Part shown: positions 1 to 64,000 of the stretch, one piece after another | How the letters are laid out: each line of letters opens with the position of its first letter | Numbering within the stretch: the stretch's first letter is position 1 | Source of the DNA: Brachionus manjavacas | Taxonomy: Eukaryota; Rotifera; Eurotatoria; Ploima; Brachionidae | NCBI GenBank assembly: GCA_019054805.1 | Contig: JAHQIY010000012.1 | Coordinates: 1,798,001 to 1,862,000 of the forward strand | Length of the DNA stretch: 64,000 nucleotides | Reading direction: 5' to 3' | The notes under the pieces: generated by a model | Database searches by the model: none | Seen by the model: the letters and a program-made list of their open reading frames with translations, nothing else | Told to the model about the DNA's origin: nothing | Program-made: the position numbers and the translations under genes

Positions 1-1
1 G

Positions 2-306
2 TCGAATGCTGACCTGTACAAAAGAACAAATTCAGAGCCATTAAGTCAATGCATTAAGAATAAAAGACTGCGATGGCTCGGGCATGTACTTAGAATGAAA
101 AAAACACGGATACCAAAAAGAGCCCTTCAATGGACACCTCAAGGGCGACGTTAGGTAGGACGACCAATAGTAACATGGAAGTCAACAATCACGAAAGAGC
201 TCATCGAAATGGGAATGACGGAGAGAAGCAAGGGTAAAGGAAAAAGATCGACTTGAGTGGAAATCAAAAGTAATGACCCACAATGCTCCGCAAAGAGTGA
301 ATAAGG
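2..306 (+). pseudogene. LINE reverse-transcriptase C-terminal remnant
   Basis: Translation from base 2 reads SNADLYKRTNSEPLSQCIKN and then RLRWLGHVLRM, the conserved C-terminal block of non-LTR retrotransposon polyproteins (RWLGHVLRM family). A stop interrupts the frame near base 152. A frameshift near base 230 moves the tail, which reads DRLEWKSKVMTHNAPQRVNKE-like, into another frame. The fragment is truncated by the window edge and is clearly non-functional. The family call rests on motif recognition only. Confidence 0.75.
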
Positions 307-354
307 AAAAAAAAATTACTCAAACTGAAAAACTAGTTCCTTTTTTAGGCACTG

Positions 355-740
355 TTTAAGAATGGAAACGCGCCAACTGATAAGAGTAGATCAAATGAAG
401 TACCTGGGAGTCTCCTTTAACTGTACCAAACGTACGCAAGTCCAGGGCTCCTTAATGGACTGGATGCTCTAGCCATTAATCAGACAGAAACAAAGATACA
501 AGTCATTGAATCAAACATTCTTAAAAGCATGTTTGTACTATCAAGATATTCAAAGAGCTCTGTGTTTGCAAACGCCTTAGGAATTGATACAATTGAATCT
601 CGAATAACTCTCGCCGAGTGTGTTCTATTAATAAGATTATGTCAGAATTCCCTGACTTTTACCTTTCTAAATCAATTATTTGCGATTAGAAACAGCTTAC
701 CAAATTATATTAATGATAAACCTTTATAAGAGACATTGAA
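355..740 (+). pseudogene. Second LINE reverse-transcriptase remnant
   Basis: Frames here give METRQLIRVDQMKYLGVSF, carrying the KYLGVSF block that follows the RT palm in LINEs. An open stretch at 529-729 follows (LSRYSKSSVFANALGIDTIE), resembling the thumb and C-terminal part of LINE proteins. Stops break the frame near base 470. It lies just downstream of another LINE scrap in the same orientation but seems to come from a different element type. Confidence 0.55.
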
Positions 741-1781
741 AATATAATTGGGATTCACGGGACTGATATCGATACCATACTCAAATTAGCCCATAATTTA
801 CGTCTTTTGGTGTTTTTACTCGAATTAAATAAATAGCTGCTTTTTTAAAAAAATTCAAAACTTAAGTGTATAAATTCAACTAACTTTGGAGACTATCTCT
901 TCTTCTGTAAAAAAAAACTTCACTATCTGATTCCTCTGTTTCAGTGTGAGAAAGGATAGATTTAGACTTTGGTAGCAAACTGATATTTTTTAATAATATA
1001 GGATTAAAAATTTTGTTAAAATATACAAAATTTAAAAGAAATCACATGATTTTGAGACTTTATATTAAAAAGAGCTAAAATTCAAAAAATCAATTTATGG
1101 TTTGTTCAGAATTTGTCTAGTTTTTTAAAAAAATTGGGTCTTAGGTGATCTGATGGACCCATACGATTCAAGCGGAAAAAAAGTATTTTTTTTTCGGCTT
1201 TTTCTAAATAAAAATATACAACAGAGTGTAGAAAAATTTATGATCTTTCAGAATATAATTTAGAAATTCAGGTAATAATTTAGTAAAATTATAGAAAATT
1301 TTGTTATTTAATTAATTTCTATTTTAATAATCAACAAGTGAACTTTGATGTAAGAAAAAATCAGAATCACTTAGAAAAATTGCTGATTAAATAAGAAAAA
1401 GTTATTTTTTGCAACCAAATTTAAATTTCTGCATTAAATTATGAAATCGGAAAGGTAATTAAATATTTTTGAAATAATTTTGAAAATTTGCTTTGTTAAA
1501 TGTGCCATGGTCTTTATTTTATCTCAGAATTCGATTCAAAAATAAAAAAATAAAGCAACGAATCGAAAATAATATTTAAGAAACTGCTGTAATTTAACTG
1601 ACCAAATTATAAAATAGAAAAAGATATTGTGCTTTTATATTCACGATTATTAAAAAGCTTTATGATTTTTATTTCAATTTTTAATTTTAAAAATTTTTGA
1701 GCAAAATTAATTGATTTTAAAAACTTCGAAAAAATGTTTCATCACTTCATCAAAATTATTGAATTAAAAAAAAAAACTTAC
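736..1781. other. Gene-free AT-rich stretch
   Basis: No convincing exon, RNA gene or element end was seen. The remaining exons of the MFS gene on the minus strand should lie here, but no hydrophobic exon with splice borders could be found. Confidence 0.5.
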
Positions 1782-2478
1782 TTATTTTAACTGTTCCGAA
1801 GGAAAATCCGAACAAAAATAGTGCAAGCCAAAAGAAAAGCACGGATTTTAAGAATGGAATTATAATTAAACAAACCGAAGCAACAATAGAACTAAAGAAT
1901 ATTAAATAAAATCGGTCGTATCTAAATAAAATTAAAATTAAAAATAGAATTTTGATTTTAGTTTTTAATGCTACTTTAATGACACTATTGAAATTAGAAC
2001 AAATCCGGTGAAACCTGAAAAAATAGTAAATATTATAGCATTGGTTATTGATATAAAATCAAGATTTAACAGTTCGATAAAATACTCCTTCGAGTTGATT
2101 ATTAAGCAAAAAGAAGCCCCCTTGAAATTTAATTATAAATTGAAAAAAAATTTTTTTTTTTAAACTTACATATAATAAAAAAGTTAGATTAATGAGAATG
2201 TATTTTAAAATTTTGACAAAATTAGATTCGTCTTGGTCATTTTTAACAAAACGATTCTTGATTGATTTCGATAGACTAAAATTTTTTTGCTGCTTGTCAT
2301 TGTTATAGGAAATTATTGAGGCTCGGGCTTTTTTTAGATCCATTTTGAGACTTGGATTTTGGTTGTCACCTGCCGTGTAAACAACATCTTCTTCGTCATC
2401 TTCATCATCCTCGCCACTCTGATTCATCTTTTCTTCATCGCTCACCAGCAATATTTGATCGTACTGAGTAGTATCCAT
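1782..2478 (-). CDS. MFS transporter, N-terminal exons only (MFSD4/NaGLT1-like)
   Basis: Three minus-strand exons join in frame: 2478-2170 (start MDTTQYDQ), 2120-1975 and 1921-1782, each bounded by GT donors and AG acceptors. The product begins with an acidic cytoplasmic tail of about 85 residues (EDDEDDEEDVV). Hydrophobic helices follow: ILKYILINLTFLLYGASF, then ITNAIIFTIFSGFTGFVL, then a YDRFYLIF loop and two more helices ending LALFLFGFSFGTVKI. The helix-loop-helix pattern and the small-residue FGFSFG turn resemble the first four helices of sugar-type major facilitator proteins such as MFSD4. That assignment is inferred from pattern only. No exons for the other eight helices are visible before the LINE debris at 1-740, so the gene may be truncated, or its later exons may lie outside the window. 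The donor at 1781 (GTAAGT) implies that at least one more exon once existed. Confidence 0.55.
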
Positions 2479-2733
2479 TGTATAGCTATTTTTAACCAAG
2501 TAGATCAGAACCAAAAATGGAATTTTTTTCCTAGACGAATTAGTTCTAGATTTAGTTTGGAAAATTTTATTAAAAATGTTAATAACGATATAATTTTATG
2601 GTAAATTTAAATTTTAGGCTTGCAAATTAAAGTTTAAATTTATTCAGTAGGATTTATTGAAAAATTGAATGTTAATAGCAAAATTTAGCAAATTATAATT
2701 TAAATTTTAATAATTTATAAAAAAGTACATTTT

Positions 2734-3250
2734 TTAGTTAAAAGTTAAATTAAATTTTTTAAATAAAGCATAAAAGATAGCATTCAAAATTAAAATATCA
2801 TTCGAGTTGAGTTTGTTGAAATTTGATGTTGAAATGGTTCGAAATTGCCTGAAAGCGTTACAGTGATTGAACCAGCAGCAGTGGACCGAATGAGTTGAGC
2901 TTTTGGAATCTAGACATGTGTTAGAGTATGATCTGATTACTTTTGAAATTGCTTCACCATTGTAAAAATAAGTTGCCTTGAATTTTTAATTACTTTTTAA
3001 AAAAATAGTTTTTTTTTTTAAATGTTTAAATTACCATGCAAATAGCATTTACCGATGGATTTGATGTTTGGACGGCATCAAAAGGGCCATTCAAACAGTT
3101 AGACTCAATGCTTGAATCGCATACGTAACAAATTAATGCTTCTGTAAGACAATTAAGGAGCAAAATGTCTATAAAAACTGATTAATTGTTTATATATAAT
3201 TTAAATTAGGCTTTGTTACTTGAAAAAATAAAAAGTTTTAAGCCGAACAT
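2734..3250 (-). CDS. Ly6/uPAR-domain secreted or GPI-type protein
   Basis: Rebuilt from three minus-strand exons, 3250-3220, 3168-3035 and 2976-2734, joined through GT-AG borders into a 135-residue protein. Exon 1 plus the start of exon 2 makes a signal peptide (MFGLKLFIFSNILLLNCLTEA). The mature part opens LICYVCDSSIESNC, the hallmark start of a three-finger Ly6/uPAR domain (C-x2-C ... C), continues with CM at the exon end, and closes with HCCWFNHCNAF, the CC...CN ending of the fold. The tail has a modestly hydrophobic stretch (ILILNAIFYAL) that could serve as a GPI signal, though the end after it is charged. Relatives include quiver/sleepless proteins, which modulate channels and receptors at the cell surface. 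A role here is inference. It lies between the LPMO and MFS genes on the same strand. Confidence 0.82.
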
Positions 3251-3830
3251 TTCAGTTAGAAGAATTTTTTAAAATGTTTATTAAATTTTATAAAAAATTA
3301 GAATTTTAAAAGAAACCTAACCGAAACTAATTGAGACATTTAAGATTTAAAATTAACAATTTTAAAAAAGGTAATTTTAAGTTCATTTTGAATTTTTTGC
3401 CTTCTTTCAAACTTCATCAAATATATTTAAAAGTGATTATTTATTTATTTTGGAGTTCTTAATTTGTTCACAACTAAAAAACTTCTAAGCACAAACAAAA
3501 TTTTTTCAACACATTAAGGGGCTCAACTCATTATTTAGTTTATTTAAATTTTTTTTTTCAAGATTAATTAATAATTTAGCGATCAATAGATCAAAGGACG
3601 TATGTTCAAAAAATTTAATTTTATTAATCTTGATTACATGAAAAGCATGTTAAATATCAATTATTTAGAGTTGCTCAAAGATTAATTTAAGTATCTAAAA
3701 TTAGATGCTCTATGAATTGAAATAATATTTAGGATTGATCAAATTAACTTTATGAAAAAAAGATTTCTTCATCTAAATTTTTTATGAGTTAATTTTTATT
3801 CAAAAAGCGAATTTAATAATGAATTGAAAA
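3251..3830. other. Intergenic AT-rich spacer
   Basis: Between the LPMO stop and the Ly6 start only A/T-rich sequence is seen. It should contain the 3' end of the LPMO transcript and the promoter of the Ly6 gene, but no specific site can be defended. Confidence 0.4.
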
Positions 3831-5161
3831 TCATTCATACCAACGACAGATACACTCATCGGGACACTTTGTCTCAGGTGTCATACAATTTATAAAGCAA
3901 TTAACACACATTTCAACATGTTGTTTAAAAAGATTTGAATCAGTCCAAAAATCATTACGTTTGTTCCAGCAAATTAAACCACTTCCATTATACATGTTCA
4001 TGTCAGGTTTTGTGTTAAATTCAAAATTTGGCTCCTTCCATGTTTCACATTGGTAAACCGGTCTAATTTTGGTTGTTCTTAACGGAGGTTTTTTAAATTC
4101 TTCCGGAACTTCTGGTATATTCGGATTAGGCAAAATTTTTATATCAGCACAATTCCTAAAATTATAAAATAAACATTATTTAAACATCACGAAAATTCAC
4201 AAAAAAAAACCTGAATTCTTGTTGAGCTCCAATACCAATCAGTTCAGTTCCATTTGTAACGAGACCCTTTAAGAGAAAATTAAATCTTTTCAATTAAATA
4301 GATTCAAACAAAAAAAAACACAACTTTTTTTTGATCATTGACCCATTTCCATCGAAGAACGCATCTATCGCATTCAATTCCGTCGGGTAATTTTACTCTT
4401 AATTAAAATTTAAATATAGAAATTATTTTTTATTTTTTTACTGAAATGTTTCTGAAATGAATGGAGCATCACCAAAAGGAACGACATCACCTAAATCAAT
4501 CGAAAATTTAAAATCGTCAATTGGAGATCTTTTAGGGTGAGGCAAAATTCTGAGAGGAAATTTTTCGAAGCATTCTTCAGTGGCCTCTTTCATTGAACCA
4601 GTTAATGGACATAGGAAAATTTCTACAAAACCGCCATGATTTCCATCCACAACTACCTTAAGTAGAAAAATTAAATTCAAAAAAATTTAGTTAAATATTT
4701 AGTACGTAATGAGATATGTTTATTATCTGTCCACTTAAATATGATGCAACGATAGTTCCAGTAGCATAAAGACCATCGTTTTCGAACAACTTTGGTGCAT
4801 TATATTCATCGCCACATAAACCACATTTTCCGTCTTAATTGGTTAATAAAAAAGGAAAAAATTGAGAAAAATTAAACAGAGCTCTTTTCCACATAAACCT
4901 AAACAAAAAATTAGAGAAAATCTCGATAAGTTTGCATAGAATCCATGTGGAAAAAGTATTTGTTTGTAAAATGACCCTACCATTTAAATAGTACTGATGT
5001 TCGAAGGTTCCACAATACAAAGCTGTTGGATCTTTATCGTAAACTGGAATCTCAGGTTTGAAATGATGAATAAATTGTCTTGGCAATGGGTCTGTTAAAA
5101 TGCCATGCGGTTCAACAAATGAAACACAAATACAAATAGTTAAGGTGATTAGTAGATTCAT
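3831..5161 (-). CDS. AA15-family lytic polysaccharide monooxygenase (chitin-binding type-4)
   Basis: Six minus-strand exons join in frame into 325 residues: 5161-4981, 4833-4706, 4656-4442, 4397-4325, 4266-4211 and 4155-3831. The signal peptide ends VSFVEP, so His19 becomes the mature N-terminus (HGILTDPLPRQF), the first ligand of the copper histidine brace. The second His is residue 110 in DGNHGGFVE. An axial aromatic candidate is Phe217 in GAQQEFRNCADI. KCGLCGDEYNAPKLFE and CDRCVLRWKWVND are further AA15 blocks, with paired cysteines. AA15 enzymes oxidatively cleave chitin or cellulose outside the cell. The donor of exon 4 (GTTGTG after a run of eight A) is weak but keeps the frame. A cysteine-rich C-terminal extension of about 60 residues (HVEMCVNCFINCM and on) follows the catalytic domain. 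Confidence 0.92.
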
Positions 5162-6060
5162 TTCTTGATAAAATAGAAGATTGTTTTACTATGAAAATTT
5201 TCCTTTCTGTCTAAAAATTTATACTAGATAAAAAGTAAATAAATTCAAGACTATTTTTAGTAAAATTTAATTAGAAACTATTTTTATTTAATCGAAAGAT
5301 ATTCTATCAAATATTCGTAGGAATTTTTTTAAAGTATCGTTTTTCTGTTAAAAGAGAAACGTGTAAATTCTAGTTTTTTAAGCAACTAATTTAGTAAAAG
5401 AATCGTATGCGGACAAAAATAAAAATATTTCGTCTGTTTAAACTTTTGAAAAAAGAAAGCAATCTAAATTTAAATCGATTGAATGTTTGACTGTTGAAAA
5501 AAAGAATTATTTATAAATGATTATTAATAAAAAATGCAACAAAACAATTTTTGAAATTATAAAAAAGAAGCTCCATACCCTTTGAAAATTCCGTTTTATT
5601 GGTGTTTTTTTGCAATTAGACATGAATTTGGATCAAAAATACACATTTTTTTCCGAAAAAAGCATTAAGAGCACTTTTGATGTTTAGAAAAACCTTAATC
5701 AGTCGAGTTACATTATTGTTCTAAGAGCTTTACACAACGATCTAGTAGGGGTTACTTAAAAAAGCGAAAAAACTTGACTGAACTGCGTAAATCAAGTGTT
5801 GTCGCCACTGAAAATATCAGAAAAAACAAACATGGACAAGAATTCCACCTTTCAATCAGATTTTAAAGTTACAAGGAATGACTTGAAGAAATGATACTAA
5901 CAAAAAATGAATTGATTTTGAGGAAACGAACGAAAAACTTTAAAAAAATGAATCATTGGTGCCTTTTTTTTCATTAATTCTTGTCATACAAACGTTTTTA
6001 TATACTCTTTGAATATTATTTTTTCACGATTTTAGTAGGAATAGTAGGAATTTTGACTGT
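5162..6060. other. Upstream region of the LPMO gene, no gene seen
   Basis: AT-rich sequence without a convincing ORF or RNA gene. It should hold the LPMO promoter. Short open frames are not supported by composition or motifs. Confidence 0.4.
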
Positions 6061-6089
6061 AGCTGACTAGCAAGCGAGTGTGCTGATAA

Positions 6090-6970
6090 GGCACACTAAG
6101 ATAGCTGATTCGATCGATTGCTGCTCATCTAGCAATCAATGTCTGCTTTAAAGCTGTTAACATTGAGGGCTTCAACTAAATGATTTGGCATCGAGTTCCA
6201 TATTTTAGCGTTTATGTTGAAAAAAATATTTTCTCTATGTTGGAGCCTCGAAATTTCTTTGTAATATTTGAAGCAGTGACCTCTTCTTTGGTTTTTTGTG
6301 ACATTAAAATTTTTGCTTTTTCAACCAATTCTATTCCATGCATGAACTTGTATAATTGAATAAGATCACCTCTTTTTCTTCTTACCACCAGTTTTGGAAT
6401 GTTCAAAGCCTTCAATCTGCTTTAATACAGTTTAATTCTATTTGAAGAATTTAAATTCGTAGTTATGCGTTGAATCCTTTCAACATTCTCACAGTCTGAC
6501 TTAAGAATTGGAGACCATACAGGCACAGCAAATTCCAAAAGAGGACGAACAAAAGTTAAATACAATAATCTATATGACTTACAATCAAAACGAGCGAATG
6601 ATTTCCTAATGCGACCCAAAATTTGATTTGCTTTGTTTGTAGCCTCTATCACTTGATTTTTCCTTTTAAGATTTGTAATGGTGATAACTCCAAGATATCT
6701 TTCAGTTTCTGACGTTGATAAGTGTTTACCATTAAAAAATTAAGTGAATATATTGTCTTTATGACCGTAATGCATAACCACTCATTTTGATGTGTTGAAA
6801 TGAAGAAGCCAATCTTGAGTTCACTTGAAAAATTATATCTAAATCTGACTGTAGTTTCACTGCGCTTATTTCTGATACCGTTTGCGAGAATATTTTAGTA
6901 TCATCTGCATACATTTTGACAACATTCTCTATTCCTTTTGGTGGATCATTGATATACAAAACGAACAATA
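6090..6970 (-). pseudogene. CR1/Jockey-like LINE reverse-transcriptase remnant
   Basis: On the minus strand the RT palm is at 6968-6759 (LYINDPPKGIENVVKMYADD), including the catalytic YADD. Next, out of frame, come ERYLGVITITNLKR and NKANQILGRIRKSFARFDCK (6652-6422), then KLVVRRKRGDLIQLYKFMHG (6415-6212) and KIWNSMPNHLVEALNVNSFK, the standard C-terminal sequence of CR1/Jockey-type LINEs. Several stops and frameshifts show it is dead. The 5' two thirds of the element are absent. Confidence 0.9.
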
Positions 6971-9712
6971 GTTTTCTTTTTTATTTATTTATTTTCAATA
7001 AAAAATTAGCAATAAATTAGTTTTTAAAAATAAAAAATGGGGCTAATTAATATTTTTTTTAAAAATGTTTGTTCAAATGAAAAAACTTTATTAGTAAATA
7101 AAGACTTAAAATCTTTAGAAAAATAATATGGAGAAATTTTAATTTGTTGTTTTAGTAACGTTTTTTAAATGAATATTTGTTGATTATAAAATTAGTATTG
7201 ATAAAAATTTAAAATAATCAAAAATATTTTTTAAAAAAATTTTAAATAAGCATCATAAAAATCAGTTTAAACCTAATGAAAATTTATGTCAAGATGAAAA
7301 AGCTTTTTTAGAATAAAAAGGATCCTAGATCTTTTATAAAATTTTTGGATCTTTATCCAGGTTACTGATCAACGGTATTTTGATAAAAAAATACTGAGCA
7401 TTTTAATTTTTTACTTTAATTTTTGATTAAATCCTCATCATATATATTATATTAGTATATTTTGTATATTTTGTTGATCAAATTATTTCAAGTACTCATT
7501 ATTTTAATACAAGTCAAAGCCAATTTCAATTCAAATGAATTTATTGTGACTTTAACTAGAAATAAATAGATCGAATATTTTAGAAGATGAAGAATGTGTC
7601 TCTTTACAATTTAGATCGACTAAAATAGATAATTCTAGATTCGATCATAAATTAAAGCGTAAAAACCATATAGTTGAAAATGATTCCGAAAAAGTTTTTG
7701 TTCACTAAGGAAGCAAGAAAATATTGAAACCCAAACTGAGTGGTCTCCTGATGCTCATGTATTATTTCAGTCTAAATCGGATTCAAAATAAGGATTATAA
7801 CTTGAGAGCTAGGATAACAGAGCGAAATTAGTACTCCTTGGATTTTTTTCTGCCATAAACTGCCTCACAGTGAATATCTTTCCAAGTGATCCATTTACGT
7901 TAAAAAACGCGTACACCCGAATTCTGAGGGCCTCTTCTTTGATGAATTTATTTTAGTCATTTTTAATTCAAATTGAATAATCTTTTTTTATTCGTATTTA
8001 AAATTAAATTTACTACAAGAATATGGAAAGAGATTAGCATTGCAAATGATACTTTAAGTTCGTCTCGATTTTAAGGATTTTTAATGAAAATAAAGCAATC
8101 CTTAAAAGGAATCTAGAAAAGGCCCATAGATTTATTCTTATTTTTATTCTTATTTTTATAGACGACATAGATCATGTGTATTCACTAGTTTTTATCTTTT
8201 TATTTACAAATCGATTTGAAGCAAATTTTGAGTTAATAATTTTGTTTTATCTGCATTTTTCAAAGTAATGTGAGAATGATGTAGTGCAACCATGATAATT
8301 TTATTATCAAGAATTTCTAAAGTGATTATTAAATTTGGTGTTTAATTAACGCCAAATTTTATTATCCATCATCAATAGATATTCTTAATTATTAAAGGCT
8401 TTTAAATATATCTACAAAATTAGGTCAAAAAAACATACTTTTTCACTTGTCAAATATTTAAACCTTTTTTTTACCAGCAAATTTAAATTGCTTAAAATAA
8501 ATCGAAAAATCAATGTGTATGAATGAAAAATAATTTGAACTTAAATTTATCTTTTAATTAAAAAACATTTCCATTTTTTTCTCAACATTAATAAATAGCT
8601 TTGTGATCAAGTAATCAATGTTCAGTTTTCAACATTTATGCTTTCAATTTTAAATGATATAGAAATACTTTTAAACATTACGTTGTTTAATATTAATTGA
8701 ATTTTTATGGTTTAATATAATGAATCAAAAAAAAAATCAAATGAAATATTTTGGGAAAATTTTTTAACTATTTACAAGAAAAAAGTGAATTTTCTTATAA
8801 TTTTCTCATTAATCTTCACAACTTGTAAAATAGTAAAATCAAAATGTAAAATTTATTTTATTTTTTTTAATTTAAATTTAGTATGTAGAAATAACCTCTC
8901 AATATATTCAAATAAATTGACAAAATTAATGATTAATATATAACTTAAAAACCAAAAATATTTGTATTGATCTAATGGATTAGAAAAAAAAGATGAGGAA
9001 TTTATCTTTAAGTGACCAAATCTTATTTTTTATCTTATATTTTTTAATTAGACCTCATTGATAAAGTTCACTTTTTTCTAATTAATCCTAATGAATGGGT
9101 TATGATTTTTTAAATTCAATAAATATTTTGGATAATTTATTCATTTTGAATGCTAAGAGTTTTTCTAACTTAATTAAAAAATTTATCTAAATCTTTTTTT
9201 ATTACTTGGTAAAATTTCAATTTATAGAGAAAAAAAGCGAAGTCTTTTGATTGCCGATGAAAGATAACAAGACATCAAAATATTTTAGAGTCCTTATTAT
9301 AATGTAAATTTTTTCTGCATTTATTTTTCATCTTTTATTGTAAATTAGCTTTCTATTAGACTAAACTTAAAATTTTATGCAATCAATTTAAATACCTTTC
9401 AATTAATTTTACTTTTTGATGATTACTCGATTATTAATTGATAAAAAAAATTAAGAATGAATTTCTACAAAGAAAAGTTAATTTTGTAATAGTCCAATTC
9501 ATTTGAAGAGTTGGAATTTATTTGAAGGAAAATTATTTTTCCCAAAAATTAGGGACAAAGCGAACAAAAAAACTCATTTTTTTCTATCATTTTATTATCC
9601 AAATTAAATTACCTGTATGTGTGTATACTTTTTATTTTATTTTTAGCAAAAAATAAAAACAACCGTTTCTTGAATTTTAAAAATTAAATAATCAAATTAA
9701 AATTAATCATTT
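6971..9712. other. Long gene-poor AT-rich region upstream of the G-alpha gene
   Basis: No gene can be supported. One stretch around 7555-7708 (plus) stays open with charged residues (ECVSLQFRSTKIDNSRFDHK) and is followed by a GC-richer patch to about 7960. It may be an old exon or element remnant but matches nothing recognised. The rest is A/T-rich and probably includes promoter or untranslated leader exons for the G-alpha gene. Confidence 0.4.
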
Positions 9713-9750
9713 TTAGCTATTTTTTGAATGATGTCTTGTCTTGGGCCAAA

Positions 9751-12700
9751 ATGTTGAGTAATTTAATGAGAAATGAAATGTGCAAGTGTTGCTTGAGTGG
9801 CGACGAAAGACTTCAATTAGAGCGTAGTAAACGGATAGACCGCGAACTTGCCGACCTGAAGCGTCGATTTTTGGCGACCCAAAAAATTGTGCTTCTGGGT
9901 GCAGGCGAGTCCGGCAAGTCAACATTTATAAAGCAAATGCAAATAATCCATGGGACTGGTTTCAATGAACAGGAAATAATTGAATACCGGACTCAAATAT
10001 ACGAAAATATTCTTAAAGGAATGGTGGGCTTGATAAACGGAAAGGTTCATTTGCGTCTGGCTTGGGGAGATGACCAACAAGACACTACAGTCAGAATGAA
10101 AAATGTAGTTGCCGCGTATCGAGTTGTTTTTAAATGCCTTATGGATGATAGGGAATTGGACGCTAAACGTTTGGGACAAAATATTCCCATATTTCCTGAA
10201 ATGTTTTTGGCTAACAATTCAGTAAACTTGATCAATGAACTATGGAATGATCCTTCGATCAGACAGGCTTATCAAAGGAGAAGAGAATTTTCAAAATATT
10301 TTGTCGAGAATGTGCCTTATTACATAGAAAATATGAATCGTATAGCAAATAAAGTAATTATATTTAGTTTTATTTTTTATTCAAGTCAAAAAGTTTTAGA
10401 ATAGTGCTTAAAAAATTGTGATAAATTTGCTTAAAAACAAAATTTCGAAATTCAATTCAAGTAAAATTCTATAAAAAATGTATTCCTTTTGCGAATTTTT
10501 TTGGCAAATTGTTAATTTTTATAAGATTAATTTTTAAAAACATTAAAATTTAAATTACTTATTATCAATTTAAAGCCAACAGTTTTTAAAGGCTGCTCTG
10601 AAAATGAATTAAAATAAATAAGGAAACCTTAAATGCTTTTTCTCTCATTCAGAGGTAGATAAATATAATTTTATTTTCAGCTCAATTTTGAGTAATTAAG
10701 TAAATTAAATAAAATTAACTAAAAATATATATTTCAGTGCTATTCATAGATGACTTTTTTTAAGAACATTGAAATCTAACTTCAAAAGCCTTTGATACTC
10801 TGAAATCTGCAATATAAAAAAATTTCGTATTTAAATAATTTTAATAATTAAAAAGAAAAGAATGACTGGAATCCATTTTAGAAGAAAATTTTTTGAGTCA
10901 TTATGAATTCATAATTAAAAATCCTAATTAAATAATTTTTTTATGTAAATAAATTAATATTTTGCTTTACATTCCAAGACTTTTTTCTTTTCTTCCTGGT
11001 CTAAGTTTAGAAACAATAATCGAATGTAAATACTGGATCTTGAATTGACTTTTTTAATTTTTTGTTTATCCAATTCCACAAAACGAACCGAATCACACAA
11101 AGAATGCATAGAGTTCTAAATTAGAGACAAACTCAGATTTTTCATCAATACACACATTATCACATTCTAAATTATCTAAATATTGCTCTATATCAAACAT
11201 CATATCTCTGATTGAATCACAAAAACAGCCTTGGTGGCCTCTAAGGATTGCTAAAAATCAACTATAACATAAATCATATTTTGTTTTTTAAAGTAAAATT
11301 ATGATTAAATTAAAATTTTAAATACTATTTAGATTATGAGTTATGCAAAAGAAATTTTTTTTAAAAAATTGTTTTTTTTTTTTCTTGAAAAAAGAGACCA
11401 GCAAACCTAAAATAATACAATCCAAAATTTTTGATTTGACTTTTGACCAACGTAGAAAAATTTTCAAAATAAAAATTAACTTTAAAACCAGGAAAAGTAA
11501 CAAGGTCAGTCTATTTTTCATTTTTTTGGCTCAAAATAAAAGAAAATTCTTAATATTTCATTTAATAAATTTCAAATTAATAATAATAATAATTACATAA
11601 TAAACAGCAGAAGATCTGCAGAGTGAGGCTAGTTACTCCTTGCCATATCAATAAATATAGTAATTATTCCATAATTCTAATATAGAAACCAAACATTAAA
11701 TTAAAATATTTTAAATATTTTATTAATTTTTTGAATTCTTTTTTTTAATTCATTTTTTTAATCAAATGGGGACTAATTAGAAAGTATTAAGCGGTTCAGG
11801 AGAGTCATAAGAGTAAATTCCTCAAAAAAAATGAAATTTTTTTTTATCAATCATTTATTTAAAAAAATAAATAAATTAGTTTAAAACATGTCTGAGACAC
11901 TATTAATAGGAAGAAATTTTAGAAAATCCGACCTACCAACCTTAATGAAAATTAATGTAAACCTATGGATTGAAGTTTAAACAATAAAATACTTTTGGTC
12001 CTTTATTTTTGGTCCTTAATTTTTTAAATTTGTGGTAAATAAAAACAAACAGTGGCTTAAAAATTTTTGTGATAAACTTTAAGTTTTAGTTTATTTTAAA
12101 AATACTCTAGTTTGAGATACAAAATAAAAAAAAAATAATAAAAAATTAATTTTTCTAATATTTTATTTTCTTAATTCTTGTGCTGGATCAAATACATATT
12201 AAAAAAATCTCTTTTTATTTTTTAGCTTAAACTCAAGCCTTGATAACGCATTTAACTAAGAATTTCAGAGTTTGATGCGAACCCGTGATTAAACTATTAG
12301 ATCATGCGTTCTTAGTCAAAAATGTTTTAGCATGGGCGAGATTTACTTAAGTGCATAGTGAAAAAGCGAGTCTTAGTTTGTACTGCGGCATAATCTAATG
12401 AGAGAATACGGTATATTATGTAGATTTTTTCCCAAGGAATCTTTTTGACTTTCAAATTGAATAATTTGCGTTGACTTTAGTATTCTTTTGTATTTGTAAA
12501 ATAATGTTTATGAAATTATTAAAATTATATGTGAAGCATTGTTTTTTTCAATTTTGATTTTTTTTTAATTTTAAAAAGAATTTTTAAATGACTTCAGAGA
12601 ATTTAGATTTGAATTATTTTTAAAAGAATTGAGTTTAATTTAAATAGAAAAATATAAAGAAAGTTTTTTTTCTTTTAGTTTTTTTACAATTGATACTTAA

Positions 12701-15139
12701 TTTTTTAAAATTTATTTTCTACAATTAAAAATTAAATCACAATATAAGATTTTTCTCAATTTTGAACGTTTTTTATAATTTTTTAAATTTATATTTTTTT
12801 TATTCAAAAATGACTTAAATTTAAATTATTAATAAAAGAAATTTAAAAATATTATCTGAAACTTGATAGAAAGGCCGAAAAATATGATCAAAAAAAATTC
12901 TCTGTATTACGTACCATTTTTTATATACGTTAACGAACCTAAAAATGTGGTACCTTGGACTGTTCTTAAAGCATAAAAATTGCCTAGAATAAAATTATTT
13001 CTTTCAAATGCTTATTTAGCCATACTCAACCTAAGAGATAAACTAATATTTATTTAAACTTTCATTAAATTTGATTAGTTAATGTTATGTAATTTTTTAT
13101 TTTATTTTTTAATTGAGAGAGAAATTTACATCGAATCCATCAAATTTTTTTAAAATTACCCAATTCCTATTTTATTTTTTATTTATTGATACTTATCTTT
13201 TTTAAATGACATTTTATATTAAAAAATAAAATTTTTTTTAATACAATGTGCCTTAATTTTATATCTGAGAATTGAAAGTAAAAAATTTTATAGAAATTTA
13301 TTTTTTTTAATCTGAATATTTTTTATTAATAAGTATAATAAATTTGATTTCAAATTATCTCTTACTTAAATGATGTTTTAAATTAAGATACGTTGTAATT
13401 CAAGGCTAAATTGACTCTTGTTATTTATTAACTACAAATTTAATAAAAACTATCACAAATTGAATTAAAAAATAACAATTTTATTATAACAATATCTAAT
13501 TTAAACGTTATGTAATTTTTTACAATAAAAATTATAATTATTAAAATTATTAGATACAAAAATATTTAAAAAAATTTAATTATTATTTGAACAATTTAAT
13601 TAAAAAAATACGGATAATTGCAATTATTTTTTAAATTTTCTTTAGTTGTTTTGTCGACGGTAAAACTTGTGTTTCTTCTTGAATTGACATCTTTATCTGC
13701 TTCAAAACCAACTGCTAAGTTTTGCAAAACATCTGATGGCTATTTTTCAAGCGCTGATTTAGTTTTTCTTTATGCGCTCCTTTCTCTATATATTAAAAAG
13801 ACAAATAGGATTTTTCATACCAATACTACTGAAGTTCATGAGTTTAAGTCTAAATGAGAATCGAATAATGTGATTTCCAATTTTTTTTTTAATATTCATT
13901 TTGAGTTAAATTCAAATTTTTTGTTCCAATTTTATTTATGTAATAAATGTTTGCATTTAAATAAGATTTTGTCAAACAAAACTTAAGGTCTTAATTAAAA
14001 AACATAATAAAATTTATATAAATATTTAGTTGGATCTATTTTGGATTATTGTTTCCTCTATCTATACTCTTTTTCAGAAACAGAATATAAAAAGAATATA
14101 AGTAATTCAAACTTTAAATTTTTATATATTTTTTTTATAATATTTAGTTATCTATATCAAACAAAAGCTCTTTCAGATAAAAAAAAATCTATTTTCAATT
14201 CACAAAATATTTAGTTTTTAATAAAGAGTCATTTTTGAAAAATAGCTATCAATAAATTAAAGAAGGAGATTTTTTTTAAATTGGTTGATAATTCACAGGC
14301 AATTTATTTTTTGTAAATTTTTAAGAAAATAAATAAAATAAAATTTAAAAAATATTGAAAAATATTTTTAATATATCGATTGAATTTCAATTAAATACAA
14401 TTTATTTACAATTTGAAGAAAAATTTTGATTTATTTCTTTAAGGATTATGTTCCAAGTTTAGACGATATTCTAAGGTCCAGACGAGCTACAACGTCCATT
14501 AATGAAATCGAAATGGTCATTAAAAATGTTCCATTTCGGTTTGTAGACGTTGGAGGTCAGCGAACTCAGCGACAAAAATGGCAACAGTGCTTCTCCGATG
14601 TGACAGCCATACTTTTTTTAGCCTCTTGTAGTGAATTTGATGAATGTCTTCGCGAAGATGGAACAACAAATCGACTGGAAGAGTCATGCAAAATATTTGA
14701 AACTTTGGTCAATTATAAATATTTGCAAGATGTTGAGTTTATACTTTTTCTAAACAAATATGATTTACTTAAGGATAAGATTAAAACATCTAACATTAAA
14801 TTATATTGTAATGATTTTTATGGAAATCCCAACTCATTAATAGATGTTGAAGATTATTTAGTCAAGAAATTTTCCAATTTAAAACATAAAGAAGATATTT
14901 ACGAGAAAAAAATTAATCATTTTGACAGACGTCACGTGGACGACTTTGACTCGATTGGGTACGATGACAGGCTCAGAATAGCTCAAAGTATTGATCATCG
15001 TTTAAGCCATAAAATGGAGGAAAAAACAATTTATTCACATTTTACCACTGCCATTGATACAAACAACATCAAGACCATATTTGAAATGGTTCGTTTGATG
15101 ATATTCGAAAAAAATTGTAAAGCAATTATGTTGACTTGA
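9751..15139 (+). CDS. Heterotrimeric G-protein alpha subunit, G12/13 class
   Basis: Two exons, 9751-10353 and 14444-15139, join in phase 0 across a 4.1-kb intron to give 432 residues. ATG 9751 is the first in-frame ATG after a possible acceptor near 9715. The N-terminus carries CKCC, a likely palmitoylation site. G1 is GAGESGKS at 50-57. The switch I region reads RSRRATTSI with the GTPase arginine. G3/switch II is FVDVGGQRTQRQKW near 234-247; its RQKW is typical of G12/13. G4 is NKYD at 305-308 and G5 is TTAIDT at 402-407. The C-terminus is AIMLT. G12/13 proteins couple receptors to RhoGEFs at the plasma membrane. A charged insertion of about 40 residues (about 350-395) lies before the G5 block and makes the protein longer than the usual 355-380 residues. 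Confidence 0.95.
10354..14443 (+). other. Large intron of the G-alpha gene
   Basis: The intron begins GTAATT at 10354 and ends TTTCTTTAAG at 14443. It is strongly A/T-rich. Apart from the antisense patch near 11095-11270 listed separately and a GC-richer patch at 12235-12420, nothing structured was seen. Open frames at 11318-11600 and 13618-13857 look like low-complexity chance ORFs. Confidence 0.8.
11095..11270 (-). other. Exon-like open stretch, antisense inside the G-alpha intron
   Basis: Reading the minus strand from about 11265, after a TTTTTAG acceptor-like site, gives AILRGHQGCFCDSIRDMMFD, then EQYLDNLECDNVCIDEKSEF, then a stop near 11100. Its composition is protein-like and unlike the surrounding A/T-rich sequence. 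No family is recognised and no partner exon was found. It may be a remnant of a mobile element or a retained exon of a lost gene. Confidence 0.3.
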
Positions 15140-15850
15140 TTTTTTTGTCAGAGCTTTTTTTACCCGAGCGAGAATCAAACTAAATTCATATTTTTTTAAT
15201 TTTTTCTTAATAAATTAAATTATATTATTAAAATAAAAAACTTAATTTTTTTTTATTTTTTGATTGATCCTGATCTATTAAAAAATTTTAAAGAGAAAAA
15301 GAAGACAATTAATTCAATTAAAAGAACGATTGAACGATTGAGTTTTTTATCTAAAAATTATATAAATTCTCAATGATCTATATATCAATTTAGTAAAAAA
15401 AATTGAATCATTTAATATTTACACATAATTATCTAAGGACCATCCATAAGGAAGTAATACGTAACCGAAGAAAACTCATTAGAAGAAAAAATTCTAAAAT
15501 TAAATTTTAGAAGAAAAATTCCAAACTTTTCAAGACAACCTTAGCTATCATTTTAAAAAAATTCAAAAAAAAATTGAACATCTAAATTTTAAGTTAAACG
15601 CCTCATGAATATTTTCCTATTTTTGACATTTTTAACACCTAAGCCTCCATAAAATCCACAACTTTTATGAGTAAATTTTAATTTTCACCTCTTTAACATC
15701 TCCGAAATTGAGCTATTATGACGAATCAGTCCGTCAGGTATCAAAGTAGAAAACAAAGAGTCTTCCAAAGTGAAAAGTTATCCGATTCGAAAGAAGTGAA
15801 GAAAGTTTACCTCTAAGATCTGTATTTTGACGACTCCTTTTTACCAAATT
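15140..15850. other. Downstream region of the G-alpha gene, no gene seen
   Basis: AT-rich sequence with AATAAA-like motifs shortly after the stop codon (TTAATAAATTAAATT near 15208). A moderately GC-rich patch from about 15420 may be old LINE sequence belonging to the fragment that follows, but no motif can be read. Confidence 0.4.
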
Positions 15851-15859
15851 AGAAGAAAA

Positions 15860-16130
15860 TGCAAATTTATATTCTTTTAAGAACCAACACTATGGGAAAT
15901 AAATGGAAAATTCACTAACAGACATTGAGCGAGACATCAAGATTTACTTTAGGAATGACTTTAAATGGAACCATCAATCATCTCATGAAGCGAACAAAGC
16001 AAACGTTGTTCTTGGTCAACTTAAACATATTTTCAAGTCCTGGTCATTTAAAACCTAAAGAAAAGACAACTTGAAAATTTCTTGACTAAGAGTAGTTACC
16101 CACTGAAATAATAAATGCGAAGTCGTTCAT
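15860..16130 (+). pseudogene. LINE remnant (post-palm region)
   Basis: The frame from 15904 reads MENSLTDIERDIKIYFRNDF and then KWNHQSSHEANKANVVLGQL and KHIFKSWSFKT. This matches the ERDLGV...DLKWN...ANKAN..LG.LKR.F block found after the RT palm of CR1-type LINEs. The open frame ends at a stop near 16057 and no catalytic domain is present. Confidence 0.75.
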
Positions 16131-16741
16131 ATGTCTTCATATGCAAGTTGGATAGTCACAAAGAGTGAAAAAAAAATAAGATTTATTAAAAAAATTTAGT
16201 TCCCTTGAATACTTGATTGATCTTGAGCTTATCTTGATTTTTCCTCAAATTTGACTCAATTTCATTCGGCGGAAAAATAATTTACTTTTAATTCTTAATT
16301 AATTTTTTAGTAAATCAGCAATATTTTTAATTATTTTTCTTTTTTAATTTTAGTGTTGAGTTATTTTAAATCAACTATCTAAATAAAAAGTAATCATACT
16401 TTCAAATTTTCTTTGGTGATACCAATAAAGACCATCATTTAATAAAAAAATATCTTATTAAAACTCAACGCTCAAATAAATAAGCAAATATTCTAAAAAA
16501 CTAAAGTGAGATAACAAAATCAAAAGCCATTATACTAAAAAGAATGAAAAAGGATGAATTTAAATTTATGGTTCAAATAATATTAAAGTGAAAGGTAAAT
16601 ATCATTAGTAATACCTCAGTGACAAAAGGCTTATATTTTCAAAGCTATCTAATTTTTTTATTTATGTATCTAATAAAATATTAATTGATATTTTTTTTAC
16701 AGTATCTAATTATTATTTTTTGTTCCTTTGGGTGAAAATAG
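16131..16741. other. AT-rich spacer, no gene seen
   Basis: A/T-rich sequence with no motif. It ends in a TTTTTTTTACAG acceptor-like tract near 16700 that precedes the AT-hook exon candidate. Confidence 0.35.
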
Positions 16742-17065
16742 GAAACGCGGTAAACCAGTAACAACAAAAAAAGCTTTAATGATTCAACCAACCGAGTTAC
16801 AAGTAAGAGATTACGTGCGAAATCAAAAGAAATTACCAGAGGCTCTTGTAAATTCAATTTGAGTCAAGTTGATGTGATGGAAGAAATTGAGGCTCAAGAA
16901 GCAGAAATGGAAATTCAAAATGAAGTTGAAGTTGAAAACAATTTTAATGAAAATTCAGCTCAGTCTGAGATTTCAAAAAAGAAAAGAGGAAGACCCACTG
17001 GATCAAAAAACAAGCCGAAATCAATTCAAGATCAACCTCAAAACAAAAGAACAAAAAAAGATTAA
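16742..17065 (+). pseudogene. AT-hook-like exon or element fragment in two overlapping frames
   Basis: From 16742 one frame reads NRKRGKPVTTKKALMIQPTE and on to ALVNSI, then a stop at 16860. The frame shifted by -1 continues from 16859 as LSQVDVMEEIEAQEAEMEIQ and then KKKRGRPTGSKNKPK, ending at 17065. KRGKP and KRGRPTGSK are AT-hook-type minor-groove binding motifs, and the stretch between them is acidic. The two frames together look like one protein tail broken by a single-base change, or read through a shift at ATTTGA. The gene cannot be named. A copia-type or other element origin is possible. Confidence 0.45.
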
Positions 17066-17488
17066 TTTTTTTCTTTTTCTTAATTTTTCTTCCTTTTTGT
17101 AATAGATACAACAACAAAAAAATTTTGATACTTAGATAAAATAATTAGATACTAAAAAAAATTTATTCACTATATTTAGATAGCTTATTATTGAGAATTA
17201 ATATTTTTGCACAATATTTTTAGTAAAAATTCCACAGAAATAGTAATAAACCCATAAATATATAAAAAAACAATAATATTAATTTTGTGTCAATTTTTTT
17301 ATTACAAAATAATATAAATAGTAAGAATACCGAATAAAAATTAATTTATCCATTTAATCAATTAAAAAAAATATTTTTAGTAAAAAAATTTAAAAAAATG
17401 ATCAAAAAATTTAATTTTTTTTCTTAGTACAACCATTTGTGCAATAAAAACCTCTTTTTTTCTTATTATTTAGTTATAATAAAAAAAG

Positions 17489-18016
17489 AATTAGATCAGG
17501 CCTGTATAATTAACCTAAAAAATTAATTCATTATCATTAGCATTAATAAGACAATTTTTATTTGCATTTTCATTATCATTAAATAAATTTTATTTTCAAT
17601 GCATTAAATTAACGCATTGCTTCAAATGTTAATGCATTAAAATTTTGCATTAAAAAATTCAAAAAACGAATTTCATAATTTATTCAGTTAAAAAAATCTA
17701 TGTCTATTTAATTCTTATAAAAAAAAATTTTTTCTTTTCAAATCTTTAGAAAAAATAATTTCTTTATAAAAATAATTTAATAATTGATCGTACGATATAT
17801 TTAGAAAGTCTTATTATACTATTTCTTAGACTTTTTTTATATATTAATTAAAAATTTAATTCAAATTTCATTGTAATTATTGTATTTTAATAAATTAATT
17901 CATTATCATTAATCTATTTTTTTACTTTAATTCATTAATTAATCATTAAAAAAAAAAATGACAATTTAATGCATTTTCTGCATTATCATTAACAATTATA
18001 CAGGCCTGAATTAGAT
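17489..18016. mobile_element. hAT-type MITE with 8-bp target duplication
   Basis: The element spans 17497-18008 (512 bp). It begins CAGGCCTGTATAATT and ends with the exact inverse AATTATACAGGCCTG. Both sides are flanked by AATTAGAT (17489-17496 and 18009-18016), an 8-bp target duplication as made by hAT transposases. The CAG...CTG termini also fit hAT. The interior is A/T-rich, full of CATTA and ATGCATTAA motifs, and has no ORF, so it is non-autonomous. Confidence 0.9.
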
Positions 18017-18667
18017 ACAATGGAAAAATAACATTCGTAACAAAATGTCATCAAATTCCTAGGGGCCAAAACTATTGAAAAGACATTAAAATAATGAAGA
18101 AAAATCAGATAGATCAACAAAAATTTTTATAGATTTTCAAAATTTAGAGTATAATCAAGGATCAATCAAACTCCTGCTATTAGACGTATAGACAAATTTC
18201 ACAAGATTTACTATAATTTTGACGTATATACAAGTTTTTTCTTTAATTGTTAATTTTATCAACTGTTAAAAAGGCAAAACTTTAAAAGAAAAGGGTAAAA
18301 ACTGATTGATTTAAGTCTTGTCCACTATTATTTTTTGCATTGTAATGGAAACAGTTTTCAATTTATAAATATTTGCAAGATTAAATTGATAAAAAAATTA
18401 AATTTTTATTTTCACTTGGTTTCGAGTAAAACAAATTATTTTTAAAAAATTTTTTAGTAAATAATACTTTAAAAAAATAAATTTGTTAAATTAATTAATT
18501 CTTTGTTAATGTTGTATGGAAAACAATATCTATTTTGTTTTTAATTTTCTTTATTTTTTTCATAAGAAATTGAAAAATTGCAGGTTTATTTTCCTATTAT
18601 GTAGTCAACGTGACTTGAAAATAAATAATTTAAATTTTTTTGAATCAATTATTTCAAATAATAAACC
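18017..18667. other. AT-rich spacer
   Basis: No gene seen. The ORF at 18516-18698 is low-complexity (FLYFFHKKLKN) and overlaps the diverged 3' flank of the ARF duplication. Confidence 0.4.
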
Positions 18668-18867
18668 TAGGACCATACACAAATTACATTTAGATTAAAA
18701 ATCCCATTGAACATAAAATTAATTAGTACCTTTTTATGCGATTTGAAAAATTGGATATTTGATGGACTTAAATTATTTCTTTATTTAAAAAAATGCAGCC
18801 AAATCTTAATAATAATAAAAATTAGAAAAAAATATTCACAACATTAAGATTTTTTGCTAGAGAAATT

Positions 18868-19434
18868 TCATTTTTGATTTTCTTTGACCATTTTACCCAT
18901 TTGTTCCATAGCTTCATAAATACCCTCTCCAGTCAAAGCACAAGCGCTCTGTATGAACCATTTATTTTGATTTTTGGACAGCTTTTCAAGATTCAGTCTT
19001 TGAACCAGTTCGGAGCATGAAATGGCATTGGGAAGATCTTGTTTATTGGCGATAACAACCACAGGCACACCACGCATCGAATCATCTTCTAGAATGCCAT
19101 GAAGTTCTTCGGCAGCCTCATGCACTCGTTCACCATCACTACTATCAATTATAAAAAAAAGACCATCTGTATTTTGGTAATAGTGCTTCCATAATCTTCT
19201 GATTTTTTCTTGACCACCAACGTCCCATACAGTAAAGCTTACTCCTTTACAAGGTGATACTGTTTCCACGTTGAAGCCAATAGTTGGTATCGAGCATATA
19301 TTTTCGTTTAGTTTTACTTTATAAAGAATGGTTGTTTTTCCAGCATTATCTAGGCCTAAAAGCAATATTCTACTGGGGTTACCTTCATTCCAGTTTGAGA
19401 ACAACTCGATCAACTTCGAAAAATAAAGTCCCAT
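18868..19434 (-). CDS. ARF-family small GTPase, copy A
   Basis: This single-exon, 188-residue protein has the whole ARF layout. Gly2 (MGLYFSK) is the myristoylation site, followed by the N-terminal amphipathic helix. The P-loop is GLDNAGKT at 27-34. The switch I threonine is Thr51 in [10 protein letters not shown]. Switch II is [12 protein letters not shown] with Gln75. The base-recognition motifs are NKQD at 130-133 and SAC at 163-165. ARFs recruit coats and lipid enzymes to Golgi and endosomal membranes. The protein is identical, residue for residue, to the copy at 29738-30304 on the opposite strand. The absence of introns may point to an origin by retrocopy. It was duplicated together with its promoter. 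Confidence 0.96.
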
Positions 19435-19818
19435 TTTAGCTTTTGATTTGATGTATTTGTGTTCATTTTTAATCCAACTAAAAAAGGTATTTATAATTAA
19501 TATTAATTTTGATGTGTTCTAAAATACGTGTTTTTGAAAATTATTTTCTCAAACTTAATTTTGAACACGCTGGAAATTTTTACATTCAGAAAAGAAAATT
19601 ATGAATATATTTAAATTTCTTATTTTTACGCAAAATTTCGTCAAGCTAGTCATTTGAACATAATAAGTCATAAATAATTATGAGAAAATTTCTACCTTTG
19701 GTTGCAATTAAAAAAAATACTTTTTATTGAGAAATTAAAATATTCCAAATTATGCTGGCTAAAATCTATTAGATACATCTTTTAAATTTCGATAATTAAT
19801 TAAAAACTTTGAAAACAA

Positions 19819-19842
19819 ATGGGGGTTTCGAATAAAGCCTGA
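19819..19842 (+). pseudogene. Truncated start of the divergent ARF-like partner gene
   Basis: At the place where the right arm has the start of the chimeric ARF-like gene, this arm has ATG and then seven codons reading MGVSNKA before a stop. The partner gene at 29353 begins MGVLNSK. The duplication therefore ends inside the first codons of the partner gene, leaving only its start here. Confidence 0.75.
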
Positions 19843-19869
19843 GGAACAAATTAAAAGAAAAAAAAATTA

Positions 19870-20500
19870 CGTAGTTTTTCGTTCTTCTTTATTATTCAGC
19901 ATTTGGAAATATGTCATACCAGTAGAATCCCCTTTTAATTTCTTCCTAAGTCTTTTTCTATCAGTATTTAAGTCTTACTGATAGTCTCTGCTGATACCAC
20001 TTGGGCTAACAGTTGTTTTCCTAATTACAAAGTCAATCGGAATAAGGGTTAGAGTGGAAGTGAGTACACAGTCTTACTTGACTCTTAAACACACCTCGTA
20101 GAGTTTTATCAAGTTAACTTTTTTCTTTGGAAGACTATAAGATCTTAATATGGTCTACAAGATTTCTCTGTTTATGCTGTCTTTCTTGAAGTTAAAGAAT
20201 TGCACGAACAATGACTTTTTCATTCCAGACTTTGCACCACCTCTGAATTCAGGAAGTCACATACACTGGTTTTAATCTGACATTAATCGGTTAAGTGAAT
20301 TTTTAAAAACCAGCGTAGTAGCTTTATGTTTCAAACATTTTGCTGACATACCAAGTTTCATCTTTACAAATGTGTTTCGCAGTTAGAGTCGTCTTTAATG
20401 ATTATCCAATTATGAATTTGTTTAAGCTTACAGGTGGAATTCACTCAACAAAACAATGTTAGTTGCAAAAAAGAAAAGCAGCGACTTAGCCAAATAGGGA
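19870..20500 (-). pseudogene. Strongly decayed LINE reverse-transcriptase remnant
   Basis: Minus-strand frames contain scattered blocks such as RSYSLPKKKVNLIKLYEVCL, resembling the I..LP.K.INLIK.LYE segment of RT, and GISRDYQ near the expected TGVRQG position. Frameshifts and stops are frequent. The stretch is clearly richer in G/C than its surroundings. The identification is tentative. Confidence 0.4.
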
Positions 20501-20809
20501 CTGAGGGGTGCTCAAGTTCGCCTATCCAAAAAATGAGCCTCTCTTTAAAAAAGTTCTATTTACCAAAAATAGTCATAATTTTTATGTTTCAATAATAAAA
20601 TTTTGATTTTCTTGATATACTTGTTTTTGTATTTTATTACTAATAATTATAAAGTTTTTTAGTAAATTCCACCTAATTAAATTTAATTTTCTGAAAAAAA
20701 ATTTCTACGTCGAATTTCTACCTCTTCACTTCTTCTTCCTCAAAAAATTAAATAAAATTTTTAATAACTTTAATATTAGTTTCTTTTCATTCAAAAGTTA
20801 TCTTTCAAT

Positions 20810-21195
20810 CTTTTAAAATTTTTTGTCATAGTGAATTTTTATTCTAAATTTGTGAAAAAATTTGATTAGGATCTTAAATGAATTTAAAGTTAAAGAAGAA
20901 GACCAACAAAACCTTGTGAATGTCTCTATATGAAATATCTAAATTTAATTTTTTAACAAATACATCAATAGAAGACTTATTTTTTTTACAATTGTTGTAC
21001 TGGAAAAACAATCTTCGCCATGTTAAAAGATTTCTATATTATAGATATATTTGTGAAAAAATTTAAATTTAGGTATTTCATATAGAGACATTGAAAAGGT
21101 TTTTTTGGTCTTCTTCTTTAACTTTAAATTTATTTAAGACCCTAGTCAATTTTTTTCATAAATAAAAATTCAAAAAAACAAAAAAATTTTAAGCC
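20810..21195. mobile_element. Foldback (long inverted repeat) element
   Basis: The left arm at about 20810-20965 and the right arm at about 21045-21195 are imperfect inverse copies of about 150 bases. Shared core segments include TTTAAAGTTAAAGAAGAAGA and ATGTCTCTATATGAAATA on the left, with their complements on the right. The short centre has no ORF. The right arm ends where the target-site-like repeat of the following Mutator-like element begins. Exact ends and a target duplication could not be fixed. Confidence 0.75.
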
Positions 21196-21539
21196 TTTCC
21201 TTATAGGGAATATTATTTCAGCACAATCAATTTCTGATTAAAACAATGAAAAAAACATTAAACACAATTCGATTTCTTCTCAGAACAAAAAATTATATTT
21301 AAAAAAAAACATTTAACACAAAAAAATTGTGTTTGAAAATAATTCTTAAAGGAAATTTTTTTTCAACACAAAATTTTTTCAAATAAAATAAATTTTTTTT
21401 TAATTTTAAATTTTATATAATTATTTTTATAAGTGGAAAATAAGTAAATAAAGTATATTTCGAAGCTTAAATAAAAGAACTTAAAAAAATTAGTCTCTAA
21501 AAAACCATTTTTCCGCATTTTTTGCTCTACCTCTTTTAG

Positions 21540-23051
21540 GTTTATTGACAAATTGGTCCTTTTTTTAAACAGTTCTTTTAAAGCCAATAAATGTGCACAA
21601 TATCCTATTTTAGTGATAAACTTGCACGAACATTTCTTACTGTAAAGGTTAACTTTATAACAGTTCTTGAATAAATAAGTTCATGAATAAATTTTTTTTA
21701 AATTTTTTTTAACAAGCCATTTTTTTACCCAGTTTAATGCAACACTTTGAAGGCTTAGGCACCACGGAAAAAATTTTTGAATCAATTGAATAGTACTTAA
21801 TTATTTCCATGCTTTTAATTAAAAAAGTATGAACGCTCAATTTTCTCCTGTAAGTAAAGTCACGCTTTATGTTGCATTGAAAGATTCGATAGTTAGTACA
21901 AACATATCCAGGGGGAGAAGAGTAAGCCTTCCATGCTGTCCAAAGAGATTTTTCTTAAATAAAAACTTAAATTAATACTTATTTTTTTTAAATAAACAAT
22001 TATAGTCTTACTAGAAGCCCACGAATTAAAGAAATATCTGATAAATTCAGGACAATCATTATATAAAGCACTTACAAATTGCTTATAAAATTTTTTAAAA
22101 TGATCCGACGAAGTTGTCATATGAAGTCTATGAAAAAATTTTTTAAACATTGGTTTCAATAAATCATTGGGAATATCTAATTTGTTTTTTTTACAATTAA
22201 GCACCACATGAAAATAGCACATCAATATGTTAACTGAAGAAAAATCTTCTTTAGCAGCATTATATGATGCCAACCAAGCGTCCTGAACAATATTCTCTGG
22301 CTCAAAAATTATATCCAAGCTATTTGCAATCTCTTTTAGTCCATTATAAAAGTGTAAATAATCAACTTCTTTCTCATGACTGCTCATGAATACAGAAAGC
22401 TATAGGATGAAATTTTTGTTCCATATCTGTCTTACCAAAAACAATTAATACAAATTTATTTTTTATCAATTTGTATGTGCCATCAATATGAAAAGCGCCT
22501 GGTACACTACTGTCTAAATTAGTCAACAATTTTAATGAAGTAATACATATATTTAGGTGATTATCATCAGATCCATCACCCAAAATGAAACAAAATTTTT
22601 ATAGTTAATTGAATTTGTTCTAGTATTTGTGCCTGTTTTAGAATTTGTTTCACTACTAGAATCTAAAAAATTATCAGAGTCGATGTTTTTAGTCGCAGTT
22701 GTTTTTGAAGAATTAGTCTTAATCGAATAAGACATTTCTAACATTGATTCAGATTTATTTTTGATAGAGTTTTTAGGACTTGAGTTAGTGCTTGAGGTTT
22801 TGTGACTGGAACTAGGGCTAAAGGATTTGTGACTGGAATTAGTGCATGAGTTGTCGAAACTGAGATTTTGACTAGATATTTTTGGACTGGGATTTGGACT
22901 AACATCTTTTTTTTTTGATTTTTTGTTGTTGATGGCAAAGGGTCAGCATCCTCTAATGAGTTGTCAGCAACCTTTGCGATCTTCTTATTACCCCTTTTTT
23001 TTGGTTTATCCTGGGTTAAGTAAACAATTTGTTTATTATTTCTTAAATTCA
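21540..23051 (-). pseudogene. MULE transposase with SWIM zinc finger, frameshifted
   Basis: The minus strand runs from MNLRNNKQIVYLTQDKPKKR near 23051 through a Ser/Thr-rich linker. The DDE core starts with FHIDGTYKLIKNKFVLIVFG (22583-22374). It continues SHEKEVDYLHFYNGLKEIA through NILMCYFHVVLNCKK (22387-21893). After what looks like an intron, the chain goes on as SLWTAWKAYSSPPGYVCTNY and FNATIKRDFTYRRKLS-like sequence, then stops. The C-terminal CSCKFITKIGYCAHLLAL is a SWIM finger (C-x-C...C-x-H). Frameshifts occur near 22850, 22570 and 22375, and a stop lies near 21720, so the copy is probably inactive. MULE transposases cut and paste DNA through a DDE nuclease. Confidence 0.85.
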
Positions 23052-23206
23052 TTTCTAAATAAAAACACCTTATTTTCAATTAGAAAAAAAATTGAAATTA
23101 ATTAATTAATTTCCCTCCATTTAGAGAATATATTCATTCAACTTTTTTTCAAAAATTTGGAAGCTCATTAAAAAGCATTTTTGTGTTTACTGTTTTTTTC
23201 AAAATT

Positions 23207-23341
23207 ATTTTCTGTGTTGAACGCATTTATTTTATTTATAAATTTTGTGTTAAAAGTATTTTTTCAAATTTTAATTTTTGTGCTGAACGCATTTATTCTT
23301 TTTTTAATTTTTGTGCTAAAAGTATTTTTTTCAAATTTTAA
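23207..23341. repeat. Tandem repeat of about 67 bases at the MULE end
   Basis: Two adjacent copies share TTTTGTGNTGAACGCATTTAT and a following GTGTTAAAAGT / GTGCTAAAAGT stretch. They form part of the subterminal region of the MULE and could be transposase binding sites. Confidence 0.65.
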
Positions 23342-23437
23342 CTTTTTTGTTGAGAAGAAATCATTTTGTGCTGAGCGTTTTGAAATTGTGTTGAACGGTT
23401 ATTTTTTTGTGTTGAAAAGGTAGACCCTTTCCTTATA

Positions 23438-24365
23438 TTCGATTTACTTTAGAAGACTAGTGTAGAGGTGTAATAACCATTTAACAAAATCCAAAAAAAA
23501 AGCATAAATATTCTTTGAAATCAAATTCAGATAGAAGAAATCTGATTTTCTTTTCAGATTCCTCAGGATCGATTATCGATTAAAGGCAATTTTATATTGT
23601 GGAAAAAAAATGGAAAAAGGCAACAAAATCAGGGTGTATTGTTGAAGAGTAAAAAAAGCTGTTTTTTCGTTTTTTAATGTCAAAATCATAACTACATTAT
23701 TTAATTTATAAAAACTACATTTTCTAGTAGGTATTTTTATTCCCTATTCAAAAATATAATCAGCTTTGGAGTGTTTCTGGAAAGTTATGAGGGTGTTTTG
23801 TGTTGTTTTTTTTTTAATTCGAAATTTAAAGGTGATGAATAATTTTTTTAGATGAAAATGTGTGTACAGTAAAATTCAGATAATTAGGAATAAATGAATC
23901 AAAAAAAATTTGAACTTTTGTTAATATTTTGGCGATTTCCACCCGGTGTTTTTTTTTTCAATCTTGATGGGTGTATGTTTTAGACATAACCTCGTCTTGA
24001 CAAGACACTAAAATTTCAAATTTTTTTATTAAATTGAATCAAATTCAAGAAGGTTTAATTTGTAAATTTTAATTTAAAAAAACTCATAAAAATCTTGACT
24101 CATTTTGCTTTCATTCCATTTGAAAAATTGATCAAGATTTGGTCAAGCAACTTTAAAGATCAAAAATGTTCTTTATCAATTTACATTCAATTTATTTAAT
24201 AATTTAAATAATTAGCAACAAAAAAAAATCACAAAAAAATGAACAATACGGAAAATTAAAATAGATTTTGGAAAAAATTGTCCAAAATTTGTCCAAAATT
24301 AAGTTTTTATCAAGCAAAAAAAAAAAAAGTTCGTACAAAAAAATTCCAAAAATTATAGTCAAGCT
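23438..24365. other. Spacer, no gene seen
   Basis: AT-rich sequence between the MULE and the stop codon of the zinc-finger coiled-coil gene. It should contain the 3' end of that gene. No element end was recognised. Confidence 0.4.
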
Positions 24366-25358
24366 TTAACTATCAGCAAGCTTTAAGTACTGCATGACGG
24401 CCGAGTAATCAACAGCATCGCCAATCTCATCAGTCTGGTCCAATGCTGCATCGTTAACAAAAAAACTGCTATTTCCACTGCTGCTGGCAGTTTTTACAGC
24501 CAAATCTGACTCCGAGGCTTTTTTATCATCCGACAATTTTTTTACTACAGAGATGGTAGTTGTTGGCGACCTGGTCAAATACTGCTTTATCATATGCTTT
24601 TGAACGTGGTTCTCCAGCAAAACATGCTCGCTCTTGTCATACAGCTTGAGACAAAACATGCAGCATATTTTTGTCTCGTCACATTTTCTCACGTGACTAT
24701 CAAATTTTTTGCTAGTTATTTTACATGACTCTATGGATGTTAGACAAATTGGACACGTGTACAAGTCGTCTTGGTTGACAACTAGGTTTTCGCCGAGACC
24801 ACTGGTGCTGGAGCTGGCAATGGTCGTGTTGCTCGAGGCGACAGAAATGCACGGCGATGAGCAAGTGTCATTTTTTTGGCCACTTTTTCCCAATAAATTT
24901 TCAATTTGCTTTTTTTGCTCTTTTAACTTGACTTTAATTGACACGCTTCGGCTCTTGAAGTCACCAAGTTCATTAGCCAAATCGGCCAGACGAGTTTCGC
25001 TCTCTGTTTTGTCCAACTTTTGCACCAGGCTGTCTATCCTGGCGAATAGTTTAGTGCCGTAGCGAGCCTCAAAGTCTGGTATAAACGAGCACTGGTAGAA
25101 AATTTTCAACTGATCGCTGAGTGTGCTGATGATTTGCGCTGCCGATGGACCAGTTTGTGCGAGCAAATTTTCCAAATTGTTGGTGAAATTTCGCACCGAA
25201 TTTTCTTGTTCTTGCTTTAGATCGTCGATTAGCTTCTGTGTTTTTAGCCGATGAGTGTCCAGAGCTGTTTTGTCGCTGCTCAAGCTGTGTATCTTTCTTA
25301 ATAGGACTTGGTAGGCGTTCTCGTACTCGGCACACTTGGCACAATTTTGAGATGTCAT
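24366..25358 (-). CDS. Coiled-coil protein with paired UBZ1-like zinc fingers
   Basis: A single open frame of 330 residues starts MTSQNCAKCAEYENAYQVLL. Residues about 10-65 and 105-160 are heptad-rich, charged and predicted to form coiled coils. A Ser-rich linker follows. Two zinc fingers are then visible: C202-x2-C205...H222-x3-C226 and C233-x2-C236-x14-H251-x3-H255. The second, CMFCLKLYDKSEHVLLENHV, resembles the UBZ1 ubiquitin-binding fingers at the C-terminus of TAX1BP1/CALCOCO proteins, which act in selective autophagy. The tail is acidic. G/C content is well above the surrounding sequence, which supports a real gene. The functional link is inference from the finger pattern and the order of coiled coil then fingers. 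No SKICH domain is visible. Confidence 0.75.
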   Translation of the reverse strand: MTSQNCAKCAEYENAYQVLLRKIHSLSSDKTALDTHRLKTQKLIDDLKQEQENSVRNFTNNLENLLAQTGPSAAQIISTLSDQLKIFYQCSFIPDFEARYGTKLFARIDSLVQKLDKTESETRLADLANELGDFKSRSVSIKVKLKEQKKQIENLLGKSGQKNDTCSSPCISVASSNTTIASSSTSGLGENLVVNQDDLYTCPICLTSIESCKITSKKFDSHVRKCDETKICCMFCLKLYDKSEHVLLENHVQKHMIKQYLTRSPTTTISVVKKLSDDKKASESDLAVKTASSSGNSSFFVNDAALDQTDEIGDAVDYSAVMQYLKLADS

Positions 25359-26860
25359 TCTCGGTCAAAAATCTAAAATCTAAGCAAGTCTTTAGAAATC
25401 AACATGAAGCTATAGAGCTTTGCACAGAGAATTGAATTAGCTAGTCTAGAGAATGGCTTGTAACGTTTAAATACTATTAATCCAGCACTCTATACGAGAT
25501 TTAAATCATCTTTTATTTTAATTTTTCAGATTTAATTTTATGATGCAAAGTTTGCTTTTTGGGACCGGTGACAAGCCGAGACTTGAGCTTTTTTAAGAAA
25601 GGGAGAGCATTTTTTCAATTTATTCAATTTTATTCAAAATTTTAGAGTTTTAATTTTTTTTTTTGAATTTTTTTGTTGCTGGCAAAAGTTTATTTATCTT
25701 CAGGGACCTAAGTCGAAATCATAGATTAAATCTAATAATTATAGACAAAGTGTCATCATTAGATAAATTGGCAGAAGTGATTTATTTTTGGGTACTGTTC
25801 AGTATAGCGTATATTATTTTTGATAAATTATCATTTTTTTAAATCAGAAAAAAATGTCATCATCAGTACCCGTTTAGGAATTTAACTCGAATCAGCTATT
25901 TTAAAAAGTTAATCATGGACTAGTCTCAGGTGAAACACGGATATAGTAAACATCACATCGAGTTAATTCAAATATCATTAATTGAACTAAATTTAAAATT
26001 AGAAAAAATGCTTTTAAATTTTTATTTTTTCTAATGCTTAAATGCTTGTTTCGATGTCTGCAGTGGTTTCATTTTTTGAGCATATAGAAATTATTTTTTT
26101 TTCAGTTTAAATATTAAAAAATCAGTTTTTGAATTTTAGATTGACTTTAAAATTGTCTTATTAAATTTTTTAGATTTATAAAAAATGTCTAGGTGAAGTT
26201 TGAAGCAAAAACTTTAGCAAAATGTATTTTATCAAGTCCGGACTTTAAAATTTAATTTTTTTTTAAATTTTCTAGATCAGGCCTCATATCAAAAAATTTA
26301 TATACTCTTGGGTTGTCTAATGCAAAAGATTTGCCAAATATCAGAATTTTCTCGGACTTGTGAAAAAAAGTCCGGACATGGACTTGACTTGAAAGTTGTC
26401 ACTGTTAAACAATTCTAATATTTACGTAAAATTACCGATTTTCAAAAATGCCAATAAGTCGCTAGATTTTGGCTCTTTTGGCTTTTTCCGTTCAGAATTT
26501 GATTTTCCAATTTTTTTGATTAATTTTTCCACATAAGATAAATTTAACTGGTTTTGCAGGAAATTTAATTTCATTGAGTCTTTAACTTTTCTAAAAGAAA
26601 TTAATATTTTTTTAAAACAACGATGAATTCAGATTTCAAGTATGTAAAATGACTGGGTATTTATTAAAATTTGTCTCCAACAAATATGTCACCGTATTTA
26701 AACAGCAACAGGGTAATGACTCAAAACACAATTTAGAGATTTGTAACAAATTTCTTGAAAAAATTGTATTAAATGGTTATAAAAATCTTTTTATTAATTA
26801 AGTGTTTTTTTTTAATTTTTAAAATTTACCTAGTAAAAATCTCCACCAAAATCACCAGAT
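25359..26860. other. Upstream spacer with a dispersed repeat
   Basis: No gene seen. A segment at about 26235-26400 contains CAAGTCCGGACTTTAAAATT and AAGTCCGGACATGGACTTGA, motifs that recur at about 50610-50670. This indicates copies of an unclassified dispersed element. Confidence 0.45.
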
Positions 26861-26869
26861 CTAAATTAA

Positions 26870-27531
26870 ATAGAAATGGTTTGGAACGAATTAAAGTATT
26901 ACACTAAACTTGACATCCCTTCACGATCGCCGTGCACGAAGTGACATGATCCAACAGTTCAAGCTCATAAACGGCATCAACGAAGTAAGCTAGGTGAACC
27001 CCCATGTCCTCAGCAGCTCACTCTCCCAAATCGGGCCCGCCAGAGGAATCAGAGGGCATACGAGGAGACTATCCGGCCAAGCCACAACCAAATGTTCGCA
27101 TAGGGCTAACTCCTTTACGAACAGGATTATCAATCAATGGAATACCCTGCCTTCTGCGGTCACAATCGCTGACTCAGTCAATCAATTCAAGAATCGCTAC
27201 GATGCTTTTAAAGCCAGCCACCAAGTTTTTACCACATGATAATTTTATTTATATTTCTTTTTAATTTCTTTATTATATACCCCTCTCAGTTTCTTCTAAT
27301 TTTTTGACTTTTTATTTTGTGTATTGTATTGTATATCAAAGTTACCAATTATGTCTATTAGATTCCAAAATCTTATGATAAGATTTTGGAATAAGTATAT
27401 ATTTCTTACAGAAATAAGTATTTATTTCTGTAATTTTCCTTTTATTGCGTAGTGTGCTACCATAGGCGATCTCCTAGTAGACCACCTCCGCAAACTTGCT
27501 TGCAGTAGCTTATTATTATTATTATTATTAT
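26870..27531 (+). pseudogene. LINE 3' end with (TTA)n tail
   Basis: The plus frame reads LHDRRARSDMIQQFKLINGI near 26915, then after a stop at 26990 NPHVLSSSLSQIGPARGIRG and NSFTNRIINQWNTLPSAVTI (27239). This is the end of a CR1-type ORF2: R.SF..R..NWN.LP..V..A.S...FK. A 3' UTR follows and ends in seven TTA repeats at 27510-27531. The UTR motif CTCCTAGTAGACCACCTCCG is repeated in complement at about 56000, marking the same family. The rest of the element is absent, as usual for 5'-truncated insertions. Confidence 0.88.
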
Positions 27532-28767
27532 TCATAAAACAAAATATTAAAACTAAAGAAGTGCAGTAAAAACAATATTTGAATTTCAAGGAACTCCTTG
27601 GAAATGTCAAGCCAAAATTAACCATTTAGAAAATGTTAAAAAAAATGAGGCTAAAATATATTAAAAAGGCAATGAAGGTTGTTATACAGAGAAATGGATC
27701 TTGGTCAAACTGTTGATTAATTTTTTAAAATAAAACTAATAAATAAATTTAATATATTAGACTTTACGAAACTTAGCATTTTTTTTCCCTATTTAAAGAT
27801 TTTTTACATCAAAAAAAATAAATTTAAACGTAATTTTACGTAATATTACAAAATTTATCTTTTGTGGAATAATTAAAAAAAAAATTGGAAAAACCAATTT
27901 TGAAAGGAAAACTCCAAAGAGAGGCAAAATCTTGCGATTTTTTGTGCATTTTTGAAATTCGGTAATTTTACGTAAGTCAACGTTATTTGGACTTTTTTTA
28001 ATGACTTTGGCTTTAATCTGAAATGAATTTCACGTTGTAACAAAAATAATAAGTTTTACTTGCAACAGTATTAGAAGCATTTAAGTATTTGAACAATACA
28101 AAAAAATAAAAAAACCTTAGAGCAGTTTTACTAAAATAATAAATTTATTACATAAGATCAGCTAAATTAGAATTTATAACATAAGGTCCCTAGATCGTCT
28201 TGATTACTTAACAGAAGACCAGTTTTATCTTGCCCATTTGGATCTTTCTTCGAATGTATACACTCTCCAAAAAAATCGATCAGTATTTTTTTTTTGAGAG
28301 CAGAAAAGTAAAATTTAATAGTTTAATACAATATTTTCAAAGTGATTTTATGGTGTGCGCTTAATTGTTAGATTTAAAATTTTTTTATTACAAAATATAA
28401 AAAAATCGCTTTTTTATCATCAAATGCTTTTATTTATAAAATTTAGATGAATTTATTTTTTAAATTTTTACTTTTATTTTGATAAATGGAAAACTTTTTA
28501 ATTTTACTTCTAATTATTTTTCTTTTAATGGAAATAAATATTTTTAATTTATATTTAAAATAATATTAAATTGTAGTTTGAAAAATTCATAAATTTTAAA
28601 AATTTATTAGTTCATTACTTTTAGGAAATCTAAGAATAAAAAATTATGTGTTGTGAGTTATGTAACTACAGCAATAAATATTTAAAGCTAATTTTGTGAT
28701 TTTAATGATGTTCAATAAAAATTAACCAAATATTATTAAAATTTTAATTACTATTTACAGGATAAAA
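27532..28767. other. Spacer, no gene seen
   Basis: A/T-rich sequence. Short ACGTAATTTTACGTAA blocks at 27826-27846 and near 27966 resemble a palindromic motif that recurs elsewhere in the window. No ORF is supported. Confidence 0.4.
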
Positions 28768-28795
28768 TAAATAAAGATTTTTTGCTTGAAAAATT

Positions 28796-29353
28796 TCATT
28801 TTTGATTTTCTTTGACCATTTTACCCATTTGTTCCATAGCTTCATAAATACCCTCTCCAGTCAAAGCACAAGCGCTCTGTATGAACCATTTATTTTGATT
28901 TTTGGACAGCTTTTCAAGATTCAGTCTTTGAACCAGTTCGGAGCATGAAATGGCATTGGGAAGATCTTGTTTATTGGCGATAACAACCACAGGCACACCA
29001 CGCATCGAATCATCTTCTACAATGCCATGAAGTTCTTGCGCTGCCTCGTTTAATCTAAACTCATCCGTACTGTCTACTACAAAAAAGCATCCATTACTTT
29101 CCTGAAAATACTCTTTCCATGTCGGTTTTACCTTTTTATAATTTCCTAAATCGCATACTCGCATGGAGACTCCATTTGCAGTAATAAAAGTTTCTGAATT
29201 AAATCCAATTGCTGGAATTATAAATATATTATGTTTATCTCTCATGGCGAAAAAAATTGTTGTCTTTCCACTATGGTTCAAACCCAAGATTAAAATTTGT
29301 GCGGTCATTTTTCTTTTATCACCACTACCAAATTTTGAGTTCAAAACACCCAT
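28796..29353 (-). CDS. Chimeric ARF-like GTPase with altered switch motifs
   Basis: A single open frame of 185 residues. Residues 108-185 are identical to the ARF copies apart from one substitution. The first 107 residues are strongly diverged. Gly2 (MGVLNSK) and the P-loop GLNHSGKTT at 24-32 are kept, as are NKQD 127-130 and SAC 160-162. Switch I reads IPAIGFNSET, with Ala48 in place of the Mg-coordinating Thr. The G3 block reads DLGNYKKVK instead of DVGGQEKIR, losing the second Gly and the catalytic Gln. GTP hydrolysis should therefore be impaired, if it binds nucleotide normally at all. The gene is divergent from ARF copy B, with 384 bp between the two starts. The sharp boundary between diverged and identical halves points to gene conversion. 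It may be functional as a binding-only GTPase or be drifting. Confidence 0.88.
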   Translation of the reverse strand: MGVLNSKFGSGDKRKMTAQILILGLNHSGKTTIFFAMRDKHNIFIIPAIGFNSETFITANGVSMRVCDLGNYKKVKPTWKEYFQESNGCFFVVDSTDEFRLNEAAQELHGIVEDDSMRGVPVVVIANKQDLPNAISCSELVQRLNLEKLSKNQNKWFIQSACALTGEGIYEAMEQMGKMVKENQK

Positions 29354-29737
29354 TTGTTTTCAAAGTTTTTAATTAATTATCGAAATTTAAAAGATGTATC
29401 TAATAGATTTTAGCCAGCATAATTTGGAATATTTTAATTTCTCAATAAAAAGTATTTTTTTTAATTGCAACCAAAGGTAGAAATTTTCTCATAATTATTT
29501 ATGACTTATTATGTTCAAATGACTAGCTTGACGAAATTTTGCGTAAAAATAAGAAATTTAAATATATTCATAATTTTCTTTTCTGAATGTAAAAATTTCC
29601 AGCGTGTTCAAAATTAAGTTTGAGAAAATAATTTTCAAAAACACGTATTTTAGAACACATCAAAATTAATATTAATTATAAATACCTTTTTTAGTTGGAT
29701 TAAAAATGAACACAAATACATCAAATCAAAAGCTAAA
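29354..29737. promoter_or_regulatory. Divergent promoter shared by the two ARF genes
   Basis: The 384 bases between the chimeric ARF start (minus) and ARF copy B (plus) must contain both promoters. The same 384-base length and sequence lie upstream of ARF copy A at 19435-19818. No TATA box or initiator can be assigned with confidence in such A/T-rich DNA. Confidence 0.6.
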
Positions 29738-30304
29738 ATGGGACTTTATTTTTCGAAGTTGATCGAGTTGTTCTCAAACTGGAATGAAGGTAACCCCAGT
29801 AGAATATTGCTTTTAGGCCTAGATAATGCTGGAAAAACAACCATTCTTTATAAAGTAAAACTAAACGAAAATATATGCTCGATACCAACTATTGGCTTCA
29901 ACGTGGAAACAGTATCACCTTGTAAAGGAGTAAGCTTTACTGTATGGGACGTTGGTGGTCAAGAAAAAATCAGAAGATTATGGAAGCACTATTACCAAAA
30001 TACAGATGGTCTTTTTTTTATAATTGATAGTAGTGATGGTGAACGAGTGCATGAGGCTGCCGAAGAACTTCATGGCATTCTAGAAGATGATTCGATGCGT
30101 GGTGTGCCTGTGGTTGTTATCGCCAATAAACAAGATCTTCCCAATGCCATTTCATGCTCCGAACTGGTTCAAAGACTGAATCTTGAAAAGCTGTCCAAAA
30201 ATCAAAATAAATGGTTCATACAGAGCGCTTGTGCTTTGACTGGAGAGGGTATTTATGAAGCTATGGAACAAATGGGTAAAATGGTCAAAGAAAATCAAAA
30301 ATGA
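29738..30304 (+). CDS. ARF-family small GTPase, copy B
   Basis: The protein of 188 residues is identical to the one encoded on the minus strand at 18868-19434. All five G motifs and the N-terminal myristoylation glycine are in place: GLDNAGKT at 27-34, Thr51, DVGGQ at 71-75, NKQD at 130-133 and SAC at 163-165. It is intronless and starts at the only suitable ATG, which follows AAGCTAAA. Its divergent neighbour is the chimeric ARF-like gene. Possible polyadenylation signals (CACAAATAAAA) follow near 30370. Because copy A and copy B are identical while their 3' flanks differ, they are probably kept alike by gene conversion, or else the flank was replaced in one of them. Confidence 0.96.
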
Positions 30305-30536
30305 AATTTCTCTAGCAAAAAATTTTAATGTTGTGAATATTTTTTTCAGATTATTATTTTTAATATTAAACACAAATAAAAAAAATATTAAAAGATTTGG
30401 CCTGCTTTTTTATTTAAATAATATTTCAGTGAAAAGTCGAGTCATCTTCCATCAAATATCCAATTTTTTTTATTGCCAAAAAAGGGACTAATTAATTTTA
30501 GGATCAATGGGAAATTTCTGTATGGTCAACAAATAG

Positions 30537-30680
30537 TAATCAGATTAATTAGTAAAATTCTTTTTTGTTTCATTTTAATTTTATTTAATTTTTTCGTAAA
30601 ATTCTGTAACAGAAAGTTATTCTTTAAAAACACAAGAAGACTCAATTTATATTTAATCATTAAGACCCGAGAATTCTTAA
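30537..30680 (+). repeat. Dispersed repeat copy with intact (empty) MITE target site
   Basis: The stretch starting AGTAATCAGATTAATTAGTA is a diverged direct copy of 33395-33406 joined to 33719-33870, ending at the shared ATTAAGACCCGAGAA motif. Here ATCAGATT occurs once, uninterrupted. Confidence 0.75.
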
Positions 30681-30834
30681 AAACTTATTAATATCTTTAG
30701 TGGTATTTTCAACTATTTTTATGGGATTTTAAACTAAATTTGTGACACCTGTTTACATAGTTGAAGCCTCATGAAAAAAAGAAGAAATAGTAAGGTAGCA
30801 ATTACAGAATAGAGTTGGGTAATTTTCTTTCTAT

Positions 30835-30990
30835 AAATTTTTTTTTTAGCTTTTTTACTTTATTTTTATTTTTTTTTCCTAATTTATCATCTCTATTTTT
30901 ATTTTTTTATTTTTTTTTTATATTTTTATAAATTATTCTGATGGAGCTCTAGCTCGGTAAGAAAACAAATATACTAATAAATAATAATGA
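30835..30990 (+). mobile_element. Solo LINE 3' tail
   Basis: A T-rich run leads into ATTCTGATGGAGCTCTAGCT, then CGGTAAGAAAACAAAT and an A/T simple tail. The same sequence follows reverse-transcriptase remains at 47885-47945 and 62510-62610, so this is a 5'-truncated copy consisting only of the 3' UTR. Confidence 0.75.
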
Positions 30991-31565
30991 AATACTAGTA
31001 ACCTTTTTTTCTACAGTAATTTATACAAACTTTGCATCGACTAGAGCAAGTTCTATAAGTAAATAAAATAAAATAAGTGATTTCAATTATTGGAGATTGA
31101 AACGGTTTCAATCTTCTAGAATTCACATAATAATTTTTTCTTTTTTGATATTTATTTTTGAAAATTGATTATAAAATGATAATGGTTAAATAAATGTTTT
31201 TTCTTTCCAACTGAAAGGTTCAAAAAGCCGTCAGCCTAACCATAATCAAATGATTTAGAAAAATTTTATCATCAAACTTAGAACCTTTTTTTTATAACTG
31301 CAATTAAAAAAATTAAATTTAATAAAATTTTATCTATTTGAAAATTACAGTTTTATTTTAGGCTTCTGTCTTTAAATTCAAGTCAAATAATTTTTTTTTG
31401 AATTATCAATTCAAGTTAATAAGCTTTATTTGACTTTTAAACAACACTACATTAAATTAATACAAAAAAAACATTATAAATTTCAAAAATTAAATCAAAA
31501 TTCACAAATGTTAGACTTTTAAAATATTGTCCAAGTGACTCATTTAGGAAAATTAGTTGATAACT

Positions 31566-31585
31566 GTCTCTATGGCGCAATCGGC

Positions 31586-31622
<37 letters not shown>

Positions 31623-31639
31623 GAATCCACCTAGGGACG
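31566..31639 (+). tRNA. tRNA-Asn (GTT), copy 1
   Basis: 74 bases fold as a cloverleaf. The acceptor stem is GTCTCTA paired with TAGGGAC (one T-G pair), the D stem is GCGC/GCGC, the anticodon stem is TTCGG/CCGAA with loop CTGTTAA (anticodon GTT), and the T stem is GGTGG/CCACC with TTCGAAT. A-box and B-box promoter sequences (TGGCGCAATCGG, GGTTCGAATCC) are intact. It is followed by a T run, the polymerase III terminator, near 31643. Confidence 0.97.
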
Positions 31640-31851
31640 AATTTTTTTCATTATTCTATTTAAAATTAAGAATTTTCTTTTAAACTAAAATTCAAAATTT
31701 TTTCTTCAAAATGTTTCATTCAAATCGAAAATTTTTTCAAAGCCTCCCTTAACGGAGAACAAAATTTAAAATTATTATGTTCTATAGAGACTTAAAATTC
31801 AAGTAACTTAGGAAAAAATTATCTCGATTTTTTTTGATTTCTAAAATTATA

Positions 31852-32139
31852 ATGAAAAATTTTTTCGACTTTTATAAATCTGATAAAAATGAAGAGAATA
31901 CGTCTAAAAATTCAAAATGGTCATTTAACTCATCTATGAGTTTTGATTTTGATTTCAACAGCGTTAATGAAAATGAAACTGTTGTTTCTGTGCCATCTAA
32001 AGAACAATTGAGCTTTAAATTTATAAAAATACTTTTGGTCTTATGGCTTTTTTTAACTGTGCTCATAATCGGACTGCTAATTTACCGATTTTTTATTGAC
32101 GTACCAGATGATATCGGTTTAACTGAATTGCAGTTATAA
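31852..32139 (+). CDS. Small single-pass membrane protein, unknown
   Basis: An open frame of 95 residues starts MKNFFDFYKSDKNEENTSKN. It has a polar Ser/Asn/Asp-rich N-terminal half, then one clear membrane helix (FIKILLVLWLFLTVLIIGLL) followed by IYRFFIDVPDD and a short tail. It lies between two tRNA-Asn genes. Amino-acid usage is more protein-like than chance A/T-rich frames in this window, but there is no homologue I recognise. It could be an exon of a larger gene or a small regulator of a membrane complex. No function is proposed. Confidence 0.5.
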   Translation: MKNFFDFYKSDKNEENTSKNSKWSFNSSMSFDFDFNSVNENETVVSVPSKEQLSFKFIKILLVLWLFLTVLIIGLLIYRFFIDVPDDIGLTELQL

Positions 32140-32255
32140 AAAACGAATTAACACTTTAAAATTTTATGTAGCTACAAATTGATAATTTTTTTATAAAGAT
32201 GCAAATTATTTTGTTATTACATTCAGAGCATTTCTAGAATTTCGATTTGATAACT

Positions 32256-32275
32256 GTCTCTATGGCGCAATCGGC

Positions 32276-32312
<37 letters not shown>

Positions 32313-32329
32313 GAATCCACCTAGGGACG
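32256..32329 (+). tRNA. tRNA-Asn (GTT), copy 2
   Basis: Identical to the tRNA at 31566-31639 over all 74 bases. The immediate flanks are also shared (TTGATAACT before and ACGAATTTTT after), so the two copies arose by duplication of a slightly larger unit. The T run after the gene is the expected polymerase III stop. Confidence 0.97.
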
Positions 32330-32402
32330 AATTTTTATTATCAGAAATTTAAAAAATAAAATTTTTTATTCTTTTATTTAAAATTTAATTGAGAAAAAAA
32401 AT

Positions 32403-35400
32403 TTAGTGATTTCTTATTGATAGTTTACATTTTGTACGTCCTGCAGGGCTAATAGTGCTATGTTGGGCTGGATAGAAAGTTTGCTTTGGATCAAGTTCAA
32501 AGTTGAAATTTTGGAAAAATTTTGTCAAACAAACTTTAGCTTCAATCTTAGAAAAATTGAAAGTAAAATTTTGAAAAATTATGAAAATGTTTACCTGTGC
32601 GAAGTTTTGCCCGATGCAATTCCTCGGCCCGATACTAAAAGGAAAATAGGTGTAATTTTTGATTTCGTTTTTTTCACATAAAAATCTTTCAGGAATGAAT
32701 TCTGTCGGATTTGGAAAAAATTCTTCACAATTTCCGCTCACATATGACGATACCTTGAAAGAAAAATACATTTCTGTAAAATTACAAAACTCTAAGTTTA
32801 CCTGAATATTTGAGCCGACTGGTATGTCGAATCCTAATAATTTCAAAGGCATATCTACTTTACGGCTTAAAAAAGGTACTATGCTCCATTTCCTAAGGGT
32901 TTCTTTGATAACACAGTTCAAATATTTCAGCTTGGCTAGGTCTTCGTATTTTAGATCAGTTTTGTAGCCAATTTCATTTTTAATTTCTTCTTTTATTCTT
33001 TAAAAAAAGATGCAAATTAAAAAAAATTAAAAAAATTAAAAAAATTTTTAAACTTTTTTATTATTAGAGGTTTTTGTCCAACTTCTAGTATAGCTGCAGC
33101 TATCAAATTCGCAGTTGTTTCTTGACCTGCGATAAAAAATGACACAAAATCGTCTATCAAATCCTCAATTTCAAATTCTTCATTTCCTTTAAAAAAAATT
33201 TTAACTAATTAATGAAAAAAAAACATTTTGGATTTAGATCTTTTAATTTTTTAATTAGATGATAAATATTTAAAAAAAAACGAGATGTGTATGCAATGAT
33301 TTTTGGCGTTTATTTGTTCATAAAAATAAATTCGTAGTAATTTGAATTTTTTTTGATATGATTTTTCTACAAAAAATCAGTTTTTAATCTGATTAGTAAT
33401 CAGATTCAGACTTGTTTTTAAGTCACAAGTCTTAAGTCAAGTCAAGTCAATGATTTAAAAAATTTTTTTAATGAAATAAATTTCTAAATAAACCATAAAA
33501 TTAATCTGCATTTACCCATAAGGTTCAGCCTTCAGACAAAAATATATTTCATTGAATTTATAAATAGGTGATACATTTCTGGAAGAAATAAAATTTAATT
33601 TTTTAACATTCTATGATTTTTGTGTTTGTCAAAAAAAAAAAAAAAATTAGTTCAAGTAATAACTTTGACTTAAATTTTTGTGACTTAGACTTAAAACTGT
33701 GACTTATAAACAAGTCTGATCAGATTAATTAATAAAATTTTTTTATTTTCATTTTTTATTTTTTTTTATTTTTTTTGTAAAATTCAGTAAAGATTGTTAA
33801 GTCATTTTTTAACTAACACAGGATTTTCAATTTATTTTTCACCATTAAGACCCGAGAAGTCTTACCCGAGAATACTTTTTTATAGAATCCGATGAAAATA
33901 ATCATATATTTCAAAATTTTATATTTTTTTAAAATAACATCAGTAAATCAATTCAAAAAGCTTATAAAATGCTGAATCAAAGGAAAAAATGAGAACATTA
34001 TAGAAAAAAGAATACAATTTTTTTTAAATATTGAGACCCAAAAGTGTCTTAACTTTAGATTATTTAAAATAAAAACAAAGATGGCTACTTTTTAACTTTT
34101 ATAGTACAATTCTTTGTTATTAAGAATATAAAAATTATTAATTAATTCAAATATTTTAAAAACTACTGAATCTAAAGACAAAATTAGTGAAAAGCATTCT
34201 AAATTTTATGACAAGTCTTTAAAACTTCATGGGTCATTATGGCATCTTGAAGTTGATGATCAATTTAAAATATTTCAATATTTCAATTCAAAGAGTTTAT
34301 CTTTAGAAATTAAAATTAATATTAGAATTAATTTTAGTGTAAAATGTTTCAAATATTATGTAGATTTAAAAAAATAAGTTGATATTTTGATATTAGAATA
34401 GAGGAAAAGAATTCGAATATTTTTTTGGGTTTTAATTTAATTCAACTTTTGAAAGAAAAAAAAAAGTCTAAAAAAACTTCTTGAGTCTTCTAGTGTTAAA
34501 AAAAAATTTTCTTTCTTGTGCTTTTAATATTTTACCATCTTTTATACAAATTTTGGTATATTTAAGTAAAAAATGGTAAATTCCAGTGTACGAATAAACA
34601 TTGTAAATCAGAATTATTTAAAAAATCTAAAAAATTATGACTTAAAATCTTACGGTTATTTTTAAGCATTATAGTAATCAAGTCATCAGAAACATATGAG
34701 CCGTCTTTAATAGATTCGATTCGTTTTAAAATTTGATATCTTCCCAAATCTCTAAGATTCTTGAGTAAATGCTTATAATTTTTGATATAAGACCAGCCTG
34801 ATAGAGAGAACTAAAAATTTTTAATTTAATTGATAAATTAAAAAATATTTCTTGGACTTACTTTTAGAAATGGATCTAACAAAATTTTGTTAAAACCTTC
34901 CAAGCTTTTTGACACATATCCTTTAAGATTGTTATCTTGATTAATACTGTCAATATCCATACTAAATCCAACCTGAATTTTAAATTTTATAAATTTTTTT
35001 AATTCTTATACTTAGACTTACTGAAGCAATGACATCCATAGTCATGTTATTAGCCTCGTCTAAAATTGAAACTTCTTGATCTTTGTCCGCCATTGAACGC
35101 AATTTTGTCATCAGGGCATCACTTTTTATGTTAAATTCTTCCAAAAAGGTCATTAAAACTCTAAAATAGATAGAAAAATAATCTAATAAAAACTAATAAA
35201 TATTAATACTGTTTGTGAAACGATGGATTGAACAAATTGCGCCTATGACGCCATCTTTGGTTATCCAAATCAGTTACAAGACCATTTCCCAAAAATCTGA
35301 AACCAAGCGGAAATCCGAAAATTGAATAAACATGATGATGCTTGGGAAAATTATATGTTATAAATACATCCTATATAAATAAAGTTAAAATGAATAATTT

Positions 35401-35733
35401 TTTTAACAGTGGTACTTTAATAATCTCTGGATCAATGGTAAAAACAACCATTCGATCAGCAAGCTGAAATTTAATAACATGGCCATATTGTCTGACCCAA
35501 TGGGCCACGAGATCTGGAAATATTTTACTTTTTGGCAAATTTTTGATATCTATAACATTTCCGAAATAAAATCCTAGAATTCCTTTTGTTTTCGGACCTG
35601 GAATGTGTCTATATTTTCGTCGAAGGAAGTAGATTTTTAATGTTTTGTAACCAAAAAAGACAAGACTAGTTCCCACTAGAACTGAAAGAATATTTTTTCT
35701 TGAAATATTCGACAAATTACTTAAAATTGACAT
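32403..35733 (-). CDS. Cytochrome P450, CYP46-like
   Basis: Nine minus-strand exons join in frame to 505 residues: 35733-35416, 35370-35210, 35160-35022, 34972-34862, 34810-34654, 33186-33054, 32997-32802, 32753-32595 and 32546-32403. An N-terminal membrane anchor (NILSVLVGTSLVFFGYKTLK) is followed by the proline-rich hinge YRHIPGP. The I-helix oxygen-activation motif is AGQETT at 315-320, the K-helix is ETLR at 372-375, and the haem loop is FSIGPRNCIG at 444-453 with Cys451 as ligand. The segment TYFPFSIGPRNCIGQNFAQ closely resembles cholesterol 24-hydroxylase (CYP46A), an ER sterol hydroxylase. The substrate is inferred from resemblance only. The long intron 34653-33187 carries a hAT-type MITE and other dispersed repeats. 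Confidence 0.94.
33399..33726. mobile_element. hAT-type MITE in the P450 intron, 8-bp target duplication
   Basis: The element 33407-33718 (312 bp) starts CAGACTTGTTTTTAAGTCAC and ends with the diverged inverse GTGACTTATAAACAAGTCTG. It is flanked on both sides by ATCAGATT (33399-33406 and 33719-33726). The interior repeats AAGTCAAGTC motifs and has no ORF. Related termini are seen near 36770 and 54218. Confidence 0.9.
33719..33870 (+). repeat. Dispersed repeat interrupted by the MITE
   Basis: Downstream of the MITE the sequence matches 30541-30680 (ATTAATNAATAAAATT ... ATTAAGACCCGAGAA). Together with the bases before 33407 it forms a copy of the same repeat split by the insertion. Confidence 0.7.
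34040..34108. repeat. Short dispersed repeat, inverse copy at 43215-43275
   Basis: ACTTTAGATTATTTAAAATA followed by AAAACAAAGATGGCTACTTT is found again, in complement, just outside the right end of the ACCCAGTCA element at 43213. It has no coding potential. Confidence 0.65.
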
Positions 35734-35967
35734 ACTTTATTTTTTTAATAAAATTTACAATTTTTTTATTTAAATTTTTAAATAACCTTTTGGATTATTA
35801 TGCTAAAACGTGAGAAAACAATGTGAACGTTGTGTAATATCAAAACGTTTACAGGTCTTAAGTATTTGTTTGTTTGATAAAATAAAATAGGTTATTATTT
35901 TTAGACATAATAATTTTATATAACTAATAGTGAAAAGTAGATAGCTTTTTTTTTTTCAAGCATTTAA

Positions 35968-36041
35968 GTCTTTATGGCGCAATCGGCTAGCGCGTTCGGC
36001 TGTTAACCGAAAGGTTGTTGGTTCGAATCCACCTAGGGACG
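35968..36041 (+). tRNA. tRNA-Asn (GTT), diverged copy 3
   Basis: 74 bases matching the other two tRNA-Asn genes with two changes. The acceptor stem starts GTCTTTA (an extra T-G pair), and the T stem reads GTTGG instead of GGTGG, giving one T-C mismatch against CCACC. Anticodon GTT and both promoter boxes are kept, and ACGAATTTTTT follows. It lacks the TTGATAACT flank of the other copies. It is probably still transcribed but could be a decaying copy. Confidence 0.85.
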
Positions 36042-36410
36042 AATTTTTTAAGATTTAAGAGAAAAAAATATAAAATATAAATGAAAAAGCTTTATATATG
36101 GCAAGAAACATATGATGAAACATAAACAGATGGTTTGACCATCTACTGTGGTACGTAAATTTACCTAAAATATCAGAAATTTACGTAAAAACGCTAAATT
36201 CCAATGATTAAAAAAAATTGACTTTTTTCTTTTATTTTTTAAAATTTTTCTCTTAAATAATTTTGCAATTTTAATAAAAAATTTATTCTCATAAAAAAAA
36301 GATTAATTTAATTATAATTTGTTAAATATAAGTATACAATTCTCACTTAAATTAAACAAAAAAAAATTTACAACTAATATTATTAACAAAAACTGTTAAA
36401 AAATTGTAGT
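36042..36410. other. Spacer, no gene seen
   Basis: AT-rich sequence with a TTTACCTAAAATATCAGAAA and TTTACGTAAAAACG patch near 36160-36195 that belongs to the palindromic ACGTAAAT motif group. Confidence 0.35.
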
Positions 36411-36614
36411 CTATGGTTTCTCATCATTTAACAATAATTTTAAAGTTCTCTCTAGCCGTATTGTACTACTTATTAAAGTCGGCATCGCTAGTCGTGTGAT
36501 TTTGCTTTTTTGACCACGGTTAACTAGAGCTGTTGAATTTGTCTCAACCAGACCAGAGCTTGTCGTTGACTTCAATAGTCCAAGTATTCGATTCAAATAT
36601 TTGATTAGGTCCAT
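36411..36614 (-). CDS. Small ORF, unknown (67 residues)
   Basis: The frame begins MDLIKYLNRILGLLKSTTSS and ends LERTLKLLLNDEKP. G/C content and residue choice are above the local background, and the sequence could form two amphipathic helices separated by a Ser/Thr/Lys-rich middle. No family is recognised. The overlapping frame MSYGPNQIFESNTWTIEVND stops early. It may be a real small gene or an exon. Confidence 0.35.
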   Translation of the reverse strand: MDLIKYLNRILGLLKSTTSSGLVETNSTALVNRGQKSKITRLAMPTLISSTIRLERTLKLLLNDEKP

Positions 36615-36769
36615 AACTCATTTTTCCGGATTCGATTTCTCTATTAATTTAGGTTAATCTTAAAAATAAAAATTATTAATTAATTCAATTAATTAATTGA
36701 GCAAAGTCTAATTTGTCAGATAAAAAGATGGTTATTTTTTCTAATGATGATAATCTTTATATTTTGGCC

Positions 36770-37245
36770 AGGCTTGTTTTTAAGTCACAAGTTTAAGTCA
36801 AAGTCACTAAAGCCAATTTTTTATTTGACTTAAATAATCGTGATTTCTGAAAAATAAATATAATTTCTAGAATTGCTATTGCAAATTAAAATTTATTTAT
36901 TTGCAAAAAAAAGCCGCAACTAAGGCGATTAGGGGCTTGGTCGGTCAGTATTGGACCTCCAGCTCTTTTATATATAAAAATTTAAGTAAATCAAACAAAC
37001 GATTAAAAAATACAAATCAAAAACTCCAATATTAGAAAGTAAATAAACATAATTTAAAAAAAAAAAAAAAAAAATGATAAAAAGTTTTAGATTGTCTCTC
37101 AATTTTTAGTGCTCTCTTATATTTGCAGTATTATTTACAATTCAATTTTTAATAGTTTTTTAAGCAAATTAAAATAAGATTAACTTGAAAAAAATTTAAA
37201 GTCAGTGACTTTAGCTTGACTTAAGATTTTTGAATAACTCTGATT
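36770..37245. mobile_element. Possible relative of the CAGACTTG MITE family
   Basis: The left end CAGGCTTGTTTTTAAGTCAC matches the terminus of the MITE at 33407. The right end near 37200-37240 carries AGTGACTTTAGCTTGACTTA and ...AACTCTG, a loose inverse. No target duplication is visible, so the limits are uncertain. Between the ends lie poly-A runs and no gene. Confidence 0.45.
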
Positions 37246-37632
37246 GACGAATTGACGACTTGTGCCTATTTTTGAGATTTTAGAAAATGTTGTAAAATTG
37301 GAGTCAAGTGACAGTGTTAGAGTTGAAATTTTAGAATTAGTAAGATTGAATAGGAAACTAAAAACAGGTGCAAAGAGATTTTTAAATTCAAAATCACATA
37401 TAAGAAAAACAGAGGAAAAATTTGATTTGCGCGGAACGAGCGGTGCGTGACGGACATTTTAGGCATAGACCCACGTGAATAAAAACCAAATACTGAATAG
37501 TTATAAAAAAAAATTCTGGACGTAAATTGTCAATAAGGTATACAGATTAATTGATAAATTTCATGTTATTTTTTACTTTTTCGAAACTAATAAATTATAA
37601 TAAACATGCAAATAAAGCATAACATCAAAGTT

Positions 37633-37880
37633 AAAAGTTAACGCCTCGTTACTCGCAAATATAAAGCACTCCTTCCCTATCTTAATTTAGAATATTTATT
37701 TTCTTTAAATAATAAATTTAAAACTCATATAACTGTTATTAATCCTGAATGTTTTTGCTCAGACTGTACTAATTGTACATGCTTTTTTTTTCCTAGACTA
37801 AGCTATTTATTATCATATAGCGGCTTGTTGTTTGCTTGATGATATTAAATATCTTGGATTAAAGGATAAACATTTTGGTC
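37633..37880 (+). other. Open cysteine-bearing fragment, possible retroelement remnant
   Basis: One frame reads LVTRKYKALLPYLNLEYLFS and on to PECFCSDCTNCTCFFFPRLS, then LLSYSGLLFA before a stop at 37840. The next bases read DDIKYLGLKD in another frame, so LLFA-DD-IKYLGL may be the broken palm motif of a reverse transcriptase. Too little is left to classify. Confidence 0.3.
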
Positions 37881-38060
37881 TTTTGTAAATTATCCCCGTT
37901 TTTTTTTTCCTGAAATTTATGTATCCTGGAAATTATCCCCGTTTTTTTCATTCCCGTGGCAAATTATTCCCAAAGTAAATTATATACGAAAAATGACTAA
38001 AATAAAAATTAATATTAACTGGAAATTATCCCCGATTTTTTTATTCCTGTTTTTAAAGAG
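37880..38060. repeat. Repeated ATTATCCCCG motif
   Basis: AATTATCCCCGTTTTTTT, or a close variant, occurs three times (about 37889, 37930 and 38025), with a partial AATTATTCCCAAAG copy between. It may be the subterminal region of the adjacent MULE. Confidence 0.55.
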
Positions 38061-38159
38061 AAAAGAAATATTCAATTGATTATTTAATAAAAATTTATTT
38101 GACGAATTGAAAAGAAATAAAAGAAAAATTTTCTTTAATGAAATTAGAGAAAAATTAAG

Positions 38160-40201
38160 AAAAATTAAACTTGATCACGATTTCGTTCTAAGAACGCAAA
38201 GTACATATTTTTTGTCTCTTTAATGCGAATTTCTTTTTTTAGACGGTTAGTTGCAAACTTAATGTCATTTTTGTTGATACGTTTACGTTTGAGTTTGTTG
38301 GATTTCCAATAATTGTAAATTTCATTATAAATAGCATCTTTGATATATTTGATTCCAAAGAAGCTTTTTCTCGACGTTTTTCTTCTGGCATTTTTTCAAG
38401 AACTTGATTATTTTTTAAATTTTTGATGTAATCAAACTCTTCGTCGCTATCGCTTTCATTGGTACATTGTGCCAAAATTTGATGAAGTGGTATTCTGGGA
38501 TCGGTTGACGGTTTTGGATTGCTTGTGCTAGGTCCAACGTATGAATTTTCGTCAATATTCTCAGAACTTGCATACAGAACGTGATTTGCTTCAACAAAGT
38601 GACGTTACTGCTTGAATTGGTGCGAAAGAAATTCACGAATATTACTCAACAACTGCCTCGCTTTCAAAATTTAACTCTGGGAAAGTTGTTTGATCACTGG
38701 CGCTTGTATAAGAATTTGACTCTATAAAATCATCATCTAAATTATTAACCTCGAAAATCTTCTCGTATGGATATCTGATGTGATAACTGATGCCATGAAA
38801 ATACTCTTGGAAATCGTTTGTACTGGAAAATTCTAGTTTGAACAAACAATTAATCATATCTTTCTCGTAATCTTCTTTGGATTTCTTTCTCGAAAAAGTT
38901 CCTTGTTTTAAACTCAGATAGTTAAGATACGTAGTATACTGATCTGATTTTTGATGAAATCAATTATATCGGATAAATTTGGATGAGCAACTCTGACCAA
39001 TTTGTTAATGGCTGAATAATAACCTTCGACTTTGTTATTCGTTCTTGTAACCGAGTCAAAATGGTTCCAAACTTCTGGGGAAATTTCTATATTAAAAATT
39101 TAAATAATCATTTGAAAATATATTAAAAATAAATTTTTTTCCTTTTTATTGTTTTTCGAAGTAGTCAAGTTTTTCCATAATGCTGCCTTAGACCAATTCT
39201 AACGGCGTGCTAAAAAATCACTTTCTTAAAGTGAAACCAGCACCCTCTTACAGTTACATTTGGAAAGTGGTAAACCATCCCATTGATGCTAGCTTTTTCG
39301 AAATCTTCCATTACTTTTGTCGGGTTTAACATAACGCTTTTGTGTTTGGCTAAATCTTTTAGCACACCTTTGGCCTCGCGATAAGTCGATTCTGTTTTTC
39401 TTTGCGTAAAAATGTATGCACATGGAAGTGTGGTATTGAAAACAAAAGCATGAATCTTATAAATTTGCATTAATTGTTTAGGTGAGCATTTAAAAGTTCC
39501 GTCCATAAACCACTCGGATGATTCTGATAAAATTTCGAATGCGTCGTCGTCAATAAAAATCATAATTTGATCGGATTTTGATTTGTTGCCGTAACGCAAA
39601 AACTCCTTTAAACTCTGCGTAATTGCAAATTCACCAGTTACATCAAGTGTTGAAGAATCGGCGGGAATCGTTGGCTTTTTTGATGCACGAATTTTACGCA
39701 AAGTGTTAGTTATCTTTTCGTAAGTTGGAAAATACGCTGCAATTGCTTTTTCCAGTACTCTCTGAGTCAGTAAGTCGCTTTGGGCCTCGTTGTAGCATTC
39801 TCGAATGCTTTTGGACTTCTAATTGAGAAAATTGTATTTTAATTCTTGTTCTGCTTTTTTGGTAGCTATTTTTGCGTCATTTAGGATAATGTAGCAGGAG
39901 TGTTTGTCGTTAAACTTTGCGATCGTGTGGTCGCTGTTTCTTATAGTAATGCTTGCAAAACATTTATTTTAAGCATTTTGGCAGCAAACATATCGGATGG
40001 TATTCGATTTCAAATTGTGTACGAATATTGTCTTTTTTGAAATAGTAATATATCATGCGCACCATTAGCATCTCGCAATGAAAAATTATTTTTCAAAAAG
40101 ACAATTTGTTCATCAGACATTTTTTGAAATAGATATTTATTTTTTGATTTGGAAAGATTATTTGGATAATTTTGGGAGCAAATTTGGCCATTTTTATACA
40201 A
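38160..40201 (-). pseudogene. MULE transposase with FLYWCH-like N-terminus, decayed
   Basis: On the minus strand a FLYWCH-type finger is readable at 40201-39880 (ILLFQKRQYSYTIRN ... YVC ... CFA ... H ... H). The DDE core is at 39701-39210: EWFMDGTFKCSPKQLMQIYK, PCAYIFTQRKTESTYREAKG, then FPNVTVRGCWFHFKK. Next come SPEVWNHFDSVTRTNNKVEG and YYSAINKLVRVAHPNLSD near 39080-38950, the TNN.VEG block of MULEs. A charged tail runs to about 38170. Stops and frameshifts at several joints (39205, 38930, 38640) show it is inactive. It differs from the SWIM-type MULE at 21.2-23.4 kb. Confidence 0.88.
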
Positions 40202-40607
40202 TTAAAAAAAATTTATAATAAAGTTAAAAGCAATAAAAATGGATTTCTCAATTAAGCTTTAATAAACTTGTGAGTTCTTTAATAGTTTTAGATCATGTTT
40301 TGAATAAAAATGAAAAAAAACTTCAGTATTTTTAATTATTAAATTATTTAGCAATATAATTTAATTGGACTATTAAATATTTTACTACAAAAAATTTTAC
40401 TGGTCTAATTTTTTTGGTTTCGGAAATTATTTCAACCGGTTTTGAGTTGGCATTACCTCGAATTTCCACTGACATACTCTAATTTGAGTATGTCTGATTC
40501 TGATAAATGTGATTGTCTTGACTATTGAACTATTTAAACATGAGCCACATGTAACAATCTTTTCCAATTTTATATATTCTTAATTTTCATTTATTTAGCT
40601 TATTTAC

Positions 40608-40618
40608 TTTTTTTTAAT

Positions 40619-40653
<35 letters not shown>

Positions 40654-40785
40654 CTTATTTTATTAACTTTAATTTTATTTTTATTTTATTTTATTTCATT
40701 TTTATTTTATTTTTTTAATTTTTAACTTATTCTGAAGGAGCTCTAGCTCGGCACAGAAAACAAATAAATAAATAAATAAATATTG
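40608..40785 (+). mobile_element. Solo LINE 3' tail with long poly-T tract
   Basis: Thirty-one T in a row (40621-40651) are followed by T-rich repeats. Then TTATTCTGAAGGAGCTCTAG, CTCGGCACAGAAAACAAAT and four AAAT units complete the tail. This is the same LINE 3' tail as at 30835, 47885 (inverse) and 62510. Confidence 0.8.
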
Positions 40786-40799
40786 AAAGCTTAAGACTA

Positions 40800-41830
40800 G
40801 TTGATTTTTTTTTCATTCGAAGGACAGCATCAATTGAGAAATTTCTGGCATTTTTCAGATTCAACATCGGATTTAATTTCGCTAGGCAAGGTAGTATTTT
40901 TTGTTTGATTTGAAAAATTCTTACTTGGATTTTGCATTTTCTGATCTTGATAAAGAGGAAACTGAATTCGACCTGATTGGACTGCGTGACTGTTGATGTA
41001 GAGAGGGTTTGAGCTAGTTAGACACTGTGAGTATGTTATGTAGTTGTTATGTTCATCAGTTGAAAAATAAGGCTGAGAAGCCAGTTGTTATTGGCTATTT
41101 CTTTGTACTTGATGAGATCGGTGAGAGATTTTTGTGGGAGCGTAATAAGGAGCCTTTCTATTTTTATCTAAATTAAGGGGATAATATTTAAAGCTGGGAA
41201 GGTAAACTGGGTTGGCCACTGCATAGTACCATTCAGCACTTTTGAAATTATTTTTAATAATCTTATTTCAAAATTGTTATGGTGGCATTCCAAAAATTGA
41301 ATGTTCTTTTGAGCATAGCAAGTATTGCATTAGCTTTGGACACAGATTGACTGACATGATAATTCCACTTAAGGTCATTTGATAAAATGATCCCAAAGTA
41401 TCGCTCACTCTTAGTTTATGTAATGCAACGAACGGTGTAAGTATCCATTGACATTGAAAATTGAATAGTAATCCATGTAAATTTACGCTTGGATAATTCT
41501 ATTAATTTACATTTTTCATAATTGAAAACCATTTTCCACCCTTTCGCTCAAGATACAAAAGAATTGATATCTTATATCTTTTTGAAAATTTGCCTATTCA
41601 ATGTCTATTCTATATTTAGCTTGTGCCATTATCTTGCTATCGTCTGCAAACATCTAAAGCAGGTGTTTGACAACCCTATACATATCATTAAAAAATATTA
41701 TAGAATGATAAGTGTGCAAGAACGGATTCTTGAGGAACCCTGAAAAGAACCTGAGTCAATTTTTCCGATGTCCTAAAACTACTCTTTGTCTTCTACCCGT
41801 TGAGAATTGTTTAAGCCACTTAAATATTCT
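40800..41830 (-). pseudogene. CR1-like LINE reverse-transcriptase remnant
   Basis: Minus-strand translation gives, in order, KIMAQAKYRIDIE after a broken F-ADD palm (about 41650), then ERYFGIILSNDLKWNYHVSQ, then SVSKANAILAMLKRTFNFWN (about 41400-41280). QLASQPYFSTDEHNNYITYS and SNPLYINSHAVQSGRIQFPL follow nearer 41090-40960. This is the ordered C-terminal half of a CR1-type ORF2 with many stops and frameshifts. Confidence 0.85.
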
Positions 41831-42105
41831 AAAAATTTGAATTTTGCTATTTTTTGCATAAAATTCTGTAAAAATTTCAAAAATTGTTTAAGAGAAAAAA
41901 ATACAATGAAAGAAAGTCATTTTATTAAAATAAATTAATGAAATGGTTCTTTTTTTTGGGCTTAAAAATTCAGATTATCAAATCACTCTTGAATACATCA
42001 CGAATACTTAGAAAATTCGACGATATCTATTCTAAAATACATTAATGTGTTTTTAACGAATTCCTGATGGAAAAAAATATTGTTTAGAAAGAGTTTATAA
42101 AAAGT

Positions 42106-43213
42106 CACCCAGTCAAGCTAAAATCAATGACTTCATGGATGTTTCATCTATGAACCATCTCATTTTTTATGCATGAAAAATGTTTTTTGATTAAAACCAG
42201 GAATTTTTCATCTTTTTCTCTTCAGAATATTAAAAGATGACCCAATCATGAAAAACTTGGCATTTTCATTGTTGCTTCATTCTTGAAACATCTCATTAAT
42301 TATGATTGTATTATTTTGATTAAAGCCAAGAAAACGTTCATGAGCTAAATTATTTGATTGTGAAGTGTTAATTTATTTTTAAATTTACTAAATAAATGTT
42401 TCAATAGAACTGATCAAGAGAATATTCAGTTTTTCAAATAGAAATTAAACAAAAAACTTAGTTAGTTGACAACAAATTTTATTTTTAAACAATTTTAAGA
42501 TTTCTTTAAAAAGATTCGAAGAAAAATTGCTTATTAATTTTATTCTTAAATAGCCATTAATATAATTTGAATTTTTATTAATTTAGACATTGCCTAAAAA
42601 TTCGTAAATTACCGAAATAATGAGAAAAAAAAAACGAAAATTATAAAATCAGCCAGTTTAGAAGAATGCCTCAGTCTAATAGCCGAAAAAGATGAAGCTG
42701 ATACATTCAATAATTCTATAAGGCGATATTTAGTGATAATTCATGTTCAATTATTTATCAGTGTATCAGCTCTTTACAAAAGACGTTATTTATATAATTG
42801 GATTGCTTATAATGTTCTTTGATTTCAAATTTACTCAAGCTAATTTTTGTCTAGTTAAAGGGCTATTAAGTAATTTTAAAATTAATAAGCAACTTATTGA
42901 ATAAGAAATCAAAGTCTTTCTATTGAGAAAATGTGAATTAATGCTCGCCTTAATCAAGCGTCAAAATCAATTTTCAGTTAAAAATCAGCTGAAAAAAAAA
43001 CTTATAAATTTTTGCTTATAATTAACTTAAAAAATATTTGAAAGAATAAAAAATTATCATTTAATAATTAAATAAATTATGATGTAGTAAAAAAAAATTT
43101 ATCGATTATTTCCGATTATTTCATCGCTGAATCTAGATGAAATGGTTCCTAACTCATTAATGATTCATCTATCAATTTTCATCGATTAATCATCGCTTTC
43201 TTTGTGACTGGGT
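42106..43213. mobile_element. Candidate non-autonomous element with ACCCAGTCA ends
   Basis: ACCCAGTCA at 42107-42115 is mirrored by TGACTGGGT at 43205-43213. Both ends carry related subterminal TTTCATCTA and AACCAT...CTCATT motifs. Bases 42107-42230 and 42239-42350 are a diverged tandem pair (ACCCA.TCA ... CATCTCATT ... TTTTGATTAAA). No ORF and no clear target duplication were found. Confidence 0.5.
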
Positions 43214-43299
43214 TGTACTTTAAAAGATAAAAAGTAGCCATCTTTGTTTTAATTTTAAATAATCTAAAGTAAAAAAAAAATTTCATCGATTATTGCGAC

Positions 43300-43470
43300 T
43301 TAGTCATGAGTTTAAATGGCTCAGATAAAGAGGAAGGACAAAATAAGCTGTCTCTAGAAATAGGAAAAATTGAGAAAGATTTGGAAGTTATTATAACAAC
43401 GGAAAGCAAGCTTGCAGCTGACTTTACGCGTGTGCCACAGCTACCATTACTTCTAATACTTCAATAGGAA
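43300..43470 (+). other. Short open frame, possible LINE remnant
   Basis: A frame from 43303 reads MSLNGSDKEEGQNKLSLEIG, then KIEKDLEVIITTESKLAADF before a stop at about 43465. The KIEKDLEVIITTESKLA part resembles the ERDLGVI..D.KL block of LINE proteins, and another LINE fragment lies 400 bases downstream. Classification is weak. Confidence 0.35.
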
Positions 43471-43869
43471 AAGAAAAATTTTGATCAAATTTCATATTCA
43501 AATTTGATCAGAACATTTTAAATTCGCAATTAAATTTCATCGAAGAATTTACATTTTTTATTATATCGAGGCTTTATTTTTAAACTTTTGAAAAAGGATT
43601 TTAATTTCTAAAAATGCTTTCAAACTTAAAAAATTGAATGAATCAAAAATTTTAATTTTCCTTATAATAGCCATTTTTCCAAGTTTAAAATTTTTTTGAA
43701 TGAAATTGATTTCTCAATTTGGTAAATTAATTAATTCTAACTTTTTTAAGTTAACATTAAAGAAAGAATATATTTTTTTATATTTTTTAGTGTAATTTTA
43801 ATCAAAATTTTGGTTTATTTCTTAATATTTCAATAATATTTTTCTATTTATTAAAAAAAACTCTTCTGA

Positions 43870-44475
43870 TACAAATCCCGGTAATTTGGAAAGGCGAGCA
43901 TATGAGGTACAGAGAAAAATGCTGAAATGGTTGGAGGCCTTTCTAAAAGGAAGGAAACAATGTGCTGTTTTGGGCGATGTAGAATCGGCCTGGGAAATTG
44001 TTACTGTTCGGCACCTCAATGGTCAGTTCTGGACCTTTTTTGTTTGTGGTGTATATAAACTACTTACCGGACTGTCTGAATAATGTGTGCAAAATGTTTG
44101 TGGACGGCAATAATAGGTAATAGCGGTTAATCAGTGTGAAGTTAAAGATAAATTACAGGAGGATAAATGACACCATTCGACTGCATATAAATAATGCAGT
44201 CGAATGGTGTAGAGTTAGGTCGAAGAGACTAAATGTGTCAAAGTGTAAAGTGGTGTACTTTGGAAAGGAAAATCAAAAAAATTAGTTAAAAGGAGTAAAA
44301 TGGTACTGAAGGAAACTGAAAAAGGAAAGGACTTATGAGTAATCATATCAAAGGATGATAAATTTTTAGCGAAAGAAGATGTTGGATGTTGGGGAGACTG
44401 GGGAATAATTTTAGATTTTTCGACATAAATATGGGTAGAAAAGATCGCTGGTAATGACTTTAATGGGTGCAACAT
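43870..44475 (+). pseudogene. LINE reverse-transcriptase remnant with a hairpin
   Basis: The frame reads MLKWLEAFLKGRKQCAVLGD, then VESAWEIVT. A shift gives the degenerate VRHLNGQFWTFFVCGVYKLL in place of the expected VPQGSVLGPLLFVVYIN. The palm reads KMFVDGNN rather than FADDN. TIRLHINNAVEWCRVRSKRL and NVSKCKVVYFGKEN follow to about 44270, then a decayed DLGVIIS-like stretch. A perfect 17-base inverted repeat with a 7-base loop sits at 44170-44210. Confidence 0.85.
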
Positions 44476-44933
44476 GAGAGGGAAATTCTATCCTAATCGA
44501 ACAGCAGCTACTTGAAATTTACTCCCAGTATAGTTAATCATTGGCATATCAGATAAAATTTGATATGATGTAGCCCAGGTTTATGTAGTTTGATAAATCT
44601 ATGATGATAAATTTACGAAGCTACGAATAAAAATAATTTTGAAATTACAGCAAATGTTAGCCTTTTTAAATTTTGTAACGAAATTAAGAAAAACCCTGGA
44701 GGAACCCAAAATTATAATTTTTAATATTGGAACATTTTATCCTAATCACAAATTTTCATAATCTTAAACGTTTTAATTTTAGAATCAATTATGCTATTTT
44801 TTCATTTAATTTTTAAATTGTATTGATAAACCTCGAAATATTAGTTTTCATAATTTTTATTAATATTTGAACAAAATAAAATATGATTTTTAATTTTTAA
44901 TTAAAACATTTGAAAAAAATATAATTTACATTG
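44476..44933. other. Spacer, no gene seen
   Basis: AT-rich sequence containing the presumed 3' end of the HIUase-like gene. No element end is recognised. Confidence 0.35.
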
Positions 44934-45421
44934 TTATGATCCTCTATAAGTCGAATAGCCATATTGGTTCATAACTAAAGGTACATGAAAATTTTGTGTA
45001 TTATTTTCAACTTTAAAATAGATCACAACTTGGGGATAAAAAGTTTCCAAATTTTGACTTCGGTAATAATTTTCAGTCTCGAAAACAAGCTTGTATGTGG
45101 CTATTTCAAGTGTGCTGTTGTTCAAAAAGTTATTCATGCGTCCATCTTGATTCGAAATATCTCTGCCGACCAAGATCCAGTCATTGTTTCTTTTTATGTA
45201 AAGGGCAGCTTCGACATTTGGGGAAGGCTTTCCGGTAGCCAAATTCAAAACATGCGAACTTATATGACCATTTTGTCTCTGTTTAAAAATAATTTTTACT
45301 ATTTTTTATAAAAATTTTGGCCAAAATTTACAAATCTTTTTAGACTTCCTTGCTCTTTCATCAATACTGCTTTAAACAAGCATAAACTCAAAACCAGAGA
45401 GTAAATTATTTTTTGATACAT
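44934..45421 (-). CDS. Secreted transthyretin-like protein / 5-hydroxyisourate hydrolase
   Basis: Two minus-strand exons, 45421-45332 and 45278-44934, join in phase 0 to give 144 residues. Exon 1 encodes a signal peptide (MYQKIIYSLVLSLCLFKAVL). The domain starts RQNGHISSHVLNLATGKPSP, with the catalytic-type His39. It continues through WILVGRDISNQDGR and YPQVVIYF, then FHVPLVMNQYGYSTYRGS. The C-terminal YRGS tetrapeptide and both histidines are the signature of HIUases, which hydrolyse 5-hydroxyisourate in urate breakdown. HIUases are usually peroxisomal or cytosolic. A secretory signal here suggests an extracellular form. Transthyretin itself lacks YRGS, so the enzyme reading is preferred. 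Confidence 0.93.
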
Positions 45422-45821
45422 TTTTAAAATATTAACTTTTTTGAATAATGAAAAAAAAATTATTAAATGATGGTGCTTAAATATTCAAAGTCAACCCTCT
45501 TGAAAGTGTCTAAAATGCAGGTGTTTAGATTGAATAATTAAAAAATTATATAATACAGATTAGAATAGAAAAAATCATTCAAGATTCATATCAAGTTTAT
45601 CTTTTACACAAATTTATGTAAGAATCATAAAATTTTATACTAACAAAATTTTTTGGTTTAACATTCTCACGTTTTACTAAGTATTTCTATTTATTTCTAA
45701 CACTAATAGAAAAAAATTCTGATAAGAAAAATGATCTAGAATTTTTTGTGGTTTTTTATAAATTCAATTTGATTTTATCAAATTAATAAAAATTTTTTTA
45801 TATTTTATTTGAATTTTTAAT

Positions 45822-46127
45822 CTAAAAACTTATGTCTGATGGTTTGACTCCAGTTTCTTTTAAAAATTTGTGAATAATTTTTTGTTCTTCCTCTGAAAAA
45901 ATGTCTATTACATCACTTGGTTGATCAACTCCAGCTGTTTTTGTAGCTTCTTCTAAACGATTGTAATAATCTCTAAGCACTTTTTTTTCATTCTCGTTTC
46001 TTAAAGCATAAATTGGCGACTGCAGATAAGACTTAGATCCTTGCTGTTTTGTAGTTTGAAGGGTATTTGTATGAATGATTCGGTTAAGGAAAGAAAATTT
46101 GGTGAAAAATGAAGGTTTAATTGCCAT
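45822..46127 (-). CDS. Small protein with putative mitochondrial presequence
   Basis: An open frame of 101 residues. The first 35 residues (MAIKPSFFTKFSFLNRIIHT and on) lack acidic residues and are rich in Phe, Lys and Arg, like a mitochondrial targeting peptide. The rest is helical and charged: LRNENEKKVLRDYYNRLEEA and IFSEEEQKIIHKFLKETGVK, ending PSDISF. I do not recognise the family. The same-strand neighbour downstream is the HIUase-like gene, with about 400 bp between them. G/C content is above local background, which favours a real gene. Confidence 0.6.
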   Translation of the reverse strand: MAIKPSFFTKFSFLNRIIHTNTLQTTKQQGSKSYLQSPIYALRNENEKKVLRDYYNRLEEATKTAGVDQPSDVIDIFSEEEQKIIHKFLKETGVKPSDISF

Positions 46128-46337
46128 TTCTAATTTTTATGAAAAAAATTTATTTTCCTTTGAGTTTAAGCTTTTTGATTTAAAAATATCTTTATTTTTT
46201 GAAAAATTTTATTTAAGAGCTATTAATAAAGAGAATGAAAAGAAAATTATTTATAGAACATAATTCTACGCATTTTAATAGCACCTTTAGATAATTAATA
46301 AAAATAATTATTTAAAATCTTATTTTTATTTTTAAAC

Positions 46338-46427
46338 TTAATGTTTTAGCCATGAACCATAATGAGCGATAGATTCAAGTTCTAGAACAGTATTGTCAAA
46401 ACGTTTGGATGCACGAGTCCAAGAGAA
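46338..46427 (-). other. Possible isolated last exon
   Basis: After a TTTACTTAAG acceptor the minus strand reads FSWTRASKRFDNTVLELESI and then AHYGSWLKH before a stop. The 29 residues look protein-like, with a following A/T tail (AAAATAAAAATAAG). No upstream exon could be found before the mariner remnant at 46.8 kb. Confidence 0.3.
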
Positions 46428-46829
46428 CTTAAGTAAACATTTCAAATGAAATTAAAATTAAATTTGAAATTCTTAAATAGAATAAAAAATAAAAAATTTT
46501 GACACTAATCAAGCTAAATTTAACATTATGATAGATTAGTTATAAAGGTTGGGTACATATTTCCCCTAAACATATTTTTTTGTAAGCTTCTTTGCTTTTT
46601 TTAATTAATTAAAGACTTTTTTTAGGTGAAGTAGAAAAAAAGAAAAAAAAAGAGAAAAACATTTAATCAATTTTAAAAATTTTACTTACAGTAATGATTT
46701 GACACGTGGATTTTACGTAAATTTACGTTCGTAAAATTACGAAATTTTTCGATATTTTTCCTAAATTTACTTTGGCCAAAAAATAAATTTACGACTAAAT
46801 TTACGATTTTTATTACCTTAATTATTTCT

Positions 46830-47510
46830 TAATTCTTATTATCATAATGATTAAAGTATGCTTGGCATTTAGCTGGAGTATTTTTTCTTTGAAACTCTAA
46901 AATTGCCTCAACTGCTTTCTCATCATTTTGAATATTTCTTTTTCTCACAAATTCTTTCATTTCATTCCAAATCATTTCGATAAGATTCAAATCTGGTGAC
47001 TTTGAAGGAGATTTTACCTTTTTAAATATAATAAATTAAACATCTTAGAATTTTTTTTATCAAACCCAGTTAATGCCATTATTTTACAAAAATTGGGCCC
47101 AAATGTATGATTTTTGTTTCGGATCATTATCCTGATGCAGCCCATAGACACAGTCATATTCTTTAATTCCAAACTTTAAAAGAAATTCAGCTAAAATATC
47201 CCTTTAAAGACTTAAATCCCTTGTTAATTTGAATAACTAAAATTATTTTTTATAAAGAATCTAAAAAAATTACTGCAGCTTAAATATCAGCTTAAATAAG
47301 CTTCTTTAAAAGATTAAACCACCCCAAATATGAATTTTACTTTAAAATTTGGAGAAGCATGGTAGAGCTTCTGGTTTAGATGAAGGGAGCCCTAGCTGAT
47401 ATCTTGGCTTGTCATGGACAATTAGTGTTGTCTCGTCAACAAACACATAATTTTTAAAGTCAAAATCTTTTTACTGTTGACACCAAATTAGACGCTGCAA
47501 TTTTAGAGTT
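46830..47510 (-). pseudogene. Tc1/mariner transposase remnant
   Basis: The minus strand gives FVDETTLIVHDKPRYQLGLP (near 47430, the first catalytic Asp block) and KIHIWGGLIF. GLHQDNDPKQKSYIWAQFL follows near 47110 with the second Asp. After a short insertion comes SPSKSPDLNLIEMIWNEMKE, then EAILEFQRKNTPAKCQAYFN and a stop near 46840. Stops and small insertions break the frame repeatedly, so this is a fossil. The linker and the last block are well enough preserved to place it in the Tc1/mariner superfamily. Confidence 0.85.
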
Positions 47511-47605
47511 TCAAAGAAAAATTACTCCAGCTAAATGCCAAAAGTATTTTTTTTTCAAATATAATTACAAGAAAAAAGTTATAATAATTAAGGTAAAAAA
47601 AATCG
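47494..47605 (+). repeat. Inverse copy of the mariner 3' end
   Basis: GCAATTTTAGAGTTTCAAAG and on to CCAGCTAAATGCCAAA, through to TAATTAAGGTAA, is the inverse of 46806-46912. Two mariner C-terminal ends therefore point outward from the same remnant. Confidence 0.8.
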
Positions 47606-47639
47606 TGTCAAAAAAAGGGTAACTCTATTGCAACACAAT

Positions 47640-47680
47640 GTGTCAATAAATTATATTGACACACAGTGTTGAAACTAAAA
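47640..47680. repeat. Palindromic TGTGTCAATAAATTATATTGACACA hairpin, first copy
   Basis: The pair GTGTCAAT ... ATTGACAC is flanked by AACACAATGT and ACAGTGTT. A related palindrome occurs at about 48330-48375, on the other side of the LINE fragment. Confidence 0.6.
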
Positions 47681-47884
47681 CGGTACATAGAAAGCTAAAA
47701 CGACAATCGTGTCGGAAGGCCCAAAAAAAGTAAAAAAATTAGGATTTTGTAATATCAATTTAACCTAAAAGAGGTTTAGAAGATGAATTAAGTACGATTG
47801 CTAAACGAACTAGGTCCAAATTTTAATTTCATTATTCCAAATTATAATTAATGATTTAGATTTTTGTTTTTTTTATTCGCACTT

Positions 47885-48320
47885 AAAAAATTATTATTTA
47901 TTTATTTATTTGTTTTCTTACCGAGCTAGGGCTCCTTCAGAATAAATTTAAAAAAAAATCAAAATCAAAAATAAAATTAAAGTTAATAAAATGAGATAAA
48001 AAAAAATCAAAATAAAGTAAATTTGTTTTGTTTCTTTTGGGGATGTCATTAATATAAATACTAAATAAAAGAGGAATAATTACTGAGCCTTGAAGAACAC
48101 CTGCAGTTATTTGATATTCGTCTCTCAAGTGGTCATTCACATTTACCTTAAATGTCCTACTTTCTAAAAAGGATCTAATCCAGTTAGTCAAGTAATGAAG
48201 TGAATTCATTTTTATCAATTTAAAAAGTTAACCTTCATGCCAAACTCTATCAAAGGCTTTAGAAATATCAAATAAAATATTTTGTTTTTTTTCATTTTAA
48301 TTTTTAATTGTCTCCATAAA
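47885..48320 (-). pseudogene. LINE copy with internal deletion joining RT to the 3' tail
   Basis: On the minus strand, ILFDISKAFDRVWHEG (about 48275) leads to LHYLTNWIRSFLESRTFKVN, then AGVLQGSVIIPLLFSIYIND and IPKRNKTN. The frame then jumps directly into the T-rich 3' tail with CTGAAGGAGCCCTAGCTCGG and (AAAT)n. The palm FADD and the whole thumb are missing. IPKRNKTN and the tail are shared with the LINE at 59.0-62.6 kb, so the two belong to one family. Confidence 0.88.
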
Positions 48321-48379
48321 TACCTGTATAGTGTGTCAATAAAATAATTTTTTGACAAACTGTGTTACAATAGACACTT

Positions 48380-48797
48380 CGATAAAAAAAATGTATATTG
48401 GAAAAACTGCTAGGTCAAACAAAGAATCAATTAAAGATCAAATAGAAAAAACAAGATTAGTCTTTTATTGAATCAAAATAACAAAAATTTTAAGTTTAAT
48501 AAAAAATAAAATTTAAAATTTGATTATCCTGTCATTTTTCTAAAGATTTTAATAAATTATTTTTATCATGTGATCATGATTATCAAAATTAAAAAAATGG
48601 AAATTGAAAAAAATTTTTTAAATAAAAATAAATTCAAAATGCCAAAAATTACTTTGTGCTAATTTTAATTTTAATAGATATCTTTTTGATGATGTTTTTA
48701 TTTGATGATAAATGAAATGAAATTTTCATATAAAAATTAGATATTTTTTTTTGATTTACATTTCAATGGTTGTCAAATTTACCATATTTTTTTTAAT
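48380..48797. other. Spacer, no gene seen
   Basis: AT-rich sequence downstream of the sulfotransferase stop codon. No structure recognised. Confidence 0.35.
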
Positions 48798-49868
48798 TTA
48801 ATTTTTCCAAATTTGTCTTGACTTTTTGATTATAAAGGACTGAATTTCTGAACTTGTGCTGACCAATTTCCAGCAGAAATCTTTTAATTCCCCGGTAAGA
48901 TTTTTTCTTAGACTAAAACCAATATAAGGTATTCTTGAATAAAAAAGCTGTGTTTTTCTTCCTAACGTACATTTGCTCTGATATAATTGATTCAATTTTT
49001 TTAGCTCATTTACCTCATCTTTTAGCAACACCGATAGAGCCTGATACTTTTTGAGATAATTATTGTACAAAATAAGATCTGCATTGCTAAGATTTGTAAT
49101 AATCTGGTGAGCCCAATTACGATCAACTGGGTCTACTTTTTTAGATCCTTGGTTAAGAACCAAGCAGACAATATCGTCATAAGACAAGTGAAGAAGTCTC
49201 TTGAGCAAAATCAGTCCTTCATTAAAATACTCGGTTAAGAATACGAAATCGAAGTCATTTTTAAAACGCTCAAGTAAACTTTGTTCGGAACCTTTGTAGG
49301 ACTCGCCACATCCAACATACCCCAGGTCAAAGCTTACTGAATTTTTTAAAAAACAAAAAAATTTTTGACTTTTGGCAAATGATTCAATCTTGTTTGTTTT
49401 TTCAAATATTTGAAAAATTAATTTTTTATTTGGTAATTGGTTCTGAAAATAATTAATGGTCGAAATTAGTTGATCTGCAGGATTGCGTAAAATTGTGATG
49501 TACAATGAATGATTGCGAGGAAATACCTTTTCTGCTACTTTGGGATCATGCCTTCCGTGAAAAAAATATATTTTGTTGTTCATTTTTTCCTCACGATCAA
49601 TTTCTTTTTGTAGATTATTCACAACTCTCATTTTTCGTCTATCAGCCACTCGAATTAAAACATTCTGTAAGGAACTTCCAGCGGTTTTATGGGTCTTAAC
49701 AAAGTAAATATTCAAGTCTTCAATTGACTCAAATCTTTCTGCTAAACGTTCTTGTAAAATCCATAAATGACTGTTGGTGTAAAAGGTATTTTCTAATTTT
49801 CTTTTTGTCAGATAGACTATAAAGACTAAGAAAAAAATAAACAAGCTTTTTTTTTTCTTAAACTTCAT
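48798..49868 (-). CDS. Galactose-3-O-sulfotransferase family protein
   Basis: A single open frame of 356 residues. A short basic cytoplasmic end and one membrane helix (LFIFFLVFIVYL, 9-20) make it a type II Golgi protein. The 5'-phosphosulfate loop is FVKTHKTAGSS at 56-66. The 3'-phosphate block is ITILRNPADQLISTINYF with Arg128 and Ser136. Further family blocks are HGRHDP at 104-109, YVGCGESYKG, and DFDFVFLTEYFNEGLILLKR. This order is that of the GAL3ST family (galactosylceramide sulfotransferase), which moves sulfate from PAPS to the 3-OH of galactose in glycolipids and glycans. It is intronless. The acceptor cannot be told from the sequence. Confidence 0.92.
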   Translation of the reverse strand: MKFKKKKSLFIFFLVFIVYLTKRKLENTFYTNSHLWILQERLAERFESIEDLNIYFVKTHKTAGSSLQNVLIRVADRRKMRVVNNLQKEIDREEKMNNKIYFFHGRHDPKVAEKVFPRNHSLYITILRNPADQLISTINYFQNQLPNKKLIFQIFEKTNKIESFAKSQKFFCFLKNSVSFDLGYVGCGESYKGSEQSLLERFKNDFDFVFLTEYFNEGLILLKRLLHLSYDDIVCLVLNQGSKKVDPVDRNWAHQIITNLSNADLILYNNYLKKYQALSVLLKDEVNELKKLNQLYQSKCTLGRKTQLFYSRIPYIGFSLRKNLTGELKDFCWKLVSTSSEIQSFIIKKSRQIWKN

Positions 49869-51984
49869 TAATACAATGCAAAATTTGGGAAAAATTTTGA
49901 GTTTTTGGCCTTCTTTAGAATTAAGTGATTTAATTTAAAATAAAATTTAGCGAAAATTAAAATAATTTCTTTTCCAGATTCTTTTGAAATCTTTGGTATT
50001 CAAATCGAAATAAATTTTGTGATCATTTATGCTTTAAATTGGTTTTCTTAAGTTTTTGATTTTTTTTTGTTTGATTATGATAAAAAATTTTCCGAGCGTT
50101 TAACAAAAATTCAAAAGAATTTAGCCATTTAGTCTAGGTTTTTTTAAAAAAATTAAATAAAATCTAAAAATTTTTCTTATAATTTTATTTTTTTCCTTTG
50201 GTGAATCTAAAAAAGGTTCGTGATTTCATGGAAAAATTTTGTAATAAAAAATGCACATCTTACACTTTCGGTAGAGTTGTTTTAAAGTCCCAAAATAAAG
50301 TCCTACACTTGCTCAGCTTCCATAATAATCACCTGGAACGGCAAAAATATCATTTGTCCGTTAAATTTAATTTTCCTAGAGTAATTACTCTACATAAATG
50401 GAAAAATAGGAAAATTTATTTGATTAATTTTTAAAACTGGAGAAAAAATTGACTTTCGGACCTTGAAACTTCGAGTAATCAAGATTTAGAAAATTTATTG
50501 TTTTAAAATACATTTTTTTGCGAATTTTCTAGTCATCATATTCATCGGAAAAAAAAATTGAAAAGTTTTTGGACTTTTAAAAAAATAAAAATAAAATTCT
50601 TTGGCTTCGACTTTTGACAAACCAAAAAAATTTAAAGTCCGGACATGGGCTTTACTTGAGACTTTTAACCAACTCTGACTGTCGGTGAAATTTTTTTTTA
50701 ATTGTTTAGCACCGACTGAATTAATAAAGTCTACTAATTATTTCTTTATTTATTAATTAAAAAAATTGATGAGAACCTAAGGCCATTCAGAATGGAAGCA
50801 AAAAGAGGGAAGAAAAAGTTTTGATCTGAGGTTTTCCAACTTTAAATGGAAAAATCTAAGAGTAAAATGCTTGTTACTTTTGTTTTATAGTGGGAAGAAT
50901 TTTAGAGTAGGGAACTTTATTTTTTAATATTTAAATCAGAGTTGTTTCAATGTCAAAAAATTGGCTTAACATTTTTTTTTTGAAAAATAAATTATTTCAA
51001 AGACTTTGACTTAAAAGCGACTTAATCTTTAAGTCAAATAAATTAAGATACTTGAATTTTCTAAAAACACATTTAATAAAAATAAATAAATTAAATTGTT
51101 TTTTTTTTTTATTTTCACTTTAAATTTGTCCAATTTTTATAAATGAATTTAAACTTGTTTAAGATCACAGGCTTTTATTGGTTTTTTATTTCTTATTAAA
51201 AAAAGAATTTGATAAACTATTTTTAAATGGTTTTAAAAATCACATAGAAGGTCACAATTTTTTTCATTATTCAAATTAATCTCTGCATTATTTCCTGAAC
51301 AGAGAATATTATTAAAAAAAATAAACAAAAAAGAAATAAAATAATGTAAATATTTGATTATTTAACTTTTAGTTCTAAAAATTAAATTATTTATTCAATA
51401 ATCATAATTGATAAAAAATTACGCCAAACTCGGCGATAAAAAAAAATTAAATTTTCAAAATATAAAAGAAATTGTTAATATAAGAATAACAACGAAACTT
51501 TTTTTTTCGAATCCGTGAAGTAGATGCTAAAATAAAAAAAGAATTTACAAAATTGCTTATTTTAAAATTCTTAAATTGAAAAATTTCTTTTTTGTTGTTT
51601 TAATTTTTGATTAATTGAGGATGTCTTAGTCGCCATATAGAAGAGAGGCTCACTGCACTCTTTACCAGCACCTCTAAAATAGATTAAAATTATAACAAAA
51701 AATAATTACAAAAGTTAATTTAATAAAAAATTTTAATTTTAATTATCTATTTGATTATTTTGATCAATTATTTTTCCCTTCAAAGAATTTGCAAAAAATT
51801 CATTAGCTTTTTTTTTAAATTAAAAGATAAAATTTAATTTTTTCTTGATTTTTTAAATAATTGATTTACTTCAACTAAAAAAAAAAACACAAACTAATTC
51901 TATAAAAAAAATTTTGAAAAATTATGCTAGGTTATAAAATTTATGATAAATTTTTTTTAAACCAAAATATTTAGACAGAAAAAA
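49869..51984. other. Long spacer with dispersed repeats
   Basis: No gene seen. A copy of the AAGTCCGGACATGGGCTTTA repeat lies at about 50630-50690, and AAGTCAAAT blocks appear near 51010-51050. The open frame at 50198-50434 lies in this repeat-rich sequence and has no motif. The last 200 bases should hold the promoter of the 602-residue gene. Confidence 0.45.
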
Positions 51985-53793
51985 ATGGAAGATGAAGAAA
52001 ACTCACTGGATAGCATCGTGGTTCTACCAGATCCAACCCATTCTCCAAATCAGTCCACCCAAATACACTGTTTTAATCAGGCTGACTTCTCAAACACCTT
52101 GACCAGCCAGTCTACCCAAAACTCGCTGAGAATCGAGCAAGAAAATAAAAATTTAAGAATACTTTTGAACACGTTTAAAATTGAAAATTTTGAGCTAAAA
52201 TGCCATCTTCAAAAACTCGTCAAACGTGACATGTTCGTTGACATCGATTCGGCTTGTCTCATTGACAAAATTGAAAAAAATCTAATCGAAGCTAATAGAA
52301 TATTCAGTGACGAAGACAAATTAAAAGAATCAATGCAGTATTTGGTCAAAAATTTGTGGAGCAGCATCGCTTTTAGTTGCACAGATGGAAAACTTGAATA
52401 TTTGAGCAAAGCCAAAGATGAATTGTTGGAAAAATTGGAAAAAAATGGCCAAAAATGCAGAATCAACTTAGATCATCTAGGCAAACAAATGGAATTGTTA
52501 CATTCAAACAATTTAATGCTAAAAAATAAATTCGAGGAACAGAAGAAAATTTTGAGTAGTATGGCCGAGTTGTGGACAAACAAAGTGCCAGATAGAAAGC
52601 TAAATTTCAAAAATGTCAACTCAAAATTGAACTATCTCAATTTTAATTTCAATGAGCACAAACAAGATTTTGTTGATTTTTTAAAAAGTGAAATTTTTGA
52701 CCACAAAAAATTTTTCAGGGAAAAAATGATCCCTATAGTGAAAGATAGGCTTTTTTTCGAGTCTGAGAACAAAATAATGGACTATGTGGCCGAATTTTAT
52801 AAACATGAAGACCTATTGTGTAAAATAAAACACGATAAGTTTTGCTCGCATTTAGACTTGGTATCTAAATTCGAGCGGGTTATAGACAGGATATTTTCAG
52901 CCCAAGACTTGGCAGAGTGTAGGGCAAACCAAAATTTAAAAGGCCAAAATTGCCAAGTTATCAATTCAATTATAAAAGTGCTGATAAAAATAAACTTGTC
53001 CAAATTTTCTAATCAGTCCGAGTCAATAGTCCACAGTATTTACTCGGGTCTGCACAAACTATTTCGTGTCACAGCTATTTTTGATGATGAGAGCAGACAT
53101 GAACTTGGTGGTGATGTTGTTGACCGACTAGTGCTTCCGGTCCTAGACTCAGCTAGCATCATATTTGATATTTTTGTCATGAACACTTACGGAATTTTAA
53201 ACCATGAATTGAATTTTATGACCGCATTGGTGCTGACCAGTGCCGCAAATGACATGGAAAAACATCTCAAAAGCTTCATGAGTGTGTACATTAATGTTTA
53301 TAAAACAATTCATGATCGAGTGTTGCAGAAAAAGCTAAAAAAACATCAAATAGGCCCGAACGACGAGAATATTTTAAATTATCTGTCCTATTTGGAACTA
53401 CTTAAAGATTTGACCATAGTGGTGTGTAGTTCGTTGACCAGAAAATTTGTGAGTTATGAGCCAGATCATCAATTGATTAGAAATTTTCTGCTGCATCAAA
53501 CAAATGCTACAGAGAACACTTGGTTAGTGAGAATGAAAAAAAATTTTTTCAGTTCGATCCCTTCGGACATGTCGTTTCTTAAGTGTGCTGAAGAAGAGTT
53601 TGTTGATTTGATTTTGAATTGTGTGTACTCTTTATTCTTGACAAGTATAGATTTTACCAAAAAAAGTGATGTGTCGATTGCAAAATTTGCCATCTATCAT
53701 TTTTCAGCTTCTTTTAGCCCAAAATCTTTTAGTTCCGGCTCAAATAAGGCTTTGAATGATTCAAATTCAAGCTTTAGTTCAGAGGTTGACTAA
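51985..53793 (+). CDS. Unrecognised 602-residue protein with N-terminal coiled coil
   Basis: A long intronless frame starts MEDEENSLDSIVVLPDPTHS. The N-terminal 50 residues are acidic and Ser/Gln/Thr-rich. A charged coiled coil runs from about 50 to 85 (IEQENKNLRILLNTFKIENF) and again around 125-195 (AKDELLEKLEKNGQK...). From about 220 to 570 the protein is predominantly helical without membrane segments, containing GLHKLFRVTAIFDDESRHEL and LELLKDLTIVVCSSLTRKF. The last 35 residues are a Ser-rich tail. G/C content is clearly above the flanks and codon use is consistent throughout, so it is a real gene. The layout resembles a cytoskeletal, centrosomal or tethering protein, but no family can be claimed. 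Confidence 0.85.
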   Translation: MEDEENSLDSIVVLPDPTHSPNQSTQIHCFNQADFSNTLTSQSTQNSLRIEQENKNLRILLNTFKIENFELKCHLQKLVKRDMFVDIDSACLIDKIEKNLIEANRIFSDEDKLKESMQYLVKNLWSSIAFSCTDGKLEYLSKAKDELLEKLEKNGQKCRINLDHLGKQMELLHSNNLMLKNKFEEQKKILSSMAELWTNKVPDRKLNFKNVNSKLNYLNFNFNEHKQDFVDFLKSEIFDHKKFFREKMIPIVKDRLFFESENKIMDYVAEFYKHEDLLCKIKHDKFCSHLDLVSKFERVIDRIFSAQDLAECRANQNLKGQNCQVINSIIKVLIKINLSKFSNQSESIVHSIYSGLHKLFRVTAIFDDESRHELGGDVVDRLVLPVLDSASIIFDIFVMNTYGILNHELNFMTALVLTSAANDMEKHLKSFMSVYINVYKTIHDRVLQKKLKKHQIGPNDENILNYLSYLELLKDLTIVVCSSLTRKFVSYEPDHQLIRNFLLHQTNATENTWLVRMKKNFFSSIPSDMSFLKCAEEEFVDLILNCVYSLFLTSIDFTKKSDVSIAKFAIYHFSASFSPKSFSSGSNKALNDSNSSFSSEVD

Positions 53794-54735
53794 GCCCAAG
53801 TCGTATAATAAGATTTTGATTAAGTGGTAATGTATTTCAAATGTGGAAAAAGAATGCTGGTGCTAGCGGACCTCGGTTTAAAAATTAATTAATTTAATTT
53901 TTTTTAATTTTAGCGCTAGACGGATGATAGGGTTTATGAAATCCTTTTAGTTAAAACCATTCAAAAATTTTTATTTATTAATTTTGAATTTATGTATTGT
54001 TGTCAAAAAAATTTATTAATTTATACGGTTTACTTTAAAAGACTAATGGACTCTTTCTTTAAATAAATCAACTTTCATCAATGCCATTCATAAAACTTTA
54101 TTGAACTATTTTTAATATTAAAAATATTAAATCTTTCAATTTAATAAAATATGCAACTTTTTCAATTTTAATTATTTTTTTCACTCTGTGAAATAGTTTT
54201 ATTGTTATCTTTACCTAATTTCAAACCAGACTTGCTTTTAAGTAACTAGTTAAAGTCAAAATATTAACTTGACTTAAGAAAACATCAATATCAATAGAAA
54301 ATTAAGTTGGAGACCTTAATAATCATAACCAAATTACTTAGTCCAAACAAAAAGATTTATTTTTGAAAAACTTTAAGAAAGTATTTAATTCTTTTTACTA
54401 ATTTGAATTTATAAATTAAATATTCAGATAAATCCAGTTTATATTTAAAATTTGAAATTATTTAAAATCGAAATTTAGCTAATTAATAATTTCAAATGAG
54501 AAATTAAATACAGCCAAGCCTTCGTAAAACTAACTATTTGGGCGGAAATTGCGGTATTAGTTATTTTGAAATTCCCATATAGAAACGGAAAAAAAAAATT
54601 AAAACTAAATTTTATTGATTAATAAAAGCTAAAATAAGAATGTGAAAAAAAAAAAAGAGTTAATTTTTTGGATTGTATTTTTTATAAGGAGCTATATAAT
54701 AAAATAAAATAAAAAATACTTTTTTAGTAGCTAAT
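53794..54735. other. Spacer with a terminal repeat of the CAGACTTG family
   Basis: No gene seen. CAGACTTGCTTTTAAGTAAC at about 54229 matches the end of the P450-intron MITE, and TTGACTTAAG follows near 54280. The other end of an element was not found. Confidence 0.45.
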
Positions 54736-54876
54736 TTATTTATGAAAAGTAGATAAAAATTTTTTCGGTTTTCCGCGACCACGTTTAGCTTGTTGAGGAC
54801 TTACGTTAATTTTTCTTGGTTTTCCTCTCTTTTTTGTAGCTGTAGCTTCTGTTGAGTTGTTGTTGTAGCTGTAGAC
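54736..54876 (-). other. AT-hook-bearing exon candidate
   Basis: After a TTTTTTGAG acceptor-like site the minus strand reads VYSYNNNSTEATATKKRGKP, then RKINVSPQQAKRGRGKPKKF and LSTFHK before a stop. KKRGKPRK and KRGRGKPKK are two AT-hook-like basic patches, recalling the fragment at 16742-17065. No upstream exon is visible, because the next sequence is ACGTAA-rich repeat and a MITE. It may be a last exon cut off by insertions. Confidence 0.4.
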
Positions 54877-54983
54877 CTCAAAAAATTTTTGAAATTTTTA
54901 CGTAATTTACGAAAAATTACGTAAAAATACGTAAATTCACTTTTTTTTAAAGTAATTTTAGATAAATTTACGTTAAATTACCA

Positions 54984-55354
54984 GAAATCCAGGCATTGTG
55001 AATTTTCATACAAAAATTACAATACAAAAAGTAAAAGAGGTTATAACTTTTGTTCTAACGGTTCAAAACATGTTCTGCAAATGTAACAAAGTGTAACAAC
55101 TTTTGTTACACCTTTTGTGAAAGTTTGCTAAATGTGTGCAAATTTATGCAAAATTTCACTCCATTGAAACGTATTGGAACGAAATGCGGAATTAATTCGC
55201 AGAGTTTTTGCAGACTTTCACAATAGGTGTAACAAAAGTTGTTACACTTTGTTACATTTGCAGAACATGTTTTGAACCGTTAGAACAAAAGTTATAACCT
55301 CTTTTACTTTTTGTATTGTAATTTTTGTATGAAAATTCACAATGCCGAAATCCA
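54984..55354. mobile_element. Foldback MITE with 140-bp inverted arms and 8-bp target duplication
   Basis: The element 54992-55346 (355 bp) begins GGCATTGTGAATTTTCATAC and ends with the exact inverse. The arms, about 54992-55131 and 55207-55346, differ at very few positions. Both sides carry GAAATCCA (54984-54991 and 55347-55354). There is no ORF. The 8-bp duplication suggests mobilisation by a hAT-type transposase, although the GGCATTGTG ends differ from the CAG ends of the other two MITEs. Confidence 0.92.
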
Positions 55355-55420
55355 CTTGTCAAATCGGCACTGTAAGTAATGAATAGAAAATTAAACGCGA
55401 CAAGTTAAAATAGCTAGAGG

Positions 55421-55997
55421 TTAGGCATGTTTAAATATTTGATAGATCAGGAAAAAAAATGTTTGGTAGCAATTACACAATGAAATTGGATGTTCTATAT
55501 ATCTTGATTCGAAACCTTCTCTATATTCTTCCACCAGTCTGTCGACCAGAGGAGCAGAATGACTCAATCCTGCCCTCACATATCTCTCACTCAACTCAAA
55601 ATATGGATTTGAAACTGTTAGGAATTTAAGTTTACTGAAGGCCTCTTGATGCATAATATTGGAGGAGTCATCATGTCTCAGCTTCAAAATAGATCGAACT
55701 GCTTAATTTTGAATAACTTGTAATTTTTTGATGTTAGTTTCTGAGAATCAATTTAAACAAGGAATAGAATAATCCAAGAATGATCCTTTGAGAGATGGAT
55801 TTGAAGAGATTAACTAATGTTTTTGGTTTAAGACCCCATTTTCTGTTTGAGAGATATTTTATTAAGTTAAGTCTTGAATTAAGGCGCTCTTTTAATTCAT
55901 CCACCATTGGAATAAATCTAAGTTTTGAGTCCATTGTGATGCCTAAGAATTTTACTTTTTCCTCATTATAATAATAAGAATAAGCTTCAGCAAGCAA
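55421..55997 (-). pseudogene. LINE ORF2 C-terminal remnant, same family as 59-62.6 kb
   Basis: The minus strand reads VKFLGITMDSKLRFIPMVDE and LKPKTLVNLFKSISQRIILG (55997-55734). After a shift come FSKLKFLTVSNPYFELSERY and VRAGLSHSAPLVDRLVEEYR, then EGFESRYIEHPISLCN (55687-55421). FELSERYV..GL.HS.PLV.RLVEEYREGF recurs at 62285-62380, which links the two copies. The copy is broken by stops. Confidence 0.88.
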
Positions 55998-56050
55998 GCT
56001 TGCGGAGATGACCTACTAGGAGGACATCTATGGTAGCCGGAATTGCGCAG
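55960..56050 (-). mobile_element. 3' tail of the (TTA)n LINE family
   Basis: ATAATAATAAGAATAAGCTT followed by CAGCAAGCAAGCTTGCGGAG and CCTACTAGGAGGAC is the complement of the LINE 3' UTR and (TTA)n tail at 27440-27531. This inserted tail abuts the preceding LINE remnant directly. Confidence 0.7.
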
Positions 56051-57348
56051 AAAAGATGGAAAATAACAGACAAATACATTATTTTTTTTTTTAGTTCAGT
56101 AAGAGTCAATGTTTATTTAATCCAAGAAAGTATTGTGTGGAATTAAGTAAGTATTATGTACAAGAATTTTACTAAGAAAAAATATGCAAGAATTATTTAA
56201 ATTGTTACCATTGATTTTAACTTGAGTTTTTTCACAAAGATCATATATGACTTTACAGTAGAAATTTTCATTTTCCATTTGAAGGCAGTCTTTCGATTTC
56301 TTTTAGGTACTTATTAATCATGTTTTCAAGATTTTCTATTTATGCTATTACTGTGGTTCGTTATACGGAGTTTCGACTCTTATTTTTTGAAACTGATTTT
56401 TAAAAAAATTTTTTTGATGTTTATATTTTTTTTCATATTATTTTTTATCTAAATATTAAAATATTGTTCAAAAACATGTTCGATTTCAACCCCAGATTTA
56501 AGCTGAGGGATAAAAATTGACTTAAAGAAATTATCTAAAAAATTTTTTTGATTATTTTATTTAATAAATAATTTTAAAATAAGAATTTTTAATGCCGCAT
56601 TAAATTTTCTATACAAGGGCATACGTTTTTCAAACACAATTGTATTTTTGAATCTTTCGATTTTGAAATAAAGTTTTGTATTATTTCAAATTAAAAAAAA
56701 ATACCCCACTTTTATTACAAAATATGAAAATTTTGATACATTTAAATCTTTAAGTAAAAAACATTGTCTATTTATTTAAAACAGCAAAATTTTTTTACTA
56801 ATTTTTATAAAACAAAAAATGACAAAAAAAAAAGTCATTTTAGTCTTTTTATTTCAATTCATAATCCAATTTAAATCAAATACCCTTTCAAATGATTCTT
56901 ATGTATTTGAAAATTTCGTTTGTCTATTTGTTTTTAATTTGTTTATTTAATCGAAAATTTTTTTCGTATTAAAAATATTACTGATTAGCAACAAATAAAC
57001 ATAAATTTTCTAATTTTTTATTCAAATAACTTTTTAAAATATGTATGACTAAGTTTGAAAAAAGTTTGCTGTTATTAAATTTTCTCTTAATTGTTTTATG
57101 TTTGAATTCAATAGAAAAAAATATTCCTTTTTTCTATTCAAATCTCAATTATAAAACAATCTGAAAGTGTTAAATATAATTTTAACATTAAATAATAGTA
57201 TATTCAATACACAGTCTGCTTATGAAACATTTTTTCCAAAAATCTTCTAAAAAACATTCCAATTTTAATTTCTTAATTTAGTAATTCATTATTTCATGAG
57301 GTATATTTAATTTTTTATTAAATTTTAAAAATCACATTTTGGAAAAAA
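56051..57348. other. Spacer upstream of the astacin gene
   Basis: A/T-rich, no ORF or RNA gene supported. The last part should contain the astacin promoter. Confidence 0.4.
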
Positions 57349-58176
57349 ATGCTATTATTTGGAATCTTGGGCTTAATTGCATCACTAAGCTTTATAAATC
57401 CATATCCACTCCAGTTTGACCATAATGCTCCGTCGGATATCTATGAAAAAATGGCTCTAAAACAAAACGCTTTGTCAAGAGGCTATGCAAAAGACTTGTT
57501 GGAAAGTCAAAAATGGACAAACGGAATTGTGCCTTACACAATTGATGCCAGTTATTCTTCCGGTGCTGTTTCGATCATTTATTCAGGAATGAGGCTTATT
57601 GAGGACTCGACTAGAATGGATGGTAAAGACTGCATCAAATTTGTTGCACGAACCACAGAAACTACTTATCTGAGTATTTTTAGTGGTTCAGGCTGCTGGT
57701 CTTATATTGGAAAGGTTTTCACAGGTGCTCAGCAGCTTTCACTAAAAATACCAACCGAAGCCAGTCCAGGGTCATGTCTTTTTACTGGCACTGTTGCCCA
57801 TGAGTTGATTCATGCGTTGGGCTTTGATCATGAACATGTGAGACCTGACCGCAACAGCTTTGTTAGAATAAATTGGGATAAAATTCGTTCTGATGCTACT
57901 AGTAATTTTCAAATTTCATCAAATGGTCTTGATTTAGGTTTTGAATATGATTATGATTCAATAATGCACTACGAATCAGGTGCTTTTTCAATCGATGATT
58001 CACAAACTATAGAACCATTACAAAGTGGGGTTCAGCTGATTAACAAATTTAATCAGACGTATCTGACCGACACAGATATTGGTGAAATTAGAAAATTTTA
58101 TGGTTGCAGCAATGCAATAAAAAGCGCCATTGACTTGACAACAATTTTTTCGATTTTAGTAATAGCCCATATTTAA
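57349..58176 (+). CDS. Astacin-family zinc metalloprotease
   Basis: A single open frame of 275 residues with a signal peptide (MLLFGILGLIASLSFINPYP), a short propeptide, and a mature start near WTNGIVPYTID. The catalytic zinc motif is HELIHALGFDHEHVRPDR, with His151, Glu152, His155 and His161, and the Met-turn is DSIMHYESGAFS at 203-214. Cys95, Cys116, Cys143 and Cys253 fit the two conserved disulfides. Astacins are secreted endopeptidases used in digestion, hatching, matrix processing and growth-factor release. No EGF or CUB domain follows. Instead a hydrophobic end (DLTTIFSILVIAHI) resembles a GPI-attachment signal or a weak anchor. The gene is intronless. Start choice is clear from the signal peptide. 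Confidence 0.95.
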   Translation: MLLFGILGLIASLSFINPYPLQFDHNAPSDIYEKMALKQNALSRGYAKDLLESQKWTNGIVPYTIDASYSSGAVSIIYSGMRLIEDSTRMDGKDCIKFVARTTETTYLSIFSGSGCWSYIGKVFTGAQQLSLKIPTEASPGSCLFTGTVAHELIHALGFDHEHVRPDRNSFVRINWDKIRSDATSNFQISSNGLDLGFEYDYDSIMHYESGAFSIDDSQTIEPLQSGVQLINKFNQTYLTDTDIGEIRKFYGCSNAIKSAIDLTTIFSILVIAHI

Positions 58177-58367
58177 AAAAATTGGGAAAAATTTAATTTA
58201 AATTAATAAAGTTTTATCAAATTAATTCTTGTTGAAATAATTTTTATAAAATTAAATTAAGAGAAATGGAGAAAAATTAATGCTTCTAATAAAATATAAT
58301 AAACTTTTGCAGAATATTGTCATAGTCTTGAAGAATTACTTATTTGTTCGATTTAAATTACATGTCG

Positions 58368-58550
58368 CTAAACTCGAAATATTTGTTTAGAACTAATGTG
58401 TAGCGACAAGTTGGATGTCGTATCCAACTTGTTCATCAAAGAACGAATATAGTTGAAATGCTGCTCCTCTGGATCTTCGTCTAACGTATCTAGAAATTGT
58501 GCTATACTTGGAGTAGATCTAGTTTGGCGATTTTCAGCTTGAACATTCAT
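58368..58550 (-). pseudogene. BESS-like C-terminal fragment (transposon-associated?)
   Basis: The frame reads MNVQAENRQTRSTPSIAQFL and DTLDEDPEEQHFNYIRSLMN, then a polar tail. The DEDPEEQHF..I..LMNKL part resembles the short BESS motif at the C-terminus of MADF-type DNA-binding proteins, often found with PIF/Harbinger elements. Only this piece is present. Confidence 0.35.
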
Positions 58551-58559
58551 TTGGTTTGA

Positions 58560-59040
58560 TTGCCAAGTTAAATCCGGGAGATCATGAATGGTTTAATTAA
58601 ATCAAGGAATTCATTTAAAAAAATGTTGTCATTGGTTTCATTAGCACTAGTTTCTTTAATTTTTATTCGGCAATAATTTCTTTATTTAGAGAGGAGACAT
58701 TAATTTCCTAAATATAAAATTGGCATTAGTTTCATTATTTACGAAAGAACAATAGATTCCTTTTTTTATTTTTGGCATTTTTTTCTTATTTAATGATTTG
58801 GCACTAAAGTAATTGACATTAAATTTTTGACATTGGATTGTAGTAAGTCTCTAGAACGGCCGTTTACCAAACATTTACTTATTTAGATCAAATAAAGAAG
58901 AAACCAAGAAAAAAACTTTGTTCTTCATTTATTCCAAACTAAATAAGAACGAAATGTTGTTAATAGATCTCATAATTTGTTGCAAATTTGACTTTTGGCT
59001 TAGCAATCTTGATCTTAAATTATAGCGTCATCACGTGATC
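58560..59040. other. Spacer between the astacin gene and the LINE
   Basis: Contains repeated TTGGCATT, TTGACATT and TTTCATTA words at 58620-58830 but no gene. It may be old repeat sequence. Confidence 0.35.
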
Positions 59041-59057
59041 TAAAAGCTAAATTTTAA

Positions 59058-60308
59058 ATGGAAAGTTCGCAAGCGAACCCAAACGAAATTCAACGTTGGA
59101 ATTTTAAGAATTCAGTCAAACTGAATCTCAAAAAATTGGTGAAACCTGTAAGTCACAAAACAATCTTCAAGCAACTCAAATGTGTACTCAGAGACTCTGA
59201 ATTTAAAGAAATTACAGCAATTTACAATTTCTCTTCGAACAAAATATCGATTATAAAGTTCCGACACGCCTTTACCGCTTCGAAAGTCTTTGAAAGTTCA
59301 ATCGAAATAAATGGTGACTTCTTCAAGCTTGAAGATGCCAATAAATTACCAGAGACAAGAAGGTACTCGATATTAAGATTTCACTTTCTATCAGATGATT
59401 TCAACAAGGAATTACTCCGAGAATTTTTCGATGCTGTTAAAATTACTTACTCAAAGTTGAACAAATTTCAGAAGAAACGTACAAAGATAGTCAAGTAAAA
59501 AATGGTGTGAAACGAGTAAATATTTCCTTCCCGAAAGAATCAGATCAGTCAGTTAGAAATTTGACTGGTCCAACAGTTCTATACAGATTAAAGTGCGTAA
59601 ATTCAATTGCTGGAAAAAACAAATTGCTTTTTTTGTAATGGTGAAGGTCACAACATTGCTAGATGTCCTGTTAAGAACCAAGCTTGCGAAAACTGTAATC
59701 AAAAAGGACATTTAACAAATATCACAGATATTATTTAATATCTGTGATATTCAAGAGCATTTCTCAGTAATTGATTTTTGCTCGTTCAATCGATTTTAGC
59801 TGAGAGGCTTAAATCGATTGAACGAGCAAAAATCGACTGTAGCGAACTAGCAATTCAGGAAGAAGAAGAAGAAGAAATTTCTCAAACAAAAACAAACATA
59901 TTGGACATGATAAACAAAACTCCAGAGTTCCTAAATAGCGAGTGGACTAATGAAGAATCTCTATTGTCGTCACAGTCCAGTCAAAAAAGTATGCATACTC
60001 CAGTTCTTTCAGTTAATCTTAATAAAGATTCTGATCAAATAATATGCTCAAATTTGGAAAAATTAAAGGACCAATCTTTAAAGCCATCAAAATACCTCTC
60101 TTCCAATGTTCAAACAAGAAAGCAAATCAAGCGCGTTCCAGAATCTGACGATTCACAAACAACAGAATCGAAAAAAATTAGAGACCAAGCTAATGACAAA
60201 TATAACAGTGAACTTAATGACATATTTCAAGACAATAATATTGGACCGACTTTAAGTGAAAACAACACCGATTTTATACAACAACAGTCTTACTCAAATA
60301 AACAATGA
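59058..60308 (+). pseudogene. LINE ORF1 (gag-like, zinc knuckles), frameshifted
   Basis: The first open part (59058-59498) starts MESSQANPNEIQRWNFKNSV and has an RRM-like middle (AIYNFSSNKISIIKFRHAFT). After a stop the chain resumes with NGVKRVNISFPKES. A zinc knuckle follows in another frame near 59625: CFFCNGEGHNIARC (C-x2-C-x4-H-x4-C), and then the start of a second, CENCNQKGHLTN. Hairpins at 59718-59834 interrupt it. The acidic, Ser/Lys-rich tail at 59799-60308 (CSELAIQEEEEEEISQTKTN and on) ends SYSNKQ. ORF1 proteins bind element RNA. This copy cannot be translated as one protein. Confidence 0.8.
59718..59834. repeat. Two adjacent perfect hairpins in LINE ORF1
   Basis: Hairpin 1 has 15-base arms at 59718-59732 and 59737-59751 with a 4-base loop. 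Hairpin 2 has 24-base arms at 59773-59796 and 59811-59834 with a 14-base loop (TAGCTGAGAGGCTT). Both are exact. They coincide with a break in the ORF1 frame. Confidence 0.92.
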
Positions 60309-60339
60309 AAAAAAATAATCAAGTCAACTTTCCTCTAAG

Positions 60340-61165
60340 AACAGGTTAGAAATTACACACTGGAATTGCCTTAACTTACCCAGTAGGGTTCATCTCTTAG
60401 GTAATTATTTAGCTCAAAAATGTCCCGACATTGTTTTCCTCAATGAATTAAAGATAGATTTGAGTGAGGCAAATATATCTTGTTTTTATGAATTATCAGT
60501 TTGTAGCAAAACCACGCAACAAGTATGGAGGACAAAATTACCGACTTCAATGTCTTAAATAGTCAAGACATGACTTGTGACCATTTCCCAATGGAAGCAT
60601 CAATTTCTATGGGCTATCAATTAAAAAATAAATCTACAGCAAAAAAACTTAACTCTAAGAAGGCAAACCAGCAATTCTTTAGTGAGATTTTAAATTCTCA
60701 AATAGCTAATATCTCTGAAAGTCACCTAGCTATTGATCAACAAAATGATAAAATTACAGAAAAAATCATTTATGCATCACATAAATGCATTCCTTACCTT
60801 TCTCAGAAAATCTACAAATTCTTAAATCAAAAGTGATTTGATTTTACTTTAGAAATTATGATCAGTCTAATTTTAATGATCCAATTTGCTTAAATAAATT
60901 AATTATAGCTGTAAAAAGATTGAAAAATAAAGCGGCATCTGGACCTGACCAAATTCATAATTTGATGCTAAAAAATATACCAAGAAATTCATTAATAGAA
61001 ATCTTAGAACTTTTTAATTTATCTCTTAGAGAAGGTAAAGTCCCGAAAGCGTGGAAAACTTTGAACATTACAATTATTCAAAATAAGGCCTCTTCTGTAC
61101 AAAACCCTTTTTATAGAAAGATTTTTCATTTATTTAAACAAGATTTTTCAAGATATTTTTTTTAA
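60340..61165 (+). pseudogene. LINE endonuclease and RT N-terminal segments
   Basis: EITHWNCLNLPSRVHLLGNY and CPDIVFLNELKIDLSEA (60345-60480) are the start of an AP-type endonuclease (WN....PDIV.LNE). MTCDHFPMEASI near 60570 is its SDH-type end with Cys for Ser. NKAASGPDQIHNLMLKNIPR (60926 on) and EILELFNLSLREGKVPKAWK are the start of RT. Most of the endonuclease is deleted. Confidence 0.85.
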
Positions 61166-61169
61166 TCCC

Positions 61170-62400
61170 ATCTTCACTCTCTAAAATATATTTGTTGACT
61201 TTAAAGTTCTGATTGATGATGATACATTGAGTGATCATTTTTCCATCTCAGTTGAACTTTTGATTACAGTCAATTCCCCGAATTTCTATTTTAATTTAAA
61301 AAATCAAATTGGGATCTCTACCAAGAATTAGGACTTAGGTCTTCAAGGCATCATAATAGTTATACGGAAAATATGACGAGCTAAATGAACGCATCTCAAA
61401 ATATATCATTAATGTTGCTCAAAAAAACATACCCTTGCACTCAAGAATGTTTTCTAAATCTACCTTACCAAAATATATTGTAAAATTAATTACTTACAAA
61501 TTTTTCCAACAGTGACTCTATTTGAATTAAGTCATCTCTTTAACATGAGTTTGGAACAGGGACAAGTGCCAAGATCCTGGAAAATAGCAACTATAACTAT
61601 GATCCCTGAGAAATCTTCTCCTACTCAAGACCCTAATAACAATCGTCCAATTAGAATGACAAGTTGTCTTGGAAAATTACTTGAACGTATTATTTACTCA
61701 AGAATATATAATTTTCTCGAGAACAATAATTTACTAATTAAAGAGCAATCAGCATTTAGAAAACATAGACGCACTGCATATAATATTTATTTTCTTATTC
61801 AAAAAGTTGTAGAGTCTTGATATATTTTAACATAAAGCTTTTGATAGAGTTTGGCACGATGGACTAATTTACAAGATAATTAAAATCAATTTACCTCCTT
61901 ATTTTATTTGTTGGATAAGAACATTTCTGCATTTTAGATCTTTTACAGTAAATATAAATGGTCATCTAAGTGGTCAATACCCTATTAAAGCAGGAGTCCC
62001 ACAAGGGTCAGTAAATAGTCCACTTCTTTTCAGCATTTTTATAAATGACATACCAAAAAGAAACAAGACAAACTTCCAGTACTCTCTTCTTTTTGCAGAT
62101 GATTTGGCTACTTTTTTTTATTTTCAAATGTCATGTTACATGATTTTTGAGAAAAAAACAAAAGCTAGAACCAATCTTTAATAATCAAGATATTTTTTAA
62201 TGTTATGATAATTCTCAGTTGAACCGAGCAGAATCCAAATTATTATCTTTTAGAGATTCCTCGTTATTTAAGCTGTTACCATCGACTTTTTGAGTTGAGT
62301 GAGAGATATGTCATGTCAGGATTGGGCCATTCTGTTCCACTGGTCTTCAGACTGGTGGAAGAATATAGAGAAGGTTTCCAATCAAGATAATATCGAATAT
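61170..62400 (+). pseudogene. LINE second EN end and RT core
   Basis: FVDFKVLIDDDTLSDHFSIS (about 61195) is another copy of the endonuclease end. LFNMSLEQGQVPRSWKIATI and RPIRMTSCLGKLLERIIYSR (61512-61820) are RT fingers. KAFDRVWHDGLIYKIIKINL, AGVPQGSVNSPLLFSIFIND and the palm YSLLFADDLATFF (about 62095) follow. The catalytic FADD is kept. After a deletion the chain picks up near the C-terminus at LFELSERYVMSGLGHSVPLV and LVEEYREGFQSRYIEYPTQF (62285-62410). Confidence 0.88.
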
Positions 62401-62610
62401 CCAACTCAATTTTTTCTTGTCCTAACTTATTATTATTTAAGAAAGTCTAATACTAGCCTACGTTCAAAAAAAAAAAATATCATTTATTACATTTTTATTT
62501 ATCTTTCCTTTAATTTTTTTTATTTTTTTTAATCATTTATTATTTTTATTTTTATTATTTTTAATTCTGAGGGAGCTCAAGCTCGGTACGGAAAAACAAA
62601 TTAAAAAAAA

Positions 62611-63315
62611 ATGAAGAAGAAACTAAACAAATTTTCTTAAGTAAATATTAAAGGTAGGACGCTTATCAATAATTAATGAAAAGTCGCATTCATCGTGATT
62701 ATCCTTTCAAACATAAAACAAGCTCAATCACGCTACATCTTGTTCCATTAGACTAAAATTATTGAATTTCAACTCGATTATCTTTGACTTGATTTTACAT
62801 AAAATTAAAAAGTAGTTGCTGCTGCGACAAAATAAAAAAGTCTACATATTCAACCATCTGATTTATGAGAATACGATAAAAAATGCTAGAAAATTAATGG
62901 TAAATTTATAGCTAGAAAATTTTTTTTTTAAACCCAGGGTTCCAAAAATAGCAAACCCTTTAAAAAATTGTTCTTCTTTAAGACTCAAAATCTCAAAGAT
63001 AAAACTTAAATATACTAAAAAAATATATATATTCTGAAAGAGGATAAAATTCTCTACATGCTTAAGTAATTTACAAAAAAAAACGAAAATGTTTTTTTTT
63101 TGGTTTAAATCGTATCTCCTTCGAGGGATCAATTATGAGCCCAATTTTTTTTTTTAATCTAGACAAAACTCTGAACACATCCATGGTTTTACTTTTTTAC
63201 ATTATTGCTTCATTTTTCTTTAAAAAAAAACTCTTCAAATCATGTGATTTTTAACAAATTTGTCAAATTTGAATTCTTTTATTAGAATTTTTAGATTAAA
63301 CTAAAGAATTCGATT
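62611..63315. other. Spacer, no gene seen
   Basis: AT-rich sequence. The minus-strand frame 62863-63132 is low-complexity (FFCKLLKHVENFILFQ) and unsupported. Confidence 0.35.
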
Positions 63316-63319
63316 TCTT

Positions 63320-63700
63320 ATTTACCATAATTTACGTAAATTTTGGTAAAATAGAATGGTAAAAAATTGTAAAAAATGGTAAAATATTTAAATTAATTAA
63401 AGGAATATTTATTTACAAAAAATAACTTGATTAAATTGTCATAAATCATATACAATTGAATAGATTAACATTTTATTTTTTTGATTTATCTATTTTGATT
63501 GAAAACTTTTTATTTTCTTTTTTAAATATAAAAAAAAATATCTTGAATAGTTTTAATGCCTTTTAATTGTTTATTTTTTGTAAATAAATATTCCTTTGAT
63601 TAATTTAAATTTTTTACCATTTTTACAATTTTTTACTATTTTTTACCATTAAAATTATTCCATTTTACCAAAATTTACGTAAATTATGGTTAATTTTTTG
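63320..63700. mobile_element. Foldback element with ACCATAATTTACGTAAATTTTGG ends
   Basis: The left arm at about 63323-63433 and the right arm at about 63567-63697 are inverse copies of about 110-130 bases. Both have ACCATAATTTACGTAAATTT near the outside and AAAGGAATATTTATTTACAA near the centre. No ORF. Target duplication is unclear (possibly TTA/TAA). Confidence 0.8.
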
Positions 63701-63779
63701 TTATTCATAATTTTGAAAATAAATGTTGAAGGATAAAAAAATTCAATTTTTTTTAAAAAGTGCCAAATTATTTTAATTT

Positions 63780-63945
63780 TTTGGACATTTTTTTTACATA
63801 AATTTACCAATTTTTACGTAAAATCTGGTAAATTTACGTTTTTTTACTTTTGTAAATTTACGTAAATTTACAAAATTCTACGTAAAATTCGGTAAATTTA
63901 CTATTTTTTACGTAAATTTTCGTAAATTTCTAAATCCGGAACACC
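63780..63945. repeat. Tandem-like TTTACGTAAATTTAC repeats
   Basis: At least six TTTACGTAAA or TACGTAAATTTAC palindromic words occur in 160 bases, with CGGTAAATTTAC variants. Similar words are seen at 46715-46810, 54890-54975, 36160-36195 and 27826-27970, often beside mobile elements. Confidence 0.7.
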
Positions 63946-64000
63946 ACTGTAGAATGATTGAATAGTTGAATGAGTTTGAAAAAAGAATAATTGAAAAAGT

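Follow-up and report, generated by a model that had tools for sequence, protein, structure and literature searches.

Patchy identity in a three-gene ARF cluster of the rotifer Brachionus manjavacas points to interlocus gene conversion

Introduction

How can two linked genes be identical over their coding and upstream sequences when the DNA directly downstream of them has diverged? The question is raised by two ARF genes in inverted orientation, here called A and B, in the genome of Brachionus manjavacas, a member of the Brachionus plicatilis complex. The sequence analysed (the window) is a stretch of 64,000 nucleotides. The initial annotation explained the pattern by an old inverted duplication, homogenised by gene conversion over gene and promoter in the manner of a palindromic gene pair. 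The duplication and the conversion stand as the best reading and gain independent support from a mosaic third gene, C, while the simple two-arm palindrome gives way to a three-gene cluster. The locus is very probably best explained by interlocus gene conversion within a linked ARF cluster of old origin.

Results

A and B are ARF family GTPases. B matches the Pfam Arf profile with 209.8 bits (cut-off 22.3), and alignment with the solved ARF1 structure 3aq4 located GLDNAGKTT, IPTIGFN, WDVGGQ, NKQD and the N-terminal MG in both proteins; IPTIGFN and WDVGGQ represent switch I and switch II. As first annotated, the two open reading frames are identical, and so are the 384-bp regions upstream of them (Table 1). 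The near-identical tract that includes both contains a single mismatch, at 30324 (T against C, in the sense of A). Its 3′ edge is 43 bp beyond the stop codon and its 5′ edge is 5 bp inside the reading frame of gene C; on the 5′ side, identity between A and B stops where gene C begins.

Table 1 Features of the ARF cluster (positions in the window).
Feature	Positions	Strand	Basis
ARF gene A, intronless, 188 codons	18868..19434	-	ORF; identical to B
ARF gene B, intronless, 188 codons	29738..30304	+	Pfam Arf 2.6e-62
ARF gene C, intronless, 185 codons, mosaic	28796..29353	-	Pfam Arf 3.6e-47
Near-identical tract, B side	29349..30347	+	1 mismatch in 999 bp
Near-identical tract, A side	18825..19823	-	Base correspondence with B side
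384-bp spacer between divergent C and B, putative bidirectional promoter	29354..29737	.	Sequence comparison (29354-29737 = 19818-19435)
Spacer copy upstream of A, identical	19435..19818	.	Sequence comparison
Remnant of the start of C on the A arm	19819..19842	+	7 codons including ATG, then stop
Part of C with the same bases as A and B, presumed converted tract	28791..29019	-	229 bp, base-by-base comparison
3′ flank of B, homologous to A flank, diverged	30348..30527	+	Alignments
3′ flank of A, diverged	18671..18824	-	Alignments

Gene C, which is absent from the initial annotation, is arranged head-to-head with B, with the 384-bp spacer between them, and belongs to the ARF family by an Arf domain of 160.5 bits (curated cut-off 22.3). 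Neither the intact switch I Thr nor the switch II WDVGGQ was found in it: switch I reads IPAIGFN and the G3 motif is CDLGNY. The two halves of the gene differ in their relationships. The N-half has 46% amino acid identity to A and likewise 46% to D, a more distant ARF copy, while the C-half has 99% identity to A and 77% to D, and the last 73 codons equal those of A/B base for base. Between 28774 and 29037 there are three mismatches to A. Over the 555 codon-aligned bases C and A differ at 153, and their longest clean run, 221 bases, was reached in none of 10,000 permutations (largest permuted run, 42). Half-gene trees, built without B (identical to A) and without L015 (no ORF extracted), had weak supports (46-84) and were used only alongside these identities. 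C is unlikely to have been the donor: A and D are 78% identical in the C-half, where C as donor would predict about 46%, the level of C and D in the N-half.

The mosaic might also be an illegitimate fusion, in which a piece of A/B was joined to an old ARF fragment. Such an origin would suit the 3′ flank of C, whose likeness to the flanks of A and B is unconvincing (52/500 and 456/500 shuffles, respectively, score as high). The junction in C, however, is in frame, without an indel, at a homologous codon and inside a motif common to both genes, and we regard a fusion as unlikely.

The 3′ flanks of A and B are alignable with indels, as had been claimed, and are 14-31% diverged, depending on the aligner. 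Forced global alignment covered 135 columns, including 3 gap events, at an identity of 0.69; control alignments with 52 stretches of the window averaged 0.494 and reached at most 0.594. The best local alignment consists of 7 blocks with 109 identities among 127 aligned bases (0.858), and its score of 108 is above those of all 500 shuffles (maximum 73). Of 178 window controls, three scored above the A flank (118, 153 and 166) when a 653-bp query was used, in each case through 30822-30997, beyond the A/B flank; after the query had been trimmed to 30348-30538, no control scored above 47, while the A flank reached 108. Although few bases of the flank can be aligned (127-135), base-by-base comparison of the arms bears out the claim of uneven identity: the tract (1/999) differs from the flank with a Fisher p of ~1e-40 for the global (42/135) and 5e-17 for the local alignment (18/127).

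B and its promoter, about 1 kb in all, could have been copied to give A in a single recent duplication, with the likeness of the 3′ flanks being due to an unrelated older repeat. This would account for the nearly perfect 999-bp block and its sharp edges. The copying would be very recent, as A and B differ by 0.001, less than the mean hsp82 heterozygosity of 0.0016 that the part of PMC3495898 used here gives for the species complex. Yet the flank adjoins the block with the right order, orientation and position, its 65-bp core (30448-30512) matched only the A flank in a genome search, its global identity is above that of all 52 controls, and its local score is above that of all 178 controls for the trimmed query. 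The mosaic in C would, moreover, require a second, conversion-like event regardless. A recent duplication is thus quite improbable.

Still less probable is an assembly artefact, in which collapse or polishing equalised the arms. Short reads have difficulty in resolving identical arms at a distance of 10 kb. The window, however, contains no N and is inside a 3.36-Mb contig, the flanks of the arms differ, and the block retains its one difference at 30324, where gene C has the base of gene A. The block common to A, B and C also has edges unlike those of the A/B block.

The spacer is the same in both arms (0/384 differences), and the region upstream of A was its only other match in a genome search. 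Next to the spacer, the remnant on the A arm reads MGVSNKA*, where C starts MGVLNSK; beyond it, a search for remains of C on arm A gave nothing above shuffles (110/500 as high). About 55 bp of the spacer resemble the region upstream of D (80%, blastn match), a similarity that is weak overall (15/500 shuffles equally high). The 12-base word CGTGTTCAAAAT is common to the upstream regions of A/B, D and an ARF1 gene (L014), and when lengthened it matches at A and B alone. It occurs at 28 places in the genome, 4 of them upstream of ARF genes, against 24 for the reversed word, a total no higher than chance would give. That gene and promoter were kept alike by strong purifying selection in place of conversion, in line with the conserved ARF protein and the roughly 55 bp that resemble D, can hardly be credited, since selection would not keep the spacer free of differences while sparing D. 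The protein of D is 81% identical to that of A and its nucleotide sequence, over 534 bp, 75%; its synonymous distance to A is too large for an estimate, and the two share only that weak spacer likeness.

D is 1.2 Mb away on the same contig and is not homogenised; its 3′ flank has an unconvincing likeness to those of B and C (32/500 and 136/500 shuffles as high). Two ARF/SAR1-type relatives about 43 kb apart (L018 and L020) are 74-76% identical in two pieces. The ordinary ARF1 genes L010 and L011, 13.5 kb apart in direct orientation, are patchily homogenised, with an identity of 0.994 in exon 1 after codon 21 and 0.964 in the intron, and with flanks no better than unrelated sequence. The argument for linkage drawn from such copies is based on very few pairs. 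Within the cluster A and B are inverted, C and B head-to-head, and A and C in direct order. A reading of the locus as a palindrome only was set aside in view of the direct order of A and C and of the ARF1 pair. As the same patchy homogenisation is found in the direct ARF1 pair, the inverted arrangement is not demonstrated as the cause.

Homogenised pairs (matches ≥120 bp at ≥85%) were surveyed in a small sample of the genome. No pair was found in 50 kb of C1, while in 50 kb of C2 the matches were blocks in tandem and a direct repeat of 3.7 kb (99.7%). A 19-kb stretch of C13, chosen for its ARF1 pair and hence non-random, contained that pair and an OPRT-like pair. The two 50-kb samples give no demonstration that the process is common here.

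Discussion

Ectopic conversion leaves near-identical tracts with sharp edges in diverged homologous sequence, and this is the pattern of both A/B (1/999) and A/C (run of 221). It also homogenises neutral or silent sites, as in the spacer and in codons 107-188 of A and C, where dS is 0.04 (NG86), against a dS beyond estimation in the N-half. From the identities, edges, mosaic and common flanks observed we infer conversion between A and B over gene and promoter, and from A/B into C over its 3′ part.

The order of events would be as follows. An old head-to-head pair of C and B, with their common 384-bp spacer, may have undergone a duplication in which B with its 3′ flank, the spacer and no less than the start of C were copied in inverted orientation, placing arm A about 10 kb away; the copy of C on that arm would then have been lost save for about 20 bp. 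The unconverted flanks would have diverged by 14-31%, with indels. A recent conversion may have equalised A and B from the start codon of C to 43 bp past the stop codon, and a separate recent one may have put the last 73 codons of A/B, or slightly more, into C, the first part of which would remain an old, divergent ARF. A single event per tract would suffice. The original C-half of C would be gone, and its likeness to A/B when conversion took place is an assumption.

A and B together are likely to double the dose of a single ARF of normal appearance, whereas C is likely to be an ARF-like protein whose switch region is altered and which keeps the guanine-recognition part of A/B. A tentative extension, which we consider possible but somewhat doubtful, is that C works as such a protein with a guanine-recognising C-terminal part supplied by conversion from the neighbouring genes, that its divergent switch half and its shared body half evolve at different rates, and that the promoter common to C and B is homogenised with A as a unit.

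In a facultatively sexual animal, the locus preserves a compact natural record of gene conversion with clear limits: two genes are equalised together with their promoter, a third is partly overwritten, and an unconverted outgroup copy shares the contig. Subject to confirmation in relatives, the locus, the ARF1 pair and the OPRT-like pair would make tract length and distance dependence measurable in monogonont rotifers, and the locus would illustrate conversion as a builder of chimeric GTPases.

Among the 10 listed of 292 papers matched in a literature search, no title on conversion between ARF paralogs was found. A close likeness is with the linked mirror-image genes Hsp70Aa/Hsp70Ab and Ba/Bb of Drosophila, which, in the portion of PMC3924832 consulted, are kept alike by ectopic gene conversion; those are heat-shock genes, whereas here ARF GTPases and a third, half-converted gene are involved. 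According to the same portion, the coding sequence of the palindromic pair Amy-p/Amy-d is homogenised while the flanks evolve independently, and in D. kikkawai Amy3/Amy4 the noncoding sequence is homogeneous, through conversion or duplication. Unlike the coding-only pattern described there for Amy-p/Amy-d, homogenisation here includes the 384-bp spacer, up to the start codon of the next gene. In Caenorhabditis, inverted pairs (F44E5.4/F44E5.5 and the HSP16 locus) and their intergenic arms are more alike within than between species, with parts of genes identical and the remainder diverged (PMC1803023, in part); three species were compared there, against one genome here, with arms 9.5 kb apart. 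Conversion between GOT1p1 and GOT1p2 of Tigriopus, a different family for which that source describes population data, yields genes in which diverged and similar regions form a mosaic, and with them new combinations at the protein level (PMC3728101, in part). In the same species complex as the present genome, copies of the mate recognition gene mmr-b undergo concerted evolution (PMC3495898); these are tandem internal repeats, and the part of that source used here mentions no inverted layout. The kind of process is already known from Drosophila Hsp70 and Amy and from the Caenorhabditis pairs, and what is less usual here is a half-overwritten, G3-degenerate ARF together with a retained promoter.

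Identical ARF genes and their diverged flanks

The window, with a G+C content of 26.5%, lies in a genome of 61 contigs totalling 114.17 Mb. The ORFs of A and B, two intronless ARF genes in inverted orientation, are identical as the initial annotation had stated, and base-by-base alignment of the arms (29349-30347 against 19823-18825) revealed a single mismatch in 999 bp. The 3′ flanks, previously described as alignable but diverged, are homologous, with indels. Their forced global alignment (135 columns, 3 gap events) has an identity of 0.69, where 52 control stretches of the window average 0.494 and reach 0.594 at most. In the best local alignment 109 of 127 aligned bases are identical, in 7 blocks (score 108; 500 shuffles reach at most 73). 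With the long flank query, 3 of 178 window controls exceeded 108 (118, 153 and 166), all through 30822-30997, which is outside the A/B flank; with the query shortened to 30348-30538 the best of the 178 scored 47. Both the flank core and a 398-bp query spanning the spacer matched only A and B in the genome search.

Coordinates of the ARF genes and of the pairs used for comparison
Feature	Location	Orientation	Description
ORF A	window 18868-19434	minus	ORF
ORF B	window 29738-30304	plus	ORF
Gene C	window 28796-29353	minus	185 codons, Pfam Arf 160.5 bits
L010, L011	G000:C13:2103919-2104284 and 2117371-2117715	direct order	intron-bearing ARF1
Presumed OPRT-like pair, near L010/L011	L047:46-499 and 1313-1766	divergent, inverted	

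Between the arms (21363-22399) are a MULE transposase-like fragment, under the Pfam cut-off, and a Cys/His-rich piece, with an inverted repeat nearby (20836-21175). A foldback at 54992-55346 has 172-nt arms, 92% complementary and 11 nt apart; next to it lies 55500-55608, which together with 62281-62389 makes up a different inverted pair. ORFs resembling reverse transcriptase, which we take to be fragments of the non-LTR type, occur at 6422-6739, 47937-48227 and 60842-62181. The word CGTGTTCAAAAT is found upstream of A, B, the fourth intronless copy D and an ARF1 gene (window 29603-29614 and 19558-19569; stretches L007:1371 and L014:1412); it has 28 genome copies, 4 of them at ARF genes, compared with 24 for the reversed word.

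Gene C is a mosaic

A third ARF gene, C, overlooked in the initial annotation, forms a head-to-head pair with B. The identity of A and B stops 5 bp into the C reading frame, so the whole intergenic spacer and the ATG of C are inside the tract. In arm A only a short frame follows this ATG (MGVSNKA*; MGVLNSK in C), beyond which no further C sequence is recognisable in that arm. C, A and B share the stretch 28791-29019 without a difference and therefore have the last 73 codons and stop in common; at the sole A/B mismatch in the block C carries the base of A. The first half of C has 46% amino-acid identity to A. C and A differ at 153 of the 555 positions of their codon alignment and share an uninterrupted match of 221; none of 10000 permutations exceeded 42. 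C is thus a mosaic of an older, diverged first half and 73 final codons shared with A/B.

Copy D, on the same contig 1.2 Mb from the cluster, is 75% identical to A in nucleotides over 534 bp and 81% in amino acids. In the N-terminal half amino-acid identity is 46% for C-A, 46% for C-D and 86% for A-D, and in the C-terminal half 99%, 77% and 78%, respectively. Had C been the donor, A-D identity in the C-terminal half would be expected near 46% rather than the 78% found; therefore A or B was the donor to C.

The diverged half of C contains no stop, whereas only 1 of 2000 sequences was stop-free (mean 7.4 stops) when the first 318 bases of A were neutrally simulated to 56% identity. Over codons 20-105 dN relative to A is 0.50, with synonymous change beyond the range of estimation. 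C was therefore probably under selection through most of its history. GLNHSGKTT, NKQD and the N-terminal MG are kept, while IPAIGFN replaces IPTIGFN and CDLGNY replaces WDVGGQ. By comparison with ARF1 the altered positions are presumably the threonine that binds Mg and the region of the catalytic glutamine, and a protein with poor or no GTP hydrolysis is accordingly predicted.

Mechanism and comparison with other pairs

Selection alone, as a reason for the likeness of A and B, fails since D differs strongly at silent sites. Interlocus gene conversion over gene and promoter, as originally proposed, best accounts for the almost complete lack of A/B differences at silent and intergenic positions next to homologous flanks that have diverged. 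Independently of this, it also accounts for the mosaic in C, which is in frame and free of indels.

The L010/L011 genes, on another contig with their matches 13.45 kb apart, are a second ARF pair homogenised in patches. Identity is 0.994 in exon 1 past codon 21, 0.964 in the intron and 0.985 in exon 2 to near its end, but 0.794 in codons 1-21 and 0.51-0.53 in the flanks, the level of unrelated sequence. The L047 pair has 3 mismatches in 454 bp (99.3%), intron included, with diverged edges (5′ flank 0.46; other side 0.52, comparable over 46 bases only); against the Pfam phosphoribosyltransferase the gene scores 19.1 bits, under the curated cut-off of 26.3. The outer flanks of these two pairs are not alignable, which makes a recent duplication of part of the locus less easy to dismiss for them than for A/B. 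At a spacing of about 43 kb, the ARF/SAR1-type relatives L018/L020 show 74-76% identity. A/B are inverted, but the direct L010/L011 pair is likewise homogenised, so an inverted layout may not be needed. Conversion between close neighbours in either orientation fits, with pairs too few for a rule. No homogenised pair was found in 50 kb of contig C1, and 50 kb of C2 held only repeat blocks, seen as DNA repeats. In L054-L058 (G000:C2:4035720-4050000) these are blocks repeated in tandem every 101 bp or so, occurring in the two orientations, together with a direct repeat of 3.7 kb (99.7%).

In this one genome the latest A/B event is very recent, because the difference of 0.001 does not exceed the average hsp82 heterozygosity of the complex, 0.0016 in PMC3495898. 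Table 6 of that paper lists primers for mate-recognition genes in the Brachionus plicatilis species complex; the mmr-a7 primer has 4 genome sites without mismatch, and the mmr-b primer one without mismatch and two with one (reversed-word controls 0 for both). These matches place the genome in that rotifer complex.

The process is already known, being described for Drosophila, Caenorhabditis, Tigriopus and, in the B. plicatilis complex itself, mmr-b (concerted evolution; PMC3495898). A/B behave like the palindromic Hsp70 and Amy pairs of Drosophila (PMC3924832) and the inverted pairs of Caenorhabditis (PMC1803023), where such homogenisation is well described, and C resembles the conversion mosaics with new protein combinations of Tigriopus GOT1 (PMC3728101); the three-gene anatomy here is unusually clear.
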